A stretch of DNA of 64,000 nucleotides from Phormidesmis priestleyi BC1401 (GTDB taxonomy: Bacteria > Cyanobacteriota > Cyanobacteriia > Leptolyngbyales > Leptolyngbyaceae), in the NCBI RefSeq assembly GCF_001650195.1, contig NZ_LXYR01000004.1:62001-126000 (forward strand). The letters are read 5' to 3'. The number at the start of each line of letters is the position of its first letter. The first letter of the stretch is position 1. The position numbers were made by a program, and so were the translations under genes. The notes beneath the pieces are model-generated. The model was not told where the DNA came from and searched no databases. It saw only the letters and a list, made by a program, of their open reading frames with translations. Of this stretch, positions 1-64,000 are shown one piece after another.

Positions 1-1
1 C

Positions 2-2257
2 GAATGGCAGCAACAGCAAATTAAGCGTCCAGAAAAGCCGTTACTCAGCTTATTGGGTCAGTTGCGATCGCTGCCTAATCTCGGTCAACGCCTCGAAGCG
101 ATCGTTGAAGAAAGCCATCGATTTATTGCTCCGTCGCGCACCAGCGTTTATTGGTTTGAGCGGCAACAGCGCTATTTTTGGCGACGCGTCACCAACGCTA
201 AACCTGCTTATAGAGCGTTAGAAGATAACCAACCCGCTTCAGGAATCACCGTGCAGGAGATGAGCAGCTTTTATCAAGCTCTGGCATCCGATCAGGTGGT
301 GTCGATCGGGGAGTCGCTGAACTCGCTGAAGACAGAGACGAGCCGACTGATGCAGCATATTCGCGCCCGATCGCTGATGGCGGCTCCGATTCTCTACCAA
401 AATCAGCTTGTGGGGTTTCTCGCGGCAGAAGGCAGCGAAGCTAGAGTTTGGCAGAACGAAGAGAAGAACTACCTGCGGGCAGCGGCGCAACTGATTGCAC
501 TGGTAGCACCCTTAGAGGAAATGGAAACCACTGTCGAGCAAACTAAACTCGACCAAGTGTTAACCGCCGAAATTGCTCATGCTATCTACAGCGCCGATGA
601 TTGGAAGGTGACGCTAAAAAACGCCGCCGAGCTTTTGGGCAAGCGGCTTAAAACCGATCGCTTTCTCGTGTTGGCATACGACGGAGAACTGGATCAGTTT
701 GAAGTCTGCTATCAGAGCCATCCCAACAACCGCCGTCCGCTTTCTAGCACCCTCAAACGGCTGACTCAACTTGACTGGCAGATGCTCGAACGCACGTTAA
801 CCGCCACCGCGATCGAAAACTTAGACGAGGATTTGCGCTTAGGAGCCTGGCGCGATCTGCTGCTGGAGGTGGGCGTACGATCGCTTTTAGCCTGCAACAC
901 CGCCGCCGGACGGTCGCTCGAAGGAGTCGTTTTAGTTTGTCATGATGCCCCCCGATCGTGGAGCGACCCAGAATGTGAACTGACGCATGTGGTCGCCCAG
1001 CAGATTGGCTTGATTTTGCGGCAGTGGCAGCTACAAAAGCAAAATGACCAGCAGCAAAAGGTTTACCAGACGATTCAATGGGGGCTGACGGCGATTCAGC
1101 AAACCCAGGAATTAGAATTGCTGGAGCGATCGGCGCTGCAATACATCGCGCAGATTCTTCAAGCTCCGATCGCGGCGTTGATTTCATGGTTTCCTGGTCA
1201 CGGCACTGGGCGGCTAGTCCAGCTTGGAAACCTCGAAAAGCGCTACAGCTTTCATCCCGTGCTTAAAGTCTCGATCCACACCGACACCTTGGTCAATCGA
1301 GCCTTGCAGCATGAGGGACTGTTGCCGCTGTCGATCGACGACATCCCAGCAGAAACTCGGCACTGGCTCAACGCTCCGGGCATTGGTCAACTGTTGGTCA
1401 TGGCACTGCGAACGGCTCCTGAGCATGAACCAACTGCCATTTTGATCATTGCCGACCATTTGGAGCGTCGCTGGGTCGATCGCCACTTCAACGCCTTGGG
1501 CACGCTGGTCAGCCAGTTTGCCTGGTCGCGACGCTATCTAATGCTGTCAGAGAGCCTCAAAGTGCAGCGAGAACGGCTAGAGCGTCTGAGTTGGTATAAG
1601 CAACGTCGTCTGGAAGATTTCTATCGATCGGTCAAAACTGGGGTCAAACGCTTAGGAGAAGTCCCCACTTCAAAAGATGCGCTGGCAGCCACTCGTCAGC
1701 AGCAAATTTTGCATCAGTTGAGCGATGTCATCGACCCAATGCAGCAATTTATCCAGGATGAGCAGTGGCAGTTGCAGGTCAAAACAGAAACCGTTTCCTT
1801 AGCCAGTTTGCTGAGACGAGTACTCGATCGCGTAGACACCCTGATCAAACAGCGTCAGATTTGGTCACAAGTTCACAACGAAACCAACGCGATGATCACG
1901 GGGGATATCGTCAAAATCGAGCTAGTGCTTTATGAACTGCTGCTCACTGCCTGTCAGCGATCGCAGCCTGGAGGACGCATTGACCTGTGGTGTCGGCAAC
2001 TCGATCCGAGTTGGATTGAGCTATCGATCACAGACGACGGCACGATCGAGCCGCGTCTTTTCGAAGACTTAGAAGCCGGAAGAGCTGTCGATCTGCTGGC
2101 TCCCTCGGCGTTAGATAAACCGCCAGGGTTGCATCTGGCAATTTGCCAATCGCTCATGAAGCAAATGGGTGCAGAATTTAATCTCTATCAGCTAGACGAC
2201 AAGCGAATCATGAGTCGGCTAGTTCTGCCAATGGTAAGTAGACAGTTTCTCAAATAA
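2..2257 (+). CDS. GAF-domain protein with degenerate histidine-kinase C-terminus (5' truncated by window edge)
   Basis: The reading frame is open to the left edge, so the true start lies outside; TTG at 53 is only the first internal start-like codon. Counted from there, three GAF-like domains are suggested at about residues 10-160, 175-325 and 345-495, then a helical linker and a HATPase-like region (about 580-734). The C-terminus has a DDGTIE stretch where a kinase G1 box would be and LYELLLTACQRS where an N box is expected, but no convincing phospho-acceptor H box. Cyanobacterial relatives are usually called GAF-domain sensor histidine kinases. I infer a sensory protein that may be non-catalytic. 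No signal peptide or membrane segment is visible, so it is probably cytoplasmic. Confidence 0.75.
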   Translation, partial: EWQQQQIKRPEKPLLSLLGQLRSLPNLGQRLEAIVEESHRFIAPSRTSVYWFERQQRYFWRRVTNAKPAYRALEDNQPASGITVQEMSSFYQALASDQVVSIGESLNSLKTETSRLMQHIRARSLMAAPILYQNQLVGFLAAEGSEARVWQNEEKNYLRAAAQLIALVAPLEEMETTVEQTKLDQVLTAEIAHAIYSADDWKVTLKNAAELLGKRLKTDRFLVLAYDGELDQFEVCYQSHPNNRRPLSSTLKRLTQLDWQMLERTLTATAIENLDEDLRLGAWRDLLLEVGVRSLLACNTAAGRSLEGVVLVCHDAPRSWSDPECELTHVVAQQIGLILRQWQLQKQNDQQQKVYQTIQWGLTAIQQTQELELLERSALQYIAQILQAPIAALISWFPGHGTGRLVQLGNLEKRYSFHPVLKVSIHTDTLVNRALQHEGLLPLSIDDIPAETRHWLNAPGIGQLLVMALRTAPEHEPTAILIIADHLERRWVDRHFNALGTLVSQFAWSRRYLMLSESLKVQRERLERLSWYKQRRLEDFYRSVKTGVKRLGEVPTSKDALAATRQQQILHQLSDVIDPMQQFIQDEQWQLQVKTETVSLASLLRRVLDRVDTLIKQRQIWSQVHNETNAMITGDIVKIELVLYELLLTACQRSQPGGRIDLWCRQLDPSWIELSITDDGTIEPRLFEDLEAGRAVDLLAPSALDKPPGLHLAICQSLMKQMGAEFNLYQLDDKRIMSRLVLPMVSRQFLK

Positions 2258-2282
2258 AGTCTTCAAACTGGGAGACTCCAGA

Positions 2283-2288
2283 TACAAT
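2283..2288 (+). promoter_or_regulatory. Candidate -10 box for the ftsL-like/ftsI unit
   Basis: TACAAT matches a sigma-70 -10 element. It lies 26 bases after the stop of the GAF gene and 122 bases before the ATG of the small division-type protein. No good -35 box is seen, so this is a candidate only. Confidence 0.35.
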
Positions 2289-2409
2289 AGGGGGCGTTCT
2301 GGGTCATTTCAGCTTTGAGACTAACGGTGGTCTAGATGACTGAGATTCAAGACCTGGTTTTGTCAAACCTGGGTGTGAGTGTGTTGCTATCGGAGTGCTG
2401 CTAAAGTCT

Positions 2410-2904
2410 ATGTCTGCCGCGCTAAATCCTTCTCCTGCTAAACGCAATCGATCGCGATTGCCCGCTTCAAATCAAAACTCTCAGCGATCGTCAAGAAGAC
2501 CGCTTCAGTCGGTCAATCCCGCAACGGTGAGACGGTTGCCTGCTCCTGACGCTCCGCCTCGCTGGCTGCGATCGCTGGTTAGAGTGCAGCAAGCCTCGCT
2601 GATCGCGACGTTTACTCTGGCGGGGTCGGTGCTGGTCGTCTATGGCTGGACGGTCTACGCCCAGCAGCTTTGGGGCAAAGAATATCAGAAGTTAGAGCAT
2701 TTGCGGCGCGACGAGCGCCAGATGACGACCAACGGCGAAATCTTAAAGAATAAAATTGCCGACCAAGCGGTGCGTCCTGGAACGACTCTGGTTCCTCAAA
2801 CCCCTGACAGTCTAATTTTCCTCAAACCCGCTCCGGCTCGAAATCTAGCTCCGGGTGCAAGTCCGGCTCCTCAAGCGCCTCCGATCGCGCCCCTCGGCTA
2901 CTAG
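2410..2904 (+). CDS. Small single-pass membrane protein, FtsL-like, upstream of ftsI
   Basis: 164 residues from ATG 2410; a GTG at 2395 would add five residues. The N-terminus is basic and Ser/Arg-rich. One hydrophobic segment (about residues 63-84) is followed by a short charged helix that could form a coiled coil (about 85-120) and a Pro/Ala-rich tail. This topology (basic cytoplasmic N-terminus, one membrane pass, external coiled coil) and its position 81 bases before ftsI resemble FtsL, a bitopic divisome protein usually encoded beside ftsI. Sequence alone does not prove this, because FtsL proteins diverge strongly and the Pro-rich tail is unusual. It may also be a cyanobacterium-specific divisome or wall factor. 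Probably co-transcribed with ftsI. Confidence 0.65.
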   Translation: MSAALNPSPAKRNRSRLPASNQNSQRSSRRPLQSVNPATVRRLPAPDAPPRWLRSLVRVQQASLIATFTLAGSVLVVYGWTVYAQQLWGKEYQKLEHLRRDERQMTTNGEILKNKIADQAVRPGTTLVPQTPDSLIFLKPAPARNLAPGASPAPQAPPIAPLGY

Positions 2905-2985
2905 ACCCAACGATGAGGGATGACGGATCAGCCGATGTGGTTCCGATTCATCCTGGCATCCCTCACCCTTTATTTTTTCTGACTT

Positions 2986-4809
2986 ATGGGCAGCCCCTCC
3001 TATCCGCCTCGCTCTAAACGGTTTCGTCGCTTGGCGGCTGTGGTGAAATCCCTGCGGCAGATGCCCATCCCTCAAGCAAAATCGACCTATCGACGGCTCT
3101 TGTTAGTGTGGGCGATTTTGGTCACGGGGTCAGTGTTGCTGACGCTCAATCTGGTGAGATTGCAGGTTGTGCAGTCTCCTGATCTGTTGAAACAAGCCCG
3201 ATCGCAGCAGATGACGTATCTGCGTCCGTTTATTCCGCGTCGCCCGATCGTCGATCACAACGGCAATATGCTGGCGATCGACCATCCGGTTTACACGCTC
3301 TATGCTCACCCAAACGCTTTTAAGCTGCCAAAACCAGCGGTTGCCGAAAAGTTAGCCCCGATTCTCGGTCAGTCTGCGGCAGATATCAATCGCAAGCTTG
3401 ACTCGGCTGAGAGTGGCATCCGCTTAGAATATTCGCTGGCAGAAAATGCTGCCGCTCGAATTCGGGATTTGCAACTTGATGGGCTGGATTTAAACCAACA
3501 GCAGCAGCGGTTATATCCTCAGCAAAACTTAACGGCGGATGTGGTCGGATATGTCGATGTCGATCAAGTCGGTCAAGCGGGCGTGGAATATAGCCACAAA
3601 AATCTGCTGGAGCGATCGGTCAAGTCAGTTCGCCTGAGTCGAACGGGAATGGGCGCTGTTATGCCCGATCAGGTGCCTGGTGGCTTTTTGCATATTGATG
3701 ATTTGCAGTTGCAGTTGACGATCGACAGTCGAGTTCAACGAGCCGCTCAGATTGCCGTGCAGCAACAGGTGAAAAAATACGCCGCTAAGCGAGGCGTTGT
3801 CTTGGTGATGGATGTCCAAGATGGCTCTCTACGGGCATTAGTGGGCGATCCGTCTTATGACCCCAATGAATATTACAAGGCAAAACTTGAGCAGTTTAAG
3901 AATTGGGCACTCACTGATTTGTATGAGCCGGGTTCGACGTTTAAGCCGCTGAATGTAGCGATCGCTCTAGAGTCTGGGGCAGTTAAGCCTGATCAAGTCT
4001 TTAATGACGAAGGCGAGATTTACATCGACGGTTGGCCCATCCAAAACTTTGACTATTCCTATGTGGGAGGAAGAGGACCGATTTCTGTCACGCAAATTCT
4101 AGAGCATTCTAGCAACGTAGGCATGGTGCATATCGTGCAGCAGATGAAGCCCGATGTTTATTACAGTTGGCTCCAGAAGATCGGATTGGGACAGATCACC
4201 GGATCTGATTTTCCTTTTGAGGCGGCAGGACAGCTAAAAGACCACAAGACGTTTGTGGAGTCTCCGGTTGACATCGCCACGACTGCGTTTGGACAGGGGT
4301 TTTCGCTTACCGCGATTCAACTGCTTCAACTCCACGGTATCTTGGCGAGTGGCGGCAAACTATTGACTCCTCATGTGGTGCAAGGGCTATATGACAGCAG
4401 CGGACAACCCTATTGGCAACCCCAGCAATCGACTCCGAAGCAAATTTTCTCGCTAACCACGACTCAAACTGTGCTGAAAATGATGGAGGCTGTGGTGTTG
4501 AGGGGATCAGGGAAAGGCGCTCAAGTTCCGGGTTATCGCATTGGTGGAAAAACGGGAACAGCGCAAAAGGCAAGTTCGGGTGGTGGCTATCAAGCAAACG
4601 CCAAGATTACGAGCTTTGTGGGAATCTTTCCGATCGAGGCTCCTCGCTACGTGGTCGTTGCCGTGATTGATGAACCAAAAGGCGAAGATGCGTTTGGCTC
4701 GACGGTGGCGGCTCCGATCGTCAAATCTGTGATCGAAACGTTGATTACGATAGATAAAATTCCGCCCAGTCAGCCGATGACAATTCCAACGCCAACGCCT
4801 AGCCTCTAG
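2986..4809 (+). CDS. ftsI: Peptidoglycan D,D-transpeptidase FtsI (PBP3-type)
   Basis: 607 residues; class B penicillin-binding protein that crosslinks septal peptidoglycan. A basic N-terminus precedes one membrane anchor (about 37-60), a pedestal region (about 70-230) and the transpeptidase domain. The catalytic motifs are intact: STFK with nucleophile Ser317, SSN at 375-377 and KTG at 522-524. The tail ends in a Thr/Pro-rich stretch. ATG 2986 is the first start; ATG 3061, nearer the anchor, is an alternative. It follows the FtsL-like gene and ends in a convergent junction filled by a structured repeat. Length and motif order are normal for the family, so function is confident. It could serve division only or also side-wall growth. 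Confidence 0.95.
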   Translation: MGSPSYPPRSKRFRRLAAVVKSLRQMPIPQAKSTYRRLLLVWAILVTGSVLLTLNLVRLQVVQSPDLLKQARSQQMTYLRPFIPRRPIVDHNGNMLAIDHPVYTLYAHPNAFKLPKPAVAEKLAPILGQSAADINRKLDSAESGIRLEYSLAENAAARIRDLQLDGLDLNQQQQRLYPQQNLTADVVGYVDVDQVGQAGVEYSHKNLLERSVKSVRLSRTGMGAVMPDQVPGGFLHIDDLQLQLTIDSRVQRAAQIAVQQQVKKYAAKRGVVLVMDVQDGSLRALVGDPSYDPNEYYKAKLEQFKNWALTDLYEPGSTFKPLNVAIALESGAVKPDQVFNDEGEIYIDGWPIQNFDYSYVGGRGPISVTQILEHSSNVGMVHIVQQMKPDVYYSWLQKIGLGQITGSDFPFEAAGQLKDHKTFVESPVDIATTAFGQGFSLTAIQLLQLHGILASGGKLLTPHVVQGLYDSSGQPYWQPQQSTPKQIFSLTTTQTVLKMMEAVVLRGSGKGAQVPGYRIGGKTGTAQKASSGGGYQANAKITSFVGIFPIEAPRYVVVAVIDEPKGEDAFGSTVAAPIVKSVIETLITIDKIPPSQPMTIPTPTPSL

Positions 4810-4828
4810 AGCGTGGTTTAAACCTCTC

Positions 4829-4990
4829 TCGCTGCGATTCTGCCTCGCCCTGAACTGAAGTTCGGGCTAAGGAAAGTCCGTTGAAACGGACTCAGGATCG
4901 AACCTGACTCGCGTTCAGTCCGTTTTAACGGACTTCCCACTATCAGCCCGAACTTTAATTCAGGGCGGGATAGCAACGAAGACCAGAGTT
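4829..4990. repeat. Structured intergenic repeat, copy A
   Basis: A chain of short inverted repeats: GCCCTGAACT facing AGTTCGGGC, AGTCCGTT-GA-AACGGACT, AGTCCGTT-TT-AACGGACT, and AGCCCGAACT facing TTCAGGGCGGG. The outer hairpins can also pair with each other over the whole element. A second, diverged copy with the same order lies at 48700-48872. Both sit between convergent genes (here ftsI and the DUF255 gene). No coding potential is seen. Confidence 0.8.
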
Positions 4991-5008
4991 TTAAAATACT
5001 GCTAGTCC

Positions 5009-7081
5009 TTATCCTTGCCGAATCAAGCTCTGCTGTAGTTGCGATCGTAGCTGCTCTAAACTCCGCGCTGGCTCTTTGCAACTGAGTGCCTGACATACGA
5101 GACCGACGACTCCTTCGGGGAGATTAGGTTCTCGCATGAAGACGGCGGTTGGGAGATATTGAGTTTCTAGGATTGCGATTTGCTCGGCGCTCGATCTCAC
5201 TAACGTACAGTTGCGAAACCAATCCAGCGCGACAAATAAACTAGGACAGGCGGTGGGCGATTCCTGCATTACGCTGCCAAACGCCTGCAAGGTTTGTTCG
5301 GCTTTGTCGAGATAGTCGAGGTCTTCGGTGAGCAGGGCAAACTGGATGAGATTGACGATCGCGACTCCATTTGCCGCCGGAGTTGCGTTATCGACATAGC
5401 TCCGCTCTCGCACCAATAAATCTTGACTCGCATCTTTTGCGGTGTTGTAGTAGCCGCCTATCTCCACGCTCCACAAAAATTCGTCAAACTCTTCTTGAAC
5501 TCGAATCGCGTGGTCTAGCCAGTTAGTTTGATTTTCGGGGACGATCGGTTGAAGGCTACGAGTCACTTGATGCAAATCTAACAGCGCCTTGATGAACAGC
5601 GCATAGTCCTCAGATTGTGCCAACACTTCCACGGTGCCGTCATAGTTGACGCGATGAAACCGCCCCTCAATCCACTGGTTTTGTAGAATAAAATCGGCTG
5701 CCTGACTCGCCAATTCCAGATATTCCAACTCTCGAAACACAGCATAAGCGTGTGCCAAGCCAGAAATCATCAGGCTATTCCAGGCGACGATCATTTTAGT
5801 ATCAGTCACCGCCGGGATGCGACCTGACCAATCGGTTGTTTTGGCTTCGTGATTATTGCGGGCAGGCGGAAACGTCGTTAGATCTTCCGCAGAGGCACCA
5901 TAGCGAGTTAGAAATAGCTTGGCGATCACGCCTTCTACCTGATCCGAAAGTTTACCTGGATGCTGACGCTGAAGCACATTCAGCCCTTCAAAATTCCCTT
6001 TTTCAGTGAGGGTGAATTGCTCACTCAGTTCCGTCAACTCTCTAGGAGAGAGCAGGGTCTGAAGCTCGTCAAAACTCCACGCATAAAACGCACCTTCTTC
6101 AGGTTCTGCGTCGTCGGGAGTGGTAAAACTATCCGCATCCTGCGCCGCGTAGAAATAGCCTTGCGGGGCAGTCATTTCACGTTTGAGCCACTGCACCGTC
6201 AGGGATATCGATCGCTCAAAGGCTGGCTCTTCAACGCCCATTGCCCATAGATTTGCGAGATATTCAACAATTTGCCCATTGTCGTAGAGCATTTTCTCAA
6301 AATGAGGCACTGTCCAAGTCGGGTCAACGGTGTAGCGATGAAATCCGCCGCCCACCTGATCAAAAATGCCACCCAGGGCTAAATCCAAGCCGCGCTGAGT
6401 GGTGACTTCTCTCGCGTCATAGCGCGAATCCCATCCGAACCGAGCCATTCGCAGTGCCGCTTGCGAGTAGGGAATCATCGGAAAACTCGGTCCCGGTGCC
6501 TTTGAGGAGAGAATCCCCGCGCTGGATTCTAAGCCTTCTTTGAGCAAATCTCCGCTCAGTGCCGCAGGTTGAAGTGCCGCAGCACTTTGCAGGTTTTTTA
6601 GAATCTCGGCTTTGATGCCATCCAGTTTGCCTTTCTCGGACTTGTAGTAGCGGTGGATCGCCTGAAGCACCTGCAAAAAGCCGGGTCGCCCATAGCGAGG
6701 GTCGATCGGAAAATAAGTGCCCCCATAAAAAGGCACCAAATCGTCAGGTGCGAGAAAGATATTGAGCGGCCATCCGCCTTGACCGACCATCATTTGCAGC
6801 GCTTGCATATAGATGCTGTCGAGGTCAGGACGTTCTTCTCGATCGACCTTAATCGGCAAAAAATTTGCGTTCATATAATCGGCGATCGTCTCATCCGAAA
6901 ATGCCTCGCCTTCCATGACGGTGCACCAGTGACAGCTAGAATAGCCGATCGACAAAAAGATCGGTTTATCTTCTCGCTTCGCCGTTTCTAATGCCTCATC
7001 ACACCACGTCCACCACTCGATCGGGTTTTCGGCGTGTTTGCGAAGGTAAAGACTCTGGGCTTGGGCAAGGCGATTCGTCAT
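5009..7081 (-). CDS. DUF255 / YyaL (SSP411) family thioredoxin-fold protein
   Basis: 690 residues, the usual length for this family. The N-terminal thioredoxin-like domain (about 1-165) carries a CHWC motif at Cys50-Cys53 in the context YSSCHWCTVMEGEAF, and the rest resembles the six-hairpin glycosidase-like fold known for the family. Conserved blocks such as GGWPLNIFLAPD, FEKMLYDNGQ and VDNATPAANGV agree with YyaL/SPATA20 proteins. The biochemical role of the family is not firmly established; redox or carbohydrate-related functions have been suggested. No signal peptide, so probably cytosolic. Single gene, convergent with ftsI, with its start 131 bases from divergent clpP. Confidence 0.9.
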   Translation of the reverse strand: MTNRLAQAQSLYLRKHAENPIEWWTWCDEALETAKREDKPIFLSIGYSSCHWCTVMEGEAFSDETIADYMNANFLPIKVDREERPDLDSIYMQALQMMVGQGGWPLNIFLAPDDLVPFYGGTYFPIDPRYGRPGFLQVLQAIHRYYKSEKGKLDGIKAEILKNLQSAAALQPAALSGDLLKEGLESSAGILSSKAPGPSFPMIPYSQAALRMARFGWDSRYDAREVTTQRGLDLALGGIFDQVGGGFHRYTVDPTWTVPHFEKMLYDNGQIVEYLANLWAMGVEEPAFERSISLTVQWLKREMTAPQGYFYAAQDADSFTTPDDAEPEEGAFYAWSFDELQTLLSPRELTELSEQFTLTEKGNFEGLNVLQRQHPGKLSDQVEGVIAKLFLTRYGASAEDLTTFPPARNNHEAKTTDWSGRIPAVTDTKMIVAWNSLMISGLAHAYAVFRELEYLELASQAADFILQNQWIEGRFHRVNYDGTVEVLAQSEDYALFIKALLDLHQVTRSLQPIVPENQTNWLDHAIRVQEEFDEFLWSVEIGGYYNTAKDASQDLLVRERSYVDNATPAANGVAIVNLIQFALLTEDLDYLDKAEQTLQAFGSVMQESPTACPSLFVALDWFRNCTLVRSSAEQIAILETQYLPTAVFMREPNLPEGVVGLVCQALSCKEPARSLEQLRSQLQQSLIRQG

Positions 7082-7212
7082 GGCAACGACTAAAACTCTA
7101 CGACGATGAGTTTATCGCGGATGCGTGAGAGTGTTCTCTGTCGAGAGAACGTTTAGCGGCTTGTCCCTTAACTCGTTAGAATGAAAAAAATTATCAAGGA
7201 CAGGAAGCCTGC

Positions 7213-7821
7213 ATGATTCCTACCGTTATTGAAACGTCGGGTAGAGGCGAACGCGCCTTTGATATTTACTCTCGTCTGCTGCGAGAGCGAATCATATTTA
7301 TGGGATCTGCGATCGACGCTGAGGTGGCAAACCTGATCGTCGCTCAACTGCTGTTCCTCGACTCTGAAGACCCCGAAAAAGACATCTATCTCTACGTCAA
7401 CTCTCCGGGCGGCTCGGTTTCCGCCGGGATGGGTATCTACGACACGATTAAGCAAATCCGCCCCGATGTCTGCACGATTTGCGTCGGCTTTGCCGCGAGC
7501 ATGGGCGCATTTTTGCTCAGTGCTGGCACCAAAGGCAAGCGAATGAGCCTTCCTCACTCGCGGATCATGATTCACCAGCCCCTCGGCGGTGCCCAAGGTC
7601 AAGCCACCGACATCGAAATCCAGGCACGAGAAATTCTCTACATTAAGCAGCGCTTAAACGAGATTTTGGCAGACAACACGGGCAAACCCCTAGAGCAGAT
7701 TCAAGAAGACACCGAACGCGACTTCTTTATGTCTGCCGAAGAAGCCAAAAACTACGGACTGATCGATCAAGTCATCGATCGTCGCCCCTCGGCAGTCACC
7801 CCCGTAGCTGTTCATGCTTAG
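7213..7821 (+). CDS. clpP: ATP-dependent Clp protease proteolytic subunit
   Basis: 202 residues. The serine protease subunit forms the barrel that degrades proteins unfolded by ClpC or ClpX. The catalytic triad is visible: Ser96 in GFAASMGA, His121 in MIHQPLGG and Asp170 in ERDFFMSA, so this is an active ClpP, not the inactive ClpR paralogue. The N-terminus ([20 protein letters not shown]) is typical of cyanobacterial ClpP2-like proteins. The ATG follows a purine-rich stretch (AAGGACAGGAAG). It stands alone, divergent from the DUF255 gene, and is followed by a repeat and a strong hairpin. Cyanobacteria have several ClpP paralogues, so which one this is remains an inference. Confidence 0.95.
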
Positions 7822-7833
7822 AAAGGTGGATTT

Positions 7834-7945
7834 GCCCTCACCCTAGCCCTCTCCCCAAGGAGAGGGAACAAGAATTTTAGCTCCCTTCTCCTTGATGAGG
7901 GCAGAAAACGAGCGCAAGTTCTACAGGTTGTTTAATTCACGATCC
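7834..7945. repeat. CCCTCACCC-type intergenic repeat, copy 1
   Basis: Begins with CCCTCACCCTAGCCCTCTCC, then AAGGAGAGGGAA, CTCCCTTCTCCTT and a tail ending ACAGGTTGTTTAATTCACGAT. Self-complementary arms (CCCTCTCC/GGAGAGGG) form hairpins. The tail is shared with copy 2 at 27470; other copies are at about 32792-32890 and 56465-56569. Confidence 0.8.
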
Positions 7946-7959
7946 TTAGTCAATCAACG

Positions 7960-7994
7960 AGAAGGGATCAGCTAGAATCTGGCTGATCCCTTCT
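7960..7994. terminator. Bidirectional terminator-like hairpin between convergent genes
   Basis: Perfect 13-bp arms AGAAGGGATCAGC and GCTGATCCCTTCT with a 9-base loop. It lies between the end of clpP (+) and the end of the 8007-8945 gene (-). T-rich bases follow on the + side (TTCTTCTTAA), so it can end clpP transcription and possibly both. Confidence 0.7.
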
Positions 7995-8006
7995 TCTTAA
8001 CGTTGG

Positions 8007-8945
8007 TCAAAACGGAATCTGGCTCAACGAGGGATGTCCTTTAGAGGGCAGCGCTTTTAGGTAGTGCAAGAACTCCAGCAACTCGTCTTCTGTGAGTTCG
8101 GCGCGGGTCTTCTTGCTGTAGGTTTGTTGCAGATAGCTGCTGCCCTGCTTTTTAGTCCAGCCGATGCGCTCGATCTCGGTGCCAATTTGCGCGATCGCGT
8201 CTGACAGGTCGATCGGGTCATTAGAAAACGCCACATCAGGAACGCTGACTTTCACCGCTTCGGTTTCTTCAGGAGCTTGATAAACCGTCTCTTCGGGCAA
8301 GTCTGCTTCACCGTCTTGGCTATAGTCATAGTCAACCTCAACGGGGGCTTGCACCGCTTCAGGCATGTCTAACCCAGGAAACGTGGAGAGGAAGTCATCG
8401 GAGCCGCCGATCGTGGATGTGGGCTGTTCAGGAGCCTCTTTTTTCTTACGTCCGCTGATAGCTTTAGGAGGCGCAATCTCCTCAGTCTCCTGACTCTCCA
8501 ACGCGGGGAGTTTGGCATCTTTCAGCGCATTCAGCGACGCAGCCGAAAATTCGGTTTTTCTCGGAGCCTCTGTCATAACCTGCGCTTGAACCTCATAAGC
8601 AGAAGGAGCCGTCGGCGCAATGCCCAACACTTCCATCGCCCGGATTCTTGCCCGATCTTCGGCGACTTCGATCCGATCGGCTGCCGCCATTCCAGTTGCA
8701 AGAGTGGCATTTCCGACCTGCACTAAAGCACGCACCACAAACTGCCCGTCGTGGATCTGCACAAGTTCTGAGGTCAACGCCCCAGTCGGATAGTGACTGC
8801 GTAACTGAGCAAACAGGCTGTGGCTGCTAGATTGGGTCGGCGCACCGCTCAGAGACGATTCGCGGACGGCAAACAGCGACGCAGGAGTCAGATCATCAGA
8901 CATGGCAAAACGAGAATTGTTCAGCGTGAGAGGGGTTGCATTCAT
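8007..8945 (-). CDS. Conserved cyanobacterial protein of unknown function
   Basis: 312 residues from ATG 8945; a TTG at 9005 or ATG at 8951 would extend it and ATG 8903 (MSDDLTPASL) would shorten it. No start has a clear ribosome-binding site. Residues about 40-110 form a compact region (GQFVVRALVQVGNATLATGMAAADRIEVAEDRARIRAMEVLGI in part) that loosely recalls the alpha/beta core of Rad52/ERF-type single-strand annealing proteins. The middle is acidic, Pro/Glu-rich and probably disordered, with one basic GRKKKE patch. The C-terminus (TKKTRAELTEDELLEFLHYL-like) looks like a small helical module. I do not recognise the family firmly; the annealing-protein resemblance is a guess from pattern only. 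Confidence 0.75.
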   Translation of the reverse strand: MNATPLTLNNSRFAMSDDLTPASLFAVRESSLSGAPTQSSSHSLFAQLRSHYPTGALTSELVQIHDGQFVVRALVQVGNATLATGMAAADRIEVAEDRARIRAMEVLGIAPTAPSAYEVQAQVMTEAPRKTEFSAASLNALKDAKLPALESQETEEIAPPKAISGRKKKEAPEQPTSTIGGSDDFLSTFPGLDMPEAVQAPVEVDYDYSQDGEADLPEETVYQAPEETEAVKVSVPDVAFSNDPIDLSDAIAQIGTEIERIGWTKKQGSSYLQQTYSKKTRAELTEDELLEFLHYLKALPSKGHPSLSQIPF

Positions 8946-9194
8946 GATCATTCTAGGAGGTGGTAGGGAAAGCAGTCCGTTTATAGGCAACTGCCACACT
9001 GGCAATTTACCGCAAGAGTGACGATCGTGGCTAACTCAATCTGAGAAAGTCTAAAATCTAGGAAACACATCAGACTTCGATCGTTTTATCATTGAAATTA
9101 TCCAAAAGGTTTTTCACGATACCAGCGCTCCCCTCATGCTGTTGCTATAGTAAAACGCTCAAGATTGATTACTTTATCAGCCAAATACTCAGAA

Positions 9195-9866
9195 ATGTAT
9201 AAAACCGTGTCTATAGAAAGTCAAGAACCCCTTCGCATCCACTTTGAACGGCAGCTCAAGCGCATCCAGCGAGATGTCTTGCGAATGGGCGCGTTGGTCG
9301 AGAGTTCTTGCAATATGGCACGACAGGCATTATTTGAAGGCAATTTAGATGCCCCCGACCAGATTATTTTGCAAGATAAGCAAATCGATCGCCTCTATAA
9401 GCAGATCGAGCTAGATTGCGTCAATCTGATTGCGCTGCAATCTCCGGTTGCCCAAGATCTGCGGCTTCTCAGCGCTCTGATGCAGCTTGTGCGCGACTTA
9501 GAACGAATCGGAGACTACGCCAAAAACCTTGGAGAAGTAGCGGTGCGGCTGTTTCCTTACCCCGTTTCTCCACACATGGGGCAAGTGCGGCTGATGTTCG
9601 ATCGCTGTCGTGCCATGTTAGCGATGAGCCTGGTGTCGCTGTCCAATCTCGATGCGGCATCTGGGCTAGAAGTGCGCGATAAAGATGATGCCGTCGATTT
9701 AGATTATGAAACTCTCTACACGCTGCTGACTCAGCAATCGGATGTGCTAGGAGTGGTCGAACCGATCGTGCTATTGGTTCTCTTAATTCGTCATTTAGAA
9801 CGGATGGCAGACCACGCAACCAACATTGGCAAACGAGTTGCTTATATTGTCACCGGGCAGCGATAA
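9195..9866 (+). CDS. phoU: Phosphate signalling complex protein PhoU
   Basis: 223 residues from ATG 9195; the frame extends to a TTG at 9165, which is less likely. All-helical protein with the two PhoU repeats, each with its metal-binding signature: RDLERIGDYAKNLGE in the first and RHLERMADHATNIGK in the second. PhoU couples the PstSCAB phosphate transporter to the sensor kinase and represses the phosphate-starvation response. No pst or pho genes lie beside it, so it is an isolated copy, which is common in cyanobacteria. A TATAGT at about 9146 could be its -10 box. No clear Pho box was seen upstream. Confidence 0.92.
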   Translation: MYKTVSIESQEPLRIHFERQLKRIQRDVLRMGALVESSCNMARQALFEGNLDAPDQIILQDKQIDRLYKQIELDCVNLIALQSPVAQDLRLLSALMQLVRDLERIGDYAKNLGEVAVRLFPYPVSPHMGQVRLMFDRCRAMLAMSLVSLSNLDAASGLEVRDKDDAVDLDYETLYTLLTQQSDVLGVVEPIVLLVLLIRHLERMADHATNIGKRVAYIVTGQR

Positions 9867-9984
9867 AACCATCTCACAGGGCAACCCTAGAGGTATTTTG
9901 AGGGATGTCGATCGCGGGTGATCTATGCTGTCATTGAGCTTTTTCAACGATCGGGATTACCAAAAGGCTTGCGGCTCAAACTGC

Positions 9985-10917
9985 TTAAACCTGCATCATT
10001 CCCAACAGCGTCACTTCCCAAACTAACTGTGATTGGACGTAGGCAAGCAAATAATCTCTCGCCTTTTCAAGAAGTTGCAGAGGCAAAGCAGATTGACCGC
10101 TCAGCTTTGCCTGTTGCCAATAGGTCTGTTGCAAATAGTCCACTAGCCAGAGTTGAGCCTCACTGTCTAGGGTTTTAGTGATTTGACGGGCGATCGTCAA
10201 TGTTTCTCGAAGTGATTTTGGCAAGTGAGTCACGGCTTGTAATAACTCTGGCGGAATCGTCTGAAACTTTTGCCAATGGACGATCGCGTCTCCGGGGCTT
10301 CCTTGAGCGAGTGCCAAAATCTGCGGACATAGCAGAATTTCGTCAAAGCCTGCGGTGCTAAGAACTTGCGCGATCGCCTCTGAGTTCAACCGATAAAACG
10401 GGATGCGCTGACAGCGAGACACCAGAGTTGGCAGCAGAGAGTCGGCACTGGGCGCTAACAAAATCAGAGTCGCCCGTCCTGGTTCTTCTAATGTTTTAAG
10501 CAGAGCGTTTGCGGCGGGTTCTGCCATCGTCTCGGCTTGGTCGATGATCACGATCGAGCGATCGGCTTCTAAGGGCGGACGGCTCAAAAACAGTGAAATC
10601 TCTCGCACCTGGTCGAGGCGGACTTGTGGCGGCGTTTTTTTCTTCACCCCGGCTATTTCGGCTTCTGCGAGCGAGAGCCGCTTACCTTGGTGCAAATAAG
10701 TCGGCTCAACCCAAAGCACATCGGGGTGATTCCGCTGCGCGACTCGTTGGCGCGGGTCAGACACCAAAAGTTTGACAAATGCCTCAGCCGCCAATCGTTT
10801 GCCCACACCCGAAGAACCTGCAAATAAATAAGCGGGGGGGACACGATTGCGCTTGATCGCCTGGGTCAATAATTCAACCACTTGAGGCTGTCCAATTAAC
10901 GAATTAAAAGTAGTCAT
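9985..10917 (-). CDS. holB: DNA polymerase III subunit delta'
   Basis: 310 residues; clamp-loader subunit that helps place the beta clamp on primed DNA. It has the AAA+ Walker A motif GSSGVGKR at 34-41, a sensor region DQAETMAEPAANALLKTLEEP and the SRC motif (LVSRCQRIPF). The cysteine cluster of the E. coli zinc module is absent. It lies 29 bases downstream of tmk on the same strand; tmk-holB is a common bacterial arrangement and suggests co-transcription. The C-terminal helical domain (about 210-310) is diverged, as usual for delta'. Function is well supported by motifs and neighbour. Confidence 0.9.
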   Translation of the reverse strand: MTTFNSLIGQPQVVELLTQAIKRNRVPPAYLFAGSSGVGKRLAAEAFVKLLVSDPRQRVAQRNHPDVLWVEPTYLHQGKRLSLAEAEIAGVKKKTPPQVRLDQVREISLFLSRPPLEADRSIVIIDQAETMAEPAANALLKTLEEPGRATLILLAPSADSLLPTLVSRCQRIPFYRLNSEAIAQVLSTAGFDEILLCPQILALAQGSPGDAIVHWQKFQTIPPELLQAVTHLPKSLRETLTIARQITKTLDSEAQLWLVDYLQQTYWQQAKLSGQSALPLQLLEKARDYLLAYVQSQLVWEVTLLGMMQV

Positions 10918-10946
10918 GTTTTTTATAGCGACAAAATTTTAATTCA

Positions 10947-11624
10947 TCAGCCCTGAATGGCTCCATACCAGCGAGCCAGATGTTGACTGAGAGCGGCTTC
11001 GATGTGTTCAGCTACCTCTAACTCGCTGCGACTGGCATCAATGCGGACAATTCGATCGGGATTCTGCTCCGCTAGTTGAGCAAATCCGTGCTGCACCCGC
11101 TGATGAAAGTCTAGATTTGCCTGCTCGATGCGATCGCTCGCTCCTCGCTTCTGAGTTCGGGCTAACCCTCGTTCTACATCGAGATCGAGCCATAGCGTTA
11201 AATCACTTTGCAGCCCGTTGGTTGCCACTTGGTTAAGCTGATCAATGAGCGCAAAGTCGAGTCCTCGTCCGTAGCCCTGATAAGCGATCGTCGAATCGGT
11301 GTAGCGATCGCACAAAATTATCGAGCCTTCTGCCAGGTGAGGGCGCAAAAAACCTTCGACGTGTTGGGCACGATCTGCCGCATATAACAACAATTCTGCT
11401 CGATCGTGAATCGGCTCTCTAGCAGGATTAAGCAACAACTGTCGCACCCCCACCCCCAAATCAGTGCCGCCGGGTTCACGGGTCGCCATCAGTTGCTTCA
11501 CAAATCTTTTTGATTGGAGATTGGGCAACCAACCGCTATTTAACAACCACTGACGCGATCTCTGAAGTTGGGTAGTTTTGCCACATCCCTCAACCCCTTC
11601 AAATACAATGAATTTGCCGTCCAT
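10947..11624 (-). CDS. tmk: Thymidylate kinase
   Basis: 225 residues from ATG 11624 (MDGKFIVFEG, the usual beginning for the family); an upstream ATG at 11633 adds three residues. It phosphorylates dTMP to dTDP. The P-loop GVEGCGKT lies near the N-terminus, then the TREPGGT motif and the DRYTDSTIAYQGYGRG block that binds substrate. A short insertion (WLPNLQSKRFVKQL) lies between the first helix and the TREPGG strand. First gene of a tmk-holB pair. Function is secure. Confidence 0.95.
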   Translation of the reverse strand: MDGKFIVFEGVEGCGKTTQLQRSRQWLLNSGWLPNLQSKRFVKQLMATREPGGTDLGVGVRQLLLNPAREPIHDRAELLLYAADRAQHVEGFLRPHLAEGSIILCDRYTDSTIAYQGYGRGLDFALIDQLNQVATNGLQSDLTLWLDLDVERGLARTQKRGASDRIEQANLDFHQRVQHGFAQLAEQNPDRIVRIDASRSELEVAEHIEAALSQHLARWYGAIQG

Positions 11625-11852
11625 TATCAACATTAGTCAGTGGACAAAATCAACTGATCACAGCCGTCTCTTTAACCCCTCGCAAAATAAGTCAACCTGA
11701 GAGGAATTCGCTATAAAAGTCTTAAGGACTTCCACAGGAAAGCACTTCAGCTTACACTAAGCCTGGGTATGACACCAGACCAGAGTATCGTTTTAACGTA
11801 TCTTGGGAACGTATCATAGAAAAGTTCGTTCGTCGCACGCTTGGGGTTGGCT

Positions 11853-12200
11853 ATGGCTCGTTACACCTGTCTGATCACGGTTGGAATCTCTTCTAATAAT
11901 CTCCAACCCATGCTAAACGAGACGCTCAAGTCTTGCAGCATGGACATTATCTATGACACTGGAGATTATGTTATGGCGCGAGAGACTCCGGGGCGAGTGT
12001 CGTTTCCAAAGCTGGTGACGGTAGAGATTTTCGTCGATAAAACGATCGTCACCGAAGAAGAAGTTCGGATGAATTTTGTAATCAAAAACGAAGAACTTCC
12101 GCTTCAGGTAGACAATCACTGCCGCCAAGTGTTTACACAAGTCAGCCAAGCCATCAGCCACAACAAGCATTGGCGACTGATCGAAACCGTTGGAGGCTAA
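11853..12200 (+). CDS. Conserved cyanobacterial protein of unknown function (115 aa)
   Basis: 115 residues from ATG 11853 (MARYTCLITVG); the frame extends to TTG 11841. No signal peptide or membrane segment. It looks like a small alpha/beta protein: strand-like segments YTCLITVGI, DIIYDTGDYVMARE and KLVTVEIFVDKT alternate with helices. I believe similar short proteins are widespread in cyanobacteria, but I cannot name a function. It is convergent with the first FHA gene with only 20 bases between stops. Upstream DNA (11634-11852) separates it from divergent tmk and probably holds both promoters. Confidence 0.8.
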   Translation: MARYTCLITVGISSNNLQPMLNETLKSCSMDIIYDTGDYVMARETPGRVSFPKLVTVEIFVDKTIVTEEEVRMNFVIKNEELPLQVDNHCRQVFTQVSQAISHNKHWRLIETVGG

Positions 12201-12220
12201 CGCGCGATCGTAGGTCTAGG

Positions 12221-12649
12221 CTATTCGTCTAAATTGTCTAGCTCCGCCGTACCTGGATTAATTAAGGTGATATCAAACTCATCGGGAGGCACTGTTGCAT
12301 AAGCATCCCGTCTGAGCAGATGATAGATTACTCGCACATGAGGACCAAAAATCACCTCATCACGATCGCGCAAGTCATGCGCTCTCAGCCGCCGACCATT
12401 AATCAAAAGACCGTTGGCACTGGGCTTACCGTTTTGATCACCGTCTTTGATGTGATAAGAGCAAGTGCCATCGGGGTTAGCTAGCTGCTCGATCGTCGCA
12501 TGATAGCGAGAGACAAACTGAGAGATCAGCCGAATATCACACTCAGAATCTCTGCCGATCGAGTAGTGAGAATTTTCGAGTCGTTCTTCTCGCTCTCCGG
12601 TATCATCTTTTACAATCAGAAAATGGCTTTGGTATGGATCGAAAGGCAT
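12221..12649 (-). CDS. FHA domain protein (second of a tandem pair)
   Basis: 142 residues, essentially one forkhead-associated domain that binds phosphothreonine peptides. Signature residues are present: YSIGRDSECDIRL, SRYHATIEQL and NGLLINGRRLRAHDL. An acidic tail (ITLINPGTAELDNLDE) follows. Its paralogue lies just upstream at 12755-13177, close enough to suggest duplication. Short FHA-only proteins act as adaptors in Ser/Thr kinase signalling in the cytoplasm; the partner kinase is not in this window. Confidence 0.92.
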   Translation of the reverse strand: MPFDPYQSHFLIVKDDTGEREERLENSHYSIGRDSECDIRLISQFVSRYHATIEQLANPDGTCSYHIKDGDQNGKPSANGLLINGRRLRAHDLRDRDEVIFGPHVRVIYHLLRRDAYATVPPDEFDITLINPGTAELDNLDE

Positions 12650-12754
12650 CGCAAGTTTAGGGGAGACTGGGACTGAGCAAAACCGATTGGGTCGAGTGCC
12701 ATTGTATACCGCTGTGTGAATTCACGGAGAGCGCCATTTGGCTAAACCTTTCTT

Positions 12755-13177
12755 TCAATCTTCTGGATCACCGATCATGTTGGGGCTGATCAGCGTGATG
12801 TCAAATTCATCGGGCGGAACGGTTAAGAATGCCTCACGCCTTAATAAGTAATAGATTGCCCGCACCTGAGGACCAAATACCACTTCATCTTCATTTTTAA
12901 GATCGTGGGTTTGCAGCTTTCGCCCATTGATTAGCAAACCATTGGCGCTAGGCTTGCCTTTAAGGTTGCCATCCACAATTCGATAATAGTAGGTGCCGTC
13001 TTCGTTGGGCAACTGAAGTAATGTGGCGTGACGACGAGACACAAACTGAGACACTAATCGAATATCACACTTTGGGTCGCGCCCGATCGAATAAACGGGT
13101 GCGTCGAGGATAAATTCGCGTCGTCCCTTATCGTCTTCGATAATTAAGAGATGATTCTGATGCGGTTCTGAGGGCAT
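12755..13177 (-). CDS. FHA domain protein (first of a tandem pair)
   Basis: 140 residues, a single FHA domain with YSIGRDPKCDIRLVSQFVSRRHATL and NGLLINGRKLQTHDL, carrying the Arg, Ser, His and Asn positions used for phosphothreonine binding. It shares most of its length with the gene at 12221-12649, including the C-terminal VPPDEFDITLI block, so the two arose by tandem duplication. The 105 bases between them could carry a separate promoter. The likely role is a phosphopeptide-binding adaptor. Confidence 0.92.
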   Translation of the reverse strand: MPSEPHQNHLLIIEDDKGRREFILDAPVYSIGRDPKCDIRLVSQFVSRRHATLLQLPNEDGTYYYRIVDGNLKGKPSANGLLINGRKLQTHDLKNEDEVVFGPQVRAIYYLLRREAFLTVPPDEFDITLISPNMIGDPED

Positions 13178-13390
13178 GAAAAGTCGAAGGGTTGGCGGGT
13201 GGAAACAGTGACTGGCGCCTAATCTAGCTACGATATCTGACAGGTCTGAAAGGGACTCAGTGCCAATAACGATTTAGGAGCTTTTATAGTCTTTGAGAAA
13301 ACCTCTGAGTTTATTAGAACACAGCCCTGAGACGCTTTATAAACCCTGATGAGATCAAATTAGCTGAGAGTGCGAGCGGTTACGCAGATC

Positions 13391-15817
13391 TTAAGCACGA
13401 GGCGTAGAAAACGCCCGACGCAGCAGAAGCGAATTTGTAACCACGCTGACAGAGCTAAAAGCCATTAAAGCACCTGCGGCGGCAGGACTGAGCAAAATTC
13501 CAAATTTTGGCAGCAGGATGCCTGCGGCGATCGGGATGCCCAGCAAATTATAGGCAAATGCCCAAAACAAGTTTTGCCGAATTTTGCCAAAAGTGGCGCG
13601 GCTAAGGGATAAAGCTTCGACCACATCGGTAAGACGATCGCGCATTAAAACAATGCCTGCCGTTTCAACCGCGACATCGGTTCCTGACTTGAGAGCAATT
13701 CCCACATCGGCTTGAGCCAGCGCAGGCGCGTCGTTAATGCCGTCTCCCACCATTGCGACAAGAGTTCCCGGCTCGGCTTGCAGCGTGCGAATCACCGAGG
13801 CTTTCTGCTCTGGGCGGACTTCAGACAAGACATTTTCTGATGGGATGTTGAGCGTTTTTGCAACGGTTTGGGCAGTTTCGCGACGATCGCCCGTCAGCAT
13901 AATGACTCGCAGACCCATTTTCTGTAGTGAGTCAACGGTTTCTTGGGCATCCGATCGCACCGCATCTGTAGCGGCAATGAGACCCACCAAGGTATTAGCA
14001 ACTGATACATACACAACCGTTTTGCTGGCTTGTGCTAACGTTTGCGCCTGTGCCTGGGTTGTCTCACTCACCACCACTGCATTTTGCTCCATCCAGGTCA
14101 GGGTTCCGAGTAGAACAGATTGCGGCTCTGAGTGCAGCGAAACTGTTGCAGACACTCCAAGCCCTGGCTCTGTGTAGAAGTCTTGAGCGGGAAGAAGTGA
14201 AAGTTCTTGCTGACTGGCAGCGCGAACGATCGCATCTGCAAGGGGGTGACGCGTTCCACTTTCAACCGTTGCGGCGATTTGCAACAGATTAAATTCTTCC
14301 TGATCAAACGATTTGAAAGAAATGCAGTCTGTGACGATTGGGCATCCAGCGGTGAGCGTCCCCGTTTTGTCAAACACGATCGTCGTCAAAGCGTGCACTC
14401 GCTCTAACACGTCGCCCCCTCGAATCAATAATCCTCGCTCAGCACCGATGCCCGACCCGACCAAAATTGCGGTTGGGGTGGCGAGTCCAAGCGCACAAGG
14501 GCAGGCAATCACCAGAACGGCGATCGCGAGTTTGAGACTCAGCAATAACGGAGACGGGTGAATCGTGACAGCAGACGGATCAAGGTGGTGCATAGCGTGT
14601 TCGCTGCCCAGCGCTTGACCTGCAAGCAAAACCTGTGACCAAACGTGAGTGCCGATGAAATACCAGAACAGAAAGGTGAGTGTGGCGATCGTCATCACGC
14701 CATAGGTAAAATAACCCGCGATCGTGTCCGCTAATTTCTGAATCGGGGCTTTGCGCGCCTGGGCATCTTCGACCAGATTGATGATTCGTGCCAGGGTGGT
14801 GTCTTTGCCGATGTGATTAGCTCGGATCGCGATCGCGCCCGACTGATTGAGCGTTCCGGCTGAGACGCGATCGCCCGGCTGCTTTTGCACTGGGACAGGT
14901 TCACCCGTCAGCATCGATTCGTTGATCGTGGTCTGCCCAGCGACGACTTCGCCATCGACGGGAATCTTCTCACTCGGTAGCACTTGCAGCCACTCACCGA
15001 CGCGAATCCGATCGACCGCGATCTCAGTTGAGAGATGAGGAATAAAAGACGAAGGATTAAGAGGATCTTGTTCGTTCTTCTTGACCAATCGGGCAGTCTG
15101 GGGCTGAAGTGCCAAAAGCGCCTGAAGAGACGACGCCGCCCGACTTCTTGCCCGTTGCTCTAACGTGCGACCGAGGAGGATGAAGCCAACTAACATCACA
15201 GGTTCGTCAAAAAAGCACTCCCAGCCGAGTTGGGGAAACAGAAGCGCAATCAAACTAGCGGCAAACGCGGTAACGGTGCCCAGCCCGACGAGCGTATTCA
15301 TGTTGGGAGCATTGCGGCGCAAGCCTTGCCAGCCGTCAATAATCATCGATCGTCCCGGCACTGCCAGCGCGATCGCGGCTAACCCGCAGTGCAGCCAAAT
15401 GTTGCTGAGTCCGAATATGGTGATGCCTGCGAGTTGATTGAGGTGCCCGATCGTCGAGATCGCTAGGAGAAGAATCGCGATCGTCAGCCTGCGAGTCTGC
15501 TGTTGGGTGTCTAACCGTCGCCGTTCTGCGAGATCGATCAAGCCTGCAGATTCTGGAGCGCCTTCGGGATAGCGAGGCTGACTCGGAAATCCGGCTTCGG
15601 TCAATTTTTCGGCTAAGTGTGCGGGATCGATGACTGACTCGCACTCAACGGTTGCTAACTCTGTAACGAGATTCACCGTGGCAGAAATCACCCCCGGCTC
15701 TTGAGTGAGGGCATTCTCAACGGTTTTGACACAGCCTGCACACTTCATGCCGCTTACATCGATCGTGATGGTGTCTGAAATGGGGGCGTTGATTTCTGTT
15801 TTTGACGTGGTTTGCAT
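13391..15817 (-). CDS. Copper-translocating P1B-type ATPase
   Basis: 808 residues. N-terminal heavy-metal-associated domain with the copper-binding GMKCAGC motif (Cys26, Cys29), eight expected membrane helices, the TGEP actuator motif (304-307), transmembrane CPC (Cys439-Pro-Cys441), phosphorylated Asp483 in DKTGT, the P1B signature HP in GTRHPLADAIV, and GDGINDAPA near the C-terminus. CPC with this domain set indicates Cu(I) transport. In cyanobacteria such pumps are CtaA (plasma membrane import) or PacS (thylakoid); sequence alone does not say which. The external loop before the CPC helix is rich in His (LGSEHAMHHLDPSAVTIHP), which may help metal capture. An inverted repeat lies directly upstream of the ATG. 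Confidence 0.92.
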   Translation of the reverse strand: MQTTSKTEINAPISDTITIDVSGMKCAGCVKTVENALTQEPGVISATVNLVTELATVECESVIDPAHLAEKLTEAGFPSQPRYPEGAPESAGLIDLAERRRLDTQQQTRRLTIAILLLAISTIGHLNQLAGITIFGLSNIWLHCGLAAIALAVPGRSMIIDGWQGLRRNAPNMNTLVGLGTVTAFAASLIALLFPQLGWECFFDEPVMLVGFILLGRTLEQRARSRAASSLQALLALQPQTARLVKKNEQDPLNPSSFIPHLSTEIAVDRIRVGEWLQVLPSEKIPVDGEVVAGQTTINESMLTGEPVPVQKQPGDRVSAGTLNQSGAIAIRANHIGKDTTLARIINLVEDAQARKAPIQKLADTIAGYFTYGVMTIATLTFLFWYFIGTHVWSQVLLAGQALGSEHAMHHLDPSAVTIHPSPLLLSLKLAIAVLVIACPCALGLATPTAILVGSGIGAERGLLIRGGDVLERVHALTTIVFDKTGTLTAGCPIVTDCISFKSFDQEEFNLLQIAATVESGTRHPLADAIVRAASQQELSLLPAQDFYTEPGLGVSATVSLHSEPQSVLLGTLTWMEQNAVVVSETTQAQAQTLAQASKTVVYVSVANTLVGLIAATDAVRSDAQETVDSLQKMGLRVIMLTGDRRETAQTVAKTLNIPSENVLSEVRPEQKASVIRTLQAEPGTLVAMVGDGINDAPALAQADVGIALKSGTDVAVETAGIVLMRDRLTDVVEALSLSRATFGKIRQNLFWAFAYNLLGIPIAAGILLPKFGILLSPAAAGALMAFSSVSVVTNSLLLRRAFSTPRA

Positions 15818-15823
15818 CGCACA

Positions 15824-15858
15824 CTCAAGGAAGGTGGTTTATAGGCTCCTTTCTTGAG
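15824..15858 (-). promoter_or_regulatory. Inverted repeat upstream of the copper ATPase
   Basis: Arms CTCAAGGAAGG and CCTTTCTTGAG (one G/T mismatch) with a 13-base spacer, ending 6 bases before the ATPase start. A TATAAA lies inside the spacer on the minus strand and could be a -10 box. This could be a metalloregulator operator or a leader hairpin; no known copper box was recognised. Confidence 0.4.
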
Positions 15859-15893
15859 GGTAGATGAAGTTTTGTACGATCGACCGAAAAACT

Positions 15894-16106
15894 TTAATTT
15901 TCTTCAGTCTCGACCACTGCATTGGTAGAAGTGCGTCTCCACCCAAATAAATAGATCAAAACGCCAAGCTGGACGGGAACCAAAATTAAGTAGTTTCTGG
16001 CGAAGAAATTGATTTCTAAATTCGAGAATGTGCTGAAATAGCCTGCGCCCAAAGTAGCGAAGAGGACGATCGAAGCAATTTTTTTAGGTTTCAGCATTGG
16101 GGGCAT
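15894..16106 (-). CDS. Small membrane protein, unknown
   Basis: 70 residues with two hydrophobic segments (about 10-25 and 38-53) joined by a short loop, a basic start and a charged tail (WRRTSTNAVVETEEN). No family recognised. It sits 76 bases downstream of the gap after the copper ATPase start and upstream of nothing obvious on its strand; no ribosome-binding site is clear, with ATG 16106 or 16097 as starts. It is separated from the TM2 gene by a terminator-like hairpin. Real gene status is likely but not certain. Confidence 0.5.
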   Translation of the reverse strand: MPPMLKPKKIASIVLFATLGAGYFSTFSNLEINFFARNYLILVPVQLGVLIYLFGWRRTSTNAVVETEEN

Positions 16107-16128
16107 TTAAGTAAAGTTCAAGTGGAAT

Positions 16129-16181
16129 CAAAAAATCCTGGTGAGATGCTGTAGAAAGAGGCGCAAAAAACCAGGATTTTG
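16129..16181 (-). terminator. Rho-independent terminator-like hairpin after the TM2 gene
   Basis: On the minus strand AAAATCCTGG pairs with CCAGGATTTT across a loop of about 27 bases, and the 3' arm runs into TTTTTT. It lies 25 bases past the stop of the TM2-domain gene. Confidence 0.6.
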
Positions 16182-16205
16182 AGAGTTGTCGATCTTCAGA
16201 AGACC

Positions 16206-16469
16206 TTAAAACCAGCCTTTTTTGCTCGTCATGTAGGTGCTGATAAATTCGTCGTCGCTTTTGGTCAAGTAGATGATTCCTTCAACTAAACCAATAATGC
16301 TAAAGATGGGAGCCGCAAGCCCAAACGTTAAAATGCTTCCCAGCAGCATAATCAGGGCTTCAGTTTTGTAGCCCAAAATAAATTTGTGAATGCCAAAGGC
16401 ACCCAGCAAAATTCCACAAATGCCAGCCGCGACTTTTTTGCTCGCGTCATTAGAAGTTCCGGTTGTCAT
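16206..16469 (-). CDS. TM2 domain-containing protein
   Basis: 87 residues from ATG 16469 (MTTGTSNDAS); the frame extends upstream to 16541 but the extension looks non-coding. Two membrane helices with the TM2 hallmark: GILLGAFGIHKFILGYKTEA in the first and GLVEGIIYLTKSDDEF after the second. TM2 proteins are small integral membrane proteins of unknown exact role. A terminator-like hairpin follows. It lies between the CPBP protease and the small membrane ORF, all on the same strand. Confidence 0.85.
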   Translation of the reverse strand: MTTGTSNDASKKVAAGICGILLGAFGIHKFILGYKTEALIMLLGSILTFGLAAPIFSIIGLVEGIIYLTKSDDEFISTYMTSKKGWF

Positions 16470-16572
16470 CGTCTTAGCCTTTGGTTGTGAGAGTTCGCAC
16501 TCAATGTGCCCAGCCAAAAGAAGTAACGAACAAAAAACCAAGATTTCTCGGAGATTTGAGGCGATTCAGAAT

Positions 16573-18078
16573 CTAGGAATTCCCGCTCCCTAAGATAAAA
16601 AGGCTCAGCAAAGTACCGCTATTCCACAAGCTGTGCAGCAGCATTGAGGCGAAAAGATTTTGAGTACGGGTGTAAACAAATCCCAAAACGATGCCCAACG
16701 TCATGAGCGGAATGACTTCTGAAAGGCTCAGGTGAACCACCGCAAACAAGAAACTGCTGAGAAGAATGGCTTGCCAAGTTGAGAAATAGCGAGTCAGCGA
16801 GGGCAGGAGAAATCCTCTAAAAAAGATTTCTTCAAAAAACGGAGCCGCGATCGCTGCCGTGACAAAAAAGATCGCGATCGCAAGGCTATCTTTTCCTTCT
16901 AAGGCGATCGGCAAAATTGGATTGCTTCCGCCGCGTCCCTGCCAGATTTGCTGATTGACCAGCGACACCACAATCACCAAGGGAAACGCCGCCAAATATC
17001 CGCCCAAGCCCCACCAAAACCACTTACCTTTGAGACTGAGATGAAACCAGCGATCGGGCAGCGGCAAAAACGATTTAATCGACCAATACAAGACACTCAA
17101 TCCGCCTGCTGCCAAGAGTGCGTAAGTCACTAGGTAATAAGTTGCTTTCGCCCGTTCTCCCAAAGTTGCCGGATTGATTTTGAGTGCCGCTAAGGTGGAT
17201 TGACTGACGATCGGCAGCACAATCTGCCCCACCAAGAAAAAGCCGACTACCAACACCTGCCAAACAATTTCACCATCCCACGGCACTGACCACCGGATGT
17301 CATTGGTGCCTGCTAAGAGGGCTTGTTTGCCCTTGACTGCCCACTGCCCGATCAGAAAAATCAGCAGAGATGCGCCTGAGAAGATGGCGATCGCGGGAAT
17401 TGCATTCGCCGTTGCCCATCGGATAAATGCCTGTTTTGCGGTCTGCTGTTCGGCGGTTTGGAGTTGGTCGAGTGCGTCCGATCGCTGCTGCAACTCATAC
17501 AGTTTGGTGAGCGACCGAGTGCGGAACCATCCGTCTAGATTCTTATTGATTTGCGATTCTGCGTTGGGCAACAGTTGAGGAGGCTGACTCCACAGCCCTG
17601 ACAGAACTTTTGCTGTGATTGCCGTTGAGTCAGAACGTTCTTTTACAGAAGCCCAAGTTTTCAGCGCTTCATCCACCTCTCCTTGCTGCGCTTGCAGAAC
17701 TCCGACTCGCAGATCTAACTCTTTGAGGAGCGACTTCTGCTTGATGAGTTGCTTCGTCGTCAGAGCATTGTCGATCGCAGGCGTTTTGGACTGAGGTTTC
17801 TCCAATTTCGTCTCGGCATCGGCGATATCTGTTTGGGCGGTGTCTCGCGCTTTTTTGTAGCTTTCTAGCGCCGCCTTGACCGGATTTTCAACCGGGAGAG
17901 GCTTACGGGTATCGGGCGAATCACCCTGCCACTCAGACGCTTGCAGCAGCAAATCAGTCTCATAGAGTTCTAAGCGGCTGTTGAACTGGGGTTGACTCCA
18001 GCTATTGACCAAATCGCTCACCACGAAGACGATCGCTAAAATCGTCAGTGCGCCCAAAACCAACCGCTTCAACGTCAT
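16573..18078 (-). CDS. CPBP-family intramembrane metalloprotease
   Basis: 501 residues from ATG 18078, chosen because GGGAG lies 5 bases upstream; an ATG-equivalent start at 18090 adds four residues. One N-terminal membrane segment is followed by a long soluble region (about 25-215) with coiled-coil and TPR-like character, then about eight membrane helices. The CAAX/CPBP active-site motifs are near the C-terminus: EEIFFRG (Glu420, Glu421, Arg425 in the longer numbering), His453 in FAVVHLS and His486/Asn490 in HSLWN. Relatives are glutamic or metal-type proteases of unknown substrate in cyanobacteria and chloroplasts. The large soluble N-terminal part is the notable feature. Confidence 0.85.
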   Translation of the reverse strand: MTLKRLVLGALTILAIVFVVSDLVNSWSQPQFNSRLELYETDLLLQASEWQGDSPDTRKPLPVENPVKAALESYKKARDTAQTDIADAETKLEKPQSKTPAIDNALTTKQLIKQKSLLKELDLRVGVLQAQQGEVDEALKTWASVKERSDSTAITAKVLSGLWSQPPQLLPNAESQINKNLDGWFRTRSLTKLYELQQRSDALDQLQTAEQQTAKQAFIRWATANAIPAIAIFSGASLLIFLIGQWAVKGKQALLAGTNDIRWSVPWDGEIVWQVLVVGFFLVGQIVLPIVSQSTLAALKINPATLGERAKATYYLVTYALLAAGGLSVLYWSIKSFLPLPDRWFHLSLKGKWFWWGLGGYLAAFPLVIVVSLVNQQIWQGRGGSNPILPIALEGKDSLAIAIFFVTAAIAAPFFEEIFFRGFLLPSLTRYFSTWQAILLSSFLFAVVHLSLSEVIPLMTLGIVLGFVYTRTQNLFASMLLHSLWNSGTLLSLFILGSGNS

Positions 18079-18186
18079 GACTTCTCCCAATCTATTTGCA
18101 TCGGTGCCTCATCGTCAAACTTAGCAGAATTGGCGAGGAGAACGCCCGACAGGGTAAAATCTTCCTGACTCGAAACTTTACCCAAT

Positions 18187-18201
18187 GGAGGATTCCCTTT
18201 G
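18187..18201 (+). promoter_or_regulatory. Shine-Dalgarno site that fixes a TTG start
   Basis: GGAGG at 18187-18191 stands 7 bases before TTG 18199. The nearby ATG at 18185 is out of frame and stops after five codons, so the TTG is the best supported start for the phosphatase. Confidence 0.7.
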
Positions 18202-19548
18202 ACTACTCGCGTCATCATCGTCCGTCACGGCGAGAGCAGCTACAACGTTGAGCGGAAAGTGCAGGGACATTGCGATCTGTCGCGGTTGACTGCTAAAGGG
18301 GAATCGATGGCGGTGCAGGTTGCCGCTGCCCTCAAAGGAATTTCTCTTGATGCGGCTTACAGCAGCCCGTTAATGCGGGCAAAGCGCACGGCGGAGTTAA
18401 TCCTGTCCAATTCCGATCGCGCTCCTCACCTGCAAACCAGCGAAGACTTGAGAGAAATTAATCTACCGCTCTGGGAAGGGTTGCTGTTTGATGAAGTCGA
18501 GGAGAAATATCCTGATGAGTATGACGCGTGGAGAACGCAGCCTCATTTGCTGAAGATGAGCCTGTCAGACGAAAACGGCAGCGTCGATTTTCTCCCAGTT
18601 CCAGCGATTTATGAGCAAGCGCGTCAATTTTGGCAAACTACTCTGCCCAACCATGTGGGACAAACGATTTTGATCGTGGCTCATAGCGGCATTAATCGGG
18701 CGTTGATCAACACGGCGATCGGACTTCAGCCCGAAGATTATCAGCGCTTCCATATCTCAAACTGCGGCATCAGCATTCTCAATTTTTCGGGTGAATATGG
18801 GCAACCCGTGCAGATTGAGTCATTGAATATCACGTCTCATTTGGGCGAAATGTTGCCCCGTCACAAGTCAAAAAGTCAGGGACTCCGGCTGCTGTTGGTG
18901 CGACACGGTGAAACCGAGTGGAATCGGCAAGGACGCTTTCAGGGACAGATAGATGTTCCGCTTAACGAAAATGGGCGATCGCAAGCCGCTCAAGCGTGTG
19001 AATTTCTCAAATCGGTGCGAATTGATCAGGTGATCAGTAGCTCAATGCTGCGTCCCAAAGAAACCGCAGAGATTATTCTTCAACATCATCCTCACCTTCA
19101 GCTTGACCTGCGAGACGACCTGCGAGAAATCAGTCACGGCTTATGGGAAGGCAAGCTAGAAGCCGAAATCGAGCAATCCTATCCCGGTTTGCTGCATCAG
19201 TGGCAGCAGCACCCCGAAACCGTGCAAATGCCCGAAGGCGAAAATCTGCAAGGCGTATGGAATCGGGCGATCGCTGCATGGCAAGACATCATCAACGCAG
19301 CAGCAACGCGTCCGGCTGACGAACCTTTCACGATTTTGGTCGTCGCTCACGATGCCATCAACAAAGCGATTCTCTGTCACGTCGCGGGTTTGGGTGCCGA
19401 GTCTTTCTGGAACTTTAAGCAAGGTAACGGAGCCGTCAGCGTGATCGACTACCCGCACGGAATCGAGGCGGCTCCCCTGATGCAAGCAATGAACATCACG
19501 ACGCACTTGGGAGGCGTTTTAGACAAGACCGCAGCCGGGGCACTTTAG
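18199..19548 (+). CDS. Double-domain histidine phosphatase (phosphoglycerate mutase-like)
   Basis: 449 residues with two complete histidine-phosphatase domains. The first begins with VRHGESSYN (His near residue 10) and the second with LVRHGETEWN (His near 236); each has the later catalytic His (IVAHSGINRALI and VVAHDAINKAIL) and the LWEG substrate-pocket block. Members of this superfamily remove phosphate from sugars, glycerates or other small substrates; the two-domain form is common in cyanobacteria and often annotated as phosphoglycerate mutase, without proof. Start is TTG with a strong GGAGG. The dihydroorotase-like gene begins 10 bases after its stop, so the two are probably one operon. 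Confidence 0.88.
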   Translation: MTTRVIIVRHGESSYNVERKVQGHCDLSRLTAKGESMAVQVAAALKGISLDAAYSSPLMRAKRTAELILSNSDRAPHLQTSEDLREINLPLWEGLLFDEVEEKYPDEYDAWRTQPHLLKMSLSDENGSVDFLPVPAIYEQARQFWQTTLPNHVGQTILIVAHSGINRALINTAIGLQPEDYQRFHISNCGISILNFSGEYGQPVQIESLNITSHLGEMLPRHKSKSQGLRLLLVRHGETEWNRQGRFQGQIDVPLNENGRSQAAQACEFLKSVRIDQVISSSMLRPKETAEIILQHHPHLQLDLRDDLREISHGLWEGKLEAEIEQSYPGLLHQWQQHPETVQMPEGENLQGVWNRAIAAWQDIINAAATRPADEPFTILVVAHDAINKAILCHVAGLGAESFWNFKQGNGAVSVIDYPHGIEAAPLMQAMNITTHLGGVLDKTAAGAL

Positions 19549-19557
19549 AAAAGTTTT

Positions 19558-20826
19558 ATGACGATCGAACTGCTCCAACAAGTCCGTCTGCTCGATCCGA
19601 TCGCGATGGTCGATCAAGTGGTCGATGTGGTGATCGCAGACGGCGTGATTCTGGCGATCGCGTCCCAAATCGGCGACATTCAGATTGGGTCTCAAACTGG
19701 CGAGAGTCCACCTGATGTCCAGATTTATGATTCTCCAGGCTTAGTGTTGGGATCAGGACTGGTTGACCTTTACAGCCATTCTGGAGAACCGGGATTTGAA
19801 GAACGGGAAACTTTAGAATCGCTCAGTCAAGCCGCGATCGCGGGAGGCTTCACTCGGTTGAATATTCTCCCGGATACAGAACCTGCGATCGACAATCCTG
19901 CTGCCGTCACCTGGTTCAGGCAAAACTCAAAACTCTCTTGTTGGGGGGCTTTAACGCTCCATGCCAACGGTCAACATATGACCGAACTGTCAGAACTGGC
20001 ACAATCAGGAGTCGTCGGGTTTGCAGACGGACAGCCGATCGCTAATCTCGTTCTGATAAGACGATTGTTGGAATATCTTCAGCCGCTAAACAAACCGATT
20101 GCGCTGTGGGCGTGTGACCGATCGTTGGTCGGTAATGGCGTGATTCGTGAAGGCGTTGAGTCGGTGCGGTTTGGCTTGCCTGGAGATCCCGCCATGTCAG
20201 AAACGACGGCGCTATCGGCTCTATTAGAATGCGTCGAAGAAATCGGAACCCCCATTCATCTGATGCGAATTTCGACCGCGCGGAGTGTGGAACTGATTCG
20301 AGCCGCGAAAGCACGAGGGTTGCCAATTACTGCCAGCGTGACGTGGATGCATTTGTTGCTCAACACAAAAGCGATCGAGCACTACGATCCCAATCTGAGA
20401 CTAGAGCCACCGCTAGGAAATCAAAGCGATCAAGTTGCCCTCTTGCAAGCCGTTCGAGAAGGGGTGATCGACGCGATCGCCATCGATCACTCGCCCTACA
20501 CCTACGAAGAAAAAACCGTTGCCTTCTCAGAAGCGCCCCCTGGAGCAATCGGGCTAGAACTCGCACTCCCCTTGCTGTGGCAGACGCTGGTAGAGACTCA
20601 ACAGTGGTCAGCTTTAGAACTATGGCGCAGTCTTAGCGTCCGTCCCGCTGCTTGTTTGGGGCAAACGATGAGTGCGATCGCTGTCAATCAGCCTGCGGAA
20701 CTGGTGTTATTTGATCCGCAATTAGAGTGGACGGTGAATCGTGAGAGTTTAAAGTCTCGATCGCTCAACACCCCTTGGCTAGGCAAACCGTTAATTGGGA
20801 GAGTGATTCGTACTTGGTGTCCCTAA
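19558..20826 (+). CDS. pyrC: Dihydroorotase (class I fold, several metal ligands replaced)
   Basis: 422 residues, amidohydrolase fold. Dihydroorotase closes carbamoyl-aspartate to dihydroorotate in pyrimidine synthesis. Family blocks are clear: GLVDLYSHSGEPGFEERETL, GGFTRLNILPDTEPAIDNP, STARSVELIRAAKARGLP, IDAIAIDHSPYTYEEK and GLELALPLL. However, the metal-binding HxH is YSH, the later His of HVST is Arg (MRIST), and the TPHH position reads TWMH; Asp of the IDH block is kept. Three of five usual ligands are therefore missing, so I infer a weakly active or non-catalytic paralogue that may act structurally, as pseudo-dihydroorotases do with aspartate carbamoyltransferase. It follows the phosphatase gene by 9 bases and converges on lepB. 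A decayed copy with an intact HVH motif lies at 21640. Confidence 0.85.
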   Translation: MTIELLQQVRLLDPIAMVDQVVDVVIADGVILAIASQIGDIQIGSQTGESPPDVQIYDSPGLVLGSGLVDLYSHSGEPGFEERETLESLSQAAIAGGFTRLNILPDTEPAIDNPAAVTWFRQNSKLSCWGALTLHANGQHMTELSELAQSGVVGFADGQPIANLVLIRRLLEYLQPLNKPIALWACDRSLVGNGVIREGVESVRFGLPGDPAMSETTALSALLECVEEIGTPIHLMRISTARSVELIRAAKARGLPITASVTWMHLLLNTKAIEHYDPNLRLEPPLGNQSDQVALLQAVREGVIDAIAIDHSPYTYEEKTVAFSEAPPGAIGLELALPLLWQTLVETQQWSALELWRSLSVRPAACLGQTMSAIAVNQPAELVLFDPQLEWTVNRESLKSRSLNTPWLGKPLIGRVIRTWCP

Positions 20827-20841
20827 ACTGGAACCTAACGT

Positions 20842-21441
20842 CTACTGCTGCGGCTTATAGTTCGGTTCTGGTGTGATCTCTCCGACTCGATTAGGAGGCC
20901 AAAACCGCACAACCGCGCGACCGATAATCTTCTCGCGGGGGACAAAGCCCCAATAGTGACTGTCGTAGCTATTATTGCGATTGTCTCCCAGCACTAGATA
21001 AGAACCCGGAGGAACCGTCTGCGGACCCCATTGATATTGCGGATCTTCTTCAATGTAGTTTTCTCGCAGAGCCTGGTCATTGACAAAAACGCGACCGCCT
21101 TTGACTTCTACTTTGTCACCCGGCAGCCCAATCACCCGTTTGATAAACGCATCGTGGAAATTTTGCTTTTCTAGCGTGCTGGTAGGCGAAAACACCACGA
21201 TGTCGCCCCGTTGAGGTGTGCTAAACCACCGATAGCTCAGTTTGTCAACAATTAAGCGATCGTTGATTTGCAGAGTCGGCAACATTGAGCCAGAAGGAAT
21301 ATAGCGAGCTTCTGCCACAAACTGACGAATACCGATCGCCAAAAGGGCGCTCAACCCAATGGTCTTAAGTCCTTCAAGCCAGGGATTTTCATCTTTTGGT
21401 TGAGGTTTGTCGTTGGGTGCCGGGTTTTCTACGCGAGTCAT
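20842..21441 (-). CDS. lepB: Signal peptidase I
   Basis: 199 residues; membrane serine/lysine protease that removes signal peptides from exported proteins. One N-terminal membrane segment (about 27-44) follows a Pro/Lys-rich cytoplasmic start. Catalytic Ser52 lies in SGSMLPT, and Lys101 in KRVIGLPGD; box E is [14 protein letters not shown]. Length is normal for the short single-anchor type. It converges on the dihydroorotase gene with 15 bases between stops and is transcribed away from the pseudogene. Cyanobacteria often carry two lepB copies; only one is in this window. Confidence 0.95.
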
Positions 21442-21639
21442 AGGGTTTTAAGTGCAAAGTCAGAACAGGGGTTAGGGCACATCTGCCCATCTAGTCTATT
21501 CAATAAAAGTCAGATCGAACCAAGTGAGTTGTGATGATATTAAAGTTTACAGGGCATTTCTACTTTCTACTATCCACCCACAATCTAGACTCTTCCAGTT
21601 CCCTCAAAATCAGTATTTCTTGTGATGGATTCTTCCTCT

Positions 21640-21920
21640 CTATCTGATTCAAAACGCTCAAATCTTGCTGCCAAACGGCGAATTTATCTTGGGAAAGGTG
21701 CAGATTCAAGAAGGTAAAATCGTTGGGGTTGGGACAGGTCTTTTGTCGATCGACAACTCAGACTATCAGAATAGACGCGACCGGATTGACTTTGTTGCCA
21801 GGAGCGATCGACCCGCAAGTTCATGTTCGAGAACCAGGGCTGGAGTGTAAGGAAGACCTACTTTACGGCGAGTTGTGCCTGTGCGCGAGGCGGCGTGACT
21901 TCGTTTTTAGAGATGCCTAA
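21640..21920 (+). pseudogene. Remnant of a second dihydroorotase (frameshifted, 3' deleted)
   Basis: Three reading frames together spell the start of a class I dihydroorotase. Frame 1 gives [14 protein letters not shown] then [14 protein letters not shown]; frame 2 continues as [20 protein letters not shown] then [11 protein letters not shown]; frame 3 continues as [19 protein letters not shown]. The second shift is explained by one extra base in GACCTACTTTACG (near 21860). The HVHxREPG metal motif that the intact paralogue lacks is present here. Homology stops after FLEMP, next to the tsaE stop codon, so about three quarters of the gene is gone. No credible start remains in frame. This is a clear decay product and cannot make an enzyme. 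Confidence 0.85.
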
Positions 21921-22378
21921 AGTACAAAGATGACCGACTCTAGGGCAAAGTCACCCGCAGAACTGAGGGTGACTTGACGACCGGAATCACGATCGTACTC
22001 CAGTCGAATTTCTAAATAGTTCTGTGGTTTGTAAGACAGCCGCTCTGCCCACTCGATCGCGACGATTCCGAGTTCGACCTCGACTCCTTCCCAGTAAATT
22101 TCTGGATAGAGACTGGCGGTTTCAGATAAGTTGAGACGATAAAGATCGAAGTGATAAAGCGGGATGCGTCCGCCTAAATATTCGTTGATCAGCGTGAAGG
22201 TCGGACTCTCGATCGAGTCCTGAATGCCCAATCCATCACCCATTCCCTGCACGAGGGTGGTCTTCCCACTGCCCAAGTCACCTTCGAGCAACAGCACACT
22301 GCCAGCCGCGAGCGTTTGCCCTAGCTGAATGCCTAACTTGCGAGTTGCCGTTGCAGTGGGAAGACGGAATGACTTCAT
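21917..22378 (-). CDS. tsaE: tRNA threonylcarbamoyladenosine biosynthesis ATPase TsaE
   Basis: 153 residues. ATPase of the TsaBDE complex that puts the t6A modification on position 37 of ANN-decoding tRNAs. The Walker A motif is [10 protein letters not shown] (about 33-42); [11 protein letters not shown] and [10 protein letters not shown] are conserved family blocks, and IEWAERL follows. The start overlaps the stop of the upstream 808-residue gene by 4 bases, so they are translated together. The final residues and stop lie at the junction with the dihydroorotase remnant, and the C-terminus may have changed when that DNA was deleted. The t6A partner Sua5 is at 32028. Confidence 0.93.
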
Positions 22379-24801
22379 TCTGGTTTTGATTTTCGGTGGG
22401 CTAACAGAAACTGGGCTTCGGCGGCGCGATCGCTATTGGGATATCGCTGCACGAGTTGTTGAAGATAGCGAGGCTGATCACTTAAAAAATAGCTCGAAAA
22501 CAGCAGATCATCGGCATAAGAACTGTTGGGAAATCTCACCTGTAACTCGGTCAAGATACCGTCAATTCGGGTTTGGTAAGCAGAGCCGATGTCGGGAGAA
22601 GACTCACCCGTATAGGAATCAACTTTCTGTTTACCGATCGGAACGCCTGCCGGAGGATGAATACGTGCGGTTTCACCTAGATCGTGATTTTCCCACTGCC
22701 AGAGCAGCGTCATTGCCACCATATAGAGCGTTTTCTCTCGCAGTTGGGGCGGCGTTTTAGAGTCATCCAATAATTGCTGGTAAAGCGATAACGCGACTGC
22801 GTTTTGACTGGCGCTTTGATAAGCTTGGCGCACGGCTGACTCGCCTCGTTTTGAGAGGTCACAGACCCACCAAAAGCGGCAATCCCAGCGATCGTCTGCC
22901 TCGACTGGATAGCGCTGACTCGTGCTGTAGCTGGTTGGCAAGTAATAGGTTCTAGAGCCGTCCCAGATTGGCAGATAGCCGTTTTTCCAGCCGCCTTCTC
23001 CTGCCCAATTAGATGCTAGCTGATAGCGAGAGTCGGGAGTATTTTGGGTTTTCAACGTTAGAAGCTGCTGCCAGCGCTGACGCTGTTCGATAAGCATGGC
23101 TTGCATTTGTTGCTGAACGTCTGCGGTTTTGTCACCCGTCCACCACGACCAGCCCGCTTTGTAATAACGCTCTAAAATTTTGGCAGGCATTGCCGTCAAA
23201 TTCAAATTCTCAGAGGTTTGCAGCGCTTTGGCATAGTCTTGCGATCGTGCCGCTTTTACCGCCACCGCATAGCGCAACAGTGGCGCGATCGCTTGATAAT
23301 TTGGCTCCTGCGACAACGTCTGAATTTGATTGGCAGAGAGTCCGACATCTAGCAGAGTTCTGACGTGAGGATAGGCGAGATAGAGGGCATCACGATCGCC
23401 GATATCGCTCGTCATCATCGTTAACCAAAGGCGCATCGCTCCCATGATATCGCCCTGATCTTGCAGGCTGTGCGCCAGCAGATAAGTTGCATCATCTGCC
23501 CCCGGATGATCGGGATAGCGACTCAGCCACTGCTGCCAATCTCGGACTCGATCGGCGGCAGATTTTTTGGCGTTGCGATCGAGCAGTTTTTGACTCCGAT
23601 CCGCACCCCCAAAGTAGGATCGCCCGGTTAAATTTCCATACTCGCGGCACGCTTGAATGAATTTGGACTGCGGATATTTTTTCGCCATGCCGACCAGCAG
23701 ATAGTAAGCGTGAGAACCTCGATCGGCATCGTCTCCGCCAAAGCCATAAAACACACTGCGCGTCAGACTATAGAGCGGACGCGAATTACCATTGAGGATT
23801 TGTTGCAGCAGCGTTGAGCCTTGCGGATCGTTGTGGCGATCGAGTTCAGCGATCGCCCACATCCGATCAGGGGACTGCACGTCCGTTGCTAGCGATTTAA
23901 ATAATGCCTTGGCGATCGGTGAAATCTGACCTGCTTTAACGGCTCCTAAACGGTTGACCAATAAATACTCGCGCGATGCAGCCGGAAGAGCCTGATAATC
24001 AGCGATCGCTGCCTGAATCTGATTCTGATTCGGTTGGGCAATTTGTTCAAACTTTGTCCATTGAGACACGTTAGGAACTGGTTTGTCTGGATTTCCTCGC
24101 GACGGAAAAACTTTGTCGTATCCCAAGAGATTGACTAAAAAATCAAAATTGAACTGATTATAGAAAGTCGGAGAATTTTCTGGCTCTAGATTCTGTTTAG
24201 CGAGTTGAATCAGCCGCGATCGCACCTGCGGATCATCCAGTCCAAATTCTCGCTCCCAGGCTTTTGGGTCGTCTGATGCGTCGCCTGACTCTAGCAGCAG
24301 GGTGTCTAGTTTGCCCGTGAGCAGATAAAAGTCAGGAGTAGCCGATCGCCGCTGTACCTGTTTGGTCAGCCAAAGCGTCGTGTAAGGCTTGCCCAAACTG
24401 CGAATTCCGGTCATTCCATACGCTTGTCGAACAGCATCGCGAGACCGTGCATAATACTCCAGTAAAGGATAAGCCTTTGCGCCATACTGCTTCCAAACTG
24501 GGTTGGTGAGCTTGCTGTCTCCCCATTTGACCTCCAGTAAATCTTGACGGACGGCTTGCAAAATCGGCTGCCACTGCGGGTCAAATCGCAGCCGATCGCG
24601 CATCACGTCATCGACTTCAACCTGAGTCAACCTGACCGGAGACAGCCCTTCTGCCTGTTTTGCTGCCTCTTGGGGCGACGGTATTTTTTCGTTAGGAGCC
24701 GCCACTAATTTTGTAACGGGCAAATCTGCCGACACTAAGACCAACACGCCCAGCGTCACCCCAGCTTGACCCAACCATTTCCAATAATTTTGACTAGCCA
24801 T
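22375..24801 (-). CDS. Large exported TPR-like repeat protein, unknown function
   Basis: 808 residues. A hydrophobic N-terminal segment (about 10-33, ending VAAP) suggests a signal peptide or anchor, so the body is probably periplasmic or lumenal. The rest is helical, with TPR-like repeats visible at about 440-560 and again at the end (TRIDGILTELQVRFPNSSYADDLLF, then QRYPNSDRAAEAQFLLAH), which recalls the scaffolds of outer-membrane assembly lipoproteins. No catalytic motif is seen. It overlaps tsaE by 4 bases. I recognise it only as a cyanobacterial conserved hypothetical; a role in envelope assembly is a guess from its architecture. Confidence 0.8.
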   Translation of the reverse strand: MASQNYWKWLGQAGVTLGVLVLVSADLPVTKLVAAPNEKIPSPQEAAKQAEGLSPVRLTQVEVDDVMRDRLRFDPQWQPILQAVRQDLLEVKWGDSKLTNPVWKQYGAKAYPLLEYYARSRDAVRQAYGMTGIRSLGKPYTTLWLTKQVQRRSATPDFYLLTGKLDTLLLESGDASDDPKAWEREFGLDDPQVRSRLIQLAKQNLEPENSPTFYNQFNFDFLVNLLGYDKVFPSRGNPDKPVPNVSQWTKFEQIAQPNQNQIQAAIADYQALPAASREYLLVNRLGAVKAGQISPIAKALFKSLATDVQSPDRMWAIAELDRHNDPQGSTLLQQILNGNSRPLYSLTRSVFYGFGGDDADRGSHAYYLLVGMAKKYPQSKFIQACREYGNLTGRSYFGGADRSQKLLDRNAKKSAADRVRDWQQWLSRYPDHPGADDATYLLAHSLQDQGDIMGAMRLWLTMMTSDIGDRDALYLAYPHVRTLLDVGLSANQIQTLSQEPNYQAIAPLLRYAVAVKAARSQDYAKALQTSENLNLTAMPAKILERYYKAGWSWWTGDKTADVQQQMQAMLIEQRQRWQQLLTLKTQNTPDSRYQLASNWAGEGGWKNGYLPIWDGSRTYYLPTSYSTSQRYPVEADDRWDCRFWWVCDLSKRGESAVRQAYQSASQNAVALSLYQQLLDDSKTPPQLREKTLYMVAMTLLWQWENHDLGETARIHPPAGVPIGKQKVDSYTGESSPDIGSAYQTRIDGILTELQVRFPNSSYADDLLFSSYFLSDQPRYLQQLVQRYPNSDRAAEAQFLLAHRKSKPE

Positions 24802-24919
24802 ACTGAGCCTCCTCTACACCTATCTTGAGAGAATCAGGAGAGATTCCACAGAGTCCAGAAAATTGTTACAGAAGTTTTCTGCGTTTGAGGAAGAAATACC
24901 AGATTTTTTGCTGGTGTTT

Positions 24920-25222
24920 CTAAATACTTGGCTTCGGTAAAATTCGCAAAAATTTAATAATCTGTCCTGTGATCTCAATGCTGATTAAATAAGTTTCGAT
25001 CGTAAAGCGGTAGAGAATTCCACTAGAGCCGAGGGTTTGAAATTCGTGTAGGTCATGAAGCTGGCTAGTTTGAAAAAACTCACCAAAGACAAATTGCTGA
25101 ACTCGCTGAAAGGCAGACGATTCTAAACTTTTGAGGTCTAACAAAAAGGTGCGATCGTAGCGAACTTCGAGCCGCGATGCGAGGAACAGCCCTCCCATTG
25201 AGCCGGATCTGTGCGTCTTCAT
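24920..25222 (-). CDS. RelE/ParE-family toxin (candidate)
   Basis: 100 residues. After a 16-residue N-terminal extension it follows the RelE/ParE pattern: VRYDRTFLLDLKSL, then a helix, FVFGEF, LHDLHEFQTLGSSGILYRF with the core ILYRFTIETYLISIEI strand, and a final IIKFLRILPK. This is the layout of small mRNA-interferase or gyrase-poison toxins. Its ATG overlaps the TGA of the upstream 72-codon gene (ATGA), the usual toxin-antitoxin arrangement. Key active-site residues cannot be assigned with confidence, so activity is unproven. Confidence 0.7.
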   Translation of the reverse strand: MKTHRSGSMGGLFLASRLEVRYDRTFLLDLKSLESSAFQRVQQFVFGEFFQTSQLHDLHEFQTLGSSGILYRFTIETYLISIEITGQIIKFLRILPKPSI

Positions 25223-25437
25223 AAAGTGCGTGAGGAGGATTGGATCAGAGGCAGCAAGCGCAGAGCGTCTTCACGAGTCAACGTGTCTCCGGGGCGGTGC
25301 GTGTGCTGAGATGCTTCCACCGCCTTCAGCATATAGAGGTCGTGATAGAGCGTTTCTAGATCTGACCAAAGGCTTTCTAGCTCCTGGTCAGAGAGCGTGT
25401 CAATGAGATGATGGGCACGGCTGCGAAACAGATTCAT
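25219..25437 (-). CDS. Antitoxin-like small protein paired with the RelE/ParE-type gene
   Basis: 72 residues, charged and helical (LIDTLSDQELESLWSDLETL, then LTREDALRLLPL), without a clear DNA-binding fold. Small acidic helical proteins of this size placed directly before a RelE/ParE gene are typical antitoxins. Translation is coupled to the toxin by a 4-base overlap. An inverted repeat (CAGGAG-GT-CTCCTG) covers the region of its ribosome-binding site and may be an autoregulatory operator. Confidence 0.65.
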   Translation of the reverse strand: MNLFRSRAHHLIDTLSDQELESLWSDLETLYHDLYMLKAVEASQHTHRPGDTLTREDALRLLPLIQSSSRTL

Positions 25438-25438
25438 G

Positions 25439-25452
25439 CAGGAGGTCTCCTG
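25439..25452 (-). promoter_or_regulatory. Inverted repeat over the antitoxin ribosome-binding site
   Basis: CAGGAG and CTCCTG separated by GT, immediately upstream of the antitoxin ATG. GGAG on the minus strand can serve as Shine-Dalgarno sequence, so protein binding or hairpin formation would affect translation of the pair. Confidence 0.4.
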
Positions 25453-25611
25453 AAGCCGCGATCGGCAAGTCTGACAGCTTGAGAGTGCCCAACTGTTGAA
25501 AGAATATCGCAGCCAAAAAAGATTGCAAGCGTTGCAACGGTTACGGATTGTCCTCCTCGTTGCGGTACGATTTCAGTGATTTCTCAATTCTCTCGTTGCG
25601 GTTGCTTTTCT

Positions 25612-26925
25612 ATGGTTGGTTATCTCGTCTCGCTGATCGTGTTCACGGCAGTTTATGCTCTGTTCAGTTTGGGGCTAAATCTGCACTGGGGCTTCACCGG
25701 GTTAATCAATTTTGGGCACGCGGCATTTCTGGCGCTCGGAGCCTACACCACGGTGCTGCTAAGTCTGGCGGGGGTGCCGATGATCTTTGCGGTGCTGATT
25801 GGGGGAGCGGTGGCGGCAGTGCTGGGCTTGTTGATTGGCTTTTCGACACTGCGATTGCGAGAAGATTATTTGGCGATCGTCACGATCGGGGTGTCTGAAG
25901 TCGTCCGTTTAGTCGCGCTGAATGAGGAATGGCTGACTCGTGGCTCGTTTGGCGTACAGGGCTATTCGCTGCCTCTCGCAGGTCTGACTCGACCGACTAT
26001 TCTGACTCGATGGGGCATGATTGCAGTCATCACTGTGATTGCAGGTTTAGCATTGCGAAGTCTGTGGAAATGGGCACAGCGGCAAACAAAGCGTGTGGAG
26101 CGATCGCTGCTTGCCAAAAATGCTCTGATTCTGGGCGCTTATTCTGCCTCTCTGGCGCTCTTTTTATACGGCATCAGTGCTGTTTTTCATGGGCTAAAAG
26201 TCGCAAACGCTCTACCCGCCTGGCTGCAAGGACTCCTGCTAGTCGGCTCGCTAGCGGCGATCGGCTGGCTCTATCAGTGGATTGCTCGTCGCCTGTTGCC
26301 CAAACTGCCTGCCTGGGAGGCGGGTGCGGTTTTGCTGTCTACGATCGTGCTCTCAGTTTTCGGATTTTGTCTCTACGTCGTGAGCGCGATCGCGCTTTAC
26401 AACTACAGTGAGAATCCGGCTCGAAATGGGCTGATGTTTCTATCCGTGATTGTGTTAGCAGTGACGTTTTGGGCGTTAGAACGATTAGTCCGATCGCCCT
26501 GGGGACGAGTGCTGAAAGCGATTCGAGAAGATGAACAGGTTGCCAAAGCGTTGGGCAAGAACGTCTTCGCCTATAAGCTGCAATCGTTTATGCTCGGCGG
26601 GTTTATTGCCGGAATTGCGGGGGCGTTTCTCGCGTGGCAGCTCAGCACAATCTATCCCAGAAGCTTCGAGACAGATATCACGTTTAACGCCTGGACGATC
26701 GTCGTGTTGGGCGGCGCGGGGAGCAATGGCGGAACATTGTTAGGGGCGGCGATTTTTTGGGGATACACAACGCTGACTCGATCGCTCGATCAATTCGTGC
26801 CTTTGGCGGCTGATCAGATTGGAGCGCTGCGAATTATGCTAATCGGGCTGCTGCTGATCTTGCTAATGATGTGGCGACCCCAAGGAATTTTGGGCAATAA
26901 AGACGAGCTGACATTAGGGCGATAA
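25612..26925 (+). CDS. Branched-chain/neutral amino acid ABC transporter permease (LivM/NatC-like)
   Basis: 437 residues from ATG 25612; a GTG at 25576 would add twelve. Polytopic inner-membrane permease. LivM features are clear: NLHWGFTGLINFGHAAFLALGAY near the N-terminus, RLREDYLAIVTIG, the cytoplasmic coupling loop WGRVLKAIREDEQVAKALGKN and GGAGSNGGTLLGA near the end. A long extra region of about 100 residues with added membrane helices sits in the middle, as in cyanobacterial NatC, so uptake of neutral amino acids is the best guess. Partner binding-protein, second permease and ATPase genes are not in the window. Confidence 0.88.
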   Translation: MVGYLVSLIVFTAVYALFSLGLNLHWGFTGLINFGHAAFLALGAYTTVLLSLAGVPMIFAVLIGGAVAAVLGLLIGFSTLRLREDYLAIVTIGVSEVVRLVALNEEWLTRGSFGVQGYSLPLAGLTRPTILTRWGMIAVITVIAGLALRSLWKWAQRQTKRVERSLLAKNALILGAYSASLALFLYGISAVFHGLKVANALPAWLQGLLLVGSLAAIGWLYQWIARRLLPKLPAWEAGAVLLSTIVLSVFGFCLYVVSAIALYNYSENPARNGLMFLSVIVLAVTFWALERLVRSPWGRVLKAIREDEQVAKALGKNVFAYKLQSFMLGGFIAGIAGAFLAWQLSTIYPRSFETDITFNAWTIVVLGGAGSNGGTLLGAAIFWGYTTLTRSLDQFVPLAADQIGALRIMLIGLLLILLMMWRPQGILGNKDELTLGR

Positions 26926-27009
26926 AGACACCTTCACTCCTTTGAAGGATGAAATTAAAGCCATCTGCTTCTATTCCTAGATAGAGAAGAATCGCGCAAG
27001 GATTTTATA

Positions 27010-27447
27010 ATGGCAAACCTTTTAGAAACGGCTGCAAAAGCAGGATCATTCAAAACGCTGTTAGCTGCTGTTGAGAAATCAGGATTGAAAGAGATCCTGG
27101 AATCCCCCGGACCCTACACCATTCTGGCACCGACGGATGAGGCGTTTGAAAATATGCCAGAAGAGTTACGGCACAACGTAATAGATGACCCTGAAAAATT
27201 TAAGCGAGTCGTGGCTTACCATATTTTGTTTGGAGATGTCCGATCGGATGATCTCGCTCAAATCACTGAAGCCCCTAGCTTTGAAGGGTCAATTATCGCA
27301 GTTGAGCACTCAGATGGCGGCGTTAAAGTCAACGATGCCTCGGTCACTCAAATGGATATTCTGACCGATAACGGCGTGATCCACGTCATTGATGCGGTGT
27401 TGGTGCCTGTACTGGTAGAAGCAGAACATGGCGAATTTAACCCTTGA
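27010..27447 (+). CDS. Fasciclin (FAS1) domain protein
   Basis: 145 residues, one FAS1 domain filling the protein. H1 motif PGPYTILAPTDEAFENMP, the internal YHILFGDV block and H2 motif DILTDNGVIHVIDAVLVP are present. No signal peptide is seen, unlike many fasciclin proteins, so it may be cytoplasmic or exported by another route. FAS1 domains mediate adhesion or polymer binding; the role in cyanobacteria is not known. Single gene, followed by repeat copy 2. Confidence 0.93.
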   Translation: MANLLETAAKAGSFKTLLAAVEKSGLKEILESPGPYTILAPTDEAFENMPEELRHNVIDDPEKFKRVVAYHILFGDVRSDDLAQITEAPSFEGSIIAVEHSDGGVKVNDASVTQMDILTDNGVIHVIDAVLVPVLVEAEHGEFNP

Positions 27448-27469
27448 GGACTTGTTATGCCCCTTCTCG

Positions 27470-27570
27470 CCCTCACCCTAGCCCTCTCCCTAAGGAGAGG
27501 GAACCAGAGTTCTAGCTCCCTTCTCCTTGGGGATTAGGGCAAGTTTTACAGGTTATTTAATTCACGATCG
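27470..27570. repeat. CCCTCACCC-type intergenic repeat, copy 2
   Basis: CCCTCACCCTAGCCCTCTCC, AAGGAGAGGGAA, CTCCCTTCTCCTT and the tail ACAGGTTATTTAATTCACGAT follow the same order as copy 1 at 7834. It lies between the convergent fasciclin and LOG genes. Confidence 0.8.
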
Positions 27571-27597
27571 CTAAGGAAACAGCGTCCTAGCCGATCG

Positions 27598-27643
27598 GAC
27601 TTTGCTCAACCCTTGACTCTCCTCTAGTGAGTTAAGCAAAGTC
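27598..27643. other. Inverted repeat between convergent genes
   Basis: GACTTTGCT and AGCAAAGTC form perfect 9-bp arms with a 28-base interior that can pair further (CAA/TTA edge). No T-run follows on either strand, so it is not a standard terminator. Confidence 0.45.
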
Positions 27644-27672
27644 GAAATCCACGAACCACACAGTGAGGGATG

Positions 27673-28746
27673 CTATTTTCGCTCTGGGTGCGCCGAAACT
27701 TCTTGTGAGGTCGGCGTTCCCAACTGGTTAACCGTCGCGATAAAGCGATAGAGCCGACCCGAATCTTTCTGATTAAAATTCAGCACCAATCGAGGAAACT
27801 CAGAGGTTTCGTCCTGAGCTTCTTGAGGAAGTGCCTGACTTTTCTCGATCGTCCCTTTCACCAAAATATCGGCAAAGTTCTCGTTTAGCAGCGCAACACT
27901 TTCATCGGTCAAGTCAGACTTTAGGCGCACCACCAACTGCTCACCCACATAGCGGCTAGAGTGATAGACCCGATAAAAGCTAGAGATCGCCTCACGCGCG
28001 ACATCTAAGTCTTCGGTGATCGTGTATAGACTCGGATCGTCGGAGCTAATCAGCCCCCGCTTCAGCAATTGCTTATCCACATACTCTGCCCAGTCGTGCC
28101 AATAGCTGCCACCCGGCTTATCAATCAACACCAGCGGCACAGGAGCAGATTTGCCCGTCTGCGTCAGCGTCAAGCATTCAAAGGCTTCATCCTGAGTGCC
28201 AAACCCGCCTGGGAACAGCGCTAAGGCATCACTCTCTCTCAGAAAGAAAACTTTGCGCGTGAAAAAATACTTAAACGGAATCAGTTTGGGGTCGCCTTCA
28301 ATAAACGGATTTGCACCCTGCTCGAAGGGAAGCTGAATGTTTAGCCCAAAGGATTGATCTGCCCCGGCTCCCTCATTTCCAGCCTGCATGATGCCGCCCC
28401 CCGCCCCAGTAATCACCATATAGCCCTGAGCCGTGACGCAGCGCGCAAACTCCCGCGCCATCTGATACTCCTCGGTGTCGGGTGAAATTCGAGCAGAGCC
28501 AAAAATGGCAACTTTGCGGACGTGCCGATAGGGATAAAACGTGCTAAAAGCCCGTTCCATGTCTTGCAGAGAGGCGTTGAGAATCTTCCAATCGAGTCGA
28601 TCGATGTCGTCTCCCGACAGTCGCACAATCAACGCCAGCGCTTGAGCAATCAACTCCCCGTGTCGTAAGTTGGGCAACTGCTGAAATAAATCGTTAACCG
28701 TTGTCTGAAGCGACTCGATTGCCTGATCTGTGCGATCGGATGCCAT
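27673..28746 (-). CDS. LOG-family (Rossmann-fold) protein
   Basis: 357 residues from ATG 28746 (MASDRTDQAI); the frame runs to 28836 but the extra part is not convincing. The core has the LOG signature: VAIFGSARI, GAGGGIMQAGNEGA and PGGFGTQDEAFECLTL. Small LOG enzymes release cytokinins by removing ribose 5-phosphate, but this long form with N- and C-terminal extensions (about 60 and 110 residues) belongs to the broader TIGR00730-like group whose substrates are mostly untested. Cytosolic. Downstream of trxA but separated by a terminator-like hairpin. Confidence 0.85.
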   Translation of the reverse strand: MASDRTDQAIESLQTTVNDLFQQLPNLRHGELIAQALALIVRLSGDDIDRLDWKILNASLQDMERAFSTFYPYRHVRKVAIFGSARISPDTEEYQMAREFARCVTAQGYMVITGAGGGIMQAGNEGAGADQSFGLNIQLPFEQGANPFIEGDPKLIPFKYFFTRKVFFLRESDALALFPGGFGTQDEAFECLTLTQTGKSAPVPLVLIDKPGGSYWHDWAEYVDKQLLKRGLISSDDPSLYTITEDLDVAREAISSFYRVYHSSRYVGEQLVVRLKSDLTDESVALLNENFADILVKGTIEKSQALPQEAQDETSEFPRLVLNFNQKDSGRLYRFIATVNQLGTPTSQEVSAHPERK

Positions 28747-28812
28747 AACACTTTTCCAAACTGGGCTATCTATTCTACTAGGATCTTGGAGCAGAAAAGG
28801 CTTATAGAGACA

Positions 28813-28848
28813 ATAAAAAACGCCTCTGTGCACCAAGGCTGAGGCGTT
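28813..28848 (-). terminator. Rho-independent terminator downstream of trxA
   Basis: On the minus strand AACGCCTC pairs with GAGGCGTT across a 14-base loop and runs into TTTTTT. It ends transcripts coming from trxA and separates them from the LOG gene. Confidence 0.75.
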
Positions 28849-28975
28849 ATCAGCATACTACCCACAATTCACACAAACCCACCCCGGTTCTCTTAGGCGT
28901 ATACAGCCAGAACCCAACAACAGTAAAGGTGGCGATTCGCTTCGCGAGGCGAAGAACTAACGGGGTGAATTGGGC

Positions 28976-29299
28976 TTAGAGATGCTTTTCGAGTGTGTTC
29001 GAGAGGGTTGTCTTAGGCACGGCTCCCACAACCATATCGACGCGTTGCCCTCCTTTAAAGATCATCAGCGTAGGAATACTGCGAATCCCATACTTGCTTG
29101 CGACACCGGGGTTGTCATCGGTGTTGACCTTGACGACCTTAACTTTTCCTTCAAACTGAGACGCGATTTCATCGACAACGGGTGCCACCATTCGGCAGGG
29201 ACCACACCAAGGTGCCCAAAAATCGACCAAAACCGGAACTTCGCTCTCAAGTACTTCTTGATCAAATGTAGAATCTGTAACTTGTGCAGCTGCTGACAT
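28976..29299 (-). CDS. trxA: Thioredoxin
   Basis: 107 residues from ATG 29299 ([10 protein letters not shown]); the upstream extension of the frame is not needed. It reduces protein disulfides in the cytosol. Active site WCGPC at Cys32-Cys35, cis-Pro in IPTLMIF, and normal length for an m-type-like bacterial thioredoxin. It is transcribed in the same direction as Yfr1 and guaB3. This order, guaB-Yfr1-trxA, is known in other cyanobacteria. A structured 3' region follows before the terminator at 28813. Confidence 0.96.
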
Positions 29300-29489
29300 G
29301 CCTGAAAATCCTTGCCTATACTCGTTCGACGAAATTCTACCATAGCAAAAACAGCAAACTCTCATCGCAGTGCATACATAATTAGATACAATCCGCGCTT
29401 CCTTTTAGGAGTGGGCGTTTTCGCCGATATAAGTTTGCGGTTAAGTGTCGCGTTTTGTAATGAATAGGCAGCTTGAACGTTAGAACCTT

Positions 29490-29563
29490 TAAAAAGGAAC
29501 CGCCTAAACCGAAGTTCAGGCGGAGTGTGGTGTGAGGAGTGAACGGAAACTTTCGTCTCCGCT
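29490..29563 (-). ncRNA. yfr1: Yfr1 cyanobacterial small RNA
   Basis: Minus-strand RNA of about 74 bases between guaB3 and trxA. It has the Yfr1 layout: a 5' hairpin CGGAGAC-GAAA-GTTTCCG, the unpaired core ACTCCTCACAC (29530-29540), and a 3' hairpin CCGCCTGAAC-TTCG-GTTTAGGCGG (29500-29523) that ends in TTCCTTTTT as terminator. Yfr1 is known to bind mRNAs through the CUCCUCACAC core, for example those of outer-membrane porins, and to act under stress. The 5' end is inferred from the -10 box at 29570. Confidence 0.93.
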
Positions 29564-29569
29564 TCATCT

Positions 29570-29575
29570 ATTGTA
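29570..29575 (-). promoter_or_regulatory. -10 box of Yfr1
   Basis: TACAAT on the minus strand, about 7 bases before the inferred 5' end of Yfr1. The -35 region is not obvious. Confidence 0.6.
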
Positions 29576-29658
29576 GACGACGGATCTGGAATTACCAGAG
29601 GGTGCTAGAAGACTAAAAAACTCTTAAGAACTCATTCTAGCTTGTAGCAATTCAGACT

Positions 29659-30822
29659 CTATTTGCCCATTCCTAACTGTTGAGCTTTCTGGTAGACCTT
29701 GCCCTCTGTCAGCAGCGAGGGAGCAATCACGACTTCGACTTGCTGCATCTCTTTGATGTCTTTTGCGCCAAGAGTGCCCATGCTGGTTTGCAGGGAACCT
29801 AAGAAATTGTGGGTGCCGTCATCAAGCTGAGCCGGACCGCGCAAAATTTGTCGTAGGGTACCTGTCGTTCCAACCCGAATGCGAGTGCCTCTAGGCAGAA
29901 CAGGGCTAGGTGTTGCCATGCCCCAGTGAAAGCCGCGTCCGGGAGCTTCTTGCGCTCTGGCAAACGGAGAGCCAATCATTACACCATCGGCTCCGCAGGC
30001 AATGCACTTGCAGATGTCTCCGCCCGTGATCAAGCCGCCGTCGGCGATGACAGGGACATAATTTCCAGTTTCGCGATGATAGTCGTCACGAGCGGCGGCA
30101 CAGTCGGCGATCGCGGTTGCCTGGGGCACTCCCACACCCAAAACCCCGCGAGACGTACACGCCGCCCCCGGACCGATGCCGACTAGCACCCCAGCCGCGC
30201 CTGCTTTCATGAGATTCAAGGCGACTTCGTAGGTGACGCAGTTTCCTAAAATCACCGGAATCGGCATTTCTTGACAGAATTGAGCGAGATCTAACGGTGT
30301 GATCGAGTCGGGTGCGAGGTGAGCCGTCGAGACGACCGTGGCTTGGACAAAAAACAGATCGGCTCCCGCTTTAGCGACGACTTGACCAAACTGAATGGCT
30401 CCTGCGGGAGTTGCGCTCACCGCTGCAATTCCGCCTTGTTGCTTGATTTCTTTGACTCGCCGCTCAATCAGTTCAGGCTTGATCGGCTCCTGATAGAGTC
30501 GCTGCATCAGCGTCACAAAATCATCTTTTCCGACCGCAGCGATTTCATCCAAAATGGGGTCAGGGTTTTCGTAGCGAGTTTGCACGCCTTCGAGGTTAAG
30601 AACGCCCAGCGCGCCTAGCTCTGACAGCAAGACTGCCATCTTCACATCGACCACGCCATCCATTGCACTGGCGATAATCGGAATTTCGCGCTCAATGCCA
30701 CCGATCGTCCAGCGCGTATCTGCTAATTTTGGATCGAGGGTTCGCTGTCCGGGAGCGAGTGCAATTTCGTCAATGCCGTATGCTCGGCGAGCGGTTTTGC
30801 CTCTGCCAATTTGAATATCCAC
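29659..30822 (-). CDS. guaB3: GuaB3-family IMP dehydrogenase
   Basis: 387 residues, shorter than classical IMP dehydrogenase because the CBS pair is missing, which is the mark of the GuaB3 group. The catalytic loop GPGAACTSRGVLG with its Cys is present, together with IIASAMDGVVD near the N-terminus and GADGVMIGSPFARAQEAPG, the phosphate-binding part. IMP dehydrogenases oxidise IMP to XMP on the way to GMP; GuaB3 proteins from cyanobacteria have been reported to do this. It lies upstream of Yfr1 and trxA on the same strand, the conserved cyanobacterial order. Confidence 0.93.
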   Translation of the reverse strand: MDIQIGRGKTARRAYGIDEIALAPGQRTLDPKLADTRWTIGGIEREIPIIASAMDGVVDVKMAVLLSELGALGVLNLEGVQTRYENPDPILDEIAAVGKDDFVTLMQRLYQEPIKPELIERRVKEIKQQGGIAAVSATPAGAIQFGQVVAKAGADLFFVQATVVSTAHLAPDSITPLDLAQFCQEMPIPVILGNCVTYEVALNLMKAGAAGVLVGIGPGAACTSRGVLGVGVPQATAIADCAAARDDYHRETGNYVPVIADGGLITGGDICKCIACGADGVMIGSPFARAQEAPGRGFHWGMATPSPVLPRGTRIRVGTTGTLRQILRGPAQLDDGTHNFLGSLQTSMGTLGAKDIKEMQQVEVVIAPSLLTEGKVYQKAQQLGMGK

Positions 30823-30996
30823 GCTTCATCTCCCAAGACTATTTGGAATAGGGTATCAAATTTGAATCGGCAATGGGTCTAAGAGATTTTGAGAGAAGAC
30901 TTCAAACGAATAGTGAGACGGTAATCTCGCACTCTCGATCGCTGGAGACACTGATAGGATAAAGATAGGTAAGAAAAGCCGTAACGACTTCAAATT

Positions 30997-31467
30997 ATGA
31001 CTCTGGCAAATCTGCGCGACCTTTATCAACAGGTCATTTTAGAACGATACAAAAAGCCAAAACATCGAGGCGTAACTGCCCCTGTGCATCGCCTGCAACG
31101 AGGGCACAACCCTTCATGCGGTGACACGATCGAGCTAACCGTGCAGCTTAACGAGGCGGGCGATCGCATTGAAGATGTCAAGTTTGAGGGCGAAGGATGC
31201 GCGATCGCGATGGCATCGGCTGATTTAATGGCAGAGGCAATGCGCGGCAAAAGCACCGACGAAGCGTTAGAAATGGTGCAGCGTTTTCAAAGCATGATGC
31301 AGGGCAATGCAGAATTTCCTACTGAGCAGCGAAAGCTGAATGTCATGCAGGGCGTATCCCAGTTCCCAGTTCGCATCAAATGTGCGACGCTAACCTGGCA
31401 TACTCTAAAAGCGGCGCTCGAATCGTCAAACGAGCCGCAGCCCGTTGGATTTGTCAGCAACGAATAA
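30997..31467 (+). CDS. sufU: SufU-type Fe-S cluster assembly protein
   Basis: 156 residues. The three cysteines that bind metal are in place: Cys41 in NPSCGD, Cys68 in GEGCAIAMAS and Cys129 in IKCATLTWHT, with Asp43 beside the first. The insertion between the second and third Cys (about 20 residues) marks SufU rather than IscU. SufU accepts sulfur from a SufS-type desulfurase or serves as scaffold. The window's desulfurase (55261) is not adjacent, and the partner may be elsewhere. It lies upstream of ycf51 with 45 bases between. Confidence 0.92.
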   Translation: MTLANLRDLYQQVILERYKKPKHRGVTAPVHRLQRGHNPSCGDTIELTVQLNEAGDRIEDVKFEGEGCAIAMASADLMAEAMRGKSTDEALEMVQRFQSMMQGNAEFPTEQRKLNVMQGVSQFPVRIKCATLTWHTLKAALESSNEPQPVGFVSNE

Positions 31468-31512
31468 TCCCAAAGGGCGCGCAAGCACTTCTATTCACCC
31501 CTTACTTTCACC

Positions 31513-32031
31513 ATGTTTGAACCTGCACAGCTTTTAACCGATGCCCAATGGTCAGGAATCTTGACGATCGTGGTAGGAATTCTAGCGGTGCTGGGGTTTG
31601 TCTTAAAGTGGGGATTTCGCTTTCGGTTAGTGGGAATCACTGGATTCATGGCGGTTCTGACAACGGGGATTTTTGCCCTCAGTTTGGCGATCTACACCCG
31701 TCCAAACGTGCCTGGTGCGCTCCACTATTCTCGGATTTTTGACACGGCTTCATCTCAAGTTGTGATTGTGGTGCCTCCGACGGTGACAGAGCCACAGGTC
31801 GAGGCTACGCTGCGTCAGGCAGCGATCGACCTTTATTCATCGGGTCGCATGAGTCAGGGAGAACCTCTGCTGACCATTCGTTTAAGAACCAATGTGCATC
31901 CAGAACCGGGTGTGTCTGAGCCACTCTATCTCGGCGAAATCCAGCGATCGCTTGCCGTTCGCGAAGATGCAGACGCGACGATCAAAATCTACCGCGAAAA
32001 CTTTGCCAGACTGCCTCAACCTGTTGCCTAG
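31513..32031 (+). CDS. ycf51: Ycf51-family protein
   Basis: 172 residues with two membrane helices (about 16-33 and 39-59) and a C-terminal soluble domain of about 110 residues (VVIVVPPTVTEPQVEATLRQ onward, with LYLGEIQRSL). It fits Ycf51, conserved in cyanobacteria and red-algal plastids, function unknown. It follows sufU and converges on sua5; the two stop codons share the bases CTAG. Confidence 0.9.
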   Translation: MFEPAQLLTDAQWSGILTIVVGILAVLGFVLKWGFRFRLVGITGFMAVLTTGIFALSLAIYTRPNVPGALHYSRIFDTASSQVVIVVPPTVTEPQVEATLRQAAIDLYSSGRMSQGEPLLTIRLRTNVHPEPGVSEPLYLGEIQRSLAVREDADATIKIYRENFARLPQPVA

Positions 32032-32633
32032 CCTGATAGTTCGATCGCGCCTTGACGAAGAACTGTCCATCCGTGAGCACTCCACTTCACCACAGTAGAA
32101 GGCATCCCAGAACCCGCCCGATCGCCAAATCCTAAGCGACTAATCTCAGAGGGAAGCAGAGTCAGCACCTCTGGAAATTCGGCTGCGATCGCTGACATCG
32201 TTTGTAGGGCAGGTTGTCCTGATCGATTGGCGCTAGTGGTGGCTAAAGCGCCTGTCTCGGTCAAAATTGCCCGCGCGATCGGGTGATTGGGAACTCGGAC
32301 TCCGATCGTAGTAGGGTCATTGGGATTCATCGCTGAAGGGACTCGATCGCTAGCCGGAAGCACGAGAGTCAACGCTCCTGGTAAATAACGCTCAGCCAAC
32401 TGCTGCCAAATTTGCCGCTCTGTCTCAGTGCCCGTAACATATTGCCACAAGTCAGAGATTTCTGCTGCCATCAAAATAAGAGGCTTGTCTAAGCTGCGCT
32501 GCTTGGTGGTGAAGATCAGGTCGGCTCGATCGGGTCTAGCTGCCAACGCGGGAACGGTATCGGTCGGAAAACTGGCTAATTGCTGACCAGAGCGAACGCC
32601 GTTAATTAAAGCTTGAAGAGAGACTTGAGACAT
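32028..32633 (-). CDS. L-threonylcarbamoyladenylate synthase (Sua5/YrdC family)
   Basis: 201 residues. It makes threonylcarbamoyl-AMP, the first step of t6A tRNA modification, from threonine, bicarbonate and ATP. The YrdC domain has FPTDTVPALAA, TTKQRSLDKPLILMA, LPGALTLVLP and TTSANRSGQPAL. The extra C-terminal Sua5 domain is absent, so it is the short TsaC-like form. The next step needs TsaBDE; tsaE is at 21917. Its stop overlaps that of ycf51. Confidence 0.92.
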   Translation of the reverse strand: MSQVSLQALINGVRSGQQLASFPTDTVPALAARPDRADLIFTTKQRSLDKPLILMAAEISDLWQYVTGTETERQIWQQLAERYLPGALTLVLPASDRVPSAMNPNDPTTIGVRVPNHPIARAILTETGALATTSANRSGQPALQTMSAIAAEFPEVLTLLPSEISRLGFGDRAGSGMPSTVVKWSAHGWTVLRQGAIELSG

Positions 32634-32758
32634 TTGGACGGGTAAGAGGGGAAACCTCGATCGAGATTACACTGGATGGGCTTCGCTAGTGGGTTTAGGG
32701 CGATCGTTTTGTGAGCCGAAGAGTTTATTTTCACAGAACTTATGCACACTAACCTCAA

Positions 32759-32930
32759 GAGATTTTGGCGTTGCTGAATGCAGCTATGAAATGCCCTCCT
32801 CACGAAGTGGGGCAAGCCCTCGCCAACCCTTCTTCTTGAGGAGAAGGGAGCCAGAACTCTCCATTAGGGAGAGGGCTAGGGTGAGGGTAAAATCTGTGCT
32901 TCATGATCGATTCAGCAACGCCAAAATCTC
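32759..32930. mobile_element. MITE-like element with terminal inverted repeats, carrying CCCTCACCC repeat copy 3
   Basis: The ends are perfect inverted repeats of 21 bases, from 32759 to 32779 (inner part GGCGTTGCTGAAT) and 32910 to 32930 (ATTCAGCAACGCC). Between them lies the reverse-oriented structured repeat (GGAGAAGGGAG, GGGAGAGGGCTAGGGTGAGGG). There is no transposase reading frame, so it would need a transposase in trans. The right end overlaps the stop codon of cobH. No certain target-site duplication was seen. Confidence 0.7.
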
Positions 32931-33558
32931 ATCCGACCCCGTTGCTTTCACGTCCATAAGCTTGCCAAGCGAGATCAACTAAACCTGTCACGATCGCTGC
33001 TGCCACAACCGCGCTTCCCTTGCGTCCTTCAGTGCGAATGTGAGGAATCAGTGAATCATTTAGGCGGGCTTTTATGACCTCAACATCGATAAATCCTGCG
33101 GGGGTGCCGATGACTAGAGCGGGCTTGATTTCTTCGGCTTCAATGAGTTCTACTAGAATAGAGAGCGCGGTTTGAGACTGACCGACCACGAAAATTCCTT
33201 CAGGATAGCGTCTTGCCAGAGTTTCGATGCCCCAAGCAGCGCGAGTCTTTTCTTTTTGGGGGCGGGTAATCGCCTCCATGCTGCAATAGATCGGGTTTGA
33301 GAAGGTCGCTTGAATATTGGTCGTGATGCCCACTTGCACCATCGGCACATCGACCACGATCGTCGTCCGGGCTGCTAATGCTGCCGCGCCTGACTGCAAC
33401 GCTAACTCTGAAAATCGAATCAAAGATTTATACTCAAAGTCTGCGGTCGAGTAAATCACACGACGGACGATCTCATATTCGGCGGGTGAGAAGCCGTGGT
33501 CGCCAATTTCACGATCGATAATCGCGAGACTTTGGGCATCTGATGAGTGCCACTCCAT
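32929..33558 (-). CDS. cobH: Precorrin-8X methylmutase
   Basis: 209 residues. It moves a methyl group from C11 to C12 to give hydrogenobyrinate or cobyrinate in corrin synthesis. Family blocks seen: VRRVIYSTADFEYKSLIRFS, VVDVPMVQVGITTNIQATFSNPIYC, RAAWGIETLA, IGTPAGFIDVEVIKARL and GRKGSAVVAAAIVTGLVDLA. Start ATG 33558 (MEWHSSDAQSLAI). The stop codon lies in the right inverted repeat of the MITE-like element, so the last few residues may have been altered by insertion. CobT (52847) is the only other cobamide gene in the window. Confidence 0.92.
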   Translation of the reverse strand: MEWHSSDAQSLAIIDREIGDHGFSPAEYEIVRRVIYSTADFEYKSLIRFSELALQSGAAALAARTTIVVDVPMVQVGITTNIQATFSNPIYCSMEAITRPQKEKTRAAWGIETLARRYPEGIFVVGQSQTALSILVELIEAEEIKPALVIGTPAGFIDVEVIKARLNDSLIPHIRTEGRKGSAVVAAAIVTGLVDLAWQAYGRESNGVG

Positions 33559-33628
33559 AAGCTTTTAAGTCGGTAGTTGCAATGTCCGGTTTCACCTTCA
33601 GCTTATCAGGTTGTGGGAGGTTCGGCGT

Positions 33629-34258
33629 TTAGTCATTGAGCACGTCGAGCAGAAACCCAGTCAGCGAGTCTGGGGTGACTTGTCCAAAAACTTGAGTGTG
33701 CACAATGTCAAATTTGGCACCTGCTGACTTGAGGTTTTCATCTAACGCGTTGAGAAAGCCTCTAGCGATAAAGTCGTCTCCAAGCTGAAGAAAGCCGATG
33801 CCGAGTTCGTGGTCTTGGTCAAGTTTTTCGGTTGTGCGGATCAGAAGTTTGGCGATCGCCATGCGATCTTGTGGTTCTCCATCAATCAACACGAGAATCA
33901 TTTCCCCGTTGGGCTTAGTTTGAGCGGATGCTTTACGCACGAAATAGTCATCTAGCGCTATTTGCAGCACGTTGAGCAGATTGAGCGCGTCTGGCGGATA
34001 GTGAGCATCAAAAATCGCAGTGATTTGACTGGGCAACACCTGCTTATATTGTTTGAATAAGTCTGATTCGTCTCGGCACGAAATATAAACCGTGATGCCG
34101 TCAGGGTCAAATGTCTCGCACGTTTGAGCCAGAGAGATGATTGCGTCGTGGGCAGCTAACCAGCGCTGCTCATATCCAGGAGGCGTTTTGGCGAGGTTGG
34201 CGGCAGTTTTGGCAACGACGATCGTATAATCGCGGTTTTGTAAGAGCGCTTCAGACAT
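33629..34258 (-). CDS. VWA-like protein, unknown function
   Basis: 209 residues from ATG 34258 (MSEALLQNRDYTIVV); the frame extends to 34300. The fold looks like a von Willebrand A domain: the first strand YTIVVAKTA lacks the full DxSxS metal site, but GITVYISC, ILVLIDGEPQDRMAIAKLLI and ELGIGFLQLGDD follow the pattern. No signal peptide or membrane segment. Cyanobacterial homologues are annotated as VWA-domain or hypothetical proteins; no function can be given. It starts 200 bases from divergent DUF3172. Confidence 0.75.
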   Translation of the reverse strand: MSEALLQNRDYTIVVAKTAANLAKTPPGYEQRWLAAHDAIISLAQTCETFDPDGITVYISCRDESDLFKQYKQVLPSQITAIFDAHYPPDALNLLNVLQIALDDYFVRKASAQTKPNGEMILVLIDGEPQDRMAIAKLLIRTTEKLDQDHELGIGFLQLGDDFIARGFLNALDENLKSAGAKFDIVHTQVFGQVTPDSLTGFLLDVLND

Positions 34259-34457
34259 AGAAAAATAATCGCGCCTGCGTAGAATAACCCAAGGGTGCAT
34301 CTAGGATAAACGATCGCTGCCCCTCTCAAACCAATTTAACTTCTGAACGTGCCGGGTGAACCCACTTCAGGTCAATTGTCAACGAGCATCGAGATTCGTC
34401 ATACTGTATTACAGAAGGGCACGCCCCGTCGGTAGTTTCTCAATCCGCCAAGCCACT

Positions 34458-35027
34458 ATGAAACGTAGAACCAAAAACGATTCCTACAACTATGAAAGAG
34501 ATGACGACGCTTACACTCCTCCCGACAAGGGCAAGCAGAGTAAGCCAAAAACGCCGTTTAACTACACCTCTCTTTTCATCATTGCGGGCATTTTTATTCT
34601 CGGCATTGGCGTAGGCATTGGGTTTAGCTCCACCGCTTCGACTAACGACTCGAATGTGGTTAGCAATGTGCAGATTGACGCAAAAGCCCCCAACCCAGAG
34701 ATTTGTATTCAAAACGGGGCAAGCGCGATCGCATTAGAAACCCGCTTTTTTGTGACGCTCAATCCCTTCAAAGTCTATGTTGCCCAAGCTAGCACTCAAC
34801 CTGGGTGCGTGTTGCGAAGCGCCAACTGGCAGATATTAGAGCAGCGCAATCTGATTACTCCTGATCAAACGCGTGAATGTCGCCAACGAATGAACACGTT
34901 TGGATATGTCGGCGCGTTAGAAAGCAATCCTAAAATCGATTGTGTCTATCAGAGCGACAACGCCAAAAATCTCTTTCTAACTACCCCTGGATCGGGAGCG
35001 ACTGCGCCAGAAAACGAAAAATTCTAG
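34458..35027 (+). CDS. DUF3172 domain protein
   Basis: 189 residues from ATG 34458 (MKRRTKNDSYNYER); the frame extends upstream to 34356 without support. A charged N-terminus, one membrane helix (about 37-57, SLFIIAGIFILGIGVGIGFS) and an external domain with cysteines (EICIQNG, PGCVLRSANW, RECRQRMN, IDCVYQ). The pattern matches DUF3172, a cyanobacterial family of unknown function. A strong palindromic terminator follows. Confidence 0.88.
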   Translation: MKRRTKNDSYNYERDDDAYTPPDKGKQSKPKTPFNYTSLFIIAGIFILGIGVGIGFSSTASTNDSNVVSNVQIDAKAPNPEICIQNGASAIALETRFFVTLNPFKVYVAQASTQPGCVLRSANWQILEQRNLITPDQTRECRQRMNTFGYVGALESNPKIDCVYQSDNAKNLFLTTPGSGATAPENEKF

Positions 35028-35047
35028 AGCGTTTAAGATCACTTGAA

Positions 35048-35080
35048 TCCCTGGTTTCTCGCGAGAAACCAGGGATTTTT
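35048..35080 (+). terminator. Rho-independent terminator after the DUF3172 gene
   Basis: CCCTGGTTTCTCG and CGAGAAACCAGGG form a perfect 26-base palindrome, followed by ATTTTT. It lies 21 bases past the stop codon. Confidence 0.9.
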
Positions 35081-35101
35081 GATACGGCGATCAGCTCGGA
35101 A

Positions 35102-36739
35102 CTACCTGAAATCTTCGGTCAGCCGCACATCTAAAATTTGTCCGGGTTGAATCGTCGCAGATTTAGGAGCCGTTGCATAGGTCACCGCCGCCCCTGCTGC
35201 CGCCCCTCCGATCACATTACCGCCTGCAAGTCCGCCTAAGACGGCACCTGCCAATGCCCCAATGCCAGAATTGCGAATGAGCCGATTGTTAGAAACTTTT
35301 CGGGCACCCCCTAAAATATCGGACTGCGCGGCGATCGTCACATTCTGCCCTCGCAGCAAAATTGCCTGAGCGATAAAGCGACTGCCGCCTCCACTCGTCT
35401 CAAATTTTCCTAAAACCTCGGTGCCTTCTGAGGCAATTAAACGACCGGATCGATCGCGCAAATCGCTCTGCAACAGCAAGACTTCTTGTCGAGGCTCAGC
35501 CGACAGTGGCAGTGCCTGAGTGCCGGGATATCGCAGACTCAACACCGTGCCAGCCGGGAGCAGCGCAGAATTGTAGCTGATCAATCCAGAAGACTGAGAC
35601 CGCGATCGCTCCATCACAGGCAACGTTGGCAGCGGTTGACCAAACTCGATCGTGTTTGATTGGGATCTCACAGACTGACGTTCCGCTGTGATTGGGTTCG
35701 GTGCAGGGGGCTGTAACGGCGGCACCGACACGGCAGCAGTCGGATTGGCGACAGCGCTAGGAGGTAACTCAGGCGAGAAGTTTGGGGACACTCTGCTGCG
35801 ATCCAAGGGTGGAACGCTGACAGTCGGGGCAGTCGGAACATCAGGAGCCGTGACCGGAGGCAGCGAATCTGGAATCGCTAAACTCGGATTGATATCGGGA
35901 AGTTGCAGACTAGACGTTGGCTTTTGAGCCATTCTAGAAGCGGGTTCGATCGCGGGAACTTGAGCAGGCGGCGCACTCGAAATCGATGAAGTCGGGTTCC
36001 TAATTGGCTGTTCGAGCGTCGGAGCGATCCCTGGCGGAAAGTTTTCGGGCGCTGGCGGAGTGGGAAGATCGGCGATTTTAGGGGCTGGTTCAGCAATCGC
36101 TAAAGGAACTGTGATCGGAGGCGGATTGGTTGAGATCGGAGCCATCGCCGCAGGAGGAGGCACTGCAATGTCAATCGGCTTGTCTGGAACTGGAGCGATC
36201 GAGCGATCAACCGGACGAGCACTCCCTCCCGTCTCACCAGGCGACATGCCCGGAGGATATTGAATTGCAGTGGGCAACAGACTGGGGAGCGCTGCGGGTG
36301 GGTTTGCCAACGCTTGGGCGATTAGAGGACGCAACACCCAGCGATCGCTAGACGGTTCTGCATCGCCCACTTGCTGAAGTTGGGCTTGCCCCCGCATCAG
36401 AGTCACGTCGGGTGAAAGCTCTAGCACAATGCGCGTTAGCCCCGGCTTCAACTGCGAGACGCGCACCTGCCGCACCGCTCCTTCATAGGTTTGCTGTCTT
36501 TGCACATTCCCCACTTCTGTGTCGGGCAAGTCTAAAACAATGCGGGCGGGTCGCGCCATCAAAAAATATCGAGGTTTGACCCCATTTTTAAGGGTGACCT
36601 CTAGCTGGTTTGCGGCTGGATCATATTGCCATGCCTTGAGAGGGGCTGCCCAAACAGGAGCCGAAGTGCTTAGACAAAAGGCAAGGGGAACTAGATAAAA
36701 GACATGGTTGCCCAACCCGTTGTGCGCTTTTTTCTTCAT
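35102..36739 (-). CDS. AMIN-domain envelope protein with Pro-rich linker
   Basis: 545 residues. Signal peptide at about 1-31 (ends APVWA). An AMIN domain follows (about 35-135; LEVTLKNGVKPRYFLM, RIVLDLPDTEVG, VRVSQLKPGLTRIVLEL), which in other proteins binds peptidoglycan or guides secretin complexes. A long Pro/Ala/Ser-rich linker (about 150-370) leads to a C-terminal region (about 380-545) with beta-strand content and a glycine zipper (GIGALAGAVLGGLAGGNVIG) that may insert in a membrane. The end resembles pieces of TrbI/VirB10-like or outer-membrane stabilising proteins, but this is weak. Probably envelope-located. DUF1802 starts 30 bases upstream. Confidence 0.85.
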   Translation of the reverse strand: MKKKAHNGLGNHVFYLVPLAFCLSTSAPVWAAPLKAWQYDPAANQLEVTLKNGVKPRYFLMARPARIVLDLPDTEVGNVQRQQTYEGAVRQVRVSQLKPGLTRIVLELSPDVTLMRGQAQLQQVGDAEPSSDRWVLRPLIAQALANPPAALPSLLPTAIQYPPGMSPGETGGSARPVDRSIAPVPDKPIDIAVPPPAAMAPISTNPPPITVPLAIAEPAPKIADLPTPPAPENFPPGIAPTLEQPIRNPTSSISSAPPAQVPAIEPASRMAQKPTSSLQLPDINPSLAIPDSLPPVTAPDVPTAPTVSVPPLDRSRVSPNFSPELPPSAVANPTAAVSVPPLQPPAPNPITAERQSVRSQSNTIEFGQPLPTLPVMERSRSQSSGLISYNSALLPAGTVLSLRYPGTQALPLSAEPRQEVLLLQSDLRDRSGRLIASEGTEVLGKFETSGGGSRFIAQAILLRGQNVTIAAQSDILGGARKVSNNRLIRNSGIGALAGAVLGGLAGGNVIGGAAAGAAVTYATAPKSATIQPGQILDVRLTEDFR

Positions 36740-36769
36740 GGTGACGTGACAGCCTTCAACAAACCTGGT

Positions 36770-37351
36770 TCATAGGATAATGCCAAGTGTTGAGTTTGAA
36801 ACAATTTTCTGAATTTTCTCAACCTGATCGGAGTAAGCTTCATCCCCTAGAACGGGAGTCGCGTTGTCTAGATCGATCGCGACTTCTAAATCAATCCACG
36901 ATCGACACCCGCCATAGTCACTCTGGTAAGTAATACTTTGCGGCGACAACTTAGACACCCGCAACAGCAAGACATAAAGCGGCAATTTTGGCTTCCACTG
37001 AAAGCGCTCTGCGACAAACTGCGAACTCCAGATGTGAAATGGCAAGAGAGCGTCTAAAACCGCTGCCTCGCTGACTTGGAAAATGTGGGTAATGTCTGCT
37101 ACTGAACCAATTTGCACCTGGTCGGGGTGCCATCCAGAAGAGACGGGCTGCACCTGAGATTGGTAGTCATCTTTTAATAAATGCGGCTGCTGATGCTCAT
37201 AGGTGGGATAGAGCAACACCTGATGTTGGACGATCGTGAAGCGTCCCTGTTCTCGAATGCCGCCTTTTCTGAGCAGCACGATCGTGCGTCCTTTTTCTAG
37301 CGCATCCACCGCGATCGCCCATTCTTTGAGCGCATGGCTCAGATTTGCCAT
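36770..37351 (-). CDS. DUF1802 family protein
   Basis: 193 residues, no membrane segment or signal peptide. The N-terminus AVDALEKGRTIVLLRKGGIREQ followed by FTIVQHQVLLYPTYEHQQPHLLK is the usual DUF1802 pattern, with FHIWSSQFVAERFQWKPK later. Function unknown; the family is found in cyanobacteria and some other bacteria. The membrane gene at 37364 is 12 bases away upstream, and the AMIN gene 30 bases downstream, so the three are likely one operon. Confidence 0.9.
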   Translation of the reverse strand: MANLSHALKEWAIAVDALEKGRTIVLLRKGGIREQGRFTIVQHQVLLYPTYEHQQPHLLKDDYQSQVQPVSSGWHPDQVQIGSVADITHIFQVSEAAVLDALLPFHIWSSQFVAERFQWKPKLPLYVLLLRVSKLSPQSITYQSDYGGCRSWIDLEVAIDLDNATPVLGDEAYSDQVEKIQKIVSNSTLGIIL

Positions 37352-37363
37352 CTGGTTTTAATC

Positions 37364-37714
37364 CTAAAGCTTGATGTTTGAGAAAAACTCTGAACACACC
37401 ATAAAAAAGGGAAATAAGATGCCCACTAGCCCAATCCAGCCGCCAAACTGCCCCAAGATGATGAAAAGCATCTTATTGGTTCCGGCGGCTCGATCGTGGG
37501 ACATCGCCAAAAATCGAGAACTGGCGCTAATCAACAGTGCTCCGCCTAACCCTAACGGAAGGCTAATCAAAAACCACGTTTTTAGTCTATCGCCCGGATT
37601 AATCAATGCTACGGCAGGAAAAAAGACGAAACTGACCAGCTCCACTGTCACCCATAGCCCTAGCGCAATGAATAGGTCTTTTCGCTGCAACTCGTCAAAA
37701 GAGAAGTGATTCAT
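37364..37714 (-). CDS. Integral membrane protein, unknown
   Basis: 116 residues from ATG 37714 (MNHFSFDELQRKD); the frame extends to 37750. Three membrane helices at about 15-35, 45-62 and 85-110, with basic and polar loops. I cannot name a family. It begins the run 37364-36770-35102 and is divergent from the 31-codon ORF at 37936, with a perfect palindrome between the two. Confidence 0.75.
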   Translation of the reverse strand: MNHFSFDELQRKDLFIALGLWVTVELVSFVFFPAVALINPGDRLKTWFLISLPLGLGGALLISASSRFLAMSHDRAAGTNKMLFIILGQFGGWIGLVGILFPFFMVCSEFFSNIKL

Positions 37715-37835
37715 GGTGAGATGCTGACTCTGGTAAACAGTTTTGGGCAATGATAATAAAATAGGAGCGAGTCTTGATCAATCTGACGATCGCTGAATCT
37801 TTAGGTTTTCTCAACCCCAAGCAAAGAAGAACACC

Positions 37836-37854
37836 ATGCTAATTTAATTAGCAT
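37836..37854. promoter_or_regulatory. Perfect palindrome between divergent small membrane genes
   Basis: ATGCTAAT-TTA-ATTAGCAT, 8-bp arms. It lies 122 bases before the start of the gene at 37714 and 82 before the 31-codon ORF, so it may be an operator controlling either one. Confidence 0.45.
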
Positions 37855-37935
37855 AATAGAGAGTATTGATGGGCTGTTTTGCACAGCAGTCAAATTTAGC
37901 CTTTGCCGATCGCACCTTTTAAGGAGACGACTGTT

Positions 37936-38031
37936 ATGACGACCCACGATTTATTGACGCTGGCTTTAATGCTGTCTCCCGGTCTTTTACTATCGGTGCT
38001 GATCATGGCAACCTTTGCTGCCGGGGGATGA
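37936..38031 (+). CDS. Small single-helix membrane protein (31 aa), candidate
   Basis: 31 codons: MTTHDLLTLALMLSPG then LLLSVLIMATFAAGG. A perfect AAGGAGA lies 9 bases before the ATG. The product is almost entirely one membrane helix, the size and shape of small photosystem, cytochrome b6f or NDH subunits (PsbX, PsaM, PetN, PetL, Psb30), but it does not match one that I recall. It is too short for usual gene callers. Strong Shine-Dalgarno sequence, membrane character and a palindrome upstream support a real gene; the role is unknown. Confidence 0.6.
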   Translation: MTTHDLLTLALMLSPGLLLSVLIMATFAAGG

Positions 38032-38046
38032 AGGCGAGATGAACGT

Positions 38047-38979
38047 TCATCCTTTTCCTTTGAGTCCGATTTCTTGAAGTCTCTGTTGGAGATAAGCGCC
38101 TGCTGTGATCGGGGGAAAGGTTGCCTGACCTCCGGTTTGGGTGACGCAGTTGAGTAAAGGCGTTAAATCGGCTTCGGGTCTAGGATGCACAAAATAGGGC
38201 ATTGAAAAGCGACGAGTGCGATCGCTATCAGGATTGGTCACTCGATGCGTTGTGCTTTTGAGTAAGCCATTTGTGAGTTGCTGCAACATATCGCCGCTAT
38301 CGACAATGATCTGCCCTTCAACGGCGTGAATGGGTCGCCAAGTGCCGTCTCGTTGCAGAAGCTCTAACCCTTCTGCGGTAGCTTCACACAAGAGCGTAAT
38401 CAGATTGATGTCTTCGTGGGGAGCCGATCGTAAACTGGCAGGGTGTGCCTCGATCGAGACGGGCGGATAGTGAATGACTCGCAAAATGGTGTCGCCGTTG
38501 ATCGTCAGGTCGCGCAACAGCGTTCTAGATTCGCCTAAATACAGCGCACAGGCTTCTAATAAACTGGCAGCACAGGTTTCGAGTTGGGCATACAGTTCGC
38601 TCATTACAAGCTGAAATTCAGCGACTTCTGCGGGACTTAAATTCGGCAAATGGGATTCTCTGCCGACATGCCAAAATTCTTTGAGATCCGGGACAGGATG
38701 ATCTTTGGCATGTTCTCGACCAAAGCTTGTAAAGCCTCTCTGCCCGTTGAGTTGAGGATCTTCGTACTGTCGTTTCACCGCTTCGGGTAACTCAAAAAAT
38801 GTTTGAGCGACGTGATAGGCAGATTGAATCAGAGCCGAGTCAACGCCATGATTGACCACCGCAAAGAATCCGATGTCTTCTAGGGCGGCTCCGATCGCCA
38901 ACACAAAATCCTGCTGTCGCTGCGGTGAATCAGAGCGAAAATCTTGTAAATCGACGACGGGAATCGTTTGTAGCATCAT
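38047..38979 (-). CDS. Isopenicillin-N-synthase-like 2-oxoglutarate/Fe(II) oxygenase
   Basis: 310 residues. Double-stranded beta-helix oxygenase: iron ligands HEDINLITLL (His and Asp) and the distal His in KSTTHRVTNP, with the co-substrate Arg-x-Ser in TRRFSMPYFVHP. N-terminal DIGFFAVVNHGVD is the usual first block. Such enzymes hydroxylate or desaturate small molecules; the substrate is not evident, and hormone-like or antibiotic names should be avoided. It lies 2 bases downstream of the aminotransferase, so they are likely co-transcribed. Confidence 0.88.
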   Translation of the reverse strand: MMLQTIPVVDLQDFRSDSPQRQQDFVLAIGAALEDIGFFAVVNHGVDSALIQSAYHVAQTFFELPEAVKRQYEDPQLNGQRGFTSFGREHAKDHPVPDLKEFWHVGRESHLPNLSPAEVAEFQLVMSELYAQLETCAASLLEACALYLGESRTLLRDLTINGDTILRVIHYPPVSIEAHPASLRSAPHEDINLITLLCEATAEGLELLQRDGTWRPIHAVEGQIIVDSGDMLQQLTNGLLKSTTHRVTNPDSDRTRRFSMPYFVHPRPEADLTPLLNCVTQTGGQATFPPITAGAYLQQRLQEIGLKGKG

Positions 38980-38981
38980 TC

Positions 38982-40184
38982 CTAAAGCGCTAATGCTGGA
39001 GCATCATAGCGAATATTAGCTTGCTTCATGCGCTCTAACGCTTCACCCAAGCGATCGCACTCCGCGATCAAGCTGATTCGCACATAGCCTTCGCCACCTG
39101 CCCCAAACGCATTGCCCGGAGTCAAAACTATCCCTGTTTTTTGCAACACCGATAGCGCAAAATCGGTTGAGCCAATTCCGGGTGGGCAAGGAATCCACAA
39201 ATACATCGTCGCCTGGGTTTTAGGAATCGACCAGCCGAGTTTCCCCAGTCCTTCGATCAAATAATCGCGGCGAGTGCGATAGCGATCTTGCACTTCGACT
39301 AAATATTTGTCGGGTAATTGCAGCGCTGTTTCGGCTGCCGTTTGCAGTGCCGCAAAAATCCCATAATCTAAGTTTGTTTTTAGCGTTCTCAACCCTTGAA
39401 TAATATGACGATTTCCCACCACAAATCCAACTCGCCAACCTGCCATATTGTAGGTTTTAGACAGCGTGTGAAACTCCACGCCAATGTCTCTCGCTCCCGG
39501 AATTTCGAGCAAACTAGTGGGCTGATAGCCGTCAAACGCTAATTCTGCATACGCCTGATCGTGCACCAGCATGATTTGATAACGACGGGCAAACGCGACG
39601 ATTTCCTCAAAAAACTCACGGGGAGCCGTAGCAGTCGTCGGGTTGCTCGGATAGTTGAAATAGAGGATTTTGGCGCGCTCGGCAATCCGATCGGGAATTG
39701 CCGCTAGATCAATCAGCCAATCTTGCTCGGCTTTGAGAATCAGCGGATATAGCTCGGCTCCCGCAATCAACGGACCCCGAAAATGCGGCGGATAGGAAGG
39801 ACTTGGCACCAGCACCAAATCACCCGGATTGATGTAAGCCAGTGCCAGATGCGTCAACCCTTCTTTTGAGCCAAGCAGAGGCAGGGCTTCACTGTCGGGG
39901 TCAAGTGTCACGCCATAGCGACGGTGATACCAATTGGTGATGGCGCGACGAAAGCTGGCGGTTCCTTCAAAAGGGGGATAGCCGTGATTTTTGGGGTCTT
40001 TGAGCGCTTCAATGGCGGCTTCGACGATCGGCAGGGGAGTCGCCCCATCGGGATTTCCCATTCCTAAATCAATTAAATCAACGCCCTGCGCTCGTGCATT
40101 GGCTTTTAGCTCGTCTAGCCGCGCAAACACATAGGGGGGCAACGTTCGCAGACGATCGGCGGGGGTAATCCAGCTTAGGCTCAT
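38982..40184 (-). CDS. Class I/II aminotransferase (aspartate or LL-diaminopimelate type)
   Basis: 400 residues. PLP enzyme; Lys243 in TLSKTYNMAGWRVGF forms the Schiff base, and YFNYPSNPTTATA, HDQAYAELAFDGY and LMIGFDGY-like blocks give the fold type I signature. Homologues in cyanobacteria are annotated as aspartate or LL-diaminopimelate aminotransferase; the latter makes the lysine and peptidoglycan precursor directly from tetrahydrodipicolinate. Which of the two applies cannot be decided here. It lies between the dehydrogenase and the oxygenase on the same strand. Confidence 0.88.
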   Translation of the reverse strand: MSLSWITPADRLRTLPPYVFARLDELKANARAQGVDLIDLGMGNPDGATPLPIVEAAIEALKDPKNHGYPPFEGTASFRRAITNWYHRRYGVTLDPDSEALPLLGSKEGLTHLALAYINPGDLVLVPSPSYPPHFRGPLIAGAELYPLILKAEQDWLIDLAAIPDRIAERAKILYFNYPSNPTTATAPREFFEEIVAFARRYQIMLVHDQAYAELAFDGYQPTSLLEIPGARDIGVEFHTLSKTYNMAGWRVGFVVGNRHIIQGLRTLKTNLDYGIFAALQTAAETALQLPDKYLVEVQDRYRTRRDYLIEGLGKLGWSIPKTQATMYLWIPCPPGIGSTDFALSVLQKTGIVLTPGNAFGAGGEGYVRISLIAECDRLGEALERMKQANIRYDAPALAL

Positions 40185-40213
40185 GGCGCAATTTCTCTGG
40201 CAAGGGGAAGAGT

Positions 40214-41392
40214 TTAAGGGTTGAGATTTAGGGTTTGAGTTGGGTATTCTACCTCAAAACTCTCCTCATTCCTCAGATTGTGACAAGGTGCCATAGTAGA
40301 CACCATCGCCGCCATCAGTTGAGTCGGAGCTACCTTAAACGGCAATCGGTGAATATCAGATGAGTCAGCGCACGCGATTTCGGCGGCGTGCTGGAGGTTG
40401 GCGATCGAGACTTCTGCCAAGCCCAAATCCGTCAACGTCTGCGGCAACCCGATCTCACCATAAAACTTTAAAAGCTGCTGTCGCGAAGTCGTTGCCAACC
40501 GATTTCCTTGAATCATTTCTTCTAACCGAAGCTGCACCAAAATGCCAAAGGCAACTTTCTCACCGTGCAGCGTGCCATGACTTTCGAGCAAGTGAGTCAA
40601 CCCGTTATGGACTGCATGAGCCGCAACCGTTCGGCACTGTGCGCCGCCAATGCCGCCAATCACACCCGCCATCAAAACGGTGGCATCGACGACTTCTCGC
40701 CACGCGTCGCCTCCGGGTTCTTGCAGCGCGATCGCCGACTTTTGAAACAAAATATCGCGCAACACTCGCGCTTGCTGAACCGCTGCAATCAAAAAAGTCT
40801 TGTCTGACTGACCGCTACTGACGGAAGCTTCATACCACTTGGCGATCGCGTCTCCGATTCCTGCCACTAACGTCCGCTGAGGTGCGGTGGCAACCAAATC
40901 GTAGTCCAACACCAATAAGTCAGGACATCGCGCCAAGCTGACATCGTAGAGAAACGCGCCTGCGTCTGAGTAGATATTAGAGAGGGCTGTCCAAGCCGCA
41001 CAGGTCGCCCCCGATGTGGGAATGGTGACGATCGCAAGCCTGCACTGATCAGCCAGCAGCTTTGCTGCATCCAACGCTTTGCCGCCGCCGATCCCAATAA
41101 TCAAATCGGCTTGATGCGCGGCAACGGCTTGTTTGAGAGACACTAACGCTGACTCGCTGCAATCTGCCCCATAGGATGCCTGAGCGATCGTGCAGTTTTG
41201 TGCCGCCAACACAGGCTCAAGACGAGGCTGAATCACTTTTAGCGTGTGATTTCCGCCTACCAACAGCGGACGAGAACCCAATCGAGCGATCGCATCACCG
41301 ACCTGTTCTAGTGCGCCTGTGCCTCGAATCACTTGAGCGGGGGCGATCGACAAAGAAATTAAAGAATCAGTTTGAGTAACCATTTCAGCCAA
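40214..41392 (-). CDS. Iron-containing alcohol dehydrogenase family (glycerol-dehydrogenase-like)
   Basis: 392 residues. NAD(P)-binding GIGGGKALDAAK at 100-111, then TIPTSGATCAAWT and the metal region (GIGDAIAKWYEA, AAHAVHNGL, HGTLHGEKVAFGI) with the expected Asp and His ligands. It resembles the glycerol dehydrogenase / glycerol-1-phosphate dehydrogenase subgroup. The substrate is unknown. First gene of a three-gene run with the aminotransferase and oxygenase, separated from the aminotransferase by 29 bases, which may indicate a shared pathway. Confidence 0.88.
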   Translation of the reverse strand: MAEMVTQTDSLISLSIAPAQVIRGTGALEQVGDAIARLGSRPLLVGGNHTLKVIQPRLEPVLAAQNCTIAQASYGADCSESALVSLKQAVAAHQADLIIGIGGGKALDAAKLLADQCRLAIVTIPTSGATCAAWTALSNIYSDAGAFLYDVSLARCPDLLVLDYDLVATAPQRTLVAGIGDAIAKWYEASVSSGQSDKTFLIAAVQQARVLRDILFQKSAIALQEPGGDAWREVVDATVLMAGVIGGIGGAQCRTVAAHAVHNGLTHLLESHGTLHGEKVAFGILVQLRLEEMIQGNRLATTSRQQLLKFYGEIGLPQTLTDLGLAEVSIANLQHAAEIACADSSDIHRLPFKVAPTQLMAAMVSTMAPCHNLRNEESFEVEYPTQTLNLNP

Positions 41393-41489
41393 TCAATCAA
41401 AACCTGAGTGAGAGTTTAAGAGCCTTTTAGCTCGTTTACTCAGCTTAACGTTAGAAACGGTTCCTCGGCTTGGACGCGATCGCAGCCAT

Positions 41490-41533
41490 TAAAAAATCCG
41501 GCAGCATTTCAATTTGTCAAACCCTACCGGATT
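41490..41533 (-). terminator. Rho-independent terminator after fabI
   Basis: On the minus strand AATCCGG pairs with CCGGATT, with extra pairing at the base, and the 3' arm runs into TTTTTT. It ends about 20 bases past the fabI stop. Confidence 0.7.
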
Positions 41534-41555
41534 GATTGCAATGGAAGTCAAACCG

Positions 41556-42356
41556 TTACTCTGCGATTGGCTTTGTCCCAGTCATGCCCATGATTTCATA
41601 GCCCGCATCGACATAAATCACTTGCCCTGTGATGCCGCTCGACAAGTCGCTACACAAAAACGCCGCCGTATTGCCGACCTCGATTTGAGTCACCGTCCGT
41701 TTGAGGGGAGCCACCGCCTCAACGTGATGGATCATATCCAGGATGCCGCCCACCGCCGACGAAGCCAATGTCCGAATCGGACCTGCTGAAATCGCATTCA
41801 CACGAATATTTTGTGCCCCCATCTCAGACGCGAGATATCGCACATTCATCTCCAACGCTGCTTTGGCAATGCCCATCACGTTGTAGTTAGGAATCACCTT
41901 CACGCCGCCTAGATAGGTCAGCGTCACAATGCTGCCGCCGTCGGTCATCAAAGGCTTTGCGGCTCCAGCCAGCTTGATCAGCGAATAGGCACTGATGTCT
42001 AGAGCGGTATTAAACCCCGATCGACTCGTTTTGCTAAAGTCGCCCGACAGATCATCTTTACTCGCAAACGCCAAACAGTGAATGAGAATGTCTAACCGCT
42101 CCCACTTATCGCGCACGGTGTTAAAGGTAGACTGAACCTGGTCGTCGTCTTGAACATTCAATGGCAAAAAGAGGCTCGGCTGCAACGGCTCTACCAACTC
42201 TGCAACCTTTTTCTCCATTTTTCCCCGTTCATCGGGCAAATAGGTAATGCCGAGATTTGCTCCCGCTTTGTGCAACTGTTGAGCAATGCCCCACGCGATC
42301 GATTTATTATTTGCGATCCCAGTCACTAGGGCGTTTTTTCCAGTCAGATTCAACAT
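41556..42356 (-). CDS. fabI: Enoyl-[acyl-carrier-protein] reductase (NADH)
   Basis: 266 residues. It carries out the last reduction in each cycle of fatty acid elongation. SDR fold with GIANNKSIAWGIA at the cofactor site. Active-site residues Tyr148 (TLTYLGG), Tyr158 (PNYNV) and Lys165 (GIAKAA) match FabI spacing. Start ATG 42356. It is divergent from ntcA; the 247-304-base gap holds both promoters. A terminator hairpin follows. Confidence 0.95.
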   Translation of the reverse strand: MLNLTGKNALVTGIANNKSIAWGIAQQLHKAGANLGITYLPDERGKMEKKVAELVEPLQPSLFLPLNVQDDDQVQSTFNTVRDKWERLDILIHCLAFASKDDLSGDFSKTSRSGFNTALDISAYSLIKLAGAAKPLMTDGGSIVTLTYLGGVKVIPNYNVMGIAKAALEMNVRYLASEMGAQNIRVNAISAGPIRTLASSAVGGILDMIHHVEAVAPLKRTVTQIEVGNTAAFLCSDLSSGITGQVIYVDAGYEIMGMTGTKPIAE

Positions 42357-42660
42357 AGACGTTCATTTCAATATCATTTATAAGACTACCGTGCGAAGGT
42401 GGACGGGTGACGAGCAAATAGCGCTGAGAGGTGAGCAAAATCTCGCTTGAATCGTTAAAAAACTTAACATAAAGAAGGGTTCCACCCAGTTTTCTGAAAA
42501 ATTCGAGACGCTAAGAGAAATAAGGTAGTATTAAGCACAAAAACTACTTCGAGAGTGAGTTTAAGTGTTCTAAAGTCATCAATCTCTCACAGAGACGTTT
42601 CACATGAGTCGCGCCCTTGATGACGTGGAGAGATCCAGAGTAGGAGTTACGACAAAGGAC

Positions 42661-43332
42661 ATGGTAGTGACCAAAGAGCGACCCCTAGCAACAATGTTTC
42701 GTCAACTTGGCGGAGGAGCCTTTCCACCAGTCGTAGAGATATTTGAGCGCGGCAAGACGATTTTTTTTCCAGGCGATCCGGCAGAGCGGGTTTACTTCTT
42801 GTTAAAAGGGGCAGTCAAGCTCTCTAGAGTTTACGAGGCGGGTGAAGAGATTACGGTCGCCTTGCTGCGCGAAAACAGCGTATTTGGAGTGTTGTCTCTG
42901 ATCACAGGGCAACGCGCCGATCGCTTCTATCACGCTGTTGCATTTACCCCGGCTGAGTTGCTCTCGGTGCCGATCGAGCAAGTCGAGAAAGCCCTTAAAG
43001 ACGACCCTGAGCTATCGATGCTGATGCTGCGAGGCTTGTCATCTCGGATTTTGCAAACCGAAATGATGATCGAAACTTTGGCGCATCGAGATATGGGGTC
43101 GCGGCTGGTGAGTTTCTTGCTGATTCTCTGCCGCGATTTTGGAGTGCCCAGTCAAGACGGAATCACGATCGACCTCAAGTTATCGCATCAGGCGATTGCC
43201 GAAGCGATCGGGTCAACTCGCGTCACGGTGACTCGGCTGCTGGGCGATTTACGTCAAGACGAAATGATCTCAATTCACAAGAAAAAGATCACCGTTCATA
43301 ACCCGGTAACGTTGAGTCAGCAGTTTACTTAG
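42661..43332 (+). CDS. ntcA: Global nitrogen regulator NtcA
   Basis: 223 residues from ATG 42661 ([15 protein letters not shown]), the length usual for NtcA; an ATG at 42604 would add 19 residues. Cyclic-nucleotide-binding-like N-terminal domain ([40 protein letters not shown]) that senses 2-oxoglutarate, and a C-terminal helix-turn-helix ([21 protein letters not shown]). It activates ammonium, nitrate and heterocyst-type genes as a dimer at GTA-N8-TAC sites. No such site was seen upstream of its own start. Confidence 0.95.
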
Positions 43333-43374
43333 ACTGAGTGACCAGACGATTCTCGTCAATAAACCGATCCTTTC

Positions 43375-43421
43375 TTCTGTAAATACGATATTCTGTAAGA
43401 CCACTAAATCGTATTCACAGA
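43375..43421 (+). promoter_or_regulatory. Repeat cluster upstream of the RHH gene, possible autoregulatory operator
   Basis: TTCTGTAA occurs twice (43375 and 43391), an inverted TTCTGTGA-like copy lies at about 43414-43421, and AATACGAT/ATCGTATT form an inverted repeat (43382-43389, 43408-43415). All within 50 bases of the RHH start. Confidence 0.5.
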
Positions 43422-43423
43422 AC

Positions 43424-43831
43424 ATGGTTAGAAAAAAAGCCAAAGCCAACGCCACGCCCGATCAACTGTCCGCCCCTACCCACAGCAGGGTCGAAAAAAG
43501 TCCTGCTCCTGAAGCGTCAGTGCCTGCTGCAAGCCCCGTTGCCATCGCAGAACCCATTGCCGAGAAATTGACTCGTGCGTCTAAAAAGGCAGCGAAAACA
43601 AACGTCGTAGAGTCAGTTAAAGAAGCCGAACCTGTGGAAAAAGAAGCCGAACCTGTTTCTAAAAAGACCGCTAAAGAGCAGACTTCTGAGAAATCTGTGA
43701 AGATGAAACGGCTGACGTTAGACATTGCTAAACCGTTGCACAAAGCCATCAAAGCCAAAGCCGTCGAAGAAGGAATTCCGATGGTCGATATGCTGCGATC
43801 GCTGCTGGAAAAATATTACGGCAACCGCTAA
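43424..43831 (+). CDS. Lys/Ala/Glu-rich protein with C-terminal ribbon-helix-helix motif
   Basis: 135 residues. About 90 N-terminal residues are low-complexity (Lys, Ala, Glu, Pro) and probably disordered. The last 42 residues (MKRLTLDIAKPLHKAIKAKA, then VEEGIPMVDMLRSLLEKYY) fit a CopG/ParG-type ribbon-helix-helix DNA-binding domain. Similar proteins may regulate transcription or bind centromeres; there is no partner ATPase gene here. It is 91 bases after ntcA, with an inverted repeat and direct repeats just upstream that could be its operator. Confidence 0.8.
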   Translation: MVRKKAKANATPDQLSAPTHSRVEKSPAPEASVPAASPVAIAEPIAEKLTRASKKAAKTNVVESVKEAEPVEKEAEPVSKKTAKEQTSEKSVKMKRLTLDIAKPLHKAIKAKAVEEGIPMVDMLRSLLEKYYGNR

Positions 43832-43865
43832 TCGAAGGATTCAAACCGTCTGAATCTCGCTTTCT

Positions 43866-44642
43866 CTAACCGCTCACAATGCCCGACCACTGGGCTTTCT
43901 TCAACTTCTCCCGTCGATAAGAGAAGAAATTAACAGAGTCTTGATAGGTACAGTGAGGCGCGATCGCGACCTGTTCTTCACTAATCCCCAACTGCTCTAG
44001 CTGTAGCGCATTTACTCGCCGCACATCTAGCCGCACTCGCCCCGGTGTCGAGTCAGACAGCACTGGAGAATGGGATAACTCTAATAATCGTTTTACATTT
44101 GCGTCTAAAGAACTCTCCGAATCGATGTCTATCACTGTGGCTCCGACCTCAACCGCAACGCGAGTAGACACCTGGTAGACTTCTCCTGCGATCGCCGGAC
44201 CCATCGCAACTCGCAGATCTTGAAGTTGGCTTCCTTGACTGCACAGACGAGCGATCGCGCGAGGCACAATTTTCTGAGCCGTCCCTCGCCACCCCGCATG
44301 GACGGCAGACACCTGACCTGTTTTGGCATCTGCAATCAGCACAGGCGTGCAGTCAGCAGAACAAACCCACACCGCTTGATGGGCTTGCTCTGAGATCAGC
44401 CCATCGGCATCCAGTAAGTTCTCGTCACTCAAGGGATAGGGCATTTCTGACGGTGCCAGCACGAGATTGCCGTGAACCTGTTTTGCCCGATATGCCTGAG
44501 CCAATGGATACAGCGCCTCTGTGATCTGGAAGGGCGATCGGGGCGCAAACTGCTGGGTAAAAAACCCGTGCTTCCAAGGCTCTAGCAGGCTGCACGTCAG
44601 GTAGGGTAAGTCATTCCAGGTTTGCCAGTGCCAGATGTGCAT
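43866..44642 (-). CDS. pgeF: Peptidoglycan editing factor PgeF (YfiH/LACC1 family)
   Basis: 258 residues. Copper/zinc-type pocket signature: KQVHGNLV, CSADCTPVLIAD, VHAGWRGTAQKI (Cys and His ligands) and PHCTYQD near the end. Members of the family remove wrongly incorporated serine from UDP-MurNAc peptides or cleave purine nucleosides; older names call them polyphenol oxidases. Convergent with the RHH gene. Confidence 0.92.
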   Translation of the reverse strand: MHIWHWQTWNDLPYLTCSLLEPWKHGFFTQQFAPRSPFQITEALYPLAQAYRAKQVHGNLVLAPSEMPYPLSDENLLDADGLISEQAHQAVWVCSADCTPVLIADAKTGQVSAVHAGWRGTAQKIVPRAIARLCSQGSQLQDLRVAMGPAIAGEVYQVSTRVAVEVGATVIDIDSESSLDANVKRLLELSHSPVLSDSTPGRVRLDVRRVNALQLEQLGISEEQVAIAPHCTYQDSVNFFSYRREKLKKAQWSGIVSG

Positions 44643-44718
44643 TCTTAAGTAGAGACTGCGGGTGGTTCATGTTAACTTTAGCAACCGATCGCGATTCTTA
44701 AGTGTCGCGGTAAAAACT

Positions 44719-44777
44719 CCTGCTGCCTTGCGAGAAAGTCCGGCAGGCTCAGAGAAGCTGTGAAGACTGTCTCTGAG
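44719..44777. other. Two consecutive inverted repeats in the leader of the M23 peptidase gene
   Basis: CCTGC...GCAGG (44719-44747) and CTCAGAGA...TCTCTGAG (44748-44777). They lie 158 bases before the ATG at 44935, in the 292-base gap to divergent pgeF. No known riboswitch consensus was recognised. Confidence 0.4.
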
Positions 44778-44934
44778 TAGACTTGCTCATCAAGCTGCAA
44801 TAAACGGGAGTAGTTGAAATACTATTGTCTAGGCGAACAATTTTTGATCACCCGCTAAACTGGAACTCAGCAATAGGCATTCTCGACAAGTGTCACATCT
44901 AACAGTGCAGCAATCAGTACATGAGGAGATTTAA

Positions 44935-46062
44935 ATGACTCAGCAACCCAACGCTATCCGCACACAAAATCTTTGGGGGCAGCGTTCTTTGCTAAGACGG
45001 TTGGGTTATCTGGGAGGAATCGGCGTTTTGAGCAGCGGGGCAGCGATGGCTCAAGCTTCGTCTAGTGCTCCTCTAGTGATCATCTCGACTCCGGCAACCG
45101 CCCAATCAGCCTCCCTTGGGGTATCTGTTGGGCAGCGTATCCCGGTGAGTTCTAGCGCTGCATTATTGATGCCACCCCAGTCAGTCCCTGAGTTGTCTGC
45201 CTCTAATCGAGACCAAGTTGACGGGCAATCTACTGAGAATGCTGCGATCGCGCCTTCAGATTCTTATGAGGCACCCAGCACGATCGTGATTACAAATCGA
45301 TCGTCGGGCTGTGAGATCACCCTCAACCAAGGACAAGCGATCGCAGGAGGAGCGTGTGGCACTCAGGTGCCGACAAGCGCACCGACTGCGCAATCTGGGG
45401 GGACAGGCGGACGGTATCAGGCTGTGCAAGTGAGCGCGGCACCTGTTACCGAACGGTCTTCTAGCCGATCGGAGGCAAGTGGGTCAAGTGCAGCGATCGC
45501 CGCTCCTGCCTACGGCTTTGTCAAGGACTATTACAATCGCACCGTTCGCCCTTTGAGTCGTTTGGGGAATGGAAATCTGCGGCTGATGTTTCCGATCTCG
45601 ATTCCAGCCGCGATCACATCGGTCTTCGGCTGGCGCATTCATCCCATTACCGGAGATGCCCGCTTTCACTCTGGGACAGATTTAGGCGCACCGATGGGAA
45701 CTCCAGTTTTGGCAGCGCTAGCAGGTCGAGTCGTCTTTGCAGACTTTTTTGGCGGATATGGCTTAGCGATCGCCCTCGAACACGACAACGGCAAACAGCA
45801 GACACTCTACGGGCACTTGTCGGAGATCTTCGTCAAACCGGGAGAAATTGTCAAACAGGGTGCTGCGATCGGGCGAGTTGGCAGCACAGGCAACTCTACG
45901 GGACCTCACCTGCACTTTGAGTTTCGTCAACTGACCACTGAAGGCTGGGTTGCTCAAGATCCAGGCGTGCAGTTAGAAGATGCGTTGGCGCAGTTGGTCA
46001 AGTCTTTGCAGACGGCACAAAAGCCCCCAGTTCAACCAGGGGCAGTCAACGCTAAATCTTAA
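44935..46062 (+). CDS. M23 family metallopeptidase (LytM domain), exported
   Basis: 375 residues. Signal peptide or anchor at about 20-42 (ends AMAQA). A low-complexity Ser/Ala-rich stretch (about 43-190) leads to a LytM/M23 domain (about 215-350) with metal ligands His245 and Asp249 in RFHSGTDLG, His294 in YGHL and His327 in HLHFEF. A short Pro/Gln-rich tail follows. It is an active-type endopeptidase that cuts peptidoglycan crosslinks in the periplasm during growth or division. AGGAGA lies 7 bases before the ATG. Confidence 0.92.
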   Translation: MTQQPNAIRTQNLWGQRSLLRRLGYLGGIGVLSSGAAMAQASSSAPLVIISTPATAQSASLGVSVGQRIPVSSSAALLMPPQSVPELSASNRDQVDGQSTENAAIAPSDSYEAPSTIVITNRSSGCEITLNQGQAIAGGACGTQVPTSAPTAQSGGTGGRYQAVQVSAAPVTERSSSRSEASGSSAAIAAPAYGFVKDYYNRTVRPLSRLGNGNLRLMFPISIPAAITSVFGWRIHPITGDARFHSGTDLGAPMGTPVLAALAGRVVFADFFGGYGLAIALEHDNGKQQTLYGHLSEIFVKPGEIVKQGAAIGRVGSTGNSTGPHLHFEFRQLTTEGWVAQDPGVQLEDALAQLVKSLQTAQKPPVQPGAVNAKS

Positions 46063-46072
46063 GGAAAATCGC

Positions 46073-46762
46073 TTATGAATAGCCGTGTTCTGCGAGAAAC
46101 GAGGGGTTAATACTGTCGGGGGAAAGGGTCACTTCTAGTCCGTTAACTGTGGGAGGTGATCCCGATCGTAGAAATTTCTCAACATATTTGCCCAGAATGT
46201 CGCCCTCTAGATTCACCCAGTTTCCGGGTTTAAGGTGACAGAGGTTTGTCTCTGCATAGGTGTGAGGAATCACCGCCACCATAAACCAAGAGCCAGCAGG
46301 GTCACAGTCGGCGACGGTGAGGCTGATGCCGTTGACCGCCACACTTCCCTTGGGCAGAATGTATCGGGCGACTCGATCGCTCGTAGTCGCAAAGGTCATC
46401 TCCCACGAGCTTGCGGTTTGCACTGCCGATTTGAGCGTTCCGGTGCCGTCGATGTGCCCCGTGACAAAGTGACCGCCTAGCTTACTGCCGACCCGCAGAG
46501 AGGTTTCTAAGTTGACCTGTTTGATGCCACCCGTCGTCTGTGAGAGGGTCGTGCGCTCTGTCGTTTCGGGAGAGACAACCGCGATAAACCCCGATATCAT
46601 CATCTCGGTCACGGTAAGACAAACTCCATCGATGGCAACACTATCGCCGATCGCTAAGTCTTTTAAAATCAGGTCGGCTGCCGAGTCTGAGCAAGTAATC
46701 TGTAGGTGTTCAGATCCCAGAGCTTGAAGGGTGCCAACGGTTTGAATCAGTCCTGTAAACAC
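46073..46762 (-). CDS. ribE: Riboflavin synthase subunit alpha
   Basis: 229 residues with two lumazine-binding repeats. First repeat: MFTGLIQTVG, AIDGVCLTV; second: KLGGHFVTGHIDGTG, AVNGISLTV. It dismutates two molecules of 6,7-dimethyl-8-ribityllumazine to riboflavin. Length and repeat order are normal. It converges on the M23 gene with 10 bases between stops and is divergent from the bifunctional-nuclease gene. No FMN riboswitch was recognised upstream. Confidence 0.95.
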   Translation of the reverse strand: MFTGLIQTVGTLQALGSEHLQITCSDSAADLILKDLAIGDSVAIDGVCLTVTEMMISGFIAVVSPETTERTTLSQTTGGIKQVNLETSLRVGSKLGGHFVTGHIDGTGTLKSAVQTASSWEMTFATTSDRVARYILPKGSVAVNGISLTVADCDPAGSWFMVAVIPHTYAETNLCHLKPGNWVNLEGDILGKYVEKFLRSGSPPTVNGLEVTLSPDSINPSFLAEHGYS

Positions 46763-47046
46763 AAGTCTTAAGGGGGTGTGAAGGATAGGGTTTCTAGCAG
46801 GGGTCTATCTTCTAAAGTCGCTCAAATCTAATCTTTTTTATGAAGATTTGATAGACGCGAGAAGTCTTCTTTATTTTGTCAAATTTATAGGCGGATCATT
46901 TAGGATCAGGGCAGAGATCAGGGCATACTTAGTATTGCATCCCTGTTTGAGCATCCCCAAAATGGGTGTGCTAAATAGTTGACTGACTCTGTACGATTCA
47001 CACATCCGACGTTTCTCCTGCTTCAAGTGTTCTAGAGGCTATACCG

Positions 47047-47553
47047 ATGATTGAAATGAAGGTCGCTGGAATTGCATTAGACGCGGCAACCCGTAGCCCG
47101 ATCGTGCTCCTCAAAGATGGCACTGACCGTCGAGCATTGCCTATTTATATCGGGCAAGATCAGGCGAAAGCGATCATCAGCGTTCTTGAAAATCAAGTGC
47201 CACCCCGTCCTTTGACTCATGATCTGTTTGTCAATCTGATGGAGTCGTGGGATATGGCACTCGATCGAGTGGTTATTCACTCTCTACAAGATAATACGTT
47301 TTATGCGGTGCTGATTGTCAATCAGGGTGAGGCAAAGCGTGAAATTGATGCCCGTCCTAGCGACGCGATCGCCATTGCTCTCCGCACCAATAGCCCGATT
47401 TGGGTAATGGAAGAAGTTCTTGCTGATGCCTCAATTCCGGTCGATCGTGACGCTGACGAAGCCGAACGCAAAGCTTTCCGTGAGTTTCTAGACCAACTCA
47501 GCCCCGAAGACTTTAGCCAACGTGGGCGATTTAGCAGTGAAGAAGCCCAATAG
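47047..47553 (+). CDS. Bifunctional nuclease (BFN/DUF151) family protein
   Basis: 168 residues. The DUF151 pattern is clear: VAGIALDAATRSPIVLLKD, RALPIYIGQDQAKAI, PPRPLTHDLFVNLM and DARPSDAIAIALRTNSPI. Plant members have DNase and RNase activity; bacterial function is not established. A UVR-like C-terminus is absent. The aldo/keto reductase gene starts one base after its stop, so the two are coupled. A hairpin (AGCA-CCC...GGG-TGCT) lies in its leader at about 46951-46972. Confidence 0.9.
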   Translation: MIEMKVAGIALDAATRSPIVLLKDGTDRRALPIYIGQDQAKAIISVLENQVPPRPLTHDLFVNLMESWDMALDRVVIHSLQDNTFYAVLIVNQGEAKREIDARPSDAIAIALRTNSPIWVMEEVLADASIPVDRDADEAERKAFREFLDQLSPEDFSQRGRFSSEEAQ

Positions 47554-47554
47554 T

Positions 47555-48676
47555 GTGAACGATCGTCGCTTTGGTCAAACCGATCTTTCGCTCTCGGTTT
47601 TCTCGTTAGGGCTGATGCGCTGTCTAGCCTCTCAAGACGTGGCAGAACAGACGGTCAGACGAGCGATCGAGCTAGGCATCAATCACTTAGAAACTGCTAG
47701 AGGCTATGGCAAAAGCGAGGAGTTTCTGGGGGCGGCACTGCGAAATGGATTAAATCGCTCTGAACTCTACATCACGACCAAGATTTCTCCGACTCCCGAT
47801 GCGGCAACGATGGAGCGGGAGATCGAAGAGTCGTTGCAGCGATTAAACGTCGATTATTTAGATATGCTCGCCATTCACGGCTTAAACACTTGGGAGCATT
47901 TAGCTTGGGTAGAGGCTGAAAACGGCTGTATGCAGGCAGTGCGGCAAGCGGTATCAGATCGACGAGTGCGCCATGTAGGGTTTTCGACCCACGGATTTTT
48001 AGAGGTGATTTTGGCAGCGATCGCCACGAATCTCTTTGAGTTTGTCAATTTACATTACTCGCTGTTCTTCCAGCGCAATGCAGCCGCGATCGAGCTTGCC
48101 CAACAGAACGACATGGGCGTGTTTATCATTTCTCCCGCAGATAAAGCGGGGTTGCTCCACACCCCTCCGCAAACTCTGATTGACCTCTGCGCGCCTTTTT
48201 CGCCGTTGGAGTTGAACTATCGATTTCTCCTCAACAATCCGGCTGTCACAACGCTCAGCGTCGGTGCAGCGAACCCGACAGAGCTTGATCTACCGTTGAT
48301 GACTCAAGAGAATTTTCTCACGGCTGAAGTGGCAATCGTCCTAGATCGTCTACACACTCACCAAACCCAAACCCTCAAAACTGATTTGTGCAGTCAGTGT
48401 TACGCGTGTCTGCCTTGCCCAGAAGGAATTCACATTCCAGAAGTTTTGCGACTGCGAAATTTGGCGATCGCTTACGACATGACCCAGTTTGGTGAATATC
48501 GCTATCGGATGTTTGAGAATGCAGGACACTGGTTTCCAGGCAACAAAGCCGATCGGTGTAATGATTGTGGCGACTGTCTGCCGCGCTGCCCGGAAAATCT
48601 TGATATTCCGACCCTGTTGAGAGACACTCATCAACGATTGAATGGCAAACCAGGACGGCGTTTGTGGCAAGACTAG
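47555..48676 (+). CDS. Aldo/keto reductase with C-terminal ferredoxin-type clusters
   Basis: 373 residues from GTG 47555, which gives the usual NDRRFGQTDLSLSVFSLG start; GTG 47537 and 47522 extend it into the previous gene. AKR barrel with NHLETARGYGKSEEFLG (Tyr and Lys region), LDMLAIHGLN and VRHVGFSTHG. The C-terminus has two Cys clusters (CSQCYACLPCPEG and CNDCGDCLPRCPENL), so it probably holds two 4Fe-4S centres. The substrate is unknown; a ferredoxin-linked oxidoreductase is likely. Coupled to the preceding BFN gene. Confidence 0.9.
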   Translation: MNDRRFGQTDLSLSVFSLGLMRCLASQDVAEQTVRRAIELGINHLETARGYGKSEEFLGAALRNGLNRSELYITTKISPTPDAATMEREIEESLQRLNVDYLDMLAIHGLNTWEHLAWVEAENGCMQAVRQAVSDRRVRHVGFSTHGFLEVILAAIATNLFEFVNLHYSLFFQRNAAAIELAQQNDMGVFIISPADKAGLLHTPPQTLIDLCAPFSPLELNYRFLLNNPAVTTLSVGAANPTELDLPLMTQENFLTAEVAIVLDRLHTHQTQTLKTDLCSQCYACLPCPEGIHIPEVLRLRNLAIAYDMTQFGEYRYRMFENAGHWFPGNKADRCNDCGDCLPRCPENLDIPTLLRDTHQRLNGKPGRRLWQD

Positions 48677-48699
48677 CTCAGCTCGGATCTTGCACCAGT

Positions 48700-48872
48700 C
48701 TATTCGCTGCGGTTCTGTCCCGCCCGTGAATGGAATTCCGGGCTAGCCTTGGGAAGTCCGTTGAAACGGACTAAACCTCAAACCCTCTCTCAGTCCCTTT
48801 AGTGGACTTCGCACCGTTAGACCGTGATTTTCAATCACGGGCGGGTGAATGCTAGAAACGAGAGAGTTTTAG
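48700..48872. repeat. Structured intergenic repeat, copy B
   Basis: Same plan as copy A at 4829: CCCGCCCGTGAATGGAATTC hairpin with CCGGGCT, AGTCCGTT-GA-AACGGACT, a degenerate third hairpin (AGTCCCTTTAGTGGACTT), and CGTGATTTTCAATCACGGGCGGG. Flanks GCTGCG and GAGAGTTTT also match. It lies between convergent genes, aldo/keto reductase and a membrane protein. Confidence 0.8.
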
Positions 48873-48891
48873 TTCAAGTGCAAAATCTCAG

Positions 48892-49308
48892 TCAGCGCCA
48901 ATAGGGTCGCCCTTTCCAGAAGACACCGAGCACGACTCCAACTAACGAGACAATGCTGATATCAGGAACTAGCGCTGTGGGAATCGGCACCAATGATTTG
49001 AGAAAAAGCCAGAGCGCCACACAGGGAACGAGCGCCCACAACGTTGCATTCGTGATCATCACCTGCTGAAACCAGCGCTCTAAAATTGCCACCGCAAGGG
49101 CACCAATCCCAACCGGAACGGCGAGTCCGATTAAAACTCCGATCGGGGACGACAGCAGTTTACTCAATAGATTTAAGATTACAGGCACCGCAACCGCCGT
49201 TCGAGTCAGCAACACATCAAGCGCGATCGCGATCAAAACGGTGATCAACGAGATCTGAAGTAAAGGAATCCAGGGAAGAAACTTTAACCGACGTAAAGGG
49301 TCATTCAT
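48892..49308 (-). CDS. Integral membrane protein, unknown
   Basis: 138 residues with about four membrane helices (about 14-34, 40-75, 82-103, 115-133) and a short basic N-terminus (MNDPLRRLKFLPW). No recognised motif. It looks like a cyanobacterial conserved membrane hypothetical. It starts 178 bases from the divergent exported protein at 49487 and ends at the structured repeat. Confidence 0.75.
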   Translation of the reverse strand: MNDPLRRLKFLPWIPLLQISLITVLIAIALDVLLTRTAVAVPVILNLLSKLLSSPIGVLIGLAVPVGIGALAVAILERWFQQVMITNATLWALVPCVALWLFLKSLVPIPTALVPDISIVSLVGVVLGVFWKGRPYWR

Positions 49309-49486
49309 AGGAATTATTAAGAGGATTCATCATCATTTGATACATTTTCTATACCGACAAGCAGAAATATTTTTTGTAAAATACAGAGACGAAGGGCGGA
49401 GACGAGTTTGAAACCAGCCTTAACCATCCGACTAGGAACGAGCGATACATCCTCATACGTTATAGTTCTACACGAGTTTCGAGCGC

Positions 49487-50218
49487 ATGAATCAAGGCAG
49501 GACAATGGAACAATTGTGGCAAACAGCGGTGATCGGGTCACAAGCGTTAATGGCGAGTTTGCTTTGGATGGCGATTGGGGCAAGCCAGCCAGCATTTTCT
49601 GCAAACATTCCGCCCGTCACCGCGCATTTATCTGCCCAATCTGAGCTACAGCCCTCTTTAGAGCCTCTCGATTTAACTCAATGCAGCCCGTCTACTTCGG
49701 GCATTACAGATAGCTCGATCTCCCAAGCGCATCTCACCGTTCCTAGCTTTTGGTGGACGCGAGACCAAATCTCGGCTGAACCTCAGTTTGGCAGCAAGTT
49801 GTTCGACACCTGGCTCGCTTGCCCCCATCAAAAAAGCAGCGTTAGCCGAGTTGATTTTGTCGTCAATCAGCAAGCTTGGAGTCTATTAGATTATTTGGAG
49901 CGCTATGACTTTGTGCAGCAGATCGGCACCGTTGCCAGTGGTTATAGCTACGATATGCGCGTCTTCAATCGCCAGGGAGGGCTATTAGCTGCTTACACCT
50001 GTGATTTTGAAGGAAATATTGTTGGAACAAGGGAACTCAACGATCGACATGGTGTGAAAGTGGCTTCAGCAGACCTGTCCCAAACTTCACCTTCCCCGAC
50101 TCCTTCTGCACTGATCTGCAATCTTTCCCTCGATTCGTCTGGCAAGGCAGGATTTCGAGGTCGTTCTAACTCACTCGACGGAACCGTTCCCAAAGGGAAC
50201 GGTACGATTCAACCGTAG
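49487..50218 (+). CDS. Exported protein of unknown function
   Basis: 243 residues from ATG 49487; ATG 49505 with AGG just upstream is an alternative. Signal peptide at about 7-38 (ends PAFSA). The mature part has FDTWLACPHQ, VDFVVNQQAWSLLDYLERYDF and SYDMRVFNRQG, and five cysteines in three places (QCS, LAC, YTC, ICN). No family recognised; it resembles hypothetical secreted proteins of filamentous cyanobacteria. Its last 53 bases overlap the convergent PotD-like gene, and a 9-bp-arm hairpin lies in the shared part. Confidence 0.7.
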   Translation: MNQGRTMEQLWQTAVIGSQALMASLLWMAIGASQPAFSANIPPVTAHLSAQSELQPSLEPLDLTQCSPSTSGITDSSISQAHLTVPSFWWTRDQISAEPQFGSKLFDTWLACPHQKSSVSRVDFVVNQQAWSLLDYLERYDFVQQIGTVASGYSYDMRVFNRQGGLLAAYTCDFEGNIVGTRELNDRHGVKVASADLSQTSPSPTPSALICNLSLDSSGKAGFRGRSNSLDGTVPKGNGTIQP

Positions 50219-51350
50219 CGGTGGGCAAAGGCTCTAGAAACTCGCTGCGATCGAGCAATTGTTCAGCGTTGGGCACGAGTAAGGGATTTTTTTGTAACTC
50301 TTTGGGAAATGTCGCTGCATCCAGCGCGGTGAGAATAGGGGAAGCGGCATCACTCAACAAAGAAAGCTGAGGCGCGATTTCAGGAGTCCAGCAGAAGTTA
50401 ATCCACTTTGAAAGCAGCGCTTGGGTCTCTTGCACTGGCTGACTCGTAGCGGGATGCACCCACAGATCTGCCCACACTGCCGTCCCCGATTTGGGAAAGA
50501 CTGCCTCGATCGGCTGACTTCGCTGAATCAACGGCAGCGCATCAGTAGACCACCCCACGGCTACCCAGGTGTCGCCCAGTATTAAAGGTTGCAGATAATT
50601 ATCAGAGCTATAGAACTTGACCTGCTGATGCAGCGATCGCAGGTCGGCTTCTAGCTGAGGAACGGACTGCAAATCGATCGTATTGTAAGATTTGCCCGAT
50701 CGCTTCAGCGTCAAGCCAATCACTTCTCGCGGCTGATCGAGCAGAGAAATGTGTCCTCGCAGATCGTCTCGCCACAAATCACCCCAATCAGTCGGGGGCT
50801 GAAGATTTTTGTCGCGAAAAATATCTTTACGATAGAGAATAACGGTGCTGCCCCAGCGGTAGGGAGCCGCCCAAACTTTGCCCTTGGGATTAGGCAAACC
50901 CTGGTCACTGCGAGTCACGATCGCGCGCCACTTTTCAGGCAATTTTTGCCACTGCTGCCACGAGGATGAGTCAAGGGGCTGAATTAGTTTTTGTTGAATC
51001 GCAGTGGCTAACCAATAGTCGCCCAAAGTCACGAGGTCGGCAGGCGTTGCGGTAGAGGCTGGGCTGAGAAACGGAATCTCGATCGGAAATCGCTGAGGGA
51101 CTGGCTGACCGCCGAGTTGCTTCCAGGTTTGCAAAAGCGTAAACAGCGCCTGCAATTGGGTTTCTGGCTTGAAATCAAGGTTGACTGACTGACCCTGCAA
51201 GCTCTTCCGAAAAGCACCTAATAGCTGCGCCGGAACCGAGTTTTTTAACAGCTGAATCCTTAAAGCTGCTTGATTTTGGCTATTGCATCCTGCTAAAAGC
51301 GTTGCCAGGGTCAGCGCCCCTGCCCCCGTTAAAAACGATCGTCGCTCCAT
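50166..51350 (-). CDS. PotD-like extracellular solute-binding lipoprotein
   Basis: 394 residues. Lipobox LLAGC with Cys22 after a short signal (MERRSFLTGAGALTLATLLAG), so it is a lipoprotein. The body has the type II binding-protein pattern (WAAPYRWGSTVILYRKDIF, LLDQPREVIGLTL, VGWSTDALPLI), as in spermidine/putrescine and iron binders. No permease or ATPase gene is adjacent. It lies 8 bases downstream of the phycobiliprotein lyase, an unexpected neighbour, and overlaps the end of the exported gene at 49487. Confidence 0.85.
   Translation of the reverse strand: MERRSFLTGAGALTLATLLAGCNSQNQAALRIQLLKNSVPAQLLGAFRKSLQGQSVNLDFKPETQLQALFTLLQTWKQLGGQPVPQRFPIEIPFLSPASTATPADLVTLGDYWLATAIQQKLIQPLDSSSWQQWQKLPEKWRAIVTRSDQGLPNPKGKVWAAPYRWGSTVILYRKDIFRDKNLQPPTDWGDLWRDDLRGHISLLDQPREVIGLTLKRSGKSYNTIDLQSVPQLEADLRSLHQQVKFYSSDNYLQPLILGDTWVAVGWSTDALPLIQRSQPIEAVFPKSGTAVWADLWVHPATSQPVQETQALLSKWINFCWTPEIAPQLSLLSDAASPILTALDAATFPKELQKNPLLVPNAEQLLDRSEFLEPLPTATVESYRSLWERFRRVS
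50183..50203. other. Hairpin within the overlap of convergent coding regions
   Basis: ACCGTTCCC-AAA-GGGAACGGT, 9-bp arms and 3-base loop, inside the overlap of the genes at 49487 and 50166. No T-run follows on either strand. Confidence 0.6.
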
Positions 51351-51358
51351 CTGTCCCC

Positions 51359-51985
51359 CTACTTCTTCTGCTCGACTCCAAACCCAATCAACGTTATCAC
51401 CGAAGGAATGCTCCCTTCATCGGGACGCTGATAAGTCACGATCGTTCGCAGCCGCAGATTTGGCGAGAGCAACCGCATCTGATCGACCGCGACCGATCGC
51501 GTGTAGTGAGTCGTCATTTCTAACGTTTGGCGAGTCGGTTGATAAGTAAAACGACCTGCGATCGAACCCGATTCTGAATAGCCTTCATCTCGCATGTAGA
51601 AGCCTCGAATCACCTCGCCATCAGGCACCTCAGCCGCAGGCGGAATTGGCAGTGAGGGGGCATCGGCAGCAACACAACGATCGGGAATAAACAAAGCGTT
51701 TAAACTCATGGCAACCCGTTCACCTTTGTCAGAGATGGTGTCGAAGGCGATCGCGAATCCGGGACACAGCTTCTCTTCGTCTGCCAGCTTAGAAAAATTG
51801 ACCTGCAACGCCTCTGAAGACTGACCCGCAGGAGTCAAAATCCGCTGCTTTTCTGCTTCAGTTAGCGCGTCTACTTGAAACTCAGTATAAGACCGCTCAA
51901 TCTCTCCAGTTTGAACAAAATGATAGGTTCTTTCCGTCGTCCAAAACCCAGCACAAGCCGCAAAAAACTCTTGAAAGGTCAGCAT
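51359..51985 (-). CDS. Phycobiliprotein lyase, CpcS/CpeS family
   Basis: 208 residues, lipocalin-like barrel that attaches phycocyanobilin to Cys of phycobiliprotein subunits. Family blocks: FQEFFAACAGFWTTERTYHFVQ, EKLCPGFAIAFD and RGFYMRDEGYSESGSIAGRF, and LLSPNLRLRTIVTY. No cpc or apc genes are nearby, but lyase genes are often dispersed. The upstream region (51986-52452) is long and A+T-rich and probably holds its promoter. CpcS versus CpcU cannot be decided. Confidence 0.8.
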   Translation of the reverse strand: MLTFQEFFAACAGFWTTERTYHFVQTGEIERSYTEFQVDALTEAEKQRILTPAGQSSEALQVNFSKLADEEKLCPGFAIAFDTISDKGERVAMSLNALFIPDRCVAADAPSLPIPPAAEVPDGEVIRGFYMRDEGYSESGSIAGRFTYQPTRQTLEMTTHYTRSVAVDQMRLLSPNLRLRTIVTYQRPDEGSIPSVITLIGFGVEQKK

Positions 51986-52452
51986 TTGCTCTAATTCAAA
52001 TTTGTCGATCGGATGCTTTCAAAATCTAGCAAAAATACTCGCTTTAGAGGGCATTTCGATGCGATCGCTTCTAAAGCATAGCATCTGACCAAAAAATTAG
52101 ACTTTGAAAAAAGCAATAGGCTACCTCTTGACGCTGATGAAAACGTTTAAGTTCATACTCAAAGCTACTAAGTTCTTATTTCTTAATCTTTGAATAAAGC
52201 GAGAGCTTAACGTTGGTTGATTGCAAAAACATCTCCCGTAAAACCAAAGTAGAATTTAGTCTAAAGTTCGGTTCTCTAGTTTAGTTCGCAGCTACTCTCT
52301 TGAAACAACGGTTTAATTGTTTCTTTTGCCACACTTTGGCTCACAATCAAACGTTAAATGATTCAGCACTATCTACCCCTCATGAGTTTGACCCTAGTAA
52401 GATAATCAGTGATAAAAGAAAGGGTAAAAAGAAAGGGTAAGTAGGTCACGAA
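51986..52452. other. 467-base non-coding region between divergent genes
   Basis: A+T-rich and without a plausible gene. TTAACGTTGGTTGATTG (52208) and CAATCAAACGTTAA (52346) form a distant, imperfect inverted repeat. A direct repeat of AAAGAAAGGGTAA (two copies in tandem, 52415-52440) ends 12 bases before the coiled-coil gene. Promoters of both flanking genes probably lie here. Confidence 0.6.
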
Positions 52453-52824
52453 ATGGACACACTACAGAAGCAAATTAACACGATGAATGGCAAGATTGAC
52501 AGGCTGCATCAATTGATTGAACAGCTAACGGGTAGCCTCTCCCAAGTCGTCACTGAAGTAAAGTCATCTTCTGGCAATGGCAGCAGCCTTTCCTCGTTTG
52601 GGGGCAGTTCTGGACGTTATCATCAAAGCACTCGCAGTGTTGACTCATTAATGGAACATAAAGACGTTTTAGTCGATAATCACTCGTCTGAAGCTTCGAT
52701 GCACAGTGGTGAAAAAGCGCTTTCTTCAGAAATTCAGATTCAGCGACTGACCGCACAATTAACGACGGCTTATAATCGAATTGCTGCACTAGAAGAACAG
52801 CTTTTGGCACAGAGAGTTCATTGA
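52453..52824 (+). CDS. Coiled-coil protein of unknown function
   Basis: 123 residues. Two heptad-like helices (about 1-35, MNGKIDRLHQLIEQLTGSL, and 90-122, LSSEIQIQRLTAQLTTAYN) flank a Ser/Gly-rich linker. No membrane segment or signal. Not recognised. It converges on cobT with 22 bases between stops and is preceded by a short tandem repeat. A structural or adaptor role can be guessed only from the coiled coils. Confidence 0.65.
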   Translation: MDTLQKQINTMNGKIDRLHQLIEQLTGSLSQVVTEVKSSSGNGSSLSSFGGSSGRYHQSTRSVDSLMEHKDVLVDNHSSEASMHSGEKALSSEIQIQRLTAQLTTAYNRIAALEEQLLAQRVH

Positions 52825-52846
52825 GAAAGGATGAAGGGACTGTCTC

Positions 52847-53959
52847 CTATTTTCCTCTTTTCAGTTGGTCATTTGTGATTTGATAGCGATCGGCTAATGC
52901 TTCGATCTCTGCCAACAGTTCCATCTGCCCCCAGTGTTTGAAGAGGTGAGCCGCGATCGCGCACCCTCCTGCACCCACGCCCTCTTTAACATATCCCTGC
53001 TCATAAGCCTGAAGCTGCGGATGACGAGAGGTGGCAAAACTGAGCTGAGTGGCGATTAAAGGCACTGAGCCAAGGTCATGCGCCAAGCCAACGGTGTCTC
53101 CTGTCGGGTCTTCTGCAACCCAGCGAGTTGTGCCTATAATAATTTGCTCTAGATCCAAAGGCAATGCATGAGTTTGAGCGATTGCCCGTGCCAGCGCATA
53201 GACGGCTAACATCTGCGTTCCGCCTGCTAACAGCACGCCACAGGTGCGACTCGCCGCGATCGCCATTCCAGCCACCACGATCTGCATAGGGTCGCCAACT
53301 GCGGCAACGATCGTGAGGGGATCGCTAGAAGGGTGAAGGGCACTGAGTCCTTGTTGAACGAGATTCCACTTTTGGGCGTGATTGCAGATTGGGTGACTGC
53401 TGTTGACTTTGCCACAGGCTTTGATCCCCAAGGCGATGAGAACCGCTAAGGCAGTGGTGGTGCCCCCTACAACACATTCACCCAAAACTAAATAGCTGTC
53501 TGAGACTTGAGCCGCTAATTTATTTCCCCAGAGCAATCCTTGCTTAAATAGATGTTCGACGATCGCCCGATCCATCGCTTGCCCCGTACTCAAACACCGA
53601 GCGGGATGTCCTTTTACGTCGATCGCTGCCACTGCTGGAGCTTGAGGCAACCCTGCGTTGATGAGCTGAACGGGGATCGCTTGTGCCTCAACTACCGCGC
53701 GAGAAATCAAGACAGGAGACGCACCCACATGCAGCGGTGGCAACGGGTAACGAGGATTGGCTTGCACGCCATTGATCAAAAACTCAGCATCTGCGATCGC
53801 TGTATATTGACGATCTCTAGGCATCGCCCCAGCCGCAGAGATGCCAGGAATCAGACCTGTTTCGGTGAACCCTAACACACAGGCAAAAAGCGGCGATCGT
53901 CCCTGATAGCGCTGAAGCCATTGTTCGGCTTGTTGATGCTGCGTGTAAATAGAAATCAT
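52847..53959 (-). CDS. cobT: Nicotinate mononucleotide-dependent phosphoribosyltransferase CobT (cyanobacterial type)
   Basis: 370 residues. It activates the lower base of cobamides by forming a ribotide from nicotinate mononucleotide. Cyanobacterial form with ACVLGFTETGLIPGISAAGA, GASPVLISRAVVEAQ, GGTTTALAVLIALG and LLAGGTQMLAVYAL. Its start overlaps the stop of the DUF2232 gene upstream by 4 bases, so the three-gene run 54716-53956-52847 is one operon. CobH (32929) is the other cobamide gene in this window. Confidence 0.9.
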   Translation of the reverse strand: MISIYTQHQQAEQWLQRYQGRSPLFACVLGFTETGLIPGISAAGAMPRDRQYTAIADAEFLINGVQANPRYPLPPLHVGASPVLISRAVVEAQAIPVQLINAGLPQAPAVAAIDVKGHPARCLSTGQAMDRAIVEHLFKQGLLWGNKLAAQVSDSYLVLGECVVGGTTTALAVLIALGIKACGKVNSSHPICNHAQKWNLVQQGLSALHPSSDPLTIVAAVGDPMQIVVAGMAIAASRTCGVLLAGGTQMLAVYALARAIAQTHALPLDLEQIIIGTTRWVAEDPTGDTVGLAHDLGSVPLIATQLSFATSRHPQLQAYEQGYVKEGVGAGGCAIAAHLFKHWGQMELLAEIEALADRYQITNDQLKRGK

Positions 53960-54723
53960 TCAGAGTCTAGTAGCACCTGCACCCAATGGGGCGGACGCGG
54001 GATTGGCGTGTTGAGGCGATCGCACAAAAACCACGATACGAGATGCACTGCAAATAAGTACACCATGTTTTGCACAAAAATCATTCCCACAACGACTGCC
54101 TGCACTAGAGGTAAAGACGGCTGCATCAACAGTCCGAGTTTGACAAACAGCCACTCTAGCAGGTTGGTGATTTGATTCGTGCCATAGAGCCAGAGATCGT
54201 CGCCCGACAAGACAGACAGTAGCCCAATGCGAAAGAAAGCGCCAAAGACTCCTAACAGAGTAGCGATCGCGATCGAGGTTGCCCAATTTGCGCGGCGATA
54301 CCACAGCGTTCCTAGCAAAACGCCCATTACCCCAAAGGGCATCACATATTGAATGCTGCGAGCCGGTCCGATCAGCACTGACAGCAGCAGCCCCGACACC
54401 AAAGCCCCCATCCAAGCTGCCCGATTTCCCCAGCGCAGATAGATCAGCGCGATCGGCACCGGAAAGAACACCTGCAAAATCGGTCCCATCGGAAAATAGG
54501 AGTTGACGAGCCAGAGCAAACTTGCAGCGCTGGCAAGAAATGCCGTTTCGACGAGCACGATCGGACTCGCTGGGTCAACCTTTCTAACATAGGGACTTCG
54601 CGCCTCAGAGCCTTGACTATCGGGCACGATGTCTTCGATCCAGTTGTCATCCGTCTCGGAGGGTTCTGCGTCAGGTTTGGGTGTCGGGTGAGATCGAGGG
54701 GCTTCGTCGTGAGGGTCACTCAT
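53956..54723 (-). CDS. DUF2232 multi-pass membrane protein
   Basis: 255 residues. A charged N-terminal tail of about 60 residues (Asp/Glu/Pro-rich) precedes about six membrane helices. YybS/DUF2232-like pattern: GPILQVFFPVPIALIYLRWGNRAAW and MPFGVMGVLLGTLWYRRANW. Distant relatives include transporter S-components, but no binding motif is clear. It overlaps cobT by 4 bases and the gene upstream by 8, so translation is coupled. The neighbours suggest a possible role in cobalt, cobamide or lower-base handling; this is inference. Confidence 0.85.
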   Translation of the reverse strand: MSDPHDEAPRSHPTPKPDAEPSETDDNWIEDIVPDSQGSEARSPYVRKVDPASPIVLVETAFLASAASLLWLVNSYFPMGPILQVFFPVPIALIYLRWGNRAAWMGALVSGLLLSVLIGPARSIQYVMPFGVMGVLLGTLWYRRANWATSIAIATLLGVFGAFFRIGLLSVLSGDDLWLYGTNQITNLLEWLFVKLGLLMQPSLPLVQAVVVGMIFVQNMVYLFAVHLVSWFLCDRLNTPIPRPPHWVQVLLDSE

Positions 54724-55093
54724 GCAAATTGAGAAAGGCGGGCAAATCTACTCTAGTACAAAACTTATAAACTGCGACGAGGAGCCGCGCCAAGCTTCCA
54801 CGCCCAAAAATTGCCCAGAGATTGACGAATAAGCAAACACTGCCCAACCCCAGCAAAATAAATGTCGGAGCCATGACCACGCCAACCATGAACCAGGTCA
54901 TGACGTGCAGCACCATGAATCCTGCAAAGAAGGTCGCGATCGTCGTAGCAACCCAAATCTGAGCAGAGGGACGACGCAATCCCGTCAAAATCACTGTTCG
55001 CAGCGTTGCTAAAAGATTTGCAGGCACCAAAAAAGCACAAATCTCGACGCAGTGGCTCCGAGAAAACTCAAACAGAGGTGTGAAATCAAACAT
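54716..55093 (-). CDS. Small membrane protein in the cobT operon
   Basis: 125 residues with about two or three membrane helices (about 15-35, 45-68, 72-95) and basic loops (LTGLRRPSAQIW). No known motif. It starts the operon and its end overlaps the DUF2232 gene by 8 bases. The same order, small membrane protein, DUF2232 and cobT, may be a conserved cyanobacterial unit. Confidence 0.75.
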   Translation of the reverse strand: MFDFTPLFEFSRSHCVEICAFLVPANLLATLRTVILTGLRRPSAQIWVATTIATFFAGFMVLHVMTWFMVGVVMAPTFILLGLGSVCLFVNLWAIFGRGSLARLLVAVYKFCTRVDLPAFLNLHE

Positions 55094-55260
55094 ACCAATA
55101 TCTAGCGGGACCGTTAAGCTAGGTTACGCCAAACTGAGCGGGTTCTTCCTGAATTACAACAAAGCATTACAGTCCTGCTGTAAAAATTCTTAACTAACCT
55201 CTGGGGTTTGTCATCCGTTGGTGTAATTAAGAACGATCTGGACCCTTTGAATCGGATGAA

Positions 55261-56421
55261 TCAATTCTTCAAATCAAGCGATCGTACCGTTTCAATCACA
55301 ACGTCTGCCGCTCGATCGACCTCTTCAACCGTGTTAAATCGCCCAATTCCAAACCGCATCGACGCATAGGCTAACTCGTCGGGCAGCCCCAACGCTCGGA
55401 GGACGTGAGACGGCTCGATTTTGGCAGATGTGCAGGCAGAACCCGAAGAAACGGCGATCATGGGCTGCACTCCCAATAAAAGTGCCTGTCCGTCTATGCC
55501 TTTTATACTGATGTTGAGATTTCCGGGTAGACGCTGGGTAGCGTGTCCGTTGAGCTGAATGCCGTCTAGTTGAGACACTCGCTGCCACAGACGATCGCGC
55601 AATTCCGTCAAGCGCTGAGATTCTGACGACATTTCTGCAATCGCCAGTTCAACCGCTTTGGCAAACCCGACGATTTGGGGTGGATAGAGCGTGCCCGATC
55701 GCAGCCCTCGCTCGTGTCCGCCTCCGTGAATCTGGGGCGCAATCTGCACTCTAGGATTTCGTCGCCGCACATATAATGCGCCGATGCCTTTGGGTGCGTA
55801 GACTTTGTGAGCCGTCAACGACATTAAATCGATGTGCATTGCCTCTACGTCAAGCGGAATTTTTCCGATCGCTTGTGCGGCATCGGTGTGAAATAAAACC
55901 TGATGAGCGTGACAGAGATCTCCGATCGCTTCTAACGGCTGCAACACGCCAATCTCATTATTTGCTGCCATCACAGACACTAGAATCGTGTCCGATCGCA
56001 GCGTTTTTTCTAACAAGTTCAGATCGATTAAACCATCTGATTCCACGGGCAAAAACGTCACGTCAAACCCTAACGATCGCAGATAGTGACACGGATCAAG
56101 AACAGCATTATGCTCAGTTTGAAGCGTAATAATGTGCCGTCCCCGATCGAAATACGATTCTGCAACTCCTTTGATGGCTAGATTGTTTGCCTCGGTTGCT
56201 CCACTCGTAAAGATAATTTCTTCAGGACTTGCATGAATGGCACTGGCTAAAATTTCTCGCGCTTGTTTAATCGCGGCTTCGGCTTCCCATCCGTAAATAT
56301 GACCGACGCTCGACGGGTTGCCAAACCGCTCGGTGAAGTAGGGCAACATTGCGGCTAACACCCGATCGTCTACCGGGGTTGTCGCTTGATTATCAAGATA
56401 AATCGGACGTTGAACCATCAT
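55261..56421 (-). CDS. iscS: Cysteine desulfurase (NifS/IscS family)
   Basis: 386 residues from ATG 56421 or 56418. PLP enzyme that takes sulfur from cysteine for Fe-S clusters and tRNA thiolation. Lys206 in SLTAHKVYAPKGIGALY binds PLP; the catalytic Cys330 sits in SSGSACTSAKIEPSHVL. FTSGATEANNLAIKG and HTDAAQAIGKIPLD are also typical. The Cys loop length indicates the IscS/NifS class rather than SufS, so its link to SufU (30997) is uncertain. Confidence 0.93.
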   Translation of the reverse strand: MMVQRPIYLDNQATTPVDDRVLAAMLPYFTERFGNPSSVGHIYGWEAEAAIKQAREILASAIHASPEEIIFTSGATEANNLAIKGVAESYFDRGRHIITLQTEHNAVLDPCHYLRSLGFDVTFLPVESDGLIDLNLLEKTLRSDTILVSVMAANNEIGVLQPLEAIGDLCHAHQVLFHTDAAQAIGKIPLDVEAMHIDLMSLTAHKVYAPKGIGALYVRRRNPRVQIAPQIHGGGHERGLRSGTLYPPQIVGFAKAVELAIAEMSSESQRLTELRDRLWQRVSQLDGIQLNGHATQRLPGNLNISIKGIDGQALLLGVQPMIAVSSGSACTSAKIEPSHVLRALGLPDELAYASMRFGIGRFNTVEEVDRAADVVIETVRSLDLKN

Positions 56422-56464
56422 TCGCTCATTCTAAGGATCGTGGATTAAATAAGAGCCGGATTTG

Positions 56465-56569
56465 CTCTCACCCCAACCCTCTCCCCAAGGAGAGGGAGCA
56501 AACGTCTAGTTCCCTTTCTCCCTGGGGAGAAGAGGGGAGGGCTTGCCCCACTTCGTGAGGAGGGTAATC
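56465..56569. repeat. CCCTCACCC-type intergenic repeat, copy 4
   Basis: CTCTCACCCCAACCCTCTCC, AAGGAGAGGGAG, TTCCCTTTCTCCCTGGGGAGAA, then GGGCTTGCCCCACTTCGTGA as in the mirror-image copy 3. It lies upstream of the desulfurase gene and downstream of the Uma2 gene. Confidence 0.75.
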
Positions 56570-56607
56570 CTAGACATTCCACAATTTGTCTCTTTAAGCT
56601 GTAACGT

Positions 56608-57240
56608 CTACATAAAAATTTGAGCGATCGAGGCGCTAAATTCTGGCAGGAGGGGTGAGGTGAGGCTGTCTCCGTCGAGCAGAGTCGCAGCCAGTTGAAG
56701 TTGAGCGTCGGTACGGCGATAAATCTCCAGAGTTTTCAGTTGCCAATTGACGATCCAATATTCCTGGACACCGTGCAGGGAGTAGAGCTTGAGTTTAACT
56801 TCCTTATCTCGCTGTTCGTTGAGGTCGCCAGGGGAAAGCACTTCGACCATTAGCTCAGGCGCGACGGTGAGATGCCCTGCTTGATCAATGCCACTGGCAA
56901 GGCTTTCTCGGCTAATCCAAACGACATCGGGAATGACTGCATCCGTTGGAGTGAAGATAACGCCTGGTGTCTGGAAGGCACTCCCCATCCCAGTCGTTTC
57001 TGACCAAGTTTCCAAGCGAACGTGCAGTTTGCCTGCTGCGCCTTGATGTCGAATGTGAGGAGCGCGGGTCACAAGCAGTTCCCCATCAATAATTTCATAG
57101 CGTTTCCAACCGCCATCGTCGGGCATGGCATCCAGATCGCGGGTTGTCCAGCGCAGAGAGTTGGCGACCATAGAAGTGACCGTTGAACTTGTTTTTAGTG
57201 TAGTCGATCGCAGGAAGGGATGCTGCTTGTCCATCGTCAC
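56608..57240 (-). CDS. Uma2 family endonuclease
   Basis: 210 residues from GTG 57240, which has GGGAGG 7 bases upstream; ATG 57171 (MVANSLRWT) would be the start if that site is not used. PD-(D/E)XK-like fold of the Uma2 group: RYEIIDGELLVTRAPH, AVIPDVVWIS, PELMVEVLSPGD and KLYSLHGVQEYWIVN (Asp, Glu and Lys-like positions). These are abundant in cyanobacteria in many copies, possibly mobile; the activity is little studied. Confidence 0.88.
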   Translation of the reverse strand: MTMDKQHPFLRSTTLKTSSTVTSMVANSLRWTTRDLDAMPDDGGWKRYEIIDGELLVTRAPHIRHQGAAGKLHVRLETWSETTGMGSAFQTPGVIFTPTDAVIPDVVWISRESLASGIDQAGHLTVAPELMVEVLSPGDLNEQRDKEVKLKLYSLHGVQEYWIVNWQLKTLEIYRRTDAQLQLAATLLDGDSLTSPLLPEFSASIAQIFM

Positions 57241-57479
57241 TTGAGAGCCTCCCTTGTCAATCGAGACTACCTAACCAATCTGTTCAAAAGAATCACTAAC
57301 TCAGATTTTGTCCGATTGATTTTCATTGATTAACCAACATTTACAATCAGAGCGACATAACAGCAAAACGTAGCAGAGGCAAATAATCTTTGCAACCCTA
57401 CCAGCGGCTCTTTTTCATTCACTTCTGTGAAGTGTTAAACTGCTTGGCAAAACCGATCCCCTAATCTGAGTTTACACTC

Positions 57480-58658
57480 ATGCTTCATCTTGTACTTGAT
57501 ACAACTGCTTTAAGAAGTGATCCAGCTCGTAAGAAGGCAGCTTTCCAGTCGCTTACGCGGTTGTCGCAAGCCATGGAGGTTCAAATTTACATTCCCTACA
57601 TTGTTCAGCAAGAGTTTCTCTCGCAGGAGGAGGATCAATACCGAACGCATCTTCAAAAAGTAATCTCTAGTATCCAATCTTTACAGAAAAGACTGCTTCC
57701 TGAAGAGACAGTAAATTTTTTAAAGAACAGTATTGAAAGCTTCAAGAATACTCAATCTAAATTAGATAATTTTTCTTGTCAAATATTTAAAGTGTGGTGC
57801 AATGAAACTCGGACAAAAATTTTACCTATAGATGTTTCGCACGGTCAGAAGGTTTTTGATTCATATTTTCAGGGTATCTCACCATTTAAGAAAAAGAAAA
57901 ACCGCGAAGATTTTCCAGATGCTTTTATATGGCAAGCGATCTGCGATCTATCTGAGAATTTAGAAGAGCTTTATGTAGTAACTAATGACAGTGTAGTCAA
58001 TGCAGCATTACAGAATCAAGAGAAAATTATTTCAGTTGAAACTTTAGATAACTTCATTAGGTTGGACATCTGCCAAAAGATTATTAAAGAATTAGAACTT
58101 GAGGAAAGTAGAGAATCTAATAGGTCGGCTAACTTTCAAAGAATAATAAGTTTATTGACATCCAATAAATCGGCTAAATCGGCTGTCGTAATCTCGATGG
58201 AGGCTGAGTTGCTTGGGGAGTTTCAAGGTAAATCCATTAAATCTTTTGATATTCCAGATGACAACCATGAAGCGACTGTTGATCGTGTAGGAAATATTGA
58301 AAGCTTAGACTTATATATAGAAAATATAAGTTATTATGGTTCGAGTACTTATGTGATTCCATTTAGCATAAAAATAGAAGCTCAGTTATCTTATTTTATA
58401 TACAAAGCAGATTACTGGGCACTAGATGATGAAAAAGCATATCGAATGTCTATCGATGATTGGAATGACTACACTTATTCAGTTGATGAAGAATACTCTC
58501 TTGCAGTGGAAGGTCGTATGTCATTTATGGTAGATTCAGATATTCCTGAGCAGTCAAATTTATCGGATGAAGATCTTATAGAAGTGATAGAGAACGCAGA
58601 GATTACTATAAGTATTATTGATAAGGTTTCTGTAATTCTCTATTCATCTCCCGATTAG
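57480..58658 (+). CDS. PIN-domain protein (DUF4935-like) with long beta-rich C-terminus
   Basis: 392 residues. N-terminal PIN nuclease-like domain (about 1-195) with acidic residues Asp7 (LVLDTTAL), Glu45 (QQEFL), Asp144/Asp147 (REDFPDAFIWQAI) and Asp170 (VVTND), which suggests an intact metal site. The region after about 230 is a separate beta-rich domain (VISMEAELLGEF, YVIPFSIKIEAQLSYF) that I do not recognise. The base composition is visibly A+T-richer than the neighbours and no GCGATCGC octamer is seen inside, which suggests horizontal transfer. No antitoxin gene is visible beside it. It could be a standalone RNase with a defence or regulatory role. Confidence 0.8.
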   Translation: MLHLVLDTTALRSDPARKKAAFQSLTRLSQAMEVQIYIPYIVQQEFLSQEEDQYRTHLQKVISSIQSLQKRLLPEETVNFLKNSIESFKNTQSKLDNFSCQIFKVWCNETRTKILPIDVSHGQKVFDSYFQGISPFKKKKNREDFPDAFIWQAICDLSENLEELYVVTNDSVVNAALQNQEKIISVETLDNFIRLDICQKIIKELELEESRESNRSANFQRIISLLTSNKSAKSAVVISMEAELLGEFQGKSIKSFDIPDDNHEATVDRVGNIESLDLYIENISYYGSSTYVIPFSIKIEAQLSYFIYKADYWALDDEKAYRMSIDDWNDYTYSVDEEYSLAVEGRMSFMVDSDIPEQSNLSDEDLIEVIENAEITISIIDKVSVILYSSPD

Positions 58659-58778
58659 CTTTCTTTTCAATTAGGTCTGTAGTGGCGACAGATTTTCTTG
58701 AATTACTGCCTCAACGTTAGAAAATGCAGTTTTTTAAGGATAAAGTTTGAGAATCTTCTACCTTTCTTTTGGCAACCA

Positions 58779-59594
58779 ATGGCGAAAACTGTTCTCATTA
58801 CTGGTGCTTCGACAGGAATCGGGCTTGCAACGGCAAAGCTATTTCAGCAGCAAGGCTGGAACGTGGTTGCGACCATGCGATCGCCCCAAAAAACCTCTGA
58901 CCTAACAACACTCGATCATACGCTCTCCCTACAATTAGATGTCACCGACCCAGACTCGATCGCTCAAGCCGTCACCGCAGCGCTAGAGAAATTCTCGACG
59001 ATCGATGTGCTGGTCAACAACGCAGGTTATGGCTTGATTGGCGCGTTTGAAGCCTGCACCCCTGAGCAGATTGAGCGACAGTTCGCCACAAACGTGTTTG
59101 GACTGATGGCAGTCACCAGAGCCGTGTTGCCTCACTTTCGAGAACGGCGATCGGGCACCATTATTAACATCGCCTCGATCGGCGGCAAAATGGCGTTTCC
59201 TTTATATAGTCTCTATCACTCGACTAAATGGGCAGTTGAGGGCTTTTCAGAGTCGCTGCAATATGAGTTAGAGCCGTTTAATATTCGTGTCAAAGTAATT
59301 GAGCCAGGTCCCATTAAGACCGATTTTTATGGACGATCGGCTGACCCTGCGACCCGTCTTGGATTGACGGCATACGATGAATTTGCCGCAAAAGTGACCG
59401 CTAAACTCAAGCAAGCTGGAAACAATGGATCACCGCCAGAGGTGACAGCTCAGGTTATTTATCAAGCCGCAATCGACCCATCTCAGCGGCTCCGCTATCC
59501 GGCGGGGGGAAATGCTGGGCTGCTATTGCTGTTGAGAAAACTATTGCCCGATCGGATGTTTAGTACAATAGTTCGGAGCAGCACGATTCGCTAG
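58779..59594 (+). CDS. Short-chain dehydrogenase/reductase
   Basis: 271 residues from ATG 58779 (MAKTVLITGASTGIG); the frame extends to 58698. Rossmann fold with TGASTGIGLATAKLF, NNAGYG and the catalytic tetrad in SIGGKMAFPLYSLYHSTKWAVE (Tyr, Lys). Classical SDR of the oxidoreductase subgroup; substrate unknown. It is 11 bases upstream of sbcD on the same strand, possibly co-transcribed by chance. Confidence 0.9.
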   Translation: MAKTVLITGASTGIGLATAKLFQQQGWNVVATMRSPQKTSDLTTLDHTLSLQLDVTDPDSIAQAVTAALEKFSTIDVLVNNAGYGLIGAFEACTPEQIERQFATNVFGLMAVTRAVLPHFRERRSGTIINIASIGGKMAFPLYSLYHSTKWAVEGFSESLQYELEPFNIRVKVIEPGPIKTDFYGRSADPATRLGLTAYDEFAAKVTAKLKQAGNNGSPPEVTAQVIYQAAIDPSQRLRYPAGGNAGLLLLLRKLLPDRMFSTIVRSSTIR

Positions 59595-59605
59595 TCGCGG
59601 TCTTT

Positions 59606-60907
59606 ATGATTAAAATCCTCCATCTCTCCGACATTCACTTGGGTAGCGGATTCTCGCATGGGCGCATCAATCCCGAAACTGGACTCAACACGCGGCTGGA
59701 GGATTTTGTCGCGACGCTAGGACGCTGTATCGATCGCGCCCTCTCTGAACCCGTCGATCTCGTCCTATTTGGGGGCGATGCCTTTCCAGACGCAACGCCG
59801 CCCCCTTATATCCAGCAGGCGTTTGCGCGGCAGTTTCATCGCTTAGTTGAGGCAGGCGTTCCCACTGTGCTGCTCGTCGGAAATCACGATCAGCATTCTC
59901 AAGGCGCTGGCGGTGCAAGTCTGTGCATCTATCGCACTCTCGGCGTACCGAATGTGATTGTCGGCGATCGTCTCGATTCTCACACCATCCAAACTCGCAA
60001 TGGGGCTGTTCAAGTCATTACTCTGCCGTGGCTGACACGATCGACGCTGCTGACTCGTCCCGAAACCGAAGGACTCTCAATGTCAGAAGTGGGGCATTTA
60101 TTGCTCGATCGGCTCCGTGTTGCCCTCGAAGGCGAAATTCGTAAACTCGATCCCTCGATTCCCACCGTTTTGCTGGCTCACTTGATGGCAGATGCTGCCA
60201 CCTATGGCGCAGAACGATTTTTAGCCGTGGGCAAAGGCTTCACGATTCCGCTCTCTCTAATCACTCGCGATTGTTTTGATTACGTGGCGCTGGGTCATGT
60301 CCATCGCTATCAGATTCTCTGTCAACAGCCGCTAGTCGTCTATCCCGGCAGCATTGAGCGCGTCGATTTTAGTGAAGAGAAAGAAGAAAAAGGATTCGTG
60401 CTAGTCGAATTAGAGCAAGGCAAGGTACAGATGGAATTCTGTCCGCTTCCGGTGCGATCGTTCCGCACGATAGAACTCGATTTGTCTGAAGAAGACGAAC
60501 CACAAACTGCTTTGCTAGAGGCGATCGCATCAGAACTTGTCGAAGATGCCGTCGTGCGATTGATCTATCAACTCCGCCCCGAACAGATTGATCTCCTCGA
60601 CGATTCCCTAATCCGCGAGGCGCTTAGCAGTGCCCATAATTACACCATTCATCCTGAGCTAATCAGTCAACTCTCTCGTCCACGTCTGCCAGAATTGGGA
60701 ATCGGCACCACGATCGAGCCTCTGCAAGCACTCCAAGCCTATCTCCAAAACCGCGAAGACTTGCGCGATTTGCAAGAACCCATTCTCGAAGCCGCTCAAC
60801 GATTGCTGACCGACGAGATGGCTTGGTCTGGGTCGATCGGGTTGACGATCGATTTAGACGATGCTCCATTAGTTGAGCCAGCAGAAACGCAACTACGATT
60901 GCTGTAG
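59606..60907 (+). CDS. sbcD: Exonuclease SbcD-like metallophosphoesterase
   Basis: 433 residues. Mre11-type phosphodiesterase with metal motifs LHLSDIHLG (Asp9, His11), FGGDAFPD, VGNHDQH, LLAHLMAD and LGHVHRYQ. SbcD pairs with the SMC-like ATPase SbcC to open hairpins and process DNA ends. SbcC is not in the window; in many cyanobacteria the genes are apart. The C-terminal part (about 270-433) fits the capping domain. The SNF2-type helicase gene converges on it with 11 bases between stops. Confidence 0.9.
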   Translation: MIKILHLSDIHLGSGFSHGRINPETGLNTRLEDFVATLGRCIDRALSEPVDLVLFGGDAFPDATPPPYIQQAFARQFHRLVEAGVPTVLLVGNHDQHSQGAGGASLCIYRTLGVPNVIVGDRLDSHTIQTRNGAVQVITLPWLTRSTLLTRPETEGLSMSEVGHLLLDRLRVALEGEIRKLDPSIPTVLLAHLMADAATYGAERFLAVGKGFTIPLSLITRDCFDYVALGHVHRYQILCQQPLVVYPGSIERVDFSEEKEEKGFVLVELEQGKVQMEFCPLPVRSFRTIELDLSEEDEPQTALLEAIASELVEDAVVRLIYQLRPEQIDLLDDSLIREALSSAHNYTIHPELISQLSRPRLPELGIGTTIEPLQALQAYLQNREDLRDLQEPILEAAQRLLTDEMAWSGSIGLTIDLDDAPLVEPAETQLRLL

Positions 60908-60918
60908 CACGATCGGCG

Positions 60919-63900
60919 TTATGGCTCAACAAAGATTATGCCTGCGGCAAGGTGAATCAGATTTAGCTCAGTGTTGCGACGATCGCCGATCATCTTCTTC
61001 TTGATTTCCAATTCTCGATTTACCTTTTGGAGTTGTCCTTCTGTGGCAGGCAATATTCGGAGCTTGCCTGATTGCTGAAAGGCTTGAATCCGTTCTTCGA
61101 GTTGTTGAGAGCGACGAGCTGCGTAGCTTTCGGCACTGCGTTGTTGAACATTGCAATGGTTGTCATTCTCGGCAGCAAATTCTGCTGATGCCTGGTCAAA
61201 GGCTGCTTCTAAAGCATCATCGCAATCGCTATAAAGTGCCAGAACTCGATCGAGATTTTCGATCAGATTGGCGGCATTCAGCTTTGCCTTTCCCCAACGG
61301 GCTGCCCGATAAACGAAGCGTTCTGATTGATCGTCAGACAATAACTTACCATCTGAGTAATGAGCAACTTTGTAAGCAAGACGGTTCTCCGAGCGCAATC
61401 CCTCAAATAACCAGCGCTGGATCACATACACATATTGCCCCGGCGCAGCTTCAACGTCTGACTGCTCACAGCGAATTGCCGCGATCGGATGAATCTGAGC
61501 ATCATTGTCGTAGCTGTGTCTGATCCATTGAATCAACGGATGGGTGGGATCAAGCAGTTCGATCGGCTTCCCTTTATCTTTGTCTGGTTGGACTGCAAGG
61601 CGAGGGTCAAATAAACACAGAGCGGACGATCGATGTAAGCGAGTTTGAGTCGCAAATCGATGCTGCTTGAGAAATAAATCTAAATCGACCTTGGCATCTT
61701 CGGTTAGTTTAATCTCAAAGACGGCTTCTCTATCTTGAATGGGTTTAATGGTGGTTCCCAGGTAGTAGCGAGCAAAGTAGTCTTCGACAAATGAGTGCAA
61801 TTCTTCTGAAGTCAACCATCGACCTTGATTGCGGCTTTTGGTCACAGCATGGAGAATTTGATCTGAGAACGCCATTAAATTAACAGCTTCTTGTTCTAAT
61901 TGGTCTTGTTCGAGGCGTTGTTTGAGAATTGCGCTTGCAGTTTCGTCGGCGCGTTTGAGTCGTTCGGCATCTGTCAGATCGGGTTCAAAGAGTGTGATGA
62001 GTAGTTTTTCGGTCGCTTCTCCGAGAATGTTTTCTAAATCGCCGATGCTTTCTTGAAAAACATTGATACGTTCATACAAACGTTCGAGAATCCGCTCCTC
62101 GATCGTGTCTACCAAGCTGAAATTAATAATTGAGATGCGATCGGCTTTTTGCCCTAAGCGATCGATCCGTCCAATTCGCTGTTCGACTCGCATTGGATTC
62201 CACGGCAAATCATAATTAATCAAAAAACGACAAAATTGCAGGTCAATCCCTTCGCTGCCGACTTCTGAAGACAGAAGAATTGAGGTTTTGCCCTGTTCAA
62301 ATTGTGCCAACACGTCTTGTTTTTGATCGCCCATGCCACCCAAAATCAAGCTGGTCTGAATTCCATCCGTCTCTAAGCGGCGTTGCAAATAGTGCAGGGT
62401 GCCGCGAAAATAGGCAAATAGAACAAATTGCTCGTCTGGATTTTTCTTGAGTTCGCGATGTAGACACTGAACCAGCGATCGATATTTAGTGTCTTCAGCT
62501 TCGAGTTGCGCGTAGTCAATATTTTCTAAGGGCAATGTCTCTGAGTCAGGCGATCGTTCAGGGTCTGATTGCAGGATCGAAATGCCTGATTCCCAAAGCA
62601 ACTCATCTTGAAATTCATCCAGAATTCCTTGTTTTGACCAAGTTTGCAGCGCAGCGACGAGACAGCTCGCCATTTGCCGTTGACGCGCAATCAACCGAAA
62701 GAGCAGAACGCCTTGCTTGCCTTTGCTTTGTTTGCGAATCGCTTGAGTCACCGACTCATAAATTTCTTTTTCTAAAGCAGAGAAGTGAACCTTTAACGTT
62801 TGTGGGGCACGCTCAACCCGGTTAGGCAGCACATCGCGTTTACGACTGCGGGTGAGATATTGACTGACTAATGAAGCATTTTCTAACTTATACCCAAGTC
62901 TGACTTGCATGTCTGCGTCAATCGTCTCTGGCGTTTCTAGCGTATGTTGAATTTGCCGCAACACAGGATTTTCTCGAAAGTAATCGGATTGAAGGGCGCG
63001 ATCGAGATCACGTTTTGCCGCTCTAAAATCGGGAGGATGACTCCAGAGCGATCGCAATGCCCGAATCAGAGGTTTGTTTGCCTCCAGCATTTGCTCAAAG
63101 ATAGTTTTGTCAAAAAAGTCTTCTGGGCTAATGATTTTCAGCAGTTGATAAAGGTTAGTGTTTTGCGTCTGAATCGGGGTTGCTGTCAATAGCAATAGAT
63201 GACGAGCCGCATCTCGCACTAGTTGACCCAATCGATGATTTGCGGTGGCTGAATTGCGGAGATAATGCGCTTCATCAATAATCACCAAATCAAACACACT
63301 CACCTCATCGGCGGCAGGATTGTTGTTGTTATTGTTGTCTAACAATCTTGCGAGTTCTGCCTTGGCTCCTGACATCGTTTCATCTTCCCAATTGGCGTTG
63401 GGGCGAAGTCCTTCTAAGCTGGCGATGCACACAAAGGGGTGCTGATAATGGCTTTGCAAAACGTGCTTGACTTCTTCTAAAAGCTCTTGGGCACTGGTGA
63501 GTTTGGCAACAATATTAAATCGTTGGTGCAAATCATCGCGCCATTTTTCTCGCAAAATTGCAGGACAAATGATTAATAAACGACGAGCATCGGCTCTGGC
63601 TTGCAGTTCTTTCCAGATATAGATTGCCTCGATTGTTTTCCCCAGTCCTACTTCGTCTGCAACTAACAATCGCCCTACCGGAGATTCTAAAAATTTCAGC
63701 ACAGGTTTAAACTGGTGCGGGTAAAAGTCCGTATGGCTCGACTCCATGCTGTAGAAAATGTTAGTTAATTGCCCTTTCACCTTCTCAAACGTGAGAATTC
63801 GGCGCAGGTCATCGGCTCCGCTAAATTTCCCTTGTTCTAGCAGCGCAAAAAGTCCCTCTGGTTCTCCACAAAGCTCTAAAAGGTTGTAGGGCTTATAGGC

Positions 63901-63999
63901 TTTTTCGTTTGGGCTAAACTGGACTTGCACCAGTAGCCGAGTTCCAGAAGTGCGAGTTTTTCCGGTCGTGATGCCCCGATGTCCCGGATTGGCTTTTAC
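60919..63999 (-). CDS. SNF2-type helicase/ATPase (5' end beyond window)
   Basis: At least 1026 codons. From GTG 63930 the protein reads MQVQFSPNEKAYKPYNLLEL, but the frame stays open to the right edge (VKANPGHRGITTGKTRTSG precedes it), so the start lies outside. Superfamily 2 motifs: ADEVGLGKTIEA (Walker A), VIIDEAHYLRN (DEAH), LLLTATPIQTQN and EQRIGRIDRLGQK (motif VI). A helicase C domain (about 500-660) and a long helical C-terminus follow, ending in a basic region. It resembles RapA-like or defence-associated SNF2 proteins such as DrmD or DpdE, but which one cannot be settled. It converges on sbcD. Confidence 0.88.
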   Translation of the reverse strand, partial: VKANPGHRGITTGKTRTSGTRLLVQVQFSPNEKAYKPYNLLELCGEPEGLFALLEQGKFSGADDLRRILTFEKVKGQLTNIFYSMESSHTDFYPHQFKPVLKFLESPVGRLLVADEVGLGKTIEAIYIWKELQARADARRLLIICPAILREKWRDDLHQRFNIVAKLTSAQELLEEVKHVLQSHYQHPFVCIASLEGLRPNANWEDETMSGAKAELARLLDNNNNNNPAADEVSVFDLVIIDEAHYLRNSATANHRLGQLVRDAARHLLLLTATPIQTQNTNLYQLLKIISPEDFFDKTIFEQMLEANKPLIRALRSLWSHPPDFRAAKRDLDRALQSDYFRENPVLRQIQHTLETPETIDADMQVRLGYKLENASLVSQYLTRSRKRDVLPNRVERAPQTLKVHFSALEKEIYESVTQAIRKQSKGKQGVLLFRLIARQRQMASCLVAALQTWSKQGILDEFQDELLWESGISILQSDPERSPDSETLPLENIDYAQLEAEDTKYRSLVQCLHRELKKNPDEQFVLFAYFRGTLHYLQRRLETDGIQTSLILGGMGDQKQDVLAQFEQGKTSILLSSEVGSEGIDLQFCRFLINYDLPWNPMRVEQRIGRIDRLGQKADRISIINFSLVDTIEERILERLYERINVFQESIGDLENILGEATEKLLITLFEPDLTDAERLKRADETASAILKQRLEQDQLEQEAVNLMAFSDQILHAVTKSRNQGRWLTSEELHSFVEDYFARYYLGTTIKPIQDREAVFEIKLTEDAKVDLDLFLKQHRFATQTRLHRSSALCLFDPRLAVQPDKDKGKPIELLDPTHPLIQWIRHSYDNDAQIHPIAAIRCEQSDVEAAPGQYVYVIQRWLFEGLRSENRLAYKVAHYSDGKLLSDDQSERFVYRAARWGKAKLNAANLIENLDRVLALYSDCDDALEAAFDQASAEFAAENDNHCNVQQRSAESYAARRSQQLEERIQAFQQSGKLRILPATEGQLQKVNRELEIKKKMIGDRRNTELNLIHLAAGIIFVEP

Positions 64000-64000
64000 G

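Follow-up and report, generated by a model that had tools for sequence, protein, structure and literature searches.

Why does the cyanobacterium Phormidesmis priestleyi BC1401 carry an intact gene for a dihydroorotase-like protein that lacks several of the usual metal ligands, next to the broken remnant of a second dihydroorotase? Both lie in the window, by which we mean the whole stretch of 64,000 nucleotides analysed here (contig NZ_LXYR01000004.1, positions 62,001 to 126,000). The first-pass annotation set the two against each other as a ligand-less intact paralogue and a pseudogene with the HVH motif. That framing misleads: the remnant reads QVH and stands at the usual site of a catalytic gene, and the complete gene is a conserved paralogue. 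The puzzle is by now largely resolved. Our searches of open-licence papers showed no account of a cyanobacterial pseudo-dihydroorotase, which does not imply that none is in print.

Identity, fold and site residues of the complete gene

The features of the locus are given in Table 1. The gene at 19558 is complete, as had been annotated, and its protein belongs to NCBIfam PRK07369 (NF005614), scoring 651 bits against a cut-off of 456 over residues 2-421. The alignment with an enzyme of known structure that had been proposed at first pass was made with the Aquifex dihydroorotase 3d6n, the reference for residue numbers throughout. Six residues are replaced, namely H61 by Tyr72 (in LYSH), R65 by Gly76, N95 by Asp106, H180 by Trp184, H232 by Arg237 (in LMRIST) and H309 by Tyr314, and H63 (His74), D153 (Asp156) and D305 (Asp310) are unchanged. 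The motifs noticed earlier as YSH, MRIST and TWMH are all present, the last within SVTWMHLLL, and the ligand losses are real and family-wide. A catalytic type I dihydroorotase is expected to have H61, H63, D153 and Arg65; here Tyr and Gly stand in for H61 and Arg65.

Table 1. Features of the locus, in window positions
Feature	Position	Strand	Basis or remark
Two-domain histidine phosphatase (gpm-like), conserved upstream neighbour	18199..19548	+	Pfam PF00300, two stretches
PRK07369, probable pseudo-dihydroorotase	19558..20826	+	intact ORF, 422 aa; NF005614 651 bits
Tyr72-Ser-His74-Ser-Gly76	19771..19785	+	former zinc ligands H61, H63 and substrate Arg R65; alignment to 3d6n
Arg237 at former H232	20266..20268	+	Arg 134, Gly 3, Lys 1 of 138 members
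Asp310 (D305 place, unchanged) to Tyr314 (H309 place, His lost)	20485..20499	+	Asp 135/138; Tyr 129/138
Signal peptidase I (lepB)	20842..21441	-	TIGR02227 164 bits, cut-off 47
PRK07575 dihydroorotase remnant, first ~104 codons in three frames, rest gone	21644..21927	+	sequence match and site after lepB
tsaE, right-hand neighbour of remnant	21917..22378	-	TIGR00150 125 bits, cut-off 60

The AlphaFold2 model of the protein has a mean pLDDT of 93.2, and its best fold match is 3d6n_A (Z 52.2, rmsd 2.4 over 407 residues). The top Foldseek matches are 3d6n (E 6.5e-43) and 4bjh (E 3.3e-42), both Aquifex dihydroorotase in complex with aspartate transcarbamoylase (ATCase); 4bjh also has a Z of 52.2, and the two are tied with 2z00 (51.9) and 4yiw (51.4). 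The match of the predicted fold speaks for homology, not for function.

Loss of residues and selection across the family

The replacements were counted in 138 distinct PRK07369 members, after merging the same genes with different ends. The H61 place holds Tyr in 137 and His in one, the R65 place Gly, Ser or Ala in all 138, and the beta-site pair H180 and H232 is absent from every member; His stands at the H309 place in three. The residues of the alpha site are mostly retained (H63 in 118, D153 in 132 and D305 in 135). The alignment to 3d6n had 65 PRK07369 rows, with two loci present twice, and 36 rows of PRK07575, with one locus twice; where a sequence extended N-terminally beyond its tblastn match, this extension was trimmed to 12 residues. 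The alignment left out four short PRK07575 pieces (L146, L147, L150, L060), two rows from the window itself (L009, L011), the rows L106-L108, L110-L113 and L153, which are repeats or belong to the three-piece gene of G060, and L074 (a repeat of L144).

Orthologues from the small-genome family f19, 30 of which were aligned, have lost a different set: H63 is gone in 29, and R65, H180, H232 (now Asn) and D305 in all 30, with H61 retained in all 30. Both the H232 and the D305 places are changed in these proteins. Homologues from the other classes of the phylum, five genomes in all, have all nine compared residues intact.

The dN/dS of PRK07369 was 0.08-0.32 in 15 pairs, unsure in the most distant ones, where dS is about 1 or above, and exceeded that of PRK07575, gpm and lepB in every comparison but one (gpm, L281-L295). 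Many columns of the alignment are invariant.

What the losses mean for catalysis depends on which residues are considered. The Aquifex enzyme is reported to remain active when H180A and H232A are combined (PMC3880350), so the beta-site pair is dispensable there and the telling losses are those of H61 and R65. Ligand loss alone is no proof of inactivity, because a Pseudomonas PyrC paralogue without the conserved zinc ligands is reported active (PMC2770081). The loss of function proposed at first pass is well supported, only on another basis: it is the absence of H61 and R65, not the number of ligands, that argues strongly against dihydroorotase catalysis by PRK07369.

The probable catalytic dihydroorotase and the remnant

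A search of the rest of the genome, also proposed earlier, revealed an intact gene for a PRK07575 dihydroorotase, located on contig C21 (781 bits against a cut-off of 529); the family search gave no match to type II PyrC in this genome, which is 99.99% complete. PRK07575 shares 27.5% identity over 389 residues with the protein at 19558. All 36 aligned PRK07575 rows have Gln at the H61 place and keep H63, R65, N95, H180, H232, D305 and H309. Near the D153 place the family has a Lys in the stretch GIKIFMGS, which we take, by analogy, to bridge the metals. Judging from its family and intact motifs, the C21 enzyme probably carries out the dihydroorotase reaction in this genome. The suggestion that pyrimidine synthesis would depend on a non-standard enzyme or an unlinked PyrC was right in substance in its second branch. 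It had also been stated that an intact canonical enzyme elsewhere, together with a conserved paralogue in relatives, would remove the puzzle; both exist, except that the enzyme is of the QVH type and not HVH.

The remnant matches about the first 104 of some 440 PRK07575 codons in three frames (21644-21736, 21750 to about 21860, and from there to 21927). The match is not due to chance, as it runs through three frames and one 30-aa piece alone gives PRK07575 an E of 1.1e-8 in hmmscan. The two frameshifts and the lost 3' part had been correctly described, but the motif is Q-V-H, the same as in all 36 rows, and not the HVH that was read into it.

The order of genes in the window, gpm - PRK07369 - lepB(-) - PRK07575 - tsaE(-), recurs in other loci, and since these include distant families (L148-L152) it is taken as ancestral. 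Among the best 80 of 206 named cyanobacterial loci, gpm was found in 61 and lepB in 30, the other 50 having no lepB match in the stretch examined. In 25 of these 30 lepB loci PRK07575 follows (21 intact, 4 broken), and tsaE comes next in 11 of the 25; in three of the five lepB loci without PRK07575 the contig ends shortly past lepB. Sequence match and position after lepB together identify the remnant as a decayed copy of PRK07575 that sits where this gene normally lies. In Kastovskya (L320), a fragmentary PRK07575 lies at the same site after lepB, and the core of its PRK07369 is identical to that of G056, a genome with type II PyrC. Relative to the remnant, the C21 gene has been relocated, duplicated or re-acquired.

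Distribution across genomes

We searched 386 genomes of the phylum for PRK07369, PRK07575 and type II PyrC. The class was represented by 130 genomes outside f19 and by 59 genomes of f19, which we take for the marine picocyanobacteria, with its genus g33 as Prochlorococcus; the other classes of the phylum are presumably the non-photosynthetic ones. Outside f19, PRK07369 exceeded its cut-off in 129 of the 130 genomes and lies in three frame pieces in the last (G060). PRK07575 was over its cut-off in 106 and broken in three of them (G179, G191, G245), leaving it intact in 103; type II PyrC was over its cut-off in 24, including G191 and G245. No genome had both intact and three had neither (G125, G239, G179), so that an intact, separate gene of a catalytic type is present in 127/130. 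In G125 and G239 (each 99% complete) no other recognisable dihydroorotase was found, for which assembly gaps may be the simple reason, and in G179 (Myxacorys californica) the sole other dihydroorotase has three in-frame stops.

Type II PyrC was matched in all 59 genomes of f19. A PRK07369 match below the cut-off was present in 43, and in all 30 of these loci that were fetched it lies between gpm and lepB, adjoining gpm, which marks these proteins as diverged PRK07369 orthologues. The remaining 16 f19 genomes gave no PRK07369 match; gpm directly adjoins lepB in 15 of them, and in the last (G360) a 25-codon trace lies in between. PyrB (aspartate transcarbamoylase) was found in 74/74 genomes tested, including all 16 without PRK07369. 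Thus, the gene is not indispensable everywhere, and at least in these genomes PyrB does not depend on it. As PRK07369 persists with either PRK07575 or type II PyrC, its partner is probably neither of the catalytic enzymes.

Relatives and linkage to pyrB

Ten homologues were first picked by hand among 40 listed of 973 plasmid records, and the addition of Monoglobus made eleven. Six of them lack the ligands, and all six are proteobacterial. The other five are canonical, Monoglobus, the highest-scoring plasmid-record match among the matches listed (256 bits), being judged by its HFREPG motif only. In Sinorhizobium and Sphingomonas the ligand-less gene has pyrB just upstream of it, and in Ruegeria the two are one ORF apart; in unannotated stretches of Azospirillum, Methylobacterium and Acinetobacter there is a PyrB match close upstream. 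The Sinorhizobium homologue that was fetched belongs to NCBIfam PRK09059; this locus (L260) and the PyrX of PMC5929573 are both beside pyrB and not necessarily the same locus. Since pyrB also adjoins all five canonical homologues, the ligands were probably lost within an ancestrally PyrB-linked family. In the other classes of the phylum, the canonical homologue lies directly beside pyrB in three of five genomes (G345, G236, G257) and apart from it in G230 and G100. The genome of the window has PRK07369 on contig C4 and pyrB on C25, so the two are not adjacent.

In a first tree, PRK07369 and the f19 proteins formed one clade (100/99), which grouped with the ligand-less proteobacterial PyrC' (93/87); the canonical homologues from the phylum joined next (95/88). 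The grouping of PRK07369 with the proteobacterial PyrC' held (84, SH-aLRT only) in a second tree that included Monoglobus and omitted the Acinetobacter and f19 proteins, whose branches are long. Long branches may account for this grouping: a tree that joins the cyanobacterial proteins to the canonical homologues from the phylum is not rejected (p-AU 0.212), a quick tree of PyrB differs, placing cyanobacteria with G230 and G100, and the plasmid-record match with the most bits among those listed, Monoglobus, is canonical. A common inactive ancestor of PRK07369 and the proteobacterial PyrC' is suggested by the trees but not secure, and the loss of catalysis may have been a single or a repeated event.

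Co-evolution of PyrB with the loss of the gene was also considered. The PyrB alignment left out three gene-less genomes (G163, G255, G338) and G054. In 52 aligned genomes with the gene, 102 PyrB columns are conserved in at least 95%, and 9 of them differ in most of 12 gene-less g33 genomes. The comparison is uninformative, because g33 evolves fast, G211 (g33, gene present) is off the consensus at three of the nine columns, and G360, with its recent loss, at none.

Discussion

Taken together, the gene at 19558 is probably, at around 60%, a pseudo-dihydroorotase kept as a non-catalytic subunit that stabilises PyrB, with the reaction done by a separate enzyme and the remnant being a decayed PRK07575. 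The protein would be a type I dihydroorotase chain that folds fully but most likely no longer catalyses, because the alpha ligand H61, the substrate-binding R65 and both beta-site His residues are gone. Selection would keep it, most likely because it assembles with and stabilises PyrB, and the reaction would fall to an exchangeable enzyme, PRK07575 on C21 here and type II PyrC in other cyanobacteria. The predicted binding and stabilising of PyrB draws on descent, on precedent and on the persistence of the gene with either catalytic enzyme. As for the precedent, in Pseudomonas an ATCase that lacks its pseudo-dihydroorotase is reported to be a monomer with no activity (PMC7053772), and the disruption of the pyrB-linked PyrX in S. 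meliloti results in pyrimidine auxotrophy (PMC5929573).

An addition to the ATCase-subunit reading, which we consider rather unlikely, is that the pocket was rebuilt and not just lost: Arg237 could replace the charge of the metals together with Asp156, Asp310 and Tyr72, forming a ligand pocket that regulates ATCase. That Arg237 and the retained acids form such a pocket is speculative, as co-changes are few. If it were true, the gene-less small-genome relatives would have an unregulated, self-assembling ATCase.

A rebuilt pocket could also serve a conserved job apart from PyrB, for example as a ligand sensor or as partner of another pyrimidine enzyme, and this is the strongest of the competing explanations, though clearly the less probable one. 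The replacing residues are near-fixed (Tyr72 in 137, Arg237 in 134 and Tyr314 in 129 of 138 members), which scaffolding need not require, and of the three members with Gly for Arg237, two also have Asn for Asp310. Moreover, PRK07369 and pyrB lie on different contigs, and 16/59 f19 genomes, all of them with PyrB, have lost the gene. However, the grouped relatives of known role are ATCase subunits, and the co-changes are few.

That PRK07369 is still an active dihydroorotase with an altered metal site or none, perhaps a zinc-sparing back-up, seems improbable. It could appeal to the active Pseudomonas paralogue (PMC2770081) and the dispensable beta-site His residues of Aquifex (PMC3880350), to the retention of His74, Asp156 and Asp310 in most members, and to G125 and G239 with no other recognised dihydroorotase. 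In contrast, the substrate Arg is gone in 138/138 members and H61 in 137/138, a separate intact gene of catalytic type exists in 127/130 genomes, the f19 orthologues, which occupy this locus in all 30 cases examined, lost a different set that includes D305, and the proteins of G125 and G239 (L154, L155) have not restored H61, R65 or H232. Least credible by far is a functionless gene on its way out, a reading that the lost ligands, the three frame pieces in G060 and the absence from 16/59 f19 genomes might evoke and that purifying selection contradicts, with the gene over cut-off in 129/130 genomes, a dN/dS of 0.08-0.32 and many invariant columns.

The NCBIfam name dihydroorotase, carried by PRK07369 in most of the sampled class, is very probably wrong, and pathway reconstructions that count PRK07369 as PyrC would then be wrong as well. 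A probable ATCase subunit is a testable correction to the annotation of cyanobacterial PRK07369. If it is one, cyanobacterial ATCase would be Pseudomonas-like and not stand-alone, and the catalytic dihydroorotase would have been swapped between two types with the pseudoenzyme constant. The loss of the gene with PyrB kept in some small-genome relatives offers a natural experiment on how ATCase escapes dependence on a partner.

Comparison with known systems

PRK07575 belongs to the same dihydroorotase superfamily and is the usual neighbour of PRK07369 at the locus, but unlike it retains R65, N95, H180, H232 and H309, with Gln at H61. The fungal inactive dihydroorotase-like domain (5nnl) is likewise a pseudo-dihydroorotase in an ATCase-containing protein, as described in PMC7053772; it differs in being a domain of a multifunctional protein and matches the protein at 19558 weakly in sequence (E 3.3e-5). 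The Aquifex aeolicus dihydroorotase-ATCase (class A1, 3d6n) gives the best fold match with a near full-length alignment, whereas its chain becomes catalytic on binding ATCase and PRK07369 is without H61, R65, H180 and H232.

In the PyrC'/PyrX of class A2 ATCase (Pseudomonas, Sinorhizobium) there are differences as well. PRK07369 is not beside pyrB, a linkage that is the rule although the mechanism does not require it. Position 61 is Tyr in PRK07369 and Arg, Gly or Cys in PyrC'/PyrX, and position 232 is Arg as opposed to Gln, Met, Glu or Leu, with His kept in Azospirillum. The catalytic partner enzyme here is PRK07575 or type II PyrC, and PyrB binding by PRK07369 is only inferred. What the two share is a type I dihydroorotase homologue with metal and substrate residues lost, a separate catalytic-type dihydroorotase in the genome (here on C21), the presence of PyrB, and neighbouring groups in the tree.

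Exchange of the catalytic dihydroorotases

PRK07575, the catalytic-type cyanobacterial dihydroorotase, and type II PyrC substitute for each other. In the family searches of 386 genomes of the phylum, an intact PRK07575 and an intact type II PyrC were found together in none of the 130 class members outside the small-genome family f19, and a broken PRK07575 persists in two genomes with type II PyrC (G191 and G245). It seems that G056, another genome with type II PyrC, also carries a broken PRK07575, because its PRK07369 core is identical to that of the Kastovskya locus. In three genomes that are 99% complete (G125, G239 and G179), neither of the two catalytic enzymes was recognised in intact form; in the last, Myxacorys californica, the PRK07575 match spans 395 codons and is interrupted by in-frame stops at positions 15, 42 and 246.

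Variation and loss of the ligand-less paralogue

Only one PRK07369 member (L151, genome G129) has a histidine at the place of H61 (Aquifex numbering, 3d6n), in the motif LHSHSGEPG, and despite this histidine R65 is missing and H232 is replaced by Arg. In G360 (L363), all that is left of the PRK07369 orthologue of family f19 is a trace of 25 codons between gpm and lepB, and the loss of the orthologue there is an event distinct from its loss in genus g33.

Another gene of the window
Feature	Position	Strand
Heavy-metal P-type ATPase with HMA domain	13391-15817	-

Relation to known enzymes

In the alignment, the first metal histidine is Gln in all PRK07575 rows (36/36). For the intact PRK07575 of the P. 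priestleyi genome (contig C21), the second-best NCBIfam match is PRK09060, with 466 bits, under the cut-off of 482. PRK07575 is possibly kin to the Zur-linked PyrC2 of Pseudomonas.
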